Shown piece by piece: positions 1-34,256 of a DNA stretch of 34,256 nt; positions within the stretch are counted from its first letter, which is position 1, and each line of letters begins with the position of its first letter. The stretch is from contig JABABK010000020.1 of the NCBI GenBank assembly GCA_014238285.1, positions 1-34,256 on the forward strand, read 5' to 3'. The notes below the pieces were generated by a model. It searched no databases. It was not told the DNA's origin and saw only the letters and a list, made by a program, of their open reading frames with translations. Position numbers and translations under genes: made by a program. The stretch comes from Hellea sp. Lineage in GTDB: Bacteria; Pseudomonadota; Alphaproteobacteria; Caulobacterales; Maricaulaceae.

Positions 1-1
1 C

Positions 2-343
2 ATTGAAGACGAGCATGATGACCTTGATCCTGAAATTAAAACGGTTACCCGCAGCGGACAGACCCATTGGATCGCTGATGCTCGCGTGACCATTGAAGAC
101 TTCGAAGAAGCGATTGAACGTGAATTTGCCTCGGATGATGAAGAAGACGAAGTCGATACTCTCGGCGGTTTGGTTTTTACCTTAGCGGGACGTGTTCCTG
201 AACGCGGCGAAATTATTTATCACCCAGATGGTTTAGAGTTTCAGATCATGGATGCTGATGCCCGGCGGGTCAAAACCGTCAAGGTCAGGATTGTTCCTCA
301 ATCGACGATTATTGAAGCGCAGAATTCGCAAGCCGCAGAATGA
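2..343 (+). CDS. CorC/HlyC-type CBS and transporter-associated domain protein, C-terminal part
   Basis: The reading frame is open from the window edge, so the N-terminus is missing. The visible 113 residues begin with the acidic end of a CBS-domain pair (IEDEHDD), then run through a CorC_HlyC transporter-associated domain: the TRSGQTHWIADARVTIEDF strand-helix region, the LGGLVFTLAGRVPERGE hairpin and the final FQIMDADARRVKTVKVRI strand. Family knowledge links such proteins to Mg2+/Co2+ efflux or envelope maintenance; YbeX/CorC has also been tied to ribosome processing. Its TGA overlaps the ATG of lnt (ATGA), a pairing common in proteobacteria (ybeX-lnt), so the two are probably translationally coupled. 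An internal ATG at 86 is not the real start, because the conserved domain extends upstream of it. Confidence 0.85.
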   Translation: MEDEHDDLDPEIKTVTRSGQTHWIADARVTIEDFEEAIEREFASDDEEDEVDTLGGLVFTLAGRVPERGEIIYHPDGLEFQIMDADARRVKTVKVRIVPQSTIIEAQNSQAAE

Positions 344-1938
344 ACGTAATCAAGTATTTCGCAAATCTTCAGGGTTGGCGTTACGCACTATCTTGTATTT
401 TGCTCGGGCTTCTGGCGATATTCGGGCATTCGCCTTTTCATGTCTGGCCTATAGTTTTCATTGTTTTCGCGTCCTTGTTTCAATTGATCCAATTAGCACC
501 GACCCCTCGTAAAGCGTTTTGGACAGCCATGTTTGTGGGCTTTGGTTATTTCATGGGGCAGGTTTACTGGATTGGTGAGGCTTTTATTGTACGCGGGCCG
601 GAATTTATCCCTGCCATGCCGCCAATGATTTTTGGTCTAGCTTTTATTTTGGCCTTGTTATGGGCCGTGGCTGCATGGCTATTCAAGAGATATGAACTGG
701 GCAGGCGCTGGCCATATTTGGTTCTCGCCAATGTCTTTTTTATAGCTGAATTTACAAGAGGACACTTGCTGGGAGGATTCCCTTGGAACCTCCCGGGTTA
801 TGTTTTTAAGGGCGGAGAATTTATGTCCCAATCCGCCTCTATCTTTGGTACTTATGGTTTGTCATTACTGGTGCTTATCGTGTCGGCCCTGTTAGCGAGG
901 TTCATATGGGGTAAGTCGAGGGGTTCGCTCGTTTTACTTTTCGTCTTATTGGCGAGTAATTTCATTTTTGGATATGTCCGGCTTTCAAGCACTCAGCTTG
1001 ACTATGTAGATAACGTTAAGCTTCGCATTGTGCAGGTGCCCTTCGATCAAAAAGACAAGATGGATTATGAAAATCCAGAAAAAGCGGTTGAGATTATTCG
1101 TGAACATTTGCGAGTGACTAGGGCGCCAGGCCTAGAAGGCATTACTCATGTTATTTGGCCAGAAGGGGCAAGTGACGGGGTCGCTATCGAAGACATGCCG
1201 CTGCGGCGCGCTATGGGAGATATTTTGTTGTCCGCTGATGACACTCCGCCGGTCTGGCTCATGAACAGTCTACGAACGGAGGTTAACCCCGAAAGTCATT
1301 ACGGTGTCGATTACTATAACACCTCGGCGGCCATTGAGTTTACCAATTCTGTCGAAGGTGAAGTTTCTGTTTTTAATGATAAAAAGAAGCTGGTACCTTT
1401 TGGGGAGTTTATTCCTGGAGGACGTATTGTCGAGGAAATCGGCGCGAAATTGATCTCTACAAATCTGGGCTCTATTACGCCGACGTCGAAAAAAACACTG
1501 GCTCAGTTTCCGGGGCTGCCGATCGGGAGTCCACAAATTTGCTATGAGCTTGTTTTTTCAGGCTTAACGCCAAAAGGCGATAATGGTGAGCGGCCCGAGT
1601 GGATATTAAATCAGACCAATGATGCGTGGTTTGGGCAAAGTGTTGGGCCCTATCATCATGCTAACATTGCTCGCTACAGGGCTATAGAGGAAAAGATCGC
1701 CGTTATTCGTTCGGCTTCGAATGGATTTTCAGGCGTTATTGATCCCTATGGAAGATTTATCAGCGTGGGGAATCCAGATTCTAGGGTCGCGATTGATAGT
1801 GCTTTGCCGCAACCTATAGGGGAAAGTGTTAATCATAAATTGATCAACTTACTTATGTGCTTGATCACATTGCTATTCACGCTTATAGCTCGTGCCAACG
1901 TTAAATTCATAACGTTATCAACGATAAACCGATTTTGA
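340..1938 (+). CDS. lnt: Apolipoprotein N-acyltransferase
   Basis: Inner-membrane enzyme that moves an acyl chain from a phospholipid to the N-terminal diacylglyceryl-cysteine of apolipoproteins, the last step of lipoprotein maturation. The 532-aa length is normal. Hydrophobic segments fill roughly residues 15-215, a nitrilase-like periplasmic domain follows at about 225-485, and a final membrane helix lies near 500-518. The nitrilase triad is visible: Glu275 in VIWPEGASDG, Lys348 in NDKKKLVPFGE and Cys401 in SPQICYELVFSG; the essential Glu after LVPFG (Glu356) is also present. The start overlaps the upstream stop by 4 nt. The next gene follows after about 49 nt, so it is probably cotranscribed. 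Confidence 0.97.
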   Translation: MNVIKYFANLQGWRYALSCILLGLLAIFGHSPFHVWPIVFIVFASLFQLIQLAPTPRKAFWTAMFVGFGYFMGQVYWIGEAFIVRGPEFIPAMPPMIFGLAFILALLWAVAAWLFKRYELGRRWPYLVLANVFFIAEFTRGHLLGGFPWNLPGYVFKGGEFMSQSASIFGTYGLSLLVLIVSALLARFIWGKSRGSLVLLFVLLASNFIFGYVRLSSTQLDYVDNVKLRIVQVPFDQKDKMDYENPEKAVEIIREHLRVTRAPGLEGITHVIWPEGASDGVAIEDMPLRRAMGDILLSADDTPPVWLMNSLRTEVNPESHYGVDYYNTSAAIEFTNSVEGEVSVFNDKKKLVPFGEFIPGGRIVEEIGAKLISTNLGSITPTSKKTLAQFPGLPIGSPQICYELVFSGLTPKGDNGERPEWILNQTNDAWFGQSVGPYHHANIARYRAIEEKIAVIRSASNGFSGVIDPYGRFISVGNPDSRVAIDSALPQPIGESVNHKLINLLMCLITLLFTLIARANVKFITLSTINRF

Positions 1939-1987
1939 TGTGGTATCATTTAGGGGCTTAATCGGAGTTAATACAAAAGGTTTATCA

Positions 1988-2413
1988 ATGTCCACTTCAA
2001 AACACGCACCGCGTGCTGCTAATCCAATTGACGTCCATGTGGGGACGCGGGTTAGATTGCGCCGGAAAACATCAAAAATGAGCCAAGAGCAACTCGGAGA
2101 TCAGTTGGGGATTACATTCCAGCAAGTCCAAAAATATGAACGGGGAACCAACAGAGTTGGCGCTAGTCGTTTATGGAAAATTTCTCAAGTTCTCGAGGTT
2201 CCAGTACAATATTTCTATGATGGTCTTAAAGACGGTATTTACGACGATGTGAGTAAAAACACTCAGTCTTCGATTATCTATGAATTCATCAATAGTTCAG
2301 ATGGTATTGCCCTTGCTACGGCAGTTTCGCAAATTACCAATCGCGCTGTGCGACGTCAAATTCTTGAATTAGCACGTTCATTGGCCGAGCAGGAAAATTT
2401 AGAAGAAAATTAA
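1988..2413 (+). CDS. XRE-family HTH transcriptional regulator, PraR-like
   Basis: A 141-aa DNA-binding protein with one Cro/cI helix-turn-helix at about residues 14-68. The motifs HVGTRVRLRRKTSKMSQEQL, GITFQQVQKYERGTNRVGAS and ISQVLEVPVQYFYDG are characteristic of the alphaproteobacterial PraR-like group, which regulates surface, biofilm and symbiosis genes in rhizobia. The chosen start is the ATG at 1988, preceded by AAAAGG at 1975-1980. A GTG at 1940 would add 16 residues with no family support. The stop shares one base with the trmB start (TAATG), so coupling is likely. In many alphaproteobacteria this regulator lies between lnt and metK; here metK is missing and trmB follows at once. Confidence 0.9.
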   Translation: MSTSKHAPRAANPIDVHVGTRVRLRRKTSKMSQEQLGDQLGITFQQVQKYERGTNRVGASRLWKISQVLEVPVQYFYDGLKDGIYDDVSKNTQSSIIYEFINSSDGIALATAVSQITNRAVRRQILELARSLAEQENLEEN

Positions 2414-3111
2414 TGCCAAAAAAAGTAGGTAAAACTGCTAAAAGCATTGAGTCTATTACAGGTAGGCCTAGACTTTATGGGCGATCGAAAGGTCGCCCAT
2501 TGCGGTCTAATCAGCAGTCTTTGATGGATGATTATTTTCCGACCCTTAAACTGAGCTCGGATAGCGACTTTTCAAACTTCTCTGAAGTTTGGATGGAGAT
2601 AGGGTTTGGCGGCGCTGAGCATTTACTTCATCTGGCGACCTGCAATCAGGATATCGCCGTGATTGGCGCAGAGCCTTTTCTAAATGGTGTGGCCAAAGCT
2701 GTTAGCGGGGCTTCTGAGCAAAACCTCAACAATTTATTTCTTCACCACGGCGATGCTCGTGATGTGATGGACTTTTTGCCGGAGCATTCACTGTCGCGTC
2801 TTTATATTTTATTTCCAGATCCATGGCCAAAATCGCGCCATAATAAACGGCGGATCATCAATGAGCAATTTTTGATCGAAATCTGCCGAGTTCTTAAGCC
2901 GGACGGACAGCTGTTTTTTGCCAGTGATATTATGGATTATGTGGACTGGACCGTCACACGGTTAAAGCAAAACGGGCGATTCTCTTTTGTGATAGACGGC
3001 CCGTCTGCGTGGCGAGAGCCATATCCTGGGTGGCCAGGAACGCGCTATGAATCCAAAGCTAAAAAGGCCGGTAGACCTTGTCATTACCTGACCTTTACCA
3101 AGGCGGCTTAA
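2413..3111 (+). CDS. trmB: tRNA (guanine-N7-)-methyltransferase
   Basis: SAM-dependent Rossmann methyltransferase of 232 aa that forms m7G46 in the variable loop of tRNAs. Seen motifs are the SAM-binding loop VWMEIGFGGAEHLLHLA (about residues 59-75), the acidic GAEPFLNGV segment, the hallmark LFPDPWPKSRHNKRR (about 136-150) and SDIMDYVDWT. The lysine- and arginine-rich N-terminus (KKVGKTAKSIESITGRPRLYG) is typical of alphaproteobacterial TrmB. The start codon overlaps the upstream regulator stop by one base. A strong terminator at 3223-3247 probably ends this transcription unit. Confidence 0.96.
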   Translation: MPKKVGKTAKSIESITGRPRLYGRSKGRPLRSNQQSLMDDYFPTLKLSSDSDFSNFSEVWMEIGFGGAEHLLHLATCNQDIAVIGAEPFLNGVAKAVSGASEQNLNNLFLHHGDARDVMDFLPEHSLSRLYILFPDPWPKSRHNKRRIINEQFLIEICRVLKPDGQLFFASDIMDYVDWTVTRLKQNGRFSFVIDGPSAWREPYPGWPGTRYESKAKKAGRPCHYLTFTKAA

Positions 3112-3165
3112 CTTATATTCAAATTGCTTTTGGAGTCTGAATTTAAGAGTAGACATAAGAGGTCG

Positions 3166-3193
3166 TTTGAATTATACGCAGTTCAAATATAAA
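3166..3193 (+). promoter_or_regulatory. Candidate promoter of the rimP-nusA operon within a small dyad
   Basis: TTTGAA (3166-3171) and TATAAA (3188-3193) are separated by 16 bp and resemble -35 and -10 boxes. The same stretch holds an inverted repeat TTTGAA-N10-TTCAAA, which could be an operator. A transcript starting here would pass through the terminator hairpin at 3223-3247 before reaching rimP. Sequence match only, no experimental support. Confidence 0.3.
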
Positions 3194-3222
3194 CGCCTAA
3201 GCGCATTTAAGCGCTAACAGGG

Positions 3223-3247
3223 CGGCCCCAGCGGGGCCGTTTTTTTT
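3223..3247 (+). terminator. Rho-independent terminator after trmB / in the rimP leader
   Basis: A perfect 7-bp GC stem CGGCCCC/GGGGCCG with a 3-nt loop is followed by eight T residues. It lies 111 nt downstream of trmB and 51 nt upstream of rimP, so it terminates the corC-lnt-HTH-trmB unit. If the promoter at 3166-3193 is real, it would also act as an attenuator of the rimP operon. A weaker hairpin, AGCGC/GCGCT, precedes it at 3200-3215. Confidence 0.9.
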
Positions 3248-3298
3248 ATGGCCACAACAATGATTGGGCCTTGATAAGGTCGGGCTCAAGGAGACTAA

Positions 3299-3823
3299 AT
3301 GAAGACCAAAACGGATATGGATTCGCGTATTTTAGCGATCGCAGAGCCTATTGCGGCCGATCTCGGACTGCGGGTTGTGCGTATTCGCGTTATGGGCGGA
3401 AAGAAATCGACGGTTCAGCTTATGGCCGAGCGGATATCTGATGGATTAATGGGCGTTGATGATTGCGCAAATTTATCGAGAGAGCTCTCTAGCGCCATGG
3501 AGGTTGAAGACCCGATTCATGATCCTTATGTGTTGGAGGTATCATCTCCTGGACTTGATCGACCTCTGACGAGTATTGAGGACTTTGAAACCTATAAAGG
3601 GTTTTTGGTGCGTTTAGAGCTCGACCGTTTTGTTGAAGGACGGAAACGCTTTCGCGGTATCGCGGCGGGCGTTGACGGCGACAATATTGAAATTGATTTG
3701 GACGGTGAAGAGGATAGAGCGGAAATTCCGTTTGCGTGGCTAAGCGATGCAAAACTTCTTATTACCGATGAACTTATAGCGGCCGGTCAGGCGAAAAAAA
3801 CTGACCAGGCTGAAACTGAATAG
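3299..3823 (+). CDS. rimP: Ribosome maturation factor RimP
   Basis: RimP assists 30S subunit assembly. The 174-aa protein has the N-terminal alpha/beta domain (IAEPIAADLGLRVVRIRVMG, about residues 14-33; DDCANLSRELSSAMEVEDPI) and the family signature YVLEVSSPGLDRPL near residues 79-92. A C-terminal SH3-like domain begins near FLVRLELDRFVEGRKRF. The start ATG at 3299 has a strong AAGGAG ribosome binding site at 3288-3293. nusA begins 17 nt after the stop, the standard rimP-nusA order. The last 15 residues are Lys/Gln/Glu-rich and look like a disordered tail. Confidence 0.96.
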   Translation: MKTKTDMDSRILAIAEPIAADLGLRVVRIRVMGGKKSTVQLMAERISDGLMGVDDCANLSRELSSAMEVEDPIHDPYVLEVSSPGLDRPLTSIEDFETYKGFLVRLELDRFVEGRKRFRGIAAGVDGDNIEIDLDGEEDRAEIPFAWLSDAKLLITDELIAAGQAKKTDQAETE

Positions 3824-3840
3824 CTGTCAGGGAGATTACA

Positions 3841-5484
3841 ATGTCAACAGCGGGAATTAGCGCAAACAAGTTGGAATTACTGCAAATCGCAAGTGCGGTC
3901 GCGCATGAAAAGTCTATTGATAAGGCCATTGTTTTAGAGGCCATCGAAGAGGCAATCCAGAAGGCAGCTAAACTGCGATATGGTAGTGAACTTGATATTC
4001 GGGCCAATCTTGATCCGGTGACAGGCGAAATGGCGCTTAAACGTGTTGTGACCGTTGTCGAAGACGTTGAAAATGAGTCGACTGAAATTGATCTGCCATC
4101 GGCGAAGCTTGACCACCCTGAAGCCGAAATCGGCTATGAAATTACGACAATTTTACCGCCGATTGAATTTGGCCGTGTTCAGAGTCAGATGGCGAAACAG
4201 GTTATTGTTCAAAAAGTACGTGAAGCGGAACGTGAGCGTCAGTTCAATGAGTATAAGGATCGCGTTGGCGAAATCATCAATGGTATCGTTAAGCGGGTCG
4301 AATATGGTCACATCATTGTGGACCTTGGCCGCGCCGAAGGCGTTATCCGCCGCGAAGAGGCTTTGCCCCGTGAAAACGTTAAAGGCGGCGATCGAATCCG
4401 CGCTTACATTCATGAAGTTCGCCAAGAACCACGTGGTAGCCAGATTTTCCTATCTCGCGCCCATCCACAATTTATGGCTCAGTTGTTTTCACAAGAAGTA
4501 CCTGAAGTTTACGAAGGTATTATTCAGATTGTCTCAGTTGCTCGTGATCCGGGAAGTCGCGCAAAAATCGCCGTTTATTCCAACGATAATTCTATAGACC
4601 CTGTTGGCGCTTGTGTCGGTATGCGCGGTTCTCGCGTTCAAGCCGTCGTGAATGAACTTCAGGGCGAGCGCATCGATATCATCCCTTGGACAGATGATGC
4701 GGCGACTTTTATCGTCAATGCTTTGCAGCCTGCTGAGGTCGCTAAGGTCGTTATTGACGAAGGTGATAACCGTATCGAGGTTGTTGTACCTGATGAGCAA
4801 TTATCTCTAGCGATTGGTCGCCGCGGTCAAAATGTCCGCTTGGCATCTCAGCTTTCGGGTTGGGCTATTGATATCATGACGGAAGAGCAAGAATCTGAAC
4901 GTCGCCAAAAAGAATTCGCAGAACGGTCCCAGTTGTTTATGACCGCGCTTGATGTGGACGAAATGATTGCGCAGCTTCTGGTATCAGAAGGCTTCGAAAC
5001 TTTGGAAGAAGTTGGTTATGTAACTCAAGAGGAAGTCACGGCTATTGAAGGCTTTGACGAAGATACAGCTATTGAGCTTCAGACACGGGCTCGTGAATTC
5101 CTAGAGCGTCAGAAGCAAGAGCAAGACGCAACGCGTAAAGCGGCGGGTGTTGAAGATGCAGTCCTGACTATCGAAGGCGTTACAATGGCTATGGCGGTTG
5201 CCTTTGGTGAAAATGAAGTCAAAACTGTTGAAGATGTTGCGGGGCTTATTCCGGATGATCTTCGCGGTTATACTGAATTGAAGAACGGCGAGAAAGTTCA
5301 CGAGGACGGTATTTTGGAGAGCTTTGGACTGTCAAATCAGGCGGCGACTGACATGATTATGAGGGCCCGCGTTGAAGCTGGCTGGATTGATGCATCAGAG
5401 CTTGAGCCTGAAGTTGAAGAAGAAGTTGCTGTTGAAGCACTCGTTTCAACTGAACCAACAGCTGATAGCGTTTTTAAGAGTTAA
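3841..5484 (+). CDS. nusA: Transcription termination/antitermination factor NusA
   Basis: RNA-polymerase-associated factor controlling pausing, termination and antitermination. The 547 aa contain the N-terminal RNAP-binding domain (about 1-135), an S1 domain (about 143-212, GEIINGIVKRVEYGHIIVDL), KH1 (about 240-300, VGACVGMRGSRVQAVV) and KH2 (about 320-355, LAIGRRGQNVRLASQL). Two helical repeats follow (about 375-435 and 450-520), as in E. coli and alphaproteobacterial NusA, then a short acidic tail. An AGGGAG ribosome binding site precedes the ATG. The TAA stop at 5482-5484 is in the same frame as the following ylxR reading frame. Confidence 0.97.
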   Translation: MSTAGISANKLELLQIASAVAHEKSIDKAIVLEAIEEAIQKAAKLRYGSELDIRANLDPVTGEMALKRVVTVVEDVENESTEIDLPSAKLDHPEAEIGYEITTILPPIEFGRVQSQMAKQVIVQKVREAERERQFNEYKDRVGEIINGIVKRVEYGHIIVDLGRAEGVIRREEALPRENVKGGDRIRAYIHEVRQEPRGSQIFLSRAHPQFMAQLFSQEVPEVYEGIIQIVSVARDPGSRAKIAVYSNDNSIDPVGACVGMRGSRVQAVVNELQGERIDIIPWTDDAATFIVNALQPAEVAKVVIDEGDNRIEVVVPDEQLSLAIGRRGQNVRLASQLSGWAIDIMTEEQESERRQKEFAERSQLFMTALDVDEMIAQLLVSEGFETLEEVGYVTQEEVTAIEGFDEDTAIELQTRAREFLERQKQEQDATRKAAGVEDAVLTIEGVTMAMAVAFGENEVKTVEDVAGLIPDDLRGYTELKNGEKVHEDGILESFGLSNQAATDMIMRARVEAGWIDASELEPEVEEEVAVEALVSTEPTADSVFKS

Positions 5485-5487
5485 GTC

Positions 5488-6213
5488 CTGAGTACTGAAA
5501 CTGACATAACTAGCGAAGGTCTCGTAGAGACTGAAGATCGGCGGGGCCATAAAGGCCCTGACCGGCGCTGCGCGGCAAGCGGTCAAACGCACCCTAAAAC
5601 GGATATGATCCGTTTTGTTAAGGCACCTGATAATAGCCTTGTGCCTGATATTGCTGAAAAACTTCCTGGGCGTGGTGTTTGGGTTCTGTCAGATCGTGGT
5701 TCTTTGGAGCAAGCTATCAATAATGGCGGGTTTAAACGCGGTCTTAAAGCTAACGTTAAAATCGATGCTGCAGTGATTGATTTGACTGTTCGGCTTTTAC
5801 GTCAACGCGTGTTGTCACTGATGACAATGGCTCTTAAAGGTGGCCGTATATATCTTGGTTTTGATCAAGTGAAGTCCGCGGCTCAATCAGAGGTATTAGG
5901 GTGGCGTATTGAGGCCTCTGATGGAGCGGCTGGAGGGCGTGGTAAAATCCGCGTTTTGACCAAAGCGGTGAGTCAGGAAATGGACCAAACGCCAACGCCG
6001 GTTATAGGCTGTTTCTCTGCTGTTGAGCTGGGACAAGCCCTTAGCCGCGAAGCGATTGTGCATGGGGCGATAAAGGCAGGACCTATGGCCAAGCCCTTTA
6101 AACATGCCGTTAAGCGATTATCTGGCTTTTGCGATCTGGTTCCTGAGAGCTGGGAAGATAAAATACACGAAGGCAGTAAATATTCTGCTGAAAGAAACGG
6201 TGATAAAGGTTGA
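5488..6213 (+). CDS. ylxR: RNA-binding protein with YlxR (DUF448) and L7Ae-like domains, apparent CTG start
   Basis: This 241-residue fusion is the usual alphaproteobacterial nusA-infB spacer gene. The YlxR signature DRRCAASGQTHPKTDMIRFV lies at 5551-5610, followed by VPDIAEKLPGRGVWV and a C-terminal L7Ae/YlxQ-like RNA-binding domain from about residue 95 (MALKGGRIYLGFDQVKSA; CFSAVELGQALSREAIVHGA). The first ATG, at 5605, would delete most of the signature, so it cannot be the true start of a functional protein. Between the nusA stop and the signature the frame has no ATG, GTG or TTG. The best candidate is CTG at 5488, with AAGAG at 5476-5480. Alternatives are an AUA start, readthrough of the nusA TAA in the same frame, or a sequence error. 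YlxR has been linked to RNase P and transcriptional regulation in Firmicutes; its role here is uncertain. Confidence 0.85.
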   Translation: MSTETDITSEGLVETEDRRGHKGPDRRCAASGQTHPKTDMIRFVKAPDNSLVPDIAEKLPGRGVWVLSDRGSLEQAINNGGFKRGLKANVKIDAAVIDLTVRLLRQRVLSLMTMALKGGRIYLGFDQVKSAAQSEVLGWRIEASDGAAGGRGKIRVLTKAVSQEMDQTPTPVIGCFSAVELGQALSREAIVHGAIKAGPMAKPFKHAVKRLSGFCDLVPESWEDKIHEGSKYSAERNGDKG

Positions 6214-6257
6214 AAGTCCTAAGTTTGCCGTTAGAAGACAGGCGTAAGTGAGAACGA

Positions 6258-8765
6258 ATGAGCGATACAAACGATAAAAAGCCAGCGGCCCGTAAGCCGC
6301 TCACATTGAATAAATCTGGTTCCGGTACGGTTCGTCAGAGCTTTTCGGGTGGGCGTTCGAAATCTGTTGTGGTTGAAAAGAAAAAACGCCGTGTTATCGG
6401 TGTTCCAGGAAAACCTGAAACATCGGGCAATGCGCCTAAGCCAAAGCCGGATGCTCCTATTGATGAAGCTGCGGAAGCTGCTCGTAAATTAGGCTTATCC
6501 AAAGCTGAATATCTAAAGCGTCAAGAAGCTTTATCTTCAGCCGCTAAAGAGCAGTCCAAACGCGACGCTCTTCGTCAAGCTGAAGAAGACGAGCGTAAGC
6601 GCCGTATGGATGAAGAGCGCAAAGTGCTTGATGCCAAGAAACGGGTTGAAGAAGAAACAGAAATGCGCCGGCTTGCTGAAGAAGAAGATCAGCGTAAACG
6701 TGATGAGGCTGAGGCCGCTCGCCGCGCACCAACGGCGGCACAAAAAATATTGTCTGAAGGCGAAACCGTTGATGAACGAACAGCGCTTGAAAAAGCAGGC
6801 GGGCGAATCAAAAAGTCGCGCGGAGCCGGACCTAAAACTAAAACAACGTCAAAATCTAACGACCGTCGCCGTAAAGGCAAGCTTACGATTGTAAGTGCAT
6901 TGTCCGGTGCAGATGATCGTCAGCGTTCATTGGCGTCCATGCGCCGTGCTCGAGAACGTGAAAAAGAACGTCAGAAACAGGGCGGTGACAAGCTTAAAGT
7001 TGCTAGAGAAGTTATTATTCCAGAAAACATCACGGTTGCTGACCTAGCCAACAGAATGGCCGAACGTACAGCAGATGTTGTTAAATATTTGATGAAGCAA
7101 GGCACGATGGCCAAAACATCAGATGAACTGGACGCTGATACAGCGCAGTTAATTGCTGAAGATTTCGGACATATCGTTAAGCGGGTTGCTGACTCTGATG
7201 TTGAAGAAGACTTCATCGATCAGGACGTTGAAGAAGAATCCGATTTACAGCCTCGCGCACCTGTCATTGCGATTATGGGCCATGTTGACCATGGTAAAAC
7301 CTCTTTACTGGATGCTTTGCGTTCGACAGATGTTGCCGCAGGCGAAGCTGGCGGCATTACGCAACACATTGGCGCTTACGAATTAACGCTTAAATCAGGT
7401 GCCAATATTACGGTTCTTGATACGCCAGGTCATGCGGCGTTTTCCGCCATGCGGTCTCGCGGCGCCGAAGCGGTTGATATTGTCATTCTCGTGGTTGCGG
7501 CAGATGATGGTGTTAAACCACAAACGAAAGAGTCTATCGCTCATGCAAAAGCATCCGGCGCGGCTATCATTGTGGCTGTCAATAAAATGGACACTTATGA
7601 AGCCGATGCGCGCAAGGTTGAAACTGAACTATTGCAATATGAGATCATTACAGAGTCAATGTCCGGGGATATTCAGTCGGTTCATGTGTCCGCGCTTAAA
7701 AAGACTGGCCTAGAGGATTTGGTTGAAGCTATTACGCTGCAGTCAGAGCTTTTAGACCTTAAGGCTAATGCAAATAGAGTTGCTGACGGTCTTGTTATTG
7801 AATCTAAAATTGAAAAAGGCAGAGGCCCCGTTGCTACGCTATTAGTGAAGCGCGGAACCCTTAAGCGCGGCGACGTCGTCGTGGCTGGGCAAAATTGGGG
7901 TAAAGTTAAGGCTATGCTTGATGGACGTAATGCCCAGTTAAAGTCAGCCGGTCCCTCAGTGCCAGTTGCTGTCATGGGATTTGACGGAGCCCCTATACCG
8001 GGTGAGCCTTTTGCGGTTGTTGAAAGCGAAGCAAAAGCGCGTGAAATTACCGAATATCGTGCTCGCAAGGCCAAAAATGATGTAGTAGGCCGTCCGAACG
8101 CGATGGCTTCTATGGAACAGATGATGGCTAAGCTTAAAGGGAAAGAAGTCAGCGAACTTCCTGTTCTTGTCAAAGGTGATGTTCAAGGCTCTGTTGAAGC
8201 TATCAAGACATCTATTGAGAGCGCGGGGAATGATGAAGTTACAGCTCGTGTTGTTCACGGGGCTGTTGGCGCGATCAATGAATCAGACGTTCTTTTGGCG
8301 AAATCATCCGGATCTCCTATTTTGGCCTTTAATGTGCGGCCAAATAGGCAAGCTAAAGAGCTAGCCGAGCGCGAAGGCGTTGAAATCCGCTATTACTCCA
8401 TCATTTATGCTCTCTTGGACGATATCAAAGGCGTCCTTCAAGGTATGTTAGCGCCAGAGCGCCGCGAAACCTTTATTGGTTATGCTGATATCCTGGAAAT
8501 CTTCGACATCTCTAAAACCGGTAAGGTTGCCGGTTGCCGGATCACCGAGGGCCGCGTCGAGCGGGCATGTGGTGTGAGGCTTCTGCGCGAGAATGTTGTT
8601 GTCCATGAAGGCATGCTATCTACCTTGAAACGCTTCAAAGATGAAGTTGAAAAAGTTCAAGCTGGTATGGAATGCGGTATGGCCTTTGAGAAATATGAAG
8701 ATATGCGCAAAGGTGATCAGATTGAATGTTTCACCGTCGACTATATCGAACGTAAACTCGATTAA
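6258..8765 (+). CDS. infB: Translation initiation factor IF-2
   Basis: GTPase that places initiator tRNA on the 30S subunit. The 835 aa have an alphaproteobacterial N-terminal extension (NKSGSGTVRQSFSGGRSKSV, about 14-33) and a long charged coiled-coil-like Lys/Glu/Arg region (about 75-145). An IF2_N domain follows (about 248-300, VIIPENITVADLANRMAER). The G domain has G1 GHVDHGKT at 341-348, G3 DTPGH at 388-392 and G4 NKMD at 442-445. Domains II, III (VLVKGDVQGSVEAIKTSIES) and the fMet-tRNA-binding C-domain (GKVAGCRITEGRVERACGVR) complete it. Start ATG is 44 nt after ylxR. rbfA and truB, the usual next genes, are not found. Confidence 0.98.
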   Translation: MSDTNDKKPAARKPLTLNKSGSGTVRQSFSGGRSKSVVVEKKKRRVIGVPGKPETSGNAPKPKPDAPIDEAAEAARKLGLSKAEYLKRQEALSSAAKEQSKRDALRQAEEDERKRRMDEERKVLDAKKRVEEETEMRRLAEEEDQRKRDEAEAARRAPTAAQKILSEGETVDERTALEKAGGRIKKSRGAGPKTKTTSKSNDRRRKGKLTIVSALSGADDRQRSLASMRRAREREKERQKQGGDKLKVAREVIIPENITVADLANRMAERTADVVKYLMKQGTMAKTSDELDADTAQLIAEDFGHIVKRVADSDVEEDFIDQDVEEESDLQPRAPVIAIMGHVDHGKTSLLDALRSTDVAAGEAGGITQHIGAYELTLKSGANITVLDTPGHAAFSAMRSRGAEAVDIVILVVAADDGVKPQTKESIAHAKASGAAIIVAVNKMDTYEADARKVETELLQYEIITESMSGDIQSVHVSALKKTGLEDLVEAITLQSELLDLKANANRVADGLVIESKIEKGRGPVATLLVKRGTLKRGDVVVAGQNWGKVKAMLDGRNAQLKSAGPSVPVAVMGFDGAPIPGEPFAVVESEAKAREITEYRARKAKNDVVGRPNAMASMEQMMAKLKGKEVSELPVLVKGDVQGSVEAIKTSIESAGNDEVTARVVHGAVGAINESDVLLAKSSGSPILAFNVRPNRQAKELAEREGVEIRYYSIIYALLDDIKGVLQGMLAPERRETFIGYADILEIFDISKTGKVAGCRITEGRVERACGVRLLRENVVVHEGMLSTLKRFKDEVEKVQAGMECGMAFEKYEDMRKGDQIECFTVDYIERKLD

Positions 8766-8775
8766 CATCTTATTA

Positions 8776-8810
8776 TCATTCGCCTCATTGTTTCAAATTG
8801 GGGCGAATGA
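8776..8810 (+). terminator. Hairpin downstream of infB, possible terminator
   Basis: TCATTCGCC (8776-8784) pairs perfectly with GGCGAATGA (8802-8810), a 9-bp stem with a 17-nt loop, starting 11 nt after the infB stop. No long T run follows, so it may be a weak or Rho-assisted terminator or a 3'-end stabiliser. The rest of the 287-bp gap is AT-rich and holds no convincing ORF. Confidence 0.45.
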
Positions 8811-8910
8811 TTGAAACTTCCATTTATTCCTATTTGTCAATAGAGGGATTTAACTTCTGGTAAAGAAGCTTAACAATGCTTTAATTTTGAGCTTTCGCAT
8901 CGAGATTAAG

Positions 8911-8939
8911 TTGTTGATTTTATTGAATAAATATAAAAT
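8911..8939 (+). promoter_or_regulatory. Candidate promoter for the DUF11 gene
   Basis: TTGTTG (8911-8916) and TAAAAT (8934-8939) are 17 bp apart in an AT-rich stretch, an acceptable sigma70-type arrangement. Transcription from here would give a leader of roughly 105 nt before the ATG at 9053. Pattern match only. Confidence 0.35.
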
Positions 8940-9052
8940 ATGGTTTACGGGAATTAACCTCTTGCTTAGGAATTATTTACCGTGTTTCTGAGCGTCAAAT
9001 TAATCATTATTTCCTATGTTGTCCGTTCCTAAAAAAACAAGGGAATGGGATA

Positions 9053-10162
9053 ATGAAAAATACAAAAACTTTCTTGAAGGCTATGCTTGGTGCAACTGCG
9101 CTCTGTGCTTTCACGACTGTTTCTGCTCATGCGGGCGGGACAGATGCCGGAACTCCGGTAAAAAATACCTTTAGTCTGACATATGATGTGAATGGCGTCG
9201 ACCAGGACGAGATCAGTACTTGTCAAACGGGCGATGCGGGTTGTTCAACTGAAACATCGACGAACTTCACGGTTGACCGTTTGATCGATTTAGCTGTTGA
9301 ATCTACTGTCGATACTGACGTAACGCCGGGACAAGCGTCTGCGACTTTGACCTTTACATTGACTAATGAAGGTAATGACGATCAGCAATATGATTTGACG
9401 ATTGTTGATGAGTCATCAAATGATGATTTTGATGCTAGCACATATACCGTGTGGTATGAAGATCCAACCGATCCTGGTGTCTTCATTGAGTTCACTGGAT
9501 CTAACTATCCAGAGCTTACAAAAGATCAAAGTATTACGGTTCAAATTCGCTCGAGTTTGGTCCCAACGTCAGCTGAGGACGGCGATATAGAAGCTCTGTC
9601 TCTATTAGCGACAACGTTAGATACTAGCGGATCTGTTGTGACGGAAGACGGCGATGGCAATGCTATGATAGGCGCTGCCGAGAACGTCTTTGCTGACGAT
9701 CCAACAGCGGGCGAAACGGCAGCTGATGATGCTGCAAACCCTGATGGTCAAGAATCTGCGACGGCTTTATATGAAGTTAAGTCGGCTGATATGGCCGCCA
9801 ATAAGACCGTAGCGATCTTTTCTGAAGACGGCTCGGCTTGCACATCAGCCCCTGTTTCAGGAACAGCTGACGATGGATATGGCCTTCCTGGTGCATGTGT
9901 GGAGTATGTAATTACCGTCACGAATGATGGGACTCAAGACGCAACAGATGTAACTGTTGGCGATGTGCTGAACGACAATTTAGAATTTGTTGATGCCGTT
10001 GCAAGCGGGTTTACGGGCGGAAGTTTCTCGCCTGCCTTGCCAGCTCTTGGTGCTGATTGTACCGGCGGTGCCTGTGATATCAATTACACTGGCGCAACAG
10101 TTGATGCGGCTTCCGGCAGCACCACGACGGCTACGGTCACAATCTACGCGATTGTTAAATAG
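9053..10162 (+). CDS. Secreted DUF11-domain protein
   Basis: A 369-aa exported protein. A clear Sec signal peptide occupies residues 1-27 (MKNTKTFLKAML...TVSAHA, predicted cleavage before GG). The N-terminal part (KNTFSLTYDVNGVDQ...FTVDRLIDLAVES) and the C-terminal CVEYVITVTNDGTQDATDVT segment followed by DVLNDNLEFV match beta-sandwich DUF11-type repeats. The mature chain is very acidic and Thr/Ser/Gly/Asp-rich, with paired cysteines (for example CQTGDAGC, CTGGAC), as in extracellular structural proteins. There is no membrane anchor, lipobox or sortase motif. AAGGGA at 9039-9044 is the likely ribosome binding site. It probably works with the large surface protein encoded next; such pairs occur in proteobacteria, but the function is unknown. 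Confidence 0.8.
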   Translation: MKNTKTFLKAMLGATALCAFTTVSAHAGGTDAGTPVKNTFSLTYDVNGVDQDEISTCQTGDAGCSTETSTNFTVDRLIDLAVESTVDTDVTPGQASATLTFTLTNEGNDDQQYDLTIVDESSNDDFDASTYTVWYEDPTDPGVFIEFTGSNYPELTKDQSITVQIRSSLVPTSAEDGDIEALSLLATTLDTSGSVVTEDGDGNAMIGAAENVFADDPTAGETAADDAANPDGQESATALYEVKSADMAANKTVAIFSEDGSACTSAPVSGTADDGYGLPGACVEYVITVTNDGTQDATDVTVGDVLNDNLEFVDAVASGFTGGSFSPALPALGADCTGGACDINYTGATVDAASGSTTTATVTIYAIVK

Positions 10163-10184
10163 TTAATCCGTAATTTTAGTTCTT

Positions 10185-10206
10185 TCCCGCAGGTTTTCCT
10201 GCGGGA
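10185..10206 (+). terminator. Hairpin between the two DUF11 genes, terminator or processing site
   Basis: TCCCGCAGG (10185-10193) and CCTGCGGGA (10198-10206) form a perfect 9-bp stem with a TTTT loop, 23 nt after the first DUF11 gene. Only a short TCTTT follows, so termination is probably partial. This would let the small secreted protein be made in excess over the 1702-aa protein downstream. Confidence 0.6.
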
Positions 10207-10245
10207 TCTTTGGCGAAGCTTAAAGAGCCGCCTTTGGCTGGGTGA

Positions 10246-13200
10246 ATGAAAAACAACAAACGACATATGTACTCACATTTAGTGATATCAGCGAGCTTGC
10301 TTGCTTTGACTTCAGGAATTGCCCATGCGAGCAATTTCGGTGTTGAAGTTCCAAATATTGCTGACATTACCTATACCGATGGCAGTGTCGAATCTAGTCT
10401 TCGGACCAATGAAGTTATATTCATTATCCGCCCTCCCGTCGATGAAAACCCGACGATTGAATTCTTTAGATATTCTTCCAATGCACCAACGCCGCAGCTC
10501 GTAACTTTAAACGGTTCAGAATTTAGCCCGTCTGGTGACATAGAAGGCCCATTTGTCAGTACGGGTGAACCTTTAAACACAGGCAATTTGCTGGATATTT
10601 CAGGTGAAGTTCCACTGATTTCGACCTCGACCTACCTTTCTGGTGAATTAATGTTTGTGCGCGTGACCAATATGGGCGCAAATTTGAACTCAAGCGAAAT
10701 CGATAGGCTGGTTGTGACCGTAGAAGCCGATAATGGCGATATGATTGTCTTGCGGCTTTACGAATCCGGACCAGATACTGGCGAGTTCTGGGCTTATATG
10801 CAGTCAACAGATGATCAAACCGGGCAATATGATGCGGTTGTGACGGCGGGAAATAATGACCACCTTACAGCGACCTATGAAGATACGATTGTTGATGCCA
10901 ATTCTGGCGGCAACGTTAAAGTCCGAGTGGTTGTCGACACGGCAGCTGTTAATCCAAGTAATACTGTTTTCGATAGCACGACCGGCGAGCCTTTAAACGG
11001 GGCGGTCATTTCACTGCTGACAGCAGGTTCTGAAGGCTATGCTAGCGTCTATGGTGTCGATGCATTTTCTGAATTTCCAGCGACTGTAACGAGCGGAGAA
11101 TTAGTAACAGATTCTGGCGGTTTAAACTACGAACAAGACATAGGTACATTTACGTTCCCATATATTGGCGAAGGCGAATATGTCATCGAAGTTATTCCGC
11201 CTGAAGGGTATAACTTCGCGTCAGCCATGAGCCCAGATGTTATCAATTCCAATACGGGCGCCGGATATTTTATCCTGGATGCATCTTATGGACGGGCGTT
11301 CTCGCAAACAGAAGCTGGTTATCTACGTCTTGATATTCCGCTTGATCCTGAATCTGAATTATTAATCACAAAATCTGCTGACCGCTCTTATGTCGATGTC
11401 GGCGATTTTATTAGTTATACTGTGACGATGCAAAATTTGGGACAACGCACTGCGCCGGCTCAAATACATGACACATTACCTATTGGCTTTCGCTATGTTG
11501 ATGGCACATCAATACAAGATAGTTTACGAATTGCTGACCCAGCTGTTTCTGATGATGCGACGCTTCTAACATACCCGATCGCCTTAATCGCACCGGGCGA
11601 AACAGTGACATTAAATTATGCCCTAGAAGTTGGGCCTGGCGCTTATCTAGGTGACGCGATTAATGAAGCTATTGCCCGGGATTCAGATGGTGATGCGCTT
11701 TCTAATATTGCGCGGGCTCAGGTAGAATTGCGTGAAGATCTAATGCGATCCCGCAGCACAATCATTGGACGTATCACACAAAATTCTTGTAATGGGGACG
11801 AGGATTGGGCGCGTGAAATAACGCGCGGCGATGGCGTTGAAGGTATTCGTCTATATATGGAAACCGGCGCTCACGCGGTGAGTGATCCAGATGGTCTTTA
11901 TCATTTTGAAGGGATCACCGAGGGCACTCATGTGGTGCAAGTTGACGAGGCCACATTGCCGGCTGGTTTCGAAATTATGACGTGCGAAGAAAATTCTCGT
12001 TATGCGGGAAGCGCCCGCTCTAAATTTGTCGATGTACAGGGCGGTGGAATTTGGCGCGCTAACTTCTACCTCAAGCAAACAGGTGATGTTGCTGACACAA
12101 CCGTCGATACCGAAGAGTTCGAAGAAGCCACTAACTACCAAAAATTTAATCAGTCCTGGATTAATAATCAGTCGGCTAAAGTCGAATGGGTTTATCCGGC
12201 AACTGACAGAACGCCTGACCGTGCCTCCGTAAATCTTGGGATTAAACATCCGGCGGGTGCCAGTGTTCAGCTGACCTTAAATGGCCGCCCAGTCCCGGGC
12301 ACCAATAGAGATCGCGGGGAAACTAGTTCTAATCGTCTCGTCGGTTTAACACGCTTTCGCGGCGTCGATATCCGTGAAGGCCGCAATGTTTTTGAAGCTG
12401 TTGTTAAAGGCGGCGACGGACAAGTCATCAAGGCTTTGTCTGAGGATGTTTGGTATGTAACCAACGTCGCCCGCGCGGCCGCCGTTCCTAATCTTTCAAA
12501 CCTAGTAGCCGATGGCCGGACAGCGCCAGAATTGGCAATCCGCCTTGAGGATGAAACAGGCCGTTCAGTCCATAATGGACAGATTGTCGATATTCAGGTC
12601 GAAGCTCCATATCAGCTATATGATAAAAATGACCGCAACGAACTTAAGAAACAAACCAATGATCTGATTGCGCCTTTTTCTGCCCGCCAAGAAATTAAAG
12701 TGGGTAATGACGGTATTGCAATGGTCAAACTCCAACCAACCCTGCAAACAGGTAAGGTTACGGTGATTGTCACGCTCGATAATGGGCGGCAAATACCTCT
12801 TTATCTATATCTGGAGCCAGAGAAACGTGACTGGATCGTTGTAGGGTTGGCCGAAGGTTCTGTCGGGTATGAAACCATCAAAGACAAAGCTATTAGTTTG
12901 TCTGATTCAGAAAAAGACACATTCACTGATGGTCGTGTTGCATTCTTTGCCAAAGGTCTGATTAAGGGTAATTGGCTCATGACCTTAGCGGTTGATACGG
13001 ATAAGCGCCGAGGCGACACAGATAGTGATTTCGCCTCAGAGATCGATCCAAATGCTTATTACACACTTTATGGTGACAGATCCTATCAAGAGCTAGAGGC
13101 GAAGAGCCGTTATCCTGTTTATTTGAAACTTGAGAAAAAGTCGGTTTCCGCGCTCTTCGGGGATTTTGATACGGATATTAGGGAAGGCCGATTGACGTCC

Positions 13201-15354
13201 TATAATAGACGCCTCTCTGGCCTTAAGGCTGAATATGTTAGTGAGAAATTACAGGTTCTTGGGTTTGCCGCTGAAACCAATCAGGGCTTTGCTAAAGATG
13301 AACTCGCCGCCGATGGAACCTCAGGAACTTATCAGCTCAGTCAACAACGTATTTTAGCGCAATCTGAAACAATTACGATTGAAACGCGCGACCGTAATCG
13401 CCCAGATATTGTCTTAGAGACCAAAACATTGGTTCGCTATCTGGATTACACTTTAGACTATCTGACGGGTCAACTGATTTTTAGACTTCCTGTTGATGCT
13501 AGCGATACGCAGTTCAATCCAAATGTGATTGTCGTGGATTATGAGACCTCTGAGGAGGCGGAACGTAATATTACGGCGGGTGGGCGTATTCAGGTGCAAA
13601 ATGGCCGTGTCAGAGCTGGTAGTAGCTTTGTACACCAAGAGGGTAGCGGACAAACCGCTGGCGTTGAGTCCAATATGATTGGCCTCGATATTGTTGCTAA
13701 GATTAATGACAATACTGAAGCGCGTATTGAATATGCTGTGACCGAAAATAAAGCGGCCGGCATTGATAGTAATGTTGCAGAAGGCTTATTGGCTGAAATT
13801 ATTCACACCTCTGAAAGCGTCAGCGCGGAAGCGTATTACCGCGAAGAAGAACAAGGTTATGGGGTTGGTCAAACAAATTCCAATACCGCTGGGTTCCGCC
13901 GATATGGCGTGAAGGGCAATGTTAGGGTCAACCAGTTTGAAAACGAAGAAACTGGTCGCCGTGGCAGTCAATCTATTGAAGGCACAGCTTATCACGAAGA
14001 TAATCTGACAACGGGCAGCACGCGCGATACCGTAGAAGTGATGGCGCATCATCAAGGTGACAAATTAAAGGTCGGCGCTGGAATCAGAGCCAGCCAGGAC
14101 GAACTTGCCAGCGGTGAGCGTAGAGACTCATTATTGGCGGTTGCGTCAGCCAGTTTACAAATTCCTAAACACGGCGCGTCAATTCAGTTCAGCCATGAAC
14201 AGCCACTAGGCGGTGACGATGCTGTTAGTAACTACCCACAGCGCACGACTATCGGTTTGACCAAAAGCATTGCCGATAAAGCCGTGGTTTCTATCCGTCA
14301 CGAGCTCTTAAATGGTGATAATGCGAATAGCCAAAACACGGTTGTGGGCCTGAACGTTTCGCCATGGAAAAACTCTACGATCACGGCTTCAAGTGACCTC
14401 GTGACGAATGTTTCTGGTCGCCGCCTTGGCGGGACAGTTGGTCTTGATCAACAAATTCGTATCGATAAGAATATGACGGCGTCTATCGGGGTCACAAATC
14501 GCAAGCTTCTGGACCAAAAAGGGACCCATGTTGATGTCTCTGCCGACGCGGCTATTTCTCCGCTTGAAGTCAATGAAGACTTTACATCAGCCTATGTTGG
14601 TCTTGGGTATAATACAGAAAAGACTACAGTGTCTGGGCGTCTTGAAACGCGTCAGGCGGGTGTGGGGGATACTTGGATTGCCAGCCTTGGCGCCGCTCGC
14701 GAATTGTCAGAAGAATTATCGCTTGCCAGCTCATTGCGCGCTGTAGCGACAGATCCGAATAATACGCTGCAAGGCGATGAGTCGCAAATCGATGCGCGTA
14801 TTGGGGCTGCTTGGCGTCCACGAAGTGAAGACACTGTCATCTTTGATCGGCTGGATATCAGTCATAAAACCAGTGAACGCGGCGAGACACGGACGAAAAT
14901 TGTCAACAACCTTGCGGCCAACACAATGGTTAGCGATCGCTGGCAGCTTTCGGCAAATTACGGCGCTAAATATGTCCGTGAAGATATTGCGGGTAAGAAG
15001 CTAACGAGCTTCAATCATTTAATCGGCGGCGAGACTCGGTTTGATATCACTAAGAAAATTGATATCGGCCTGCACGGATCAGTGCTGACAAATGGCGATA
15101 GTGCTCAGTATAGCTTTGGTCCATCTATAGGTTTTGCGCCGGTTGATGATGTGTGGATCAGCGCTGGTTATAACATTGAAGGCTTTAGCGATGACGACTT
15201 CGAAGCAGCTGAATATAGCCGTGACGGCATTTACTTGAAACTTCGGATCAAGTTTGATCAAGACACGGCTAAGGGATTGCTCAAGCGTATTTCGCCAGAC
15301 GCTTCGACAGTTGGAACGACCAAGGTTCATCCGCAGGCATTCTCTGCGCCTTAG
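10246..15354 (+). CDS. Large surface protein: DUF11, SdrD-B-like and invasin-like domains plus beta-rich C-terminal half
   Basis: A 1702-aa exported protein. Signal peptide 1-28 (cleavage after GIAHA). Residues about 30-365 form beta-rich modules. A DUF11 domain spans about 371-495 (LLITKSADRSYVDVGDFISY). An SdrD-B-like/carboxypeptidase-regulatory domain spans about 506-612 (GVEGIRLYMETGAHAVSDPD; YHFEGITEGTHVVQVD). An Ig/invasin-like region covers about 645-855 (LVADGRTAPELAIRLEDETG). From about 863 to 1685 alternating strands (YYTLYGDRSYQELEAKSRYP, SALFGDFDTDIREGRL, VSISIRHELL-type hairpins) and a near-terminal strand YLKLRIKF suggest an outer-membrane barrel-like domain. I recognise the YTLYGD/FGDFDT family as conserved in proteobacteria but know no proven function; adhesion, secretion or envelope structure are all possible. 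The ribosome binding site is weak. The stop faces the histidine kinase gene across 8 bp. Confidence 0.8.
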   Translation: MKNNKRHMYSHLVISASLLALTSGIAHASNFGVEVPNIADITYTDGSVESSLRTNEVIFIIRPPVDENPTIEFFRYSSNAPTPQLVTLNGSEFSPSGDIEGPFVSTGEPLNTGNLLDISGEVPLISTSTYLSGELMFVRVTNMGANLNSSEIDRLVVTVEADNGDMIVLRLYESGPDTGEFWAYMQSTDDQTGQYDAVVTAGNNDHLTATYEDTIVDANSGGNVKVRVVVDTAAVNPSNTVFDSTTGEPLNGAVISLLTAGSEGYASVYGVDAFSEFPATVTSGELVTDSGGLNYEQDIGTFTFPYIGEGEYVIEVIPPEGYNFASAMSPDVINSNTGAGYFILDASYGRAFSQTEAGYLRLDIPLDPESELLITKSADRSYVDVGDFISYTVTMQNLGQRTAPAQIHDTLPIGFRYVDGTSIQDSLRIADPAVSDDATLLTYPIALIAPGETVTLNYALEVGPGAYLGDAINEAIARDSDGDALSNIARAQVELREDLMRSRSTIIGRITQNSCNGDEDWAREITRGDGVEGIRLYMETGAHAVSDPDGLYHFEGITEGTHVVQVDEATLPAGFEIMTCEENSRYAGSARSKFVDVQGGGIWRANFYLKQTGDVADTTVDTEEFEEATNYQKFNQSWINNQSAKVEWVYPATDRTPDRASVNLGIKHPAGASVQLTLNGRPVPGTNRDRGETSSNRLVGLTRFRGVDIREGRNVFEAVVKGGDGQVIKALSEDVWYVTNVARAAAVPNLSNLVADGRTAPELAIRLEDETGRSVHNGQIVDIQVEAPYQLYDKNDRNELKKQTNDLIAPFSARQEIKVGNDGIAMVKLQPTLQTGKVTVIVTLDNGRQIPLYLYLEPEKRDWIVVGLAEGSVGYETIKDKAISLSDSEKDTFTDGRVAFFAKGLIKGNWLMTLAVDTDKRRGDTDSDFASEIDPNAYYTLYGDRSYQELEAKSRYPVYLKLEKKSVSALFGDFDTDIREGRLTSYNRRLSGLKAEYVSEKLQVLGFAAETNQGFAKDELAADGTSGTYQLSQQRILAQSETITIETRDRNRPDIVLETKTLVRYLDYTLDYLTGQLIFRLPVDASDTQFNPNVIVVDYETSEEAERNITAGGRIQVQNGRVRAGSSFVHQEGSGQTAGVESNMIGLDIVAKINDNTEARIEYAVTENKAAGIDSNVAEGLLAEIIHTSESVSAEAYYREEEQGYGVGQTNSNTAGFRRYGVKGNVRVNQFENEETGRRGSQSIEGTAYHEDNLTTGSTRDTVEVMAHHQGDKLKVGAGIRASQDELASGERRDSLLAVASASLQIPKHGASIQFSHEQPLGGDDAVSNYPQRTTIGLTKSIADKAVVSIRHELLNGDNANSQNTVVGLNVSPWKNSTITASSDLVTNVSGRRLGGTVGLDQQIRIDKNMTASIGVTNRKLLDQKGTHVDVSADAAISPLEVNEDFTSAYVGLGYNTEKTTVSGRLETRQAGVGDTWIASLGAARELSEELSLASSLRAVATDPNNTLQGDESQIDARIGAAWRPRSEDTVIFDRLDISHKTSERGETRTKIVNNLAANTMVSDRWQLSANYGAKYVREDIAGKKLTSFNHLIGGETRFDITKKIDIGLHGSVLTNGDSAQYSFGPSIGFAPVDDVWISAGYNIEGFSDDDFEAAEYSRDGIYLKLRIKFDQDTAKGLLKRISPDASTVGTTKVHPQAFSAP

Positions 15355-15362
15355 TTTGCTCT

Positions 15363-17963
15363 CTAAGCTATTTGCGAAATTTTAGCCTGTTGGGCTGATT
15401 GGTTTAAAACAAACCGGATGGCGTCAAATAGACCGCGCGCGCTCACAGGCTTTGTTAGAAATACATCAACACCGGCTACCATGCAACGCGCATTGGTTTC
15501 GGGCGCGACATCTGCCGTCACGGCGATGATTGGAATTTGGCTAAAGGATAATTCTGAGCGGCGAATATTCCGAGTGGTCTGAATACCGTTTACGCCGGGC
15601 ATCCGAATATCCATTAGGATCAAATCAAAATGTCTTTGTTGTAAAGTTGAAATGGCATCTGCACCGTTTGGCAAACAGGTCATAGAGCAGCCTTCAGGTT
15701 CCAAAAATGTTTTCAGGACATTTTGGCTGGCCAGGTCATCTTCTATGATCAGGACGTTTTTACCGTTGAGCAGAGGCATGGTCTTGGGAGCTGGCATATA
15801 GGTACTGGTTGCGTTTTGGACGGGTTGGGTTTCAACCAGCATTTGCGGCGCCCGCACCGGCAATACAATGGTAACTTCGGTGCCTTTACCGTCCCTAGAG
15901 TTTACGTCAATGATACCATCCATGATTTCGACAAGGTAATTGGCCAGTGACAAACCTAGGCCATTACCGCCATATTGACGGGTCATAGAGTTGTCAGCCT
16001 GAACAAACGGCTCAAATATGATTTCCATGGTATCAGTATCAATGCCAATACCCGTATCGGCGACGATGCATTTTAACTGATGTAAGTTTGAATTTTCTTC
16101 GGCAGGTTCGCTGGTCACATGAACATGAACGCGGCCGCTGGATGTGAACTTGGCGGCATTAGAAATAAGAATTTCAATACACTGTGTAATACGCTTGGTA
16201 TCGAGGAATAAGTGTTTGGGCAGTACTTCATCGACGTGAACTGTGAAAGCTATGTTTTTGCGTTCGATGACGGGCCGCCATTTGTTTTCTAGTTTTTTGA
16301 CGACTCTCTGAAGTGCCATGACTTCAGGATAAATTTTTAAACTATTGCCATTGACGAGGCTCATATCGAGCATGTTCTCGACCGTCATTAAAAGATCATG
16401 ACCGCATTGCAAGACGGTGGCATTTTGATCCCGAAGTTGTGGACTCGGCGCGGTGCGGGTTAAAACATCGGACAGACCGATAATGCCGTTAAGCGGTGTT
16501 CTTAGCTCATGACTGGCAACGGCGAGGAAGCTGGCCTTGGCTTGCTCGCCCGCGAGTGCTGCTTCCGCCGCTTCGGCGAGCTGTTTTGCGACTTTAGCCC
16601 GGAACCGTAATTGCGAGTTGATCGCGACACTGGCTGCTGCGAGCAGGATGAGTAATGCGATCAGCGCGACGTTTTTCTGTTGTTCCTGCTTTAGGGCTTC
16701 GGCTTTGAGGGCTGCTTGAGTTTCAAGGGCGGTTTCGCGTTCGGCGCGGCGGTCCTCGGAATTTTGCAATGATGCGAGCATTGTTTGGGTTTCATTGTTC
16801 GACAGTTTCAGGAGGTGTCTGACTTCTTCATCTAATCGATTGTTGAATAATTCTATTGCTTTGAGGGTATTGCCGTTACTTAGTTCTATAAGTGCTTGCG
16901 CATATAAAATATTCCGACTTAAACCGGAGTCATTTGGTATGGCGTTTTCAGTTTGTAGGGCTTTTAGAATTTTTACGGCTTCAGAATTATTACCTGTACC
17001 GGCGAGAGCCATAACTTGGTTTAATTTGGAGGCTTGAATAATTGGTCTTAAATTTGCTTCTTTTAGGGACATGTTAGTGTAGTCTAGAGCAATTTGATAT
17101 TCGCCAGTTTTATTGTGAACCGAAGCCATACGCATCGAAGTTAACCCAGGTGTGCTAGCATGATGCTTTTCTTCTAGCCGCAGTAAGGTTTCGCCAAGCG
17201 ATATCGTAGTTTGGTAATCTCCCCATGCTGTAAACGCATACATCAAATTATATAAAACGCTCATCCCATCTAAAGGTAATCCAGTTGTTAGATGTGCGGT
17301 GATTTGAAGTTCGGCGTTCTTTACGCTCAGCTCTAAATTTTTCATGGATGAATAAATAAATGCCATTTCACCACTCGATAGAAGTTTGGCTTCTTGGACA
17401 TATAGATTATCTTGAGTTGGTATAAGTAGGAATGTTTCTTGCGATTTTTGGAGTTCACTGCTTGGATTCGAAAGAAGTGTTTGGTATTCATAGCGAAGAA
17501 TGTTAGCGTGATGTTTTACAAACCAATCATCGGATTCTAGGAATTTCCCCATCTGTTTTTGAATGTTTGTTTTTTGCGCTTCCGATAAGTTGACATGATG
17601 TAACTTCGTTACTGCATCAAACATTCGAGCGATTTCTTGATCTTTTAAGTTGCCGGATTTATCAGCGAGTAATGTGTAGGTTTGTAATATACCTTCTAAT
17701 TCTGACTGGGTTGCACCCTGGAGTGAGTTCATGAAGAAAGTACGTATTATGGCTAGTTGTTCGGTTTCAGAACGGTTTTGATCAACTAAATAATCCTTTA
17801 AGCTATCGTGAAGAATAGTGTTGTCGGATTCGATAGATTTAGCGATGTTTAAGGCTCGTTCGCCAAGGCTATTGTCTAAAGGACCTGCGCTCGCCGTTGA
17901 TACGGATATGAACAATGTTAAAAAGGCTATAACCCAAGTGATTTTTTCAGTAATTAATTTCAC
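15363..17963 (-). CDS. TPR-containing hybrid sensor histidine kinase/response regulator
   Basis: An 866-aa membrane kinase. Residues 1-26 form a signal peptide or first membrane anchor. Residues about 30-400 are all-helical and TPR-like (LYNLMYAFTAWGDYQTTISL; NKTGEYQIALDYTNMSLKEA). A coiled coil (400-430) and a membrane helix (431-450) follow. HisKA has phospho-acceptor His485 (ASHELRTPLNG). The ATPase domain has N602 (SNAAKF), DTGIGID and GGNGLGLSLA. The C-terminal receiver spans about 736-853, with Asp785 (LILMDIRMP) and Lys838 (LTKP). The sensor domain is therefore predicted periplasmic. The start codon is GTG at 17963 with no clear Shine-Dalgarno; no alternative in-frame start keeps the signal peptide. 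There is no partner regulator or Hpt protein in the window. It lies just downstream of the double-glycine peptide gene and exporter, on the same strand but behind a strong terminator. Confidence 0.92.
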   Translation of the reverse strand: MKLITEKITWVIAFLTLFISVSTASAGPLDNSLGERALNIAKSIESDNTILHDSLKDYLVDQNRSETEQLAIIRTFFMNSLQGATQSELEGILQTYTLLADKSGNLKDQEIARMFDAVTKLHHVNLSEAQKTNIQKQMGKFLESDDWFVKHHANILRYEYQTLLSNPSSELQKSQETFLLIPTQDNLYVQEAKLLSSGEMAFIYSSMKNLELSVKNAELQITAHLTTGLPLDGMSVLYNLMYAFTAWGDYQTTISLGETLLRLEEKHHASTPGLTSMRMASVHNKTGEYQIALDYTNMSLKEANLRPIIQASKLNQVMALAGTGNNSEAVKILKALQTENAIPNDSGLSRNILYAQALIELSNGNTLKAIELFNNRLDEEVRHLLKLSNNETQTMLASLQNSEDRRAERETALETQAALKAEALKQEQQKNVALIALLILLAAASVAINSQLRFRAKVAKQLAEAAEAALAGEQAKASFLAVASHELRTPLNGIIGLSDVLTRTAPSPQLRDQNATVLQCGHDLLMTVENMLDMSLVNGNSLKIYPEVMALQRVVKKLENKWRPVIERKNIAFTVHVDEVLPKHLFLDTKRITQCIEILISNAAKFTSSGRVHVHVTSEPAEENSNLHQLKCIVADTGIGIDTDTMEIIFEPFVQADNSMTRQYGGNGLGLSLANYLVEIMDGIIDVNSRDGKGTEVTIVLPVRAPQMLVETQPVQNATSTYMPAPKTMPLLNGKNVLIIEDDLASQNVLKTFLEPEGCSMTCLPNGADAISTLQQRHFDLILMDIRMPGVNGIQTTRNIRRSELSFSQIPIIAVTADVAPETNARCMVAGVDVFLTKPVSARGLFDAIRFVLNQSAQQAKISQIA

Positions 17964-18018
17964 ATAGTAAGTGTGTCAAAATAGTATTAACAAATTATTT
18001 TGCATACGATTTATAGGC

Positions 18019-18052
18019 AAAAAAATAACCCGCTAAAAGCGGGCTATTTTTT
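18019..18052 (-). terminator. Strong terminator abutting the double-glycine peptide gene
   Basis: Read on the minus strand, AAAAAATAGCCCGC, a TTTTA loop and GCGGGTTATTTTTTT form a long stem with a GC core (18029-18033 with 18039-18043) flanked by A and T tracts. It is nearly symmetrical and could work in both directions. The TAA of the 21-codon peptide gene (18051-18053) lies within the tract, so this is the end of that small transcript and separates it from the kinase gene. Confidence 0.9.
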
Positions 18053-18116
18053 AGTAATCTACTACTACTTTGCCACCAACGACAACTTCTATTTCTTCAT
18101 GAGTAAGTTCACGCAT
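18051..18116 (-). CDS. 21-aa double-glycine leader peptide precursor
   Basis: A very short gene encoding MRELTHEEIEVVVGG followed by KVVVDY and a stop. The first 15 residues match the double-glycine leader consensus of class II bacteriocin/colicin V-type precursors (MREL-x-EEI-x-x-V-x-GG), the substrates of C39-peptidase ABC exporters. Such an exporter is encoded 197 bp upstream on the same strand. Cleavage after GG would release a hexapeptide. A ribosome binding site GGGAA lies 8-9 nt before the ATG. The stop codon is embedded in a strong terminator, so the gene looks complete rather than cut short. A signalling peptide is the more natural idea than a bacteriocin, given only six residues, but this is inference. 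It could also be a decayed precursor. Confidence 0.72.
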   Translation of the reverse strand: MRELTHEEIEVVVGGKVVVDY

Positions 18117-18143
18117 AGAACAGTTTCCCAATTAGAGTTTATG

Positions 18144-18159
18144 GTAACTATATCGTTAC
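18144..18159. promoter_or_regulatory. Candidate operator upstream of the peptide gene
   Basis: GTAAC and GTTAC arms flank a 6-bp AT-rich centre, a 16-bp dyad with two central mismatches, lying 27 bp before the ATG of the double-glycine peptide. On the minus strand TATAGT inside the dyad could be a -10 box, which would make this a repressor or activator site. The surrounding 197-bp gap to the ABC gene is AT-rich, and I see no other ORF in it. Confidence 0.35.
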
Positions 18160-18313
18160 TACAGACATTAAGGCTGATTCTGATTCGATTAATCAAGTAT
18201 TAATTAAGGTTAACGCTGCTATTTTGGCACAATTTCTTGATTTTTTCGCAGTTTTAGAGAGTTTTAGCCAGAAAATTCAATGAGTTAGCGAGTGTGTTAA
18301 ATTTTTCAACAAG

Positions 18314-20371
18314 CTAAAGTTTCATAACTTTGTTGGAGGCTTTTATGAAGGCCGGGCGGTGCGCGACGATAATTCGGGTCATTTTCATGGACTTAATGAC
18401 TTCAACGATTTGTTTTTCCGTTTCTTGATCCAGATTGGCCGTCCCTTCATCCAAGAATAATAGGCGGGGTTTATGATAAAGCGCGCGGGCTAACAGGATG
18501 CGCTGCTTTTGTCCGCCGGATAATATTGACCCCATATCCCCGATCAAAGCGTCATAACCCATAGGGATTGCTAGGACTTCCTTGTGAATTTGGGCTGCTT
18601 TAGCAGCCTCGACAATGGCCTTCATACTCATGTCTTGATCAAAGAAACTGATGTTCTCGGCGATGCTGCCTGTCAGCAAGCGATCATCTTGCATAACCAC
18701 GCCGATTATTTCCCGCCAGCGATTTTTGCCAAATTTAGCGAGATCAATGCCATCAATTTGAATGGCGCCTTGTTCGGCTTGATAAAGCCCCAGAAGCAAT
18801 TTCATCAAAGTTGTCTTCCCGCCGCCAGATTTACCCGTCAACGTCACCATCTCGCCGGCTTTGACAGACAGATTGAAGTCCTGCAAAATCCAAGGATCCA
18901 TGGGCGTATACCGAAAGGAGAGGCCCTTAATATCTATATTGCCCTTAATAGCTTGTGGAGCCACGGTTAAAATGTTGGTTATTGGTTCTGTCTCGGCAAA
19001 AATGATATCCGCCAAACGGTCCAAATGCAGGGACAGCAACCGAAACTCAATGCCCTTTTGTAAAAGCTGTGTGACGCTATCCGTAAAATACTGCCGATAG
19101 GCCAGAAAGGCCAGGAGCATGCCGACGGTAAAAGGCGTGCCGTCCATCATTATCTTGGCCGCCGCATAAACGACCAATATGATTTGAAGGCCCGTCAGTA
19201 AGGTCTCTGCAAATTTCTGCGCGATCATCCAGCGCCCGTAAGCAATATTGGCGTTGATGAAGAGCGTATAAAGGTTACGCCAAGAGGTTTCGCGCTGAGC
19301 TTCGCGGCTAAACAGTTTAATGGTTGTACTGGCGCGGATACTTTCGATCAAATGGGTTTTCTCTTCGGCTTCGGCGTAAATGGCTTCTTCTTGTGTGCGG
19401 CGAATATTGGGGTAAATCCAAAGGGTCACAATAATAAGAATCAAGACCGATACTAAAACGATACTGGCCAGTAGAGGAGAATATAAGAACATCACGATCA
19501 GCATTAAAATAGCCATGACGCCGTCGATTAGGATGCCGACGATAGATTGCGTTAAGGCATCTTGAATAGGCCGGGTCGAGTTCATTCTAGAGATTAAATC
19601 GCCCACATGTCGTTTTTCAAAATAACTTGTCGGTAAATGGATCAGATGACGGAACACGTTTCCGATCATCTGGGCGCTCATTTGATTACCGTAAATCAAA
19701 ATAGCCCAGCTTCTTGTCGCTTCGGCAATGGCGCGCAATATGGCCAAAGCTCCAAAGCCTAGGAGCAGACCCCATAAAAGGCTCGTATCATTTTTCGGTA
19801 GAACGCCATCAATAACGACTTGCAAATAAAACGGCGCCGTTAAAACAATGATTTGCAGAATGATTGAAAGCGTTAGCGTTTGGAATAGCGCCCGTTTTAG
19901 CCCAACTAATTTATCCCACAGTAAAGATAGATGCGGTTTTAACCGCGCATTAATCGGCGAAAACTCAGCAACAGGGGAAAGTTCGAGGGCGACGCCAGAG
20001 AAATGTTTCGATAAACGCTCAAGCGGCATGACCCTAAGCCCTAAAGCCGGGTCATGGATGTGGGCTTTGTTGCCTTTGATTTTGGTTAGGACGACATAGT
20101 GATTTAAGTCCCAGTGCAAAATGGCTGGGAGTTGGAGTTGGGGTAGATGTTCCATATCCAGCCTCAGAGGGCGTGGGGCCAAATCTAATGCTCCGGCAAT
20201 TTGCATCACGGATTTAAGGGAGGCGCCAGCTAGTGAAATAACGTGATCTCGTCTTAAAATATTCAAATCAACGTTATGTCCCCAATAACGGGCAATCATG
20301 GCAATACAGGCTAGGCCGCATTCCGCGACTTCTGTTTGAAGTATAACTGGCGTGCGGCGCGATTTAAACAT
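18314..20371 (-). CDS. C39 peptidase-containing ABC exporter (RaxB/CvaB type)
   Basis: A 685-aa bacteriocin-type exporter that cleaves double-glycine leaders and secretes the cargo. The N-terminal C39 peptidase (about 1-130) keeps Cys18 (AECGLACIAMI), His91 (LNHYVVL) and Asp107 (IHDPALG), so unlike HlyB it should be proteolytically active. A six-helix ABC membrane domain follows (about 155-435). The ATPase has Walker A GKSGGGKTT at 513-521, signature LSGGQ at 617-621, Walker B LLFLDEG with catalytic Glu642, and H-loop His671. The protein ends soon after the H-loop (NKVMKL), about 15-30 residues shorter than many relatives. Its start overlaps the 73-aa membrane stub gene by 8 nt. The obvious substrate candidate is the 21-aa peptide encoded downstream. 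A full adaptor and TolC are not in the window. Confidence 0.95.
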   Translation of the reverse strand: MFKSRRTPVILQTEVAECGLACIAMIARYWGHNVDLNILRRDHVISLAGASLKSVMQIAGALDLAPRPLRLDMEHLPQLQLPAILHWDLNHYVVLTKIKGNKAHIHDPALGLRVMPLERLSKHFSGVALELSPVAEFSPINARLKPHLSLLWDKLVGLKRALFQTLTLSIILQIIVLTAPFYLQVVIDGVLPKNDTSLLWGLLLGFGALAILRAIAEATRSWAILIYGNQMSAQMIGNVFRHLIHLPTSYFEKRHVGDLISRMNSTRPIQDALTQSIVGILIDGVMAILMLIVMFLYSPLLASIVLVSVLILIIVTLWIYPNIRRTQEEAIYAEAEEKTHLIESIRASTTIKLFSREAQRETSWRNLYTLFINANIAYGRWMIAQKFAETLLTGLQIILVVYAAAKIMMDGTPFTVGMLLAFLAYRQYFTDSVTQLLQKGIEFRLLSLHLDRLADIIFAETEPITNILTVAPQAIKGNIDIKGLSFRYTPMDPWILQDFNLSVKAGEMVTLTGKSGGGKTTLMKLLLGLYQAEQGAIQIDGIDLAKFGKNRWREIIGVVMQDDRLLTGSIAENISFFDQDMSMKAIVEAAKAAQIHKEVLAIPMGYDALIGDMGSILSGGQKQRILLARALYHKPRLLFLDEGTANLDQETEKQIVEVIKSMKMTRIIVAHRPAFIKASNKVMKL

Positions 20372-20585
20372 TTGTGCCCCGGGATAGGAGCCATTTTAGA
20401 ATAGAAACAGGACCAGCGTCTGTTTCAACTTGGCCGATGAGCATAATCCCGACGAGGGAGACGAAAACGGCAATCAGTAAGAGCGTAATAATCCAGCTGG
20501 CGGGCGGCGCTGATAAAATCACCTCGCCATATAATCCGCGATATTGGTGTTCTAAGGCTTCGTCTCTGTATAATTTTTCAGTCAT
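20364..20585 (-). CDS. Small membrane protein resembling the N-terminal stub of an HlyD-type adaptor
   Basis: A 73-aa protein: a short cytoplasmic part (LYRDEALEHQYRGLYGEVIL), one transmembrane helix at about residues 32-52 (WIITLLLIAVFVSLVGIMLI), then about 20 residues ending ILKWLLSRGTNV. The RxEALEHQ...LYGEV pattern before the helix is what starts HlyD-family adaptors of C39 exporters. The lipoyl and coiled-coil parts that would reach TolC are absent. The stop overlaps the exporter start by 8 nt, so the two are translationally coupled, and no remaining adaptor sequence is seen between them. It is either an eroded adaptor or a deliberately short accessory subunit. The ribosome binding site is poor. 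Confidence 0.65.
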   Translation of the reverse strand: MTEKLYRDEALEHQYRGLYGEVILSAPPASWIITLLLIAVFVSLVGIMLIGQVETDAGPVSILKWLLSRGTNV

Positions 20586-20657
20586 GCGTCTTGGTAGTCA
20601 TGAAAATGGCGTCTGAAAAGCCCTTGTGCACAATTACAATTCTTGGCTGTAAAGACT

Positions 20658-20922
20658 TAGGTTCTAGTCAGGATTTAAGAATTATTAAAACGGGTGCAAT
20701 TTTGCGTGAGTTATAGGTGAGAAGCTCAAGGAAGGGCTTGCACTTTCGAGCATTTTCAACGCGAAAATCACGCAAAAGGGCCCGCTGCTCCGCAGTTTGG
20801 CCAAAACCACTAATCTCGTCGTCAAATAACCTTGCCGTGTGATGCAGGCCATCGACTATTTTCCTAAACCTTTGCGGTTTTGACTCAAATTTTGATAATC
20901 CTTAAATCCTGACTAGAACCTA
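20658..20922. mobile_element. MITE-like element with terminal inverted repeats and TA flanks
   Basis: TA followed by GGTTCTAGTCAGGATTTAAG at the left end (20658-20679) is matched exactly by its reverse complement at the right end (20901-20922). After one mismatch, five more bases pair on the inside. The element is 265 bp including the TA at each end. TA duplication is the mark of IS630/Tc1-mariner insertion, so this is best read as a non-autonomous miniature element. Inside there is a second nested pair, TTTTGCGTGA (near 20697) and TCACGCAAAA (near 20768). No transposase ORF is present. It occupies most of the 420-bp gap between the exporter operon and the 171-aa gene. Confidence 0.75.
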
Positions 20923-20942
20923 GTGAAAAAACGAATTAACAC

Positions 20943-20970
20943 TTGGTCACGGGTCTAGGCCTGCTATAAC
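20943..20970 (+). promoter_or_regulatory. Candidate sigma70-type promoter
   Basis: TTGGTC (20943-20948) and TATAAC (20965-20970) are spaced by 16 bp, with a predicted start about 29 nt before the ATG of the 171-aa gene. It lies just outside the right end of the MITE-like element, so insertion of that element may have separated this gene from older upstream signals. Confidence 0.5.
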
Positions 20971-21005
20971 GTCGCGAATTGCGTTAGGCATTGCAGGGGA
21001 ATCAT

Positions 21006-21521
21006 ATGGCTGAAAGCCGGTTAGACACTTTATCTAAAGCCGCCAGTGTTTACGGCGAGCGTAGTTTTGACAATTATGCTCAAATTCGATCTGTTGCCGA
21101 ACAAGTACGAAATTCTCTTTGTGCCTATCTGGATAATGGACAAGAATGTGTATTTCTCGTACCGCCTCAAGGTCCTTTCATGGCTCAAAATTACCGCTCC
21201 ATGGCGTTTTCTGTCACCGGAAAAGGTTTTTTACCGCTAGAGCCAATTAGTTTCGGCCTCGCTGTCAATATATCCGGCAAAGGCGATTATATGCGTCTTG
21301 TGGTAACCTGCCATAAAGAAGGGCAAAAAATGTATCTTCAAGTCGAAGATGCCGAGAAATATGAAATAGACTTGCCGCTAGAAAAAGAGGCGCTCGGCCA
21401 AATCAATGAGAACCTTTACCAACATTTACTACATTGGTTTACCGACAGAGTTAGCCAGTATGACGACGGCCAATATGGCACCAGCGATATTGGATTTGAT
21501 ATTCAGCGTATTGATGACTAA
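21006..21521 (+). CDS. Conserved-looking protein of unknown function, 171 aa
   Basis: I do not recognise this family. The protein is soluble, with no signal peptide, lipobox or membrane helix. It starts with a helix (ESRLDTLSKAASVYGERSFD), continues with helix and strand segments (IRSVAEQVRNSLCAYLDNGQ; CVFLVPPQGPF), a beta-rich middle (MRLVVTCHKEGQKMYLQVED) and a helical end (QINENLYQHLLHWFTDRVSQ). It could be an alpha/beta adaptor or chaperone-like fold. The ATG at 21006 is chosen because AGGGGA lies 5 nt upstream; a TTG at 20991 would add five residues and consume the ribosome binding site. The antiporter gene follows after 40 nt, so the two are probably cotranscribed. Confidence 0.85.
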   Translation: MAESRLDTLSKAASVYGERSFDNYAQIRSVAEQVRNSLCAYLDNGQECVFLVPPQGPFMAQNYRSMAFSVTGKGFLPLEPISFGLAVNISGKGDYMRLVVTCHKEGQKMYLQVEDAEKYEIDLPLEKEALGQINENLYQHLLHWFTDRVSQYDDGQYGTSDIGFDIQRIDD

Positions 21522-21561
21522 ATATACAATCTTGAATAAGAATACATAAGCTAGGAATTTC

Positions 21562-23469
21562 ATGGCAACAGCTGTCGATACTGCACATCACGTCGTAAAT
21601 ATGCTACCGTTTAAGATTGCGCTCATTGGCGCATTGGGTATCGGAGCGCAGTGGCTCGCGTGGCGTCTACAAAGACCCGCCATTGTATTAATGGCGATTG
21701 CAGGTTTGATATTTGGCCCGCTGCTTGGTTGGGTCTTATCGCTTGGCCTGCCCGGCCCGGTGGATCATTTCCTCGATATGTTTTGGCTTAACCCCGTTGA
21801 AGACTTCGGCGATGTTTATCGCCCTATGATCGGGATTGCCGTGGCAATCATCCTGTTTGAAGGCGGGATGAATCTCCGCTTTAAAGATTTAGGCGATGCA
21901 ACTCACGCTGTCGGACGCATGGTGTTTATCGCCGCGCCGATTGCTTGGGGCCTTGGAACCTGGGCGGCGCACAAAATTGCAGGATTGCCGCTCGACGTTG
22001 CTGCTATGGTGGGTGGATTGTTCGTGGTGACAGGGCCGACTGTTATTATGCCGCTTTTGCGTCAGGCTCACTTGAAATCACGCCCTGCCAATATTCTTAA
22101 GTGGGAAGGGATCGTCAACGACCCGGTTGGGGCTCTATTCGCCGTTGGCGGTTACGAATTTATCCGCTTCACTATGCAAGAAGCCAATATGACTTTGGTT
22201 TTCGGCAAGCTTATTTTTGCCGCTTTGCTTGGCACAGTGGTTGGTATTATCTCTGGGTATGGCCTCGCTTGGGCTTTCCGAAAGGGACATATTCCTGAAT
22301 ATCTTAAAGCCCCTGTGGTGATGGCTTGGGTTCTAGCGATCTATGTTTTAGCTAACGCCATGGCCGAAGAAACCGGACTACTGGCGGTAACGGCCCTTGG
22401 TATGACCATGGCGAATACGAAATTTGCATCCATGGTGGAAATGCGCCGCTTCAAAGAAACCATTGCTATTATGCTTGTCTCTGGTGTGTTTGTGATTTTG
22501 ACGGCAACATTGACTCCAGCAATTTTGATGAGCTTTATCTCGTTTAAGGTTTTCGGATTTGTCCTTGCGATGATGATATTTGTCCGCCCAATTTCTGTAA
22601 TGATCTCGACCCTTTGGTCAGGTATTTCTTGGCGCGAGAGCCTATTAATTGCCTTCATCGCCCCACGCGGTATAGTCGCTGTGGCCGTTGCAGGCTTGTT
22701 CGCGGCAGAACTCCAAGCCCTTGGCCGTCCTGAAGGCGCGATGTTTGTGACTCTTGCTTTTGCGCTCGTTTTTGCGACAGTTCTATTTGCTGGATTTGCC
22801 ATTGCCCCTTTATCCAAAGCTCTTGGTCTATCCTCTCATAGCGGTGATGGCGTATTGATCGTCGGTGCAAACCCATGGTCCTTGGGTCTTGCAAAAGCCC
22901 TCAAAGATATGGGTATAGGCGTCTTGGTCGCCGATACAAATTGGCGCCGGTTAAGAGGCGCGCGCCTTGAAGGCTTTGCAACATTTTACGGTGAAGTCCT
23001 GTCAGAAAATGCAGACTATCGTCTGGATCACTCCACGTTTAATCACTTAGTCGCAGCTACGCCCAATGATGCTTATAATGCTCTAGTCTGTGTTGAATTT
23101 GCGCCAGAGCTTGGTCGTCACCGGGTTTTCCAAGTGGCCGGGCAAGATAAAGAAGACAATGATAGTGATACCATCGCTTTCACATCTCGGGGACGTACCT
23201 TGTCGTCTCGCGGACGTAGTTTTGACGCCCTTACCCGGGATTGGTGGAGCGGATGGCGCTTTAAGGCGACCAATGTTTCCGAAGAATACCCGATCGCCTC
23301 TTTGTTGGAAGAACGCGGAGATGATGTTGATCTTATGCTCGTCAAAAAAGAGACAGGCCTCGAATTTGTTCAGCCTGGTCAAGGTGGAAAAGTTTCTGGC
23401 GGATTAGTGCTAACCTTTGGGCCGGTCAAAGACCGAACCGAGGCCAAACTCGAAGCAGCTGTTAAATAA
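21562..23469 (+). CDS. CPA1-family cation:proton antiporter with Rossmann/TrkA-N-like tail
   Basis: A 635-aa inner-membrane antiporter exchanging Na+ and/or K+ for protons. About twelve hydrophobic helices fill residues 15-425, with family motifs IAVAIILFEGGMNL, VVTGPTVIMPLLRQ and ILKWEGIVNDPVGA (the acidic ND pair is the expected ion-binding site). The cytoplasmic tail begins GDGVLIVGANPWSLGLAKAL near residue 430, a GxG-type Rossmann start as in TrkA-N/RCK domains, then VLVADTNWRRLRGA and GEVLSENADYRLD. This suggests control by a nucleotide. Which ion is used cannot be told from sequence. AGGAA before the ATG is a short ribosome binding site. Confidence 0.92.
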   Translation: MATAVDTAHHVVNMLPFKIALIGALGIGAQWLAWRLQRPAIVLMAIAGLIFGPLLGWVLSLGLPGPVDHFLDMFWLNPVEDFGDVYRPMIGIAVAIILFEGGMNLRFKDLGDATHAVGRMVFIAAPIAWGLGTWAAHKIAGLPLDVAAMVGGLFVVTGPTVIMPLLRQAHLKSRPANILKWEGIVNDPVGALFAVGGYEFIRFTMQEANMTLVFGKLIFAALLGTVVGIISGYGLAWAFRKGHIPEYLKAPVVMAWVLAIYVLANAMAEETGLLAVTALGMTMANTKFASMVEMRRFKETIAIMLVSGVFVILTATLTPAILMSFISFKVFGFVLAMMIFVRPISVMISTLWSGISWRESLLIAFIAPRGIVAVAVAGLFAAELQALGRPEGAMFVTLAFALVFATVLFAGFAIAPLSKALGLSSHSGDGVLIVGANPWSLGLAKALKDMGIGVLVADTNWRRLRGARLEGFATFYGEVLSENADYRLDHSTFNHLVAATPNDAYNALVCVEFAPELGRHRVFQVAGQDKEDNDSDTIAFTSRGRTLSSRGRSFDALTRDWWSGWRFKATNVSEEYPIASLLEERGDDVDLMLVKKETGLEFVQPGQGGKVSGGLVLTFGPVKDRTEAKLEAAVK

Positions 23470-23506
23470 AGTTATTTTTACGCGGGCTTAATATCTTTGC
23501 CTCATG

Positions 23507-23534
23507 AACAGGGTTAATAGCTATTAACCCTGTT
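23507..23534. promoter_or_regulatory. Perfect 28-bp palindrome just upstream of the PBP start
   Basis: AACAGGGTTAATAG is followed directly by its exact reverse complement, ending 4 nt before the ATG at 23539. As DNA this is an ideal operator for a dimeric regulator; as RNA it would form a hairpin of about 12 bp that covers the place where a ribosome binding site should be, and no Shine-Dalgarno is otherwise visible. It could also terminate antiporter transcription, but no T run follows. Confidence 0.7.
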
Positions 23535-23538
23535 AAAC

Positions 23539-25419
23539 ATGACCCAAATAGAACCCATATGGAAATCCCGGCTGTTAGGGGCTGGCAAAGCTGCTTTGAC
23601 GGTCGGTCTTCTGTCGGGTTATTGGGGGGCTTTGGGTCTTATGACTTATTTTGCCAAGTCGGCAGATAACTTGCCTTCCGTCGAAACGTTTTGGGAAACA
23701 AGCCGTCCGCCAAGCGTTCAAATCATTGATCGCCATGGTAAACACTTGGCCGTCAAAGGCGCCGTGGATGCAAGTCCGGTGAAATTATCCAAGCTCCCTG
23801 AACATGTGGCCAGCGCGGTCATCGCGACAGAAGACAGGCGTTATAATTACCATCCGGGTCTCGATCCTATTGGATTAACCCGCGCGCTCTATAAAAATTG
23901 GCGCGCAGGCTATGTGCGAGAGGGCGGCTCTACTATACCGCAGCAATTAGCCAAGAATGTATTTCTTACGGCGGATAAAACTCTGAAACGTAAATGCCAA
24001 GAAATGATGTTGGCACTTTGGATTGAACGTAGTTTCTCCAAAGAGGAAATTTTAGAAAAATACTTAAACCGCGTTTACTTCGGCGGCGGTAATTGGGGGC
24101 TCGAAGCCGCTAGCCAATATTACTTTGATAAATCTGCGTCTGATATGAACCTGCCGGAAACCGCCATGATTGTCGGGCTGCTCAAAGCGCCGAGCCGATA
24201 TAACCCGCTGGCCAATCAGCGAGGCGCAGAAGCGCGCACAGAAATCATATTGAATTTGATGAAGGCGCAGGGCTTAATCAGTGAGTCTGAGTTAAAAGCG
24301 GCTATATCAAAGCCCATTATTGTCCTTAGGCCCGAGGACCAAAGCAGCGCGCATTATTTTGCAGACTGGATATGGCCAAATATTGAAACTCTAATAGGTA
24401 CCCCGACAGCTGACATAGTCGTCCGAACGACCTTAGATAAATCCATACAAGACTGGGCCGAATGGGCCGCTAGTGAGAATATCAATTCAGACAGAAATGC
24501 CAAAGAAGTCGCGATCGTAACTCTGGCGGGCGATGGTGGTGTCCGGGCTATGGTCGGCGGGGCGTCTTATGCCAGCAGTAAGTTCAACCGCGCCGTACAA
24601 GCCAAGCGTCAACCGGGTTCTGCATTTAAGCCTTTTGTCTATTTGGCGGCCTTTAATGCTGGTCTATCGCCTTGGGATAAACGCATTGATGAGTCGGTTG
24701 AAATCGGAGATTGGGAGCCGAGAAATTTCACGGAAAAATTCAGAGGTGAAATGACGTTAGAAACGGCTTTGGCTCTTTCAATCAATACGGTTGCCGTAAA
24801 ACTATCTGAAGAAATCGGCCGCGAACGGGTTGTTGAAACGGCGGCCAGCCTAGGACTTCCAGATTTGAAACCCCTGCGAAGCTTGCCACTTGGGGCGCAG
24901 CTAACGACGCCGCTGGAATTAACGGCAGCTTACTTGCCCTTTGCCAATTGGGGGGACCGGGTCGCGCCCTATGGTATTATGTCGATTTCAACGGCTGAAG
25001 GCACGCCGCTTTATATTCATATGCCGCCGCCTCGGGAGCGCGTTGTTAGCTCCGCGGGTCTACGTCACATCAATAGGGTTTTGAAAACCACTGTTGATCG
25101 CGGCACAGGTAGGCGGGCTCGCATAGATGGCCGAGATGTGGCAGGTAAAACAGGTACGACTAATGATTACCGTGATGCTTGGTTCATGGGCTATGTTCCC
25201 GATATGGTCACAGGCGTATGGGTCGGCGCGGACGACAATACACCCATGTTGCGCGTGACCGGCGGATCAATACCCGCGCAAATTTGGAAAGACATGATGG
25301 ACGAAGTCGTCAAGCCGCTCCCCAACCGGAAACTACCAGTGTCCAAACCGCCACTACGGGCTGAAACAGATGATAATTTAGGTGTGTTATTAAATTCTAT
25401 TGAGACGTCACTGGATTGA
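23539..25419 (+). CDS. Bifunctional class A penicillin-binding protein
   Basis: A 626-aa cell-wall synthase with glycosyltransferase and transpeptidase activity, anchored by a single N-terminal helix (about 15-37) and acting in the periplasm. The GT51 domain (about 60-240) has catalytic Glu98 in AVIATEDRRYNYHPG, EGGSTIPQQLAKN and the KRKCQEMMLALWIER segment. The transpeptidase has S361AFK364 (QPGSAFKPF), SIN at 414-416 and KTG at 537-539 (AGKTGTTNDYRDAW). It is shorter than PBP1a (about 800 aa) and lacks the OB insert, closer to PBP1c/2d-type or other short alphaproteobacterial enzymes. No C-terminal BiPBP_C domain is seen. Confidence 0.94.
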   Translation: MTQIEPIWKSRLLGAGKAALTVGLLSGYWGALGLMTYFAKSADNLPSVETFWETSRPPSVQIIDRHGKHLAVKGAVDASPVKLSKLPEHVASAVIATEDRRYNYHPGLDPIGLTRALYKNWRAGYVREGGSTIPQQLAKNVFLTADKTLKRKCQEMMLALWIERSFSKEEILEKYLNRVYFGGGNWGLEAASQYYFDKSASDMNLPETAMIVGLLKAPSRYNPLANQRGAEARTEIILNLMKAQGLISESELKAAISKPIIVLRPEDQSSAHYFADWIWPNIETLIGTPTADIVVRTTLDKSIQDWAEWAASENINSDRNAKEVAIVTLAGDGGVRAMVGGASYASSKFNRAVQAKRQPGSAFKPFVYLAAFNAGLSPWDKRIDESVEIGDWEPRNFTEKFRGEMTLETALALSINTVAVKLSEEIGRERVVETAASLGLPDLKPLRSLPLGAQLTTPLELTAAYLPFANWGDRVAPYGIMSISTAEGTPLYIHMPPPRERVVSSAGLRHINRVLKTTVDRGTGRRARIDGRDVAGKTGTTNDYRDAWFMGYVPDMVTGVWVGADDNTPMLRVTGGSIPAQIWKDMMDEVVKPLPNRKLPVSKPPLRAETDDNLGVLLNSIETSLD

Positions 25420-25431
25420 AGCATCCTAATG

Positions 25432-25509
25432 AGTCCGTTCCTACTGGCGTAGGCCGGTATCTCTCAAAGGGTTGAGAGGGGACTCTGGATCAAGTCCAGA
25501 GTGAGCGGT
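25432..25509. repeat. Palindromic intergenic repeat, copy 1
   Basis: The 94-bp gap between the convergent PBP and lipoprotein genes is nearly filled by three hairpins: CCTAC/GTAGG (25440-25453), CTCTCAA/TTGAGAG (25461-25477) and ACTCTGGA/TCCAGAGT (25482-25502). The CTGGATCAAGTCCAG core is a common alphaproteobacterial intergenic repeat motif. The TGTCAT-type ends seen in the other copies are degenerate here. It may serve as a bidirectional terminator. Confidence 0.6.
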
Positions 25510-25518
25510 TGAAGAGAC

Positions 25519-25989
25519 TTAGTCGACGGTTACAGTGTCATCTAAAACGATCTTCACGCCGCGAGCTTTTATCAGGCACGCCGCATCAACGATTGCAAAT
25601 GTGTCTTGATAATCGGCTACGATTGTTCGTATCGTTTTTGGGTTATCTTTTGGACTGGTTTTAACCGTAACACGAGAAACCCCTGTGATGGCCTCATTAT
25701 CGTTTGAAAGCTCAGTACTTCCCATCTTATGTTGCCACGTCGCACTTTCATGAGAACCCGCATGCCTCGCGGAAAGTGCATCCCGACCTGTCACTGTATT
25801 TGAGCCTAAAGTAAAAGATCCGTCTGGCGTGAAGAGATTAGCATATAGGTCAGCCGTTTCCGGATTATCGCGATATTTTGCGTAATCGGAAATGGTCGTC
25901 TCGCAGAGTTTTATGAGAGTCGATTTTTGAGTGCAGGCGATCAGTATTAGTATAGAAACCACTGCCGCTAATTTTAAATCAATTTTCAC
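25519..25989 (-). CDS. NTF2/SnoaL-like lipoprotein
   Basis: A 156-aa protein with a lipoprotein signal: hydrophobic KLAAVVSILILIAC, lipobox L-I-A-C with lipidated Cys19. The mature part looks like a SnoaL/NTF2-like cone fold (YAKYRDNPETADLYANLFTP; DGSFTLGSNTVTGRDALSAR; a His-containing segment, then strands ending the domain). Such folds bind small hydrophobic ligands or act as isomerases, but no catalytic assignment is possible. It follows the epimerase-monooxygenase gene by 18 nt on the same strand, so the two are probably one operon, perhaps handling a common small molecule. Confidence 0.75.
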   Translation of the reverse strand: MKIDLKLAAVVSILILIACTQKSTLIKLCETTISDYAKYRDNPETADLYANLFTPDGSFTLGSNTVTGRDALSARHAGSHESATWQHKMGSTELSNDNEAITGVSRVTVKTSPKDNPKTIRTIVADYQDTFAIVDAACLIKARGVKIVLDDTVTVD

Positions 25990-26007
25990 TCTAGACTCCT
26001 TTGGTCT

Positions 26008-27210
26008 TTATGCCTTCGACACTGTATAAAATCGCTCAACATTAGCAGAAGCTTTGACCCAGTCTGTGCCTTGCATCCGTTTTTTATGGGTCCGAAAATC
26101 CGCTTCGGATTTGAACGCTTCAAAGACATGGAATTTGTATTTGTCTTTGAGGTCTTGAAAGACGTTAAAGCGCAGACATCCGGGTTCTCCTATAGTGGCT
26201 TTTTTGTGCCCGGGCAGTTCTCGGCGAACCGCTTCCAGATCCGCATCAGACACTATAACATGGCCTGCCAATAAAAAGGCTTCTGGCCCGAAATTAGCTT
26301 TGCGGTATATATCGCACAGGCCATCCCTGTAGGAGGTGTGCTGTGGTTTCCAGTCGAGGTCTTTTTTGGCCCGCGAATTATCGATCCGCTTGGTTTCTAG
26401 ATAGAAGCTGCGCGCCATAGGGGTCAATTCAGCTTCCGTAAAGTCAATGTGCGGTGGGCGCGGTTCGCCAATAAGGTCTGCGGCAAAATCTAAGACATCT
26501 TGAGGCGGGGCGGGGTTTCCATCTGATATATTATAAACCTGACCCGCATCTGGCTTGTCTATGGATGCCATGACCGCGGAGGCAATATCATTAACGTGGA
26601 TACGGTTAACGATATGACCCGGCTTAATCACCGAGCGGACTTGACCTGATCGAATTCGGCTAAAGGCGTTTCGAGCTTGTCCGAGTATGTTGGGGCCGTA
26701 AATACCTGACAGCCTAAACACATGGACGGGTAGGCCGGATTCTAACCAGGCGAGCTCTGCCATTATCCGGTTCTTGCCCCGCTTTGTGGCCGGATATAGC
26801 AGCTCATCCTCAAATGCCCATTTGCCTTGTCGGTCACCATAGACGGATGTTGCGGATAAATATCCGGTCCATTCACAGTTGGCCGCTAACTTAGCAATAT
26901 TCGGAATAGCTGAAATAACTTGATCCGTTCCGTCATCAGCAGGGGGGACGGAAGACAGAATAATATTGGCGGATGTTATGGTTTTTTTTAGGTCGCGATC
27001 AACATGGCCGGTAAAGGCGATAACCTTGACGCCGGTTTTGTTTGATAACCGATCCGCTTTTTCTTGGGACCGTACCGTTGCGATAATGTCATATCCGGCT
27101 GACTGCAGTTGTGGGAGCAGGGCTTTGGCAGAATATCCAAGGCCAAATAGAAGCGCGACCGGGCGATTTTCCGATCTGCTTTCTGTCTGTCTTTTAACAG
27201 TTCTAGCCAT
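26008..27210 (-). CDS. NAD(P)-dependent epimerase/dehydratase (YeeZ-like) fused to an ABM monooxygenase-like domain
   Basis: A 400-aa fusion. Residues about 17-290 form an extended SDR-like domain: GLGYSAKALL nucleotide loop, VIAFTGHVDRDLKKTI, a YLSATSVYGDRQG segment, RLSGIYGPNILGQARNAF and RIHVNDIASAVMASI. This resembles YeeZ-type SDRs without a strong YxxxK. Residues about 310-395 form an antibiotic biosynthesis monooxygenase (ABM) ferredoxin-like domain: AGHVIVSDADLEAVRRELPG, EPGCLRFNVFQDLKDKYKFH and VFEAFKSEADFRTHKKRM. The start chosen is ATG 27210; the frame stays open to 27351 but that would run antisense into the divergent TPR gene. Only 34 bp separate the two starts. The substrate is unknown. 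Confidence 0.85.
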   Translation of the reverse strand: MARTVKRQTESRSENRPVALLFGLGYSAKALLPQLQSAGYDIIATVRSQEKADRLSNKTGVKVIAFTGHVDRDLKKTITSANIILSSVPPADDGTDQVISAIPNIAKLAANCEWTGYLSATSVYGDRQGKWAFEDELLYPATKRGKNRIMAELAWLESGLPVHVFRLSGIYGPNILGQARNAFSRIRSGQVRSVIKPGHIVNRIHVNDIASAVMASIDKPDAGQVYNISDGNPAPPQDVLDFAADLIGEPRPPHIDFTEAELTPMARSFYLETKRIDNSRAKKDLDWKPQHTSYRDGLCDIYRKANFGPEAFLLAGHVIVSDADLEAVRRELPGHKKATIGEPGCLRFNVFQDLKDKYKFHVFEAFKSEADFRTHKKRMQGTDWVKASANVERFYTVSKA

Positions 27211-27244
27211 TGCCGCCTGTGATCCTCGCGCGTAGAAGGCGCTT

Positions 27245-27967
27245 ATGAAAAACTTACTCCTAACCGGATTCACCTCACTTGCAATGGGCTTTACCGTATC
27301 CACTGCGGCTATGGCTGGCGAAACCACCAATAGCTTTGACGAAAAGCACAAAACTTGCCTTGAGCAAATCGCGATTGATGCTGATATTGCCTATGAAGAC
27401 GCCATGGCATGGCGCGGCGATGGCGGCGGCAGGCGGGCGCGCCACTGCGAAGCTATGGCGTTATTTGCGTTAGGTCATAAAGAAGAAGCCGCCCATCGTT
27501 TGGATCAGCTTGGCGAAATGGTCGGTGTTATTAGCCCTGCCATGCGCAAAACCTATTATCTAGAGGCCGCGAATTTTTGGCTTATGTCGGAAGAAACCGG
27601 TAAAGCTTATGCCTCAGCGTCAGCTGGCCTTGATATAGATCGAGAAGATACCGGGCTGAGGATTGCCAGGGCGCGGGTTTATGCGCTTTTAGACCGATAT
27701 GCGGACTCCGAAACAGATTTGACATCGGCTTTAGTCTTTGATGCCAATAATGCGGCTGCGCTTAGGTATAGGGCAGATGCTCGGTTGAAGCTGGATAAGT
27801 TAGCCCTCGCTAAATCTGATATTGACCGCTCTATGATGGCTGACCCGACCAGCATCGAAACGGCTTTGGTTAGAGGCCATATCATCGAGGCGCAACGCCT
27901 GCGTCGCCAAACGCCAGTGGCCGAGCCAATTGCTGCGCCAATAGATGCACCTGTAATTACCGAATAG
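27245..27967 (+). CDS. Exported TPR-repeat protein
   Basis: A 240-aa protein with a signal peptide (about 1-24, cleavage after AAMA) and at least three to four helical TPR units from about residue 65 to 215 (YYLEAANFWLMSEETGKAYA; ARVYALLDRYADSETDLTSA; ALRYRADARLKLDKLALAKS). TPRs bind proteins or peptides; here in the periplasm, partner unknown. The N-terminal part carries two cysteines (TCLEQ, RHCEAM) that could pair. AGAAGG at 27234-27239 is the ribosome binding site. The last 20 residues are Pro/Ala-rich. Confidence 0.85.
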   Translation: MKNLLLTGFTSLAMGFTVSTAAMAGETTNSFDEKHKTCLEQIAIDADIAYEDAMAWRGDGGGRRARHCEAMALFALGHKEEAAHRLDQLGEMVGVISPAMRKTYYLEAANFWLMSEETGKAYASASAGLDIDREDTGLRIARARVYALLDRYADSETDLTSALVFDANNAAALRYRADARLKLDKLALAKSDIDRSMMADPTSIETALVRGHIIEAQRLRRQTPVAEPIAAPIDAPVITE

Positions 27968-28037
27968 AAACCATTCAGACTTGGCTCTGGTCACGGTTTC
28001 AAGTTTGAAATAGTTTGAGCCATAAAAGGAGCTTACC

Positions 28038-28421
28038 ATGATTTCATATACAACCGTTGGATCAAATGATCTGAAAAAGTCGACGGCGTTTTATGATGCT
28101 GTTTTTAGTGAAATCGGCATTGGTCAATTATGGGCGATGGATACTTTTGTGGGTTATGGTCCTTCTATGGATCAGCCTATGTTTGCGGTTTGTAAGCCCC
28201 ATGACGGAAAAGCTGCGACTGTGGGTAACGGCACAATGATTGCGCTGGCCTGTCCAAATAAAGAAGCCGTGCACAAACTTTACGACAAAGCCATAGAGCT
28301 TGGCGCCCAGTGTGAAGGTCCCGCTGGCCCGCGCGGCGAGTCCGGGTTCTATTGCGGATATTTCCGTGACCCTGATGGGAATAAGATCAACGCCTTTGCG
28401 ATGGTTAGCCCTGAGGCATAG
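28038..28421 (+). CDS. VOC-family (glyoxalase/bleomycin resistance-like) protein
   Basis: A 127-aa single-copy VOC fold: N-terminal strand ISYTTVGSNDLKKSTAFYDA, middle MIALACPNKEAVHKLYDKAI, and the closing strand FYCGYFRDPDGNKINAFAMV. Proteins of this size act as metal-dependent lyases, dioxygenases or drug-binding proteins; the substrate cannot be deduced. An AAAGGAG ribosome binding site lies 6 nt before the ATG. Confidence 0.9.
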   Translation: MISYTTVGSNDLKKSTAFYDAVFSEIGIGQLWAMDTFVGYGPSMDQPMFAVCKPHDGKAATVGNGTMIALACPNKEAVHKLYDKAIELGAQCEGPAGPRGESGFYCGYFRDPDGNKINAFAMVSPEA

Positions 28422-28428
28422 AACTACT

Positions 28429-28464
28429 GTCATTTCGGTTCGCTATGGCGCTCCCGCAATGACA
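28429..28464. repeat. Palindromic intergenic repeat, copy 2 (short)
   Basis: TGTCATT (28429-28435) and AATGACA (28458-28464) are perfect inverted arms around a short GC-rich centre. It lies between the convergent VOC and MFS genes, 7 nt after one stop and 4 nt before the other, so it may serve both as a terminator. It shares its ends with the copies at 29741 and 32223. Confidence 0.6.
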
Positions 28465-28468
28465 ATTA

Positions 28469-29686
28469 CTAATGATCTAGTTTCCGGGCCTTTCTAAGAT
28501 CTGGAAATAATATGCCTGTCAGCGCCGCTACGCCCATGGCGGCAACACCCCCGGCGACAACCGTAAAGATAGCGCCCCATTTAGCTGCCATAAACCCGGC
28601 GCGGGCTTCACCCAGTTCATTAGAAGCCCCGAGAAAGATCGAGTTTACAGCATTGACCCGACCCCGTACTTCATCTGGCGTCCAGAGCTGCAATAGAATT
28701 TCCCGGATGACTACACTGATCATATCAAAAGCCCCGACCAGAGCGAGTGCGAGGATAGATAGCCAGGCAAGTTTAGAGGCCCCGAACACGGCGGTCGCTG
28801 CGCCAAACAGAGCGACTGAAATTAAAAGGATAATTCCCGCGTGATCTTTGATCGGAAAGCGCGTCATAAAGATAACGGTCAATATAGCGCCAATGCCGGG
28901 GGCAGCCCGTAGAAAGCCATTGCCGATTGCGCCGATTTCCAAAACATCTGTGGCGTAAATCGGTAAGAGCGCGACCGCGCCGCCGAGAAGTACGGCAAAC
29001 AAGTCCAGTGTTATCGCCCCAAACACAATCTTGGTTTTCCAGATATATGAAAACCCGCCTAAAAGTGTTTTGAGATTGGTTGGTTCTTTTAAAATCTTTT
29101 GGACAGGCTTGGGAATCGACAAGATCATAAATGACGAAATGATCAGAGCCCCAACCGCTATGCCATAAGCTATGGGCGGATAGATAAAATATAATACACC
29201 CGCAATGGCGGGACCTAATATATGGGCGAGTTGCCAGGAAGAAGTGATCCAGCTGATGGCGTTGGCAAAATCTTCTTTGGGAACAATATTCACGGCAAGA
29301 GAGGCCGATGCGGGTGAGTGAAAAGCCCGCCCGACACCGACAAGTGTCAAAACTCCCAAAACCCAAACTGGGTTAAAACTCCCGAGTGCGGCCATAGCAG
29401 ATATCAAGGCCGCGCAAATGCCTAGCAATATAATCGCGCTGGCCATAACATTGCGGCGGCTAAATCTGTCAGAGGCTATACCTGTGACAACCACTAGCAA
29501 AAGTCCTGGCAGGAACTGAACCAGTCCTATCCAGCCAAGCCAGATTGGGTTGCGGGTTTCTTCCCAGATTTGGTAAGCCACGGCTGTCGATAATATTTGA
29601 ATGGCTGACGCTGTTAAAAATCGCGATGCAAAATACCGACGATAGCTTTTATGGCGAAAGGCCGCGAATTGATCTTGCGATGACAT
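28469..29686 (-). CDS. MFS exporter, EntS/MFS_3-like
   Basis: A 405-aa inner-membrane protein with about 11-12 hydrophobic helices. The loop GIASDRFSRRNVMA between helices 2 and 3 is the MFS motif A, and GVGRAFHSPASASLAVNIVP resembles the EntS/enterobactin-exporter group (MFS_3), as does the later LWTPDEVRGRVNAVNSIFLG. The substrate cannot be predicted. It stands alone, with repeats on both sides. Confidence 0.9.
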   Translation of the reverse strand: MSSQDQFAAFRHKSYRRYFASRFLTASAIQILSTAVAYQIWEETRNPIWLGWIGLVQFLPGLLLVVVTGIASDRFSRRNVMASAIILLGICAALISAMAALGSFNPVWVLGVLTLVGVGRAFHSPASASLAVNIVPKEDFANAISWITSSWQLAHILGPAIAGVLYFIYPPIAYGIAVGALIISSFMILSIPKPVQKILKEPTNLKTLLGGFSYIWKTKIVFGAITLDLFAVLLGGAVALLPIYATDVLEIGAIGNGFLRAAPGIGAILTVIFMTRFPIKDHAGIILLISVALFGAATAVFGASKLAWLSILALALVGAFDMISVVIREILLQLWTPDEVRGRVNAVNSIFLGASNELGEARAGFMAAKWGAIFTVVAGGVAAMGVAALTGILFPDLRKARKLDH

Positions 29687-29740
29687 AATTCGTGATGATG
29701 TTGCGCTGGTTTAAGGTCAAGTGGAAATGATTACAAAATT

Positions 29741-29817
29741 TGTCATCCCGCACTTGATGCGGGACCTTAAATGCTGACGGACATATTTTAGGTCCCGGCT
29801 CGGGAGCCGGAATGACA
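29741..29817. repeat. Palindromic intergenic repeat, copy 3
   Basis: A 77-bp unit bounded by TGTCATCCC and GGAATGACA (one mismatch). Inside are two hairpins, TCCCGCA/TGCGGGA (29746-29764) and CCGGCT/AGCCGG (29796-29811), and a GGACC/GGTCC pair that closes the middle. The whole can fold as a small branched structure. This TGTCATCCCGC...CGGAATGACA pattern is widespread in alphaproteobacterial intergenic regions. It lies between two minus-strand genes. Confidence 0.75.
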
Positions 29818-29833
29818 GGTTGTTTATCTCTGT

Positions 29834-30289
29834 TTATGTCGCCGGATAAACAAAGGATTGCTTCACCTTGCCAAAGGCCACGCTGCTATCAATGGAGGCG
29901 ACGGCGGGAATACGTTGCAGGCGTCGGCGGATCAGGCTTTCATAATGGTCAAAGTCGCGTACAATAACCCGGAGAAGATAATCTGAATCGCCGGTGATTA
30001 AGAAACAGTCCTGTATCTCGTCAATGAGCCTGATTTGTTTTTCAAAATTTTGAATCGCTTCTTCGGCGTGATTGCCCAGTTTGATCCGCAAAAAAATCGT
30101 CACCGGGAGGCCGTATTTTTTCTGATCCACGACCGCCGTATATCCGGTGATAAAGCCCTCTTTTTCAAGGGCTTTGAGCCGCTTAAGGCAGGGCGAAGGG
30201 GATAGGCCCACACGGTCCGAAAGGGCTTGATTGGATAGACGTCCTTCCTGCTGTAAAACTTTGATAATATTCCGATCTATAGTGTCCAT
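29834..30289 (-). CDS. Lrp/AsnC-family transcriptional regulator
   Basis: A 151-aa regulator with an N-terminal winged HTH (TIDRNIIKVLQQEGRLSNQA; LSDRVGLSPSPCLKRLKALE, about residues 3-45) and a C-terminal RAM/AsnC ligand-binding ferredoxin fold (IQDCFLITGDSDYLLRVIVR; ending SSVAFGKVKQSFVYP). It is divergent from the PLP enzyme gene across 106 bp, so it most likely controls that gene in response to an amino acid. The AT-rich dyad at 30342-30356 is a suitable site. Confidence 0.95.
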   Translation of the reverse strand: MDTIDRNIIKVLQQEGRLSNQALSDRVGLSPSPCLKRLKALEKEGFITGYTAVVDQKKYGLPVTIFLRIKLGNHAEEAIQNFEKQIRLIDEIQDCFLITGDSDYLLRVIVRDFDHYESLIRRRLQRIPAVASIDSSVAFGKVKQSFVYPAT

Positions 30290-30341
30290 GGGACTTATTG
30301 TGATAGAAACTGCTATAAATCAATAAAAATGAAGCAATAAC

Positions 30342-30356
30342 GAAATATAAAATTTC
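30342..30356. promoter_or_regulatory. Candidate Lrp/AsnC operator
   Basis: GAAAT-ATAAA-ATTTC is a 15-bp AT-rich dyad midway between the divergent Lrp/AsnC-type and PLP enzyme genes. Length and AT-rich centre fit known Lrp/AsnC sites. The centre could also hold a -10 element (TAAAAT on the plus strand). Confidence 0.4.
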
Positions 30357-30369
30357 AAGCTATGTTGTA

Positions 30370-30387
30370 TCCTATCTCCGCATAGGA
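30370..30387 (+). promoter_or_regulatory. Hairpin covering the ribosome binding site of the PLP enzyme gene
   Basis: TCCTAT (30370-30375) can pair with ATAGGA (30382-30387), the latter forming most of the Shine-Dalgarno TAGGAGA that precedes the ATG at 30396. The 6-bp stem with a 6-nt loop is modest, so any effect on translation is a guess. Confidence 0.3.
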
Positions 30388-30395
30388 GAATCGCC

Positions 30396-32216
30396 ATGAC
30401 TGACATCGCAAATATGAAACAGCTAAGTCCGCTTAGAAATACGACGGACAAGCAAACGGCCGCTGATCTAGCGCGAGAACAGTTACAGCATTTCGGCATT
30501 GGCCTTGAGACTGATTTCGGTAAAGCTCTGATGACGCTCACGGAAAAGCTATATGCCGTCAATGTTGACGCTCACGGTCTATGGCAAGCGACAATGGAAG
30601 GCCTCGAAGACCTTGATCGCTCCGACCGGATTGCTTGGTTTAACGCTAAGCGGTTTTTATCTTTCCAGCTCGCTAAGGTTCTCGATACTTTGCAAAACCC
30701 AAGCCGAGCGACATATCAGTCGCTTGTAACCCATAAAGGTCAATTTGGCTCTAAAGGCCCTTACCCGATTTTTGACAATGTCACGGCACTGTTTTCGTCA
30801 ACGCCTGTTATTACGCGGACGGCAACGTATTTGTTCGCCTGCACCGAATGGGTCGAAGACGCGTTTACAGGCCGCGAACCTCTGCATGAAATTTACTCTC
30901 GGCTTTTAAACCCGACCTCAATCAGTCTCGCCAATCATGTGGTTGATCTGGAATGCGGCAAAGACGCTGCCAAATATTTGGCATGGAATTATAATTCCGG
31001 CATGGCGGCGATTGATGGTCTTCTGTCCCATTTAGTCGGCTATCAAGATGTTATTCTGGTATCGCGCAATGTTTACGGCGGCGTTTATCAGCTGCTCCAC
31101 GACTGGTACGGTAAAGCTTCTAACCTTAACGTCGCTATTGAGTGGTTTGATGGTTATGACGGCGAAAGCTTTGAAAAAGCCCTCGCGGACTGTGAAGAAA
31201 AATACAAAGATCGCCTTGAGGGTGGCCGCCAAATTTACGTTTATCTCGAAAGCCCGTGTAACCCACATGGTAATGTGCTCGATGTTGCGGCGATTTCAAA
31301 AATCGCCCACAGCCATAATTGGTGCGTCGCTTGTGACAGCACCGTCGGAACGCCGTTTCTCGCGCCTGTCATGAAAAATCCGGATATGATGTCTCGTCCA
31401 GATTATGTCATTCACTCTTACACCAAAGAGATGACGGGCGGGGGGGCAACGACTGCCGGTGTTGTGATCGGTAAGGGCGAACGCATGTTCATGCCAAAGG
31501 GCGAGACCATGGAGGCGCCAGATTATAACGGCGAAATGACAACGGTTGGCTGGGACGCCACCATGTTCTGGAATGTCTATTATATTAAAGGCGCGTTTTT
31601 AGATTCGGATAAAGCCTATGAAGTCCTAAGCGGTCTTAAAACCTATGAGCTGCGCGTCATCGCCAAGGCCGTGAATACGCTCACATTGGCCAAGCTCCTT
31701 GATGCTCACCCGATGATTAATGTCAATTGTCCAGCACTACCTGGTCATCACAATCATAAAGTCTTTAAAGCCAATATGCACCTTGGTCTGCCGGCAGGTC
31801 TGTTCACCATCGATTTTGAAGGTGACGGCAAATCAGCAAAAGTTCCGGTTGAAGCCTTTAAACGTTTCTTTGACAGTCTGGAGCCATCCATTGGTATGCA
31901 GGTCAGTCTTGGCCAAACCAATACGCTGGCGCTTTGTCCGGCCCTAACCAGCCACTCAGAAATGTCTGAAGATGCTCTGCGGGATGCGGGCATTGCATTG
32001 ACGACGGTTCGGATCGCTGTCGGCCTCGAAGACCCGCGCCGCTTGATCGCTCATATGAAGGAAAGCGCCTCGATAACTATTGATCCGGCGCATCCGGGTT
32101 TTTCAGACGGTTTCATGTCCGGCGAGGAAATGGATACGCTCTATAAAGACATCTATATGGACGTCCACAAACGCTTCATCGAAAGCACGCCGGGTTTTGG
32201 GGAGTTGGTGGAGTAA
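30396..32216 (+). CDS. Cys/Met-metabolism PLP-dependent enzyme (cystathionine gamma-synthase-like, long form)
   Basis: A 606-aa fold-type I PLP enzyme. The probable Schiff-base lysine is Lys344 in VIHSYTKEMTGGGATTAG, preceded by the PLP-binding Asp in CVACDSTVGTPFLAP; YLESPCNPHGNVLDVAAISK is the typical strand before it. Relatives act in trans-sulfuration (cystathionine gamma-synthase, beta- or gamma-lyases). At 606 aa it is about 200 longer than the usual bacterial enzyme; the extra part is an N-terminal helical region of about 150 residues, a layout also seen in fungal-type cystathionine gamma-synthases. The exact reaction is open. The divergent Lrp/AsnC gene suggests amino-acid control. 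Confidence 0.85.
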   Translation: MTDIANMKQLSPLRNTTDKQTAADLAREQLQHFGIGLETDFGKALMTLTEKLYAVNVDAHGLWQATMEGLEDLDRSDRIAWFNAKRFLSFQLAKVLDTLQNPSRATYQSLVTHKGQFGSKGPYPIFDNVTALFSSTPVITRTATYLFACTEWVEDAFTGREPLHEIYSRLLNPTSISLANHVVDLECGKDAAKYLAWNYNSGMAAIDGLLSHLVGYQDVILVSRNVYGGVYQLLHDWYGKASNLNVAIEWFDGYDGESFEKALADCEEKYKDRLEGGRQIYVYLESPCNPHGNVLDVAAISKIAHSHNWCVACDSTVGTPFLAPVMKNPDMMSRPDYVIHSYTKEMTGGGATTAGVVIGKGERMFMPKGETMEAPDYNGEMTTVGWDATMFWNVYYIKGAFLDSDKAYEVLSGLKTYELRVIAKAVNTLTLAKLLDAHPMINVNCPALPGHHNHKVFKANMHLGLPAGLFTIDFEGDGKSAKVPVEAFKRFFDSLEPSIGMQVSLGQTNTLALCPALTSHSEMSEDALRDAGIALTTVRIAVGLEDPRRLIAHMKESASITIDPAHPGFSDGFMSGEEMDTLYKDIYMDVHKRFIESTPGFGELVE

Positions 32217-32222
32217 GGCACA

Positions 32223-32324
32223 CTGTCATTCCGGGGCTCGCATAGCGAGAACCCGGAAGGTCGAAACGAATAAGAACCAAGTTTTCTCGACCTTCCGGGT
32301 TCGCTACGCGCCCCGGTATGACAG
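32223..32324. repeat. Palindromic intergenic repeat, copy 4 (long hairpin)
   Basis: A 102-bp inverted repeat with arms of about 40 nt. CTGTCAT, CCGGGG and ACCCGGAAGGTCGA on the left match their complements on the right, with short differing stretches between them (CTCGCATAGCGAGA against CGCGTAGCGA) and a loop of about 22 nt. It fills the gap between the convergent PLP enzyme and nucleotidyltransferase genes, starting 6 nt after one stop and ending 4 nt before the other. Confidence 0.8.
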
Positions 32325-32328
32325 GAGA

Positions 32329-33126
32329 TTATGCCCAAGCCGTTTTGACAATTTTCCGAAATAGTTCATTGGCGGCTGAAAGTTTGTCCTTGGCCGGGCT
32401 TTGATAATCTTGCACATGTTCTTTGGCCCAGTTGAGCTCATTCACGCAAAACGCGTCTATATCGGGCCAAGGGTCGGAATAGCCTAACTCTTTGGTTTTT
32501 GCCTTGCGGGCCAAAATATCATCAATTTGTGTCCGCAGATCAGGCGCAAGATCACAACCTTCCATCAGCTTGTGAAAATTCATTGGCGGAAACTCATCTG
32601 GGTTTAACCGTACCCATCGTACAGCCATGGCAGGCCGTAAGACATAAAGTAATTTTTTGAGCTTGATTTTATCTTTGCCGTCAAGATGAAGGCGGTACTG
32701 GCCCATACCCAAACTACGGTAATGATAAAGACAGGCTTTGGCATGAGAGATTTCTCTCGAAAAGGTGACGAGGGGCGCGCATATGTCATCCTGCCAAATA
32801 TATCGGATTGGGCTGTCTAGCCATTCCAGTAATACAGGATTGGGTTTCAATAACAGCCCTAGTGCTTTTTGAATATCCCAGCCATTAATGTCCAATAGGT
32901 CATCTATCGGAAGTTCAATCACGTCGCGTCTGGGCGTGATCGATAAATACCAATCTGGATGGCGCGCATAAACAAAGCGAGCATCATAATCGCTATCTGG
33001 CGATGGGAAACCCCAAGCGCGGCTGCCGCTCTCTATGGCGAACAGTATTTTGACCTCTTCACGGCTTTCTATGCCGCGGAGTTCGTCCATGACTTTTTCG
33101 CGATATATTGGATCAATTAACTCCAC
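32329..33126 (-). CDS. YcgL/RlaP-type predicted nucleotidyltransferase
   Basis: A 265-aa protein of the DNA polymerase beta-like nucleotidyltransferase superfamily. The motif FAIESGSRAWGFPSPDSDYD has the GS pair at 34-35 and metal-binding Asp46 and Asp48. Further features are VIELPIDDLLDINGWDIQKAL, LLEWLDSPIRY, and LYHYRSLGMGQYR, which place it in the PF10127 group. Relatives include RNA-ligase-associated RlaP in phages, suggesting RNA end handling, but no ligase is nearby. The start is GTG at 33126, directly behind the TAG of the S9 peptidase gene, with GGGGGAG just upstream; translation is probably coupled. Confidence 0.88.
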   Translation of the reverse strand: MELIDPIYREKVMDELRGIESREEVKILFAIESGSRAWGFPSPDSDYDARFVYARHPDWYLSITPRRDVIELPIDDLLDINGWDIQKALGLLLKPNPVLLEWLDSPIRYIWQDDICAPLVTFSREISHAKACLYHYRSLGMGQYRLHLDGKDKIKLKKLLYVLRPAMAVRWVRLNPDEFPPMNFHKLMEGCDLAPDLRTQIDDILARKAKTKELGYSDPWPDIDAFCVNELNWAKEHVQDYQSPAKDKLSAANELFRKIVKTAWA

Positions 33127-34256
33127 CTACTCCCCCAAAGTCTTCACAAAAAATTCCAATATCATCCTGTCGCGGTGGATTTTATTGCTGGTGCGGCGAA
33201 ATCCGTGTTTTTCGCCGGGATAGGTCATCAGGCGCATATTTTGCGCGCCCTTGTCTTGCAGGGCGTCCATGAGCTTGACTGTATGCCGGAACACTACATT
33301 ATCATCGGCCATGCCGTGGATCAGGAGTAGGTCTTCTGTGAGGCCGTCCAAATATGGAAAGATAGATCCATCTTCATAGGCGCCTTTGGTGTAATTTGAA
33401 TCTTTAGGATCAGGGCTGCCAAGATAGCGTTCTGTATAGGCCGTGTCATATAACGCCCAATCGGTGACGGGCGCGCCTGAGACGCCGGATTTATAGAGAT
33501 CCGTTTGCGCCAGCATATGCAGGGTCATATAGCCGCCATAAGACCAGCCATAGACGCCCATATTGTTGGGATCGATAAAGTCTTGTGATTTAAGCCAGTT
33601 CGCGCCGGCGCTTTGATCGACAACTTCGGCCCGCCCCATGGAGCGGTAAAGATGATCTTCAAAGGCTTTACCGCGATTGCTCGCGCCGCGTCCATCAAGC
33701 TGAAACACGACAAAGCCGTGATGGGCGAGCATTTGCGCAAAATGTTTGCGTCCCCAGGATTTATCCACACGCTGCACGCCCGGCCCGCCGTAGACGATTG
33801 TAATCGACGGGCGTTTCTCTCCGGGCTCTAAATCTTTGGGCTTATAAAGGATATAATCTAGCGGCGTGCCGTCCTCAGCTTTGATCTGGCCATATTCAGG
33901 CGTGATGTGATTGGCTTGATAAGGGGCGTAAGGATGAGCGTCGCCGAGTTTGTTTTCGGAAAGCCAAGCTAAAGGATTGCCTTGATTGTCAAATGCGCGG
34001 CTTTGAGGCGGCGTATCTGGACTGCTAAAGGATCCGATATAGCGAGAACAATTATCGGCAAAATTCGCACTATGCTTTCCTGAAGCATTGGAAAGCCGTG
34101 TCATATTTTGTCCGTCTAAATCAATAGCGAAAATATGCTGTTCGGTTGGTGTTTGATCCCAGCCGATAAAATAAAGACGGCCCGCGTCTTCATCGACGCA
34201 TTCCATATGTTTGACCAAAACATGATTCGGTGTGATCTGCCGATCTGTTGCCGCAT
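33127..34256 (-). CDS. S9-family prolyl oligopeptidase (DPP IV-like), N-terminus beyond the window
   Basis: The frame is open to the window edge; about 376 residues are seen. The C-terminal alpha/beta-hydrolase has the nucleophile Ser in VYGWSYGGYMTLHML, the Asp in IHGMADDNVVF and the His in PGEKHGFRR. The oxyanion region is VYGGPGVQRVDKSWGRKHFA, with VFQLDGRGASNRGKAFED after it. Upstream residues (FIGWDQTPTEQHIFAIDLDG) are blades of the beta-propeller. Family enzymes cleave dipeptides after Pro or Ala from peptides, in periplasm or cytoplasm; the signal peptide is not visible. A TTG at 34218 is not the start. Confidence 0.93.
   Translation of the reverse strand, partial: AATDRQITPNHVLVKHMECVDEDAGRLYFIGWDQTPTEQHIFAIDLDGQNMTRLSNASGKHSANFADNCSRYIGSFSSPDTPPQSRAFDNQGNPLAWLSENKLGDAHPYAPYQANHITPEYGQIKAEDGTPLDYILYKPKDLEPGEKRPSITIVYGGPGVQRVDKSWGRKHFAQMLAHHGFVVFQLDGRGASNRGKAFEDHLYRSMGRAEVVDQSAGANWLKSQDFIDPNNMGVYGWSYGGYMTLHMLAQTDLYKSGVSGAPVTDWALYDTAYTERYLGSPDPKDSNYTKGAYEDGSIFPYLDGLTEDLLLIHGMADDNVVFRHTVKLMDALQDKGAQNMRLMTYPGEKHGFRRTSNKIHRDRMILEFFVKTLGE

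What the first reader, a model, noticed from the sequence alone, without database searches (positions are those of the whole stretch)
18051..18116. Unannotated 21-codon gene for a double-glycine precursor that would yield a hexapeptide
Between the C39 ABC exporter and the hybrid kinase the minus strand encodes MRELTHEEIEVVVGG followed by KVVVDY and a stop. The leader fits the class II bacteriocin/C39 substrate consensus. It has its own ribosome binding site (GGGAA), and the stop touches a strong terminator, so it looks complete. Known double-glycine peptides usually keep more than ten mature residues; six would suit a signal, not a pore-former. Such a gene is below the size cut-off of ordinary annotation. 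Cleavage and secretion are inference.
Basis: partly seen in the sequence, partly recalled or inferred. Interest (0 to 1): 0.88.

Follow-up and report, generated by a model that had tools for sequence, protein, structure and literature searches.

The report
Tiny peptide signal with TPR-kinase partner
A 21-codon gene below the size that annotation usually keeps belongs to a conserved family of marine-bacterial genes that appear to make signal peptides of about 5-8 residues, each next to a sensor kinase whose predicted receptor domain resembles those that bind such peptides in Gram-positive bacteria.

Summary
The same gene (15-residue double-glycine leader plus a very short core) occurs in 42 of 137 genomes of the window's family (Hellea, Litorimonas, Algimonas, Robiginitomaculum relatives); cores are mostly 5-8 residues, often xPI(I/V)(I/V)(D/E)F. 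In 40 of 42 the next co-oriented gene encodes a kinase with a signal-peptide-like start and a helical sensor; the other two are cut by contig ends. In 34, a C39 exporter precedes it, with a 63-88-residue stub in place of the usual membrane-fusion protein. Nine precursors carry 2-5 tandem cores; in eight tested, copies differ almost only synonymously (pN/pS about 0.04), so the core is the selected unit. Three further loci, in genomes without a close exporter, keep an 8-11-codon leaderless ORF with the core before the kinase. The window's sensor models as a TPR solenoid (pLDDT 86.5); 17 of 50 listed PDB matches are Rap, AimR or NprR pheromone receptors. Best reading: a C39-exported hexa/heptapeptide pheromone sensed by a periplasmic TPR kinase. 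Secretion, binding and output are untested; a core-sensor covariation test was negative. Nine literature searches listed no description of it.

The parts
18051..18116 (-). micro-gene: 21-codon double-glycine precursor, stop included
   Evidence: homologues
18072..18116 (-). 15-residue leader MRELTHEEIEVVVGG; hydrophobic residues at -15, -12, -7, -4 as described for C39 substrates
   Evidence: 24 aligned peptides; positions from PMC7018657 passage
18054..18071 (-). predicted mature hexapeptide KVVVDY
   Evidence: tandem copies in relatives
18124..18129 (-). ribosome-binding-like GGGAAA
   Evidence: purine-rich sites upstream in the other loci listed
18144..18159 (-). inverted repeat GTAAC-N6-GTTAC, candidate operator (picked after seeing the sequences)
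   Evidence: exact in 3 of 39 loci, at most one mismatch in 8 of 39; 0.02 and 0.19 expected
18019..18050 (-). terminator-like hairpin and T run between micro-gene and kinase
15363..17963 (-). hybrid sensor kinase, 866 aa, GTG start: signal-peptide-like start, sensor, TM, HisKA, HATPase_c, receiver; likely receptor
16677..17885 (-). sensor domain, predicted TPR solenoid, predicted periplasmic
18314..20371 (-). C39 peptidase-containing ABC exporter, 685 aa; Q12, C18, H91, D107 invariant in 6 aligned homologues (their catalytic role is recalled)
20364..20585 (-). 73-aa single-TM stub resembling the N-terminus of HlyD-type fusion proteins; its end overlaps the exporter start
   Evidence: no Pfam match at E <= 0.001 or NCBIfam match at E <= 0.1

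Best explanation
The micro-gene encodes a peptide pheromone. Shown by sequence: a conserved 15-residue double-glycine leader, a core of mostly 5-8 residues under strong purifying selection in multi-copy relatives, and a fixed neighbour, a kinase with a predicted periplasmic TPR solenoid. Inferred: the C39 domain of the exporter cuts after GG and the core crosses the inner membrane. Because the fusion-protein partner is reduced to a TM stub, the core is probably released into the periplasm; at about 0.7 kDa it could leave and enter through porins. It binds the groove of the TPR domain and switches the hybrid kinase, which signals through its receiver to an unidentified output and perhaps feeds back on the micro-gene. 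My odds for the steps: real gene 0.98; core is the functional unit 0.93; exported by this C39 exporter 0.9; this kinase is the receptor 0.8; release into the periplasm rather than through an outer-membrane duct 0.5.
For: 42 of 137 family genomes carry the short precursor. Kinase next and co-oriented in 40 of 42: 36 by tblastn, 1 by sensor profile, 3 more (G117, G118 and G121); the other two are cut by contig ends. The pair persists away from the exporter in G001, G003, G006, G009 and G010. Tandem cores in 8 precursors: 56.5 synonymous against 6.5 nonsynonymous changes, pN/pS about 0.04. Three leaderless cores before the kinase in genomes without an exporter above 39% identity, while 41 of 42 leader-bearing genomes have one of 55% or more. 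Sensor model pLDDT 86.5; 17 of the 50 listed PDB matches are Rap, AimR or NprR. Stub in 32 of 32 exporter-linked loci, against an ORF of 321-477 aa upstream of 24 of 30 more distant exporters.
Against: Core and sensor distances do not correlate beyond phylogeny (21 loci; partial r 0.01 given exporter, p 0.45; core correlates at least as well with exporter and kinase domain, r 0.20 each). Generic TPRs rank first and second in the fold search and only 4 hits reach E <= 0.001; Pfam TPR matches are weak. No minus-strand promoter-like site in the scan. The sensors of G003, G006 and G009 do not match the sensor profile at E <= 1. The window core KVVVDY lacks the common proline. No expression, peptide or binding data. 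How leaderless peptides would leave the cytoplasm is unexplained.
Confidence: 0.75

Rival explanations
1. Antimicrobial or other secreted effector (microcin-like): the C39 exporter secretes it and the kinase merely controls it.
For: C39 exporters in Gram-negatives are best known for toxin export (PMC10986499 passage); several more distant exporters here stand next to longer GG peptides of 64-128 aa.
Against: Cores of 5-8 residues, aliphatic and usually with an acidic end; kinase kept when the exporter is elsewhere; no gene common to the 20 compared loci other than exporter and kinase among ORFs of 90 aa or more, so no such immunity gene; smaller ones would be missed.
Confidence: 0.07
2. Self-sensing rather than communication: the core stays in the producing cell's periplasm and reports exporter activity, growth state or envelope condition to the kinase.
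For: Fusion-protein stub; predicted periplasmic sensor; HetC, also without a neighbouring fusion protein, is proposed to deliver to the periplasm (PMC10986499 passage).
Against: Core sequences diversify between species (38 distinct precursors in 39 loci), as expected of private signals, though drift would do the same; tandem copies raise the dose, as in RRNPPA propeptides (PMC9765709 passage).
Confidence: 0.25
3. The reading frame is a by-product: the transcript acts as a leader RNA or attenuator of the kinase.
For: Terminator-like hairpin right after the stop and before the kinase.
Against: Residues are kept while synonymous sites change; tandem cores; no Rfam match at gathering threshold in 17900-18400; leader presence follows exporter presence.
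Confidence: 0.03

Closest known systems
RRNPPA pheromone systems (Rap-Phr, NprR-NprX, PlcR-PapR, AimR-AimP)
   Same: Short linear ribosomal peptide (5-8 residues, recalled) encoded beside a TPR receptor; [quoted passage not shown] predicted fold match.
   Different: Those receptors are described as cytoplasmic and from Firmicutes (PMC9765709 abstract start; passage on re-internalisation). Here the TPR domain is predicted periplasmic and part of a kinase, in Gram-negatives, and the precursor uses a C39 leader.
Streptococcal ComC-ComAB-ComD (recalled)
   Same: Double-glycine pheromone, C39 exporter, membrane histidine kinase.
   Different: Mature CSP is longer (about 17 residues, recalled), ComD has a polytopic membrane sensor and no receiver or TPR; Gram-positive.
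RtgS/RtgR (pneumococcus)
   Same: Short pheromone encoded near a C39 exporter and read by an RRNPP-type regulator.
   Different: RtgS autoinduction needs PptAB and Ami, and RtgS is described as SHP-like, not as one of the GG peptides (PMC7018657 passages).
HetC of Nostoc
   Same: C39-type exporter without a neighbouring fusion-protein gene, proposed to deliver to the periplasm (PMC10986499 passages).
   Different: HetC has a cNMP domain; no substrate has been identified near it (same passages).
Class II microcins / colicin V exporters
   Same: Double-glycine leader and C39 exporter in a Gram-negative.
   Different: Long mature peptide and full fusion protein (recalled); here a core of mostly 5-8 residues and a stub.

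Membership tests
C39 (double-glycine) exporter substrates | N-terminal leader ending in GG/GA/GS with hydrophobic residues at -4, -7, -12, -15 | tested here: met
   M, L, I, V at these places in the window; M1, L4, G14, G15 invariant and V12 nearly so in 24 peptides; GA in L203
C39 (double-glycine) exporter substrates | Cognate C39 exporter encoded in the genome | tested here: met
   41 of 42 genomes at 55% identity or more; G007, 75% complete, none found
C39 (double-glycine) exporter substrates | Cleavage after GG | not testable with these tools
   needs mass spectrometry or an in vitro assay
RRNPPA receptors | TPR-fold peptide-binding domain | tested here: inconclusive
   confident helical solenoid with Rap/AimR/NprR among top matches but generic TPRs too
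RRNPPA receptors | Cytoplasmic, peptide re-imported | tested here: not met
   signal-peptide-like start and a TM after the sensor in the aligned orthologues (judged by eye)
RRNPPA receptors | HTH or Rap-type effector domain | tested here: not met
   window receptor carries HisKA, HATPase_c and receiver
ComC/ComD-type GG pheromone systems | GG peptide, C39 exporter and histidine kinase encoded together | tested here: met
   34 of 42 loci with exporter next door
ComC/ComD-type GG pheromone systems | Peptide activates the neighbouring kinase | not testable with these tools
   bench assay needed
Class II microcin systems | Long mature peptide and full-length fusion protein (recalled) | tested here: not met
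   single cores 5-11 aa; stub in 32 of 32 exporter-linked loci

The most novel reading that the evidence does not exclude
A ribosomal linear hexa/heptapeptide quorum-sensing system native to Gram-negative bacteria: an RRNPP-like TPR receptor placed in the periplasm and fused to a hybrid kinase, fed by a dedicated C39 exporter that has shed its fusion-protein duct, so that the peptide is released into the periplasm and passes between cells through porins. Precursors range from one to five copies and, in lineages without the exporter, shrink to leaderless genes of 8-11 codons, among the shortest genes proposed.
Probability: 0.5. Interest if true: 0.94.

Novelty: new variant of a known kind. Interest (0 to 1): 0.88.

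Why it matters
Linear ribosomal pheromones of this size with TPR receptors are described from Firmicutes (PMC9765709, abstract start). This family would give a marine Gram-negative group a peptide language with readable words (MPIIIDF, NPIVIDF, APIIVDF), a predicted receptor beside each, and natural variants (multi-copy, leaderless, exporter-unlinked). Named strains carry it: Hellea balneolensis DSM 19091, Litorimonas cladophorae KCTC 23968, Algimonas arctica KCTC 32513, Robiginitomaculum antarcticum DSM 21748, so peptide, receptor and exporter can be tested directly. It also shows that genes of 8-23 codons can be found by what they stand next to.

Tried and rejected
Considered and rejected: chance ORF; RNA-only element; RtgS as a precedent for a GG pheromone (paper passages show that it depends on PptAB). 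Led nowhere or went against: core-sensor covariation (negative); promoter scan (one + strand match, at expectation); Rfam (none at gathering threshold); NCBIfam on the window peptide (pheromone_VP1 13.4 bits against a cut-off of 85, lacticin 481 family 13.1 against 46); TPR kinases outside the family (13 of 398 order-sample genomes are outside it with a sensor hit): by eye none of the 13 upstream 400-nt stretches shows a GG or xPI(I/V) micro-ORF, and 7 follow an aroA-like frame (name recalled). Literature: nine searches of an open-licence library; the lists were capped, and none of the listed titles or abstract starts described this system; most subscription papers are not held.

Rows dropped: of the 45 profile-hit genomes, G104, G108, G111, G146 (longer frames) and G052 (cut by contig end) are not counted; G118 and G121 were added by inspection, giving 42. 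G121 is kept although 31 residues follow its GG without clean repeats. Of the 43 sensor-profile genomes, G044, G070, G071 and G081 have under 100 nt upstream and are set aside; the other 39 split 36 leader-bearing and 3 leaderless. G043 is 73% complete, so its lack of an exporter is the weakest of the three; G007 (75% complete) is the leader-bearing genome without a found exporter. Pfam was run on 4 of the 7 PhzF-like neighbours and on 3 of the 5 DUF11-like ones.

Full report
What is there. The minus strand at 18051-18116 encodes MRELTHEEIEVVVGGKVVVDY, with GGGAAA 7 nt before the ATG and a hairpin with a T run after the stop. Upstream on the same strand are a C39 ABC exporter (18314-20371; Peptidase_C39 E 2.2e-33) and, before it, a 73-codon ORF that resembles the start of HlyD-type fusion proteins. 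Downstream is an 866-aa kinase with HisKA, HATPase_c and receiver, whose start looks like a signal peptide, followed by about 400 residues and a TM segment (judged by eye).

It is a family. A search of 41 genomes with the exporter and a motif scan of the flanks showed stub, exporter, micro-gene and kinase in the same order and orientation in the window and five more genomes; several more distant exporters stand instead near GG peptides of 64-128 aa. A profile of the six peptides hit 45 of 137 family genomes at E <= 0.1. I drop five and add two seen by inspection (see Rows dropped), so 42 genomes carry the short precursor. Named records place it in Hellea, Litorimonas, Algimonas and Robiginitomaculum; Algimonas porphyrae is described as Robiginitomaculaceae, Caulobacterales (PMC11556061, abstract start in the listing). 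In a 398-genome order sample 38 genomes matched at E <= 0.01; the 7 outside the family are leaders of frames of 88-236 aa. In a 385-genome class sample only the window's genome matched at E <= 0.001.

The core. The 39 loci compared together have 38 distinct precursors; 30 have a single core of 5-8 residues, one of 9, one of 11, and seven are multi-copy. The common form is xPI(I/V)(I/V) followed by an acidic or polar residue and often F: MPIIIDF, NPIVIDF, APIIVDF, LPIVIEN. The window (KVVVDY) and two genus mates (KRLKIKV, KIVVD) depart from it. Multi-copy precursors have 3-5 copies, such as IPVIDF x4, LPIDIEV x3, RSIKT x4 and four RGVVLAE plus one RGVVLKD; R. antarcticum has FPIDIEV twice and G118 LPADIEW four times, which makes nine. 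Between neighbouring copies in eight of these there are 56.5 synonymous and 6.5 nonsynonymous changes, pN/pS about 0.04, binomial P about 1e-27 with changes treated as independent (G118 not included). Leader codons over 39 loci give pN/pS 0.31 in frame, 0.69 and 1.39 in the other frames.

The kinase is the most constant partner. Of the 42, 36 have a co-oriented kinase hit just downstream by tblastn, one matches by sensor profile (L176, E 6.2e-11; a run of N replaces the part where its kinase domain would be), and G117, G118 and G121 add three. G120 ends 137 nt downstream, and in G007 the contig ends inside a co-oriented ORF with a signal-peptide-like start and no family match. The exporter is next door in 34 of 42; in G119 and G076 the contig ends first; in G001, G003, G006, G007, G009 and G010 it is not, though five of these six have one elsewhere at 55-59% identity. 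In G001, G003 and G009 the pair sits between mutL-like and rsmD-like frames (names recalled). Pfam confirms kinase domains in four of the five exporter-unlinked loci tested that reach them: G003, G006, G009, G010; G001 shows TPR matches only. Among 20 loci compared gene by gene (ORFs of 90 aa or more) only exporter and kinase are common to all; a PhzF-like gene follows in 7 and a large DUF11-type protein lies nearby in 5.

The leaderless natural experiment. The sensor profile hits 43 of 137 family genomes at E <= 1e-10. Four lack upstream sequence. Of the other 39, 36 have a leader-bearing precursor and three carry, between a Shine-Dalgarno-like site and a terminator-like hairpin, a tiny ORF with a core and no GG leader: MTKNPIIIG (GTG start, G043), MSIRKQPIVDF (G058), MRGPIIIL (G072). 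The same pattern, set after seeing them, is met in 8, 7 and 18 of 20,000 Markov shuffles of the three stretches. These three genomes have no exporter above 39% identity at E <= 1e-60, while 41 of 42 leader-bearing genomes have one of 55% or more. By hand 4/14,190, about 3e-4, if genomes were independent, which they are not. The leader goes with the exporter; the core goes with the kinase.

The sensor. A model of the window's sensor from 22 aligned sequences is all-helical, mean pLDDT 86.5. Foldseek against the PDB lists four matches at E <= 0.001: a consensus TPR, the O-GlcNAc transferase TPR, Rap of pLS20 with Phr* (6t46, rank 3) and P58(IPK). AimR with its peptide is rank 7 (TMq 0.52), and 17 of the 50 listed chains are Rap, AimR or NprR. 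Pfam TPR matches are weak (TPR_14 in 6 of 22 at E <= 0.1). This supports a TPR solenoid and is compatible with, but does not prove, a pheromone groove.

The exporter's partner is reduced. In one search all 32 loci with the exporter beside the micro-gene show the stub (two are pieces or cuts: L181 of G135, L189 of G052). The 26 aligned are 63-88 aa; R. antarcticum's has no ATG in the expected place and was left out. Of 30 more distant exporters, 24 have an upstream ORF of 321-477 aa, many starting like HlyD; the other six do not. An outer-membrane duct is therefore doubtful and release into the periplasm likelier, as proposed for HetC (PMC10986499 passages). A fusion protein encoded elsewhere is not excluded.

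Regulation. A terminator-like hairpin lies within 110 nt of the stop in 34 of 39 loci (shuffles: mean 2.5, maximum 6). An inverted repeat GTAAC-N6-GTTAC lies about 40 nt before the start in the window and two other loci exactly; 8 of 39 have it with at most one mismatch somewhere in 160 nt upstream. It was picked after seeing the sequences and is a lead only.

Against. Core and sensor distances do not correlate beyond phylogeny (cores this short give little power). No minus-strand promoter was scored. There are no expression or peptide data. The sensors of G003, G006 and G009 fall outside the sensor profile. Leaderless forms leave export unexplained.

Filing. The precursor meets the sequence definition of a C39 substrate. 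The receptor may work like RRNPPA receptors but is not filed there, because cytoplasmic location and HTH or Rap effector are not met. GG peptide, C39 exporter and kinase is the logic of ComC, ComAB and ComD (recalled). I therefore call it a new variant of a known kind, with a combination that none of the papers listed describes in title or abstract start. On checking, I lowered the probability of the boldest reading from 0.55 to 0.5, because it needs both periplasmic release and communication between cells, each about even or somewhat better.

Noticed in passing
L212 (+, about 4243-4272), L214 and L217 (- strand), just before the TPR kinase: Leaderless micro-ORFs of 8-11 codons (MTKNPIIIG with GTG start, MSIRKQPIVDF, MRGPIIIL) in genomes without a close C39 exporter.
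   Followed up: partly
just before the terminator after the micro-gene, for example L033, L192, L193, L194, L198: A recurrent TGTGG box precedes the terminator hairpin (seen by eye); meaning unknown.
   Followed up: no
window 10246-15354 (+): 1702-aa protein with DUF11, SpaA-like and DUF481 matches, convergent with the kinase; a relative lies near the cassette in 5 of 20 loci. Possible output gene.
   Followed up: partly
directly after the kinase in L067, L068, L073, L075, L076, L110, L121: PhzF-like gene follows the kinase in 7 of 20 loci; Pfam run on 4 of them.
   Followed up: partly
L220 / L076 (G121): Precursor with 31 residues after GG, without clean repeats; perhaps decayed or of another kind.
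   Followed up: no
L203 3193-3258 (+): The one precursor with GA instead of GG (MRELTLEEIEVVTGAGPVIDW).
   Followed up: no
L233, L235, L238, L239, L240, L241, L244: Distant TPR-type kinases in other families of the order, after an aroA-like frame and without a visible micro-peptide; possible peptide-free relatives of the receptor.
   Followed up: partly
L036 11233-11439, L041 6348-6572 and 6954-7148, L046 15143-15529: More distant C39 exporters near longer GG peptides of 64-128 aa.
   Followed up: no
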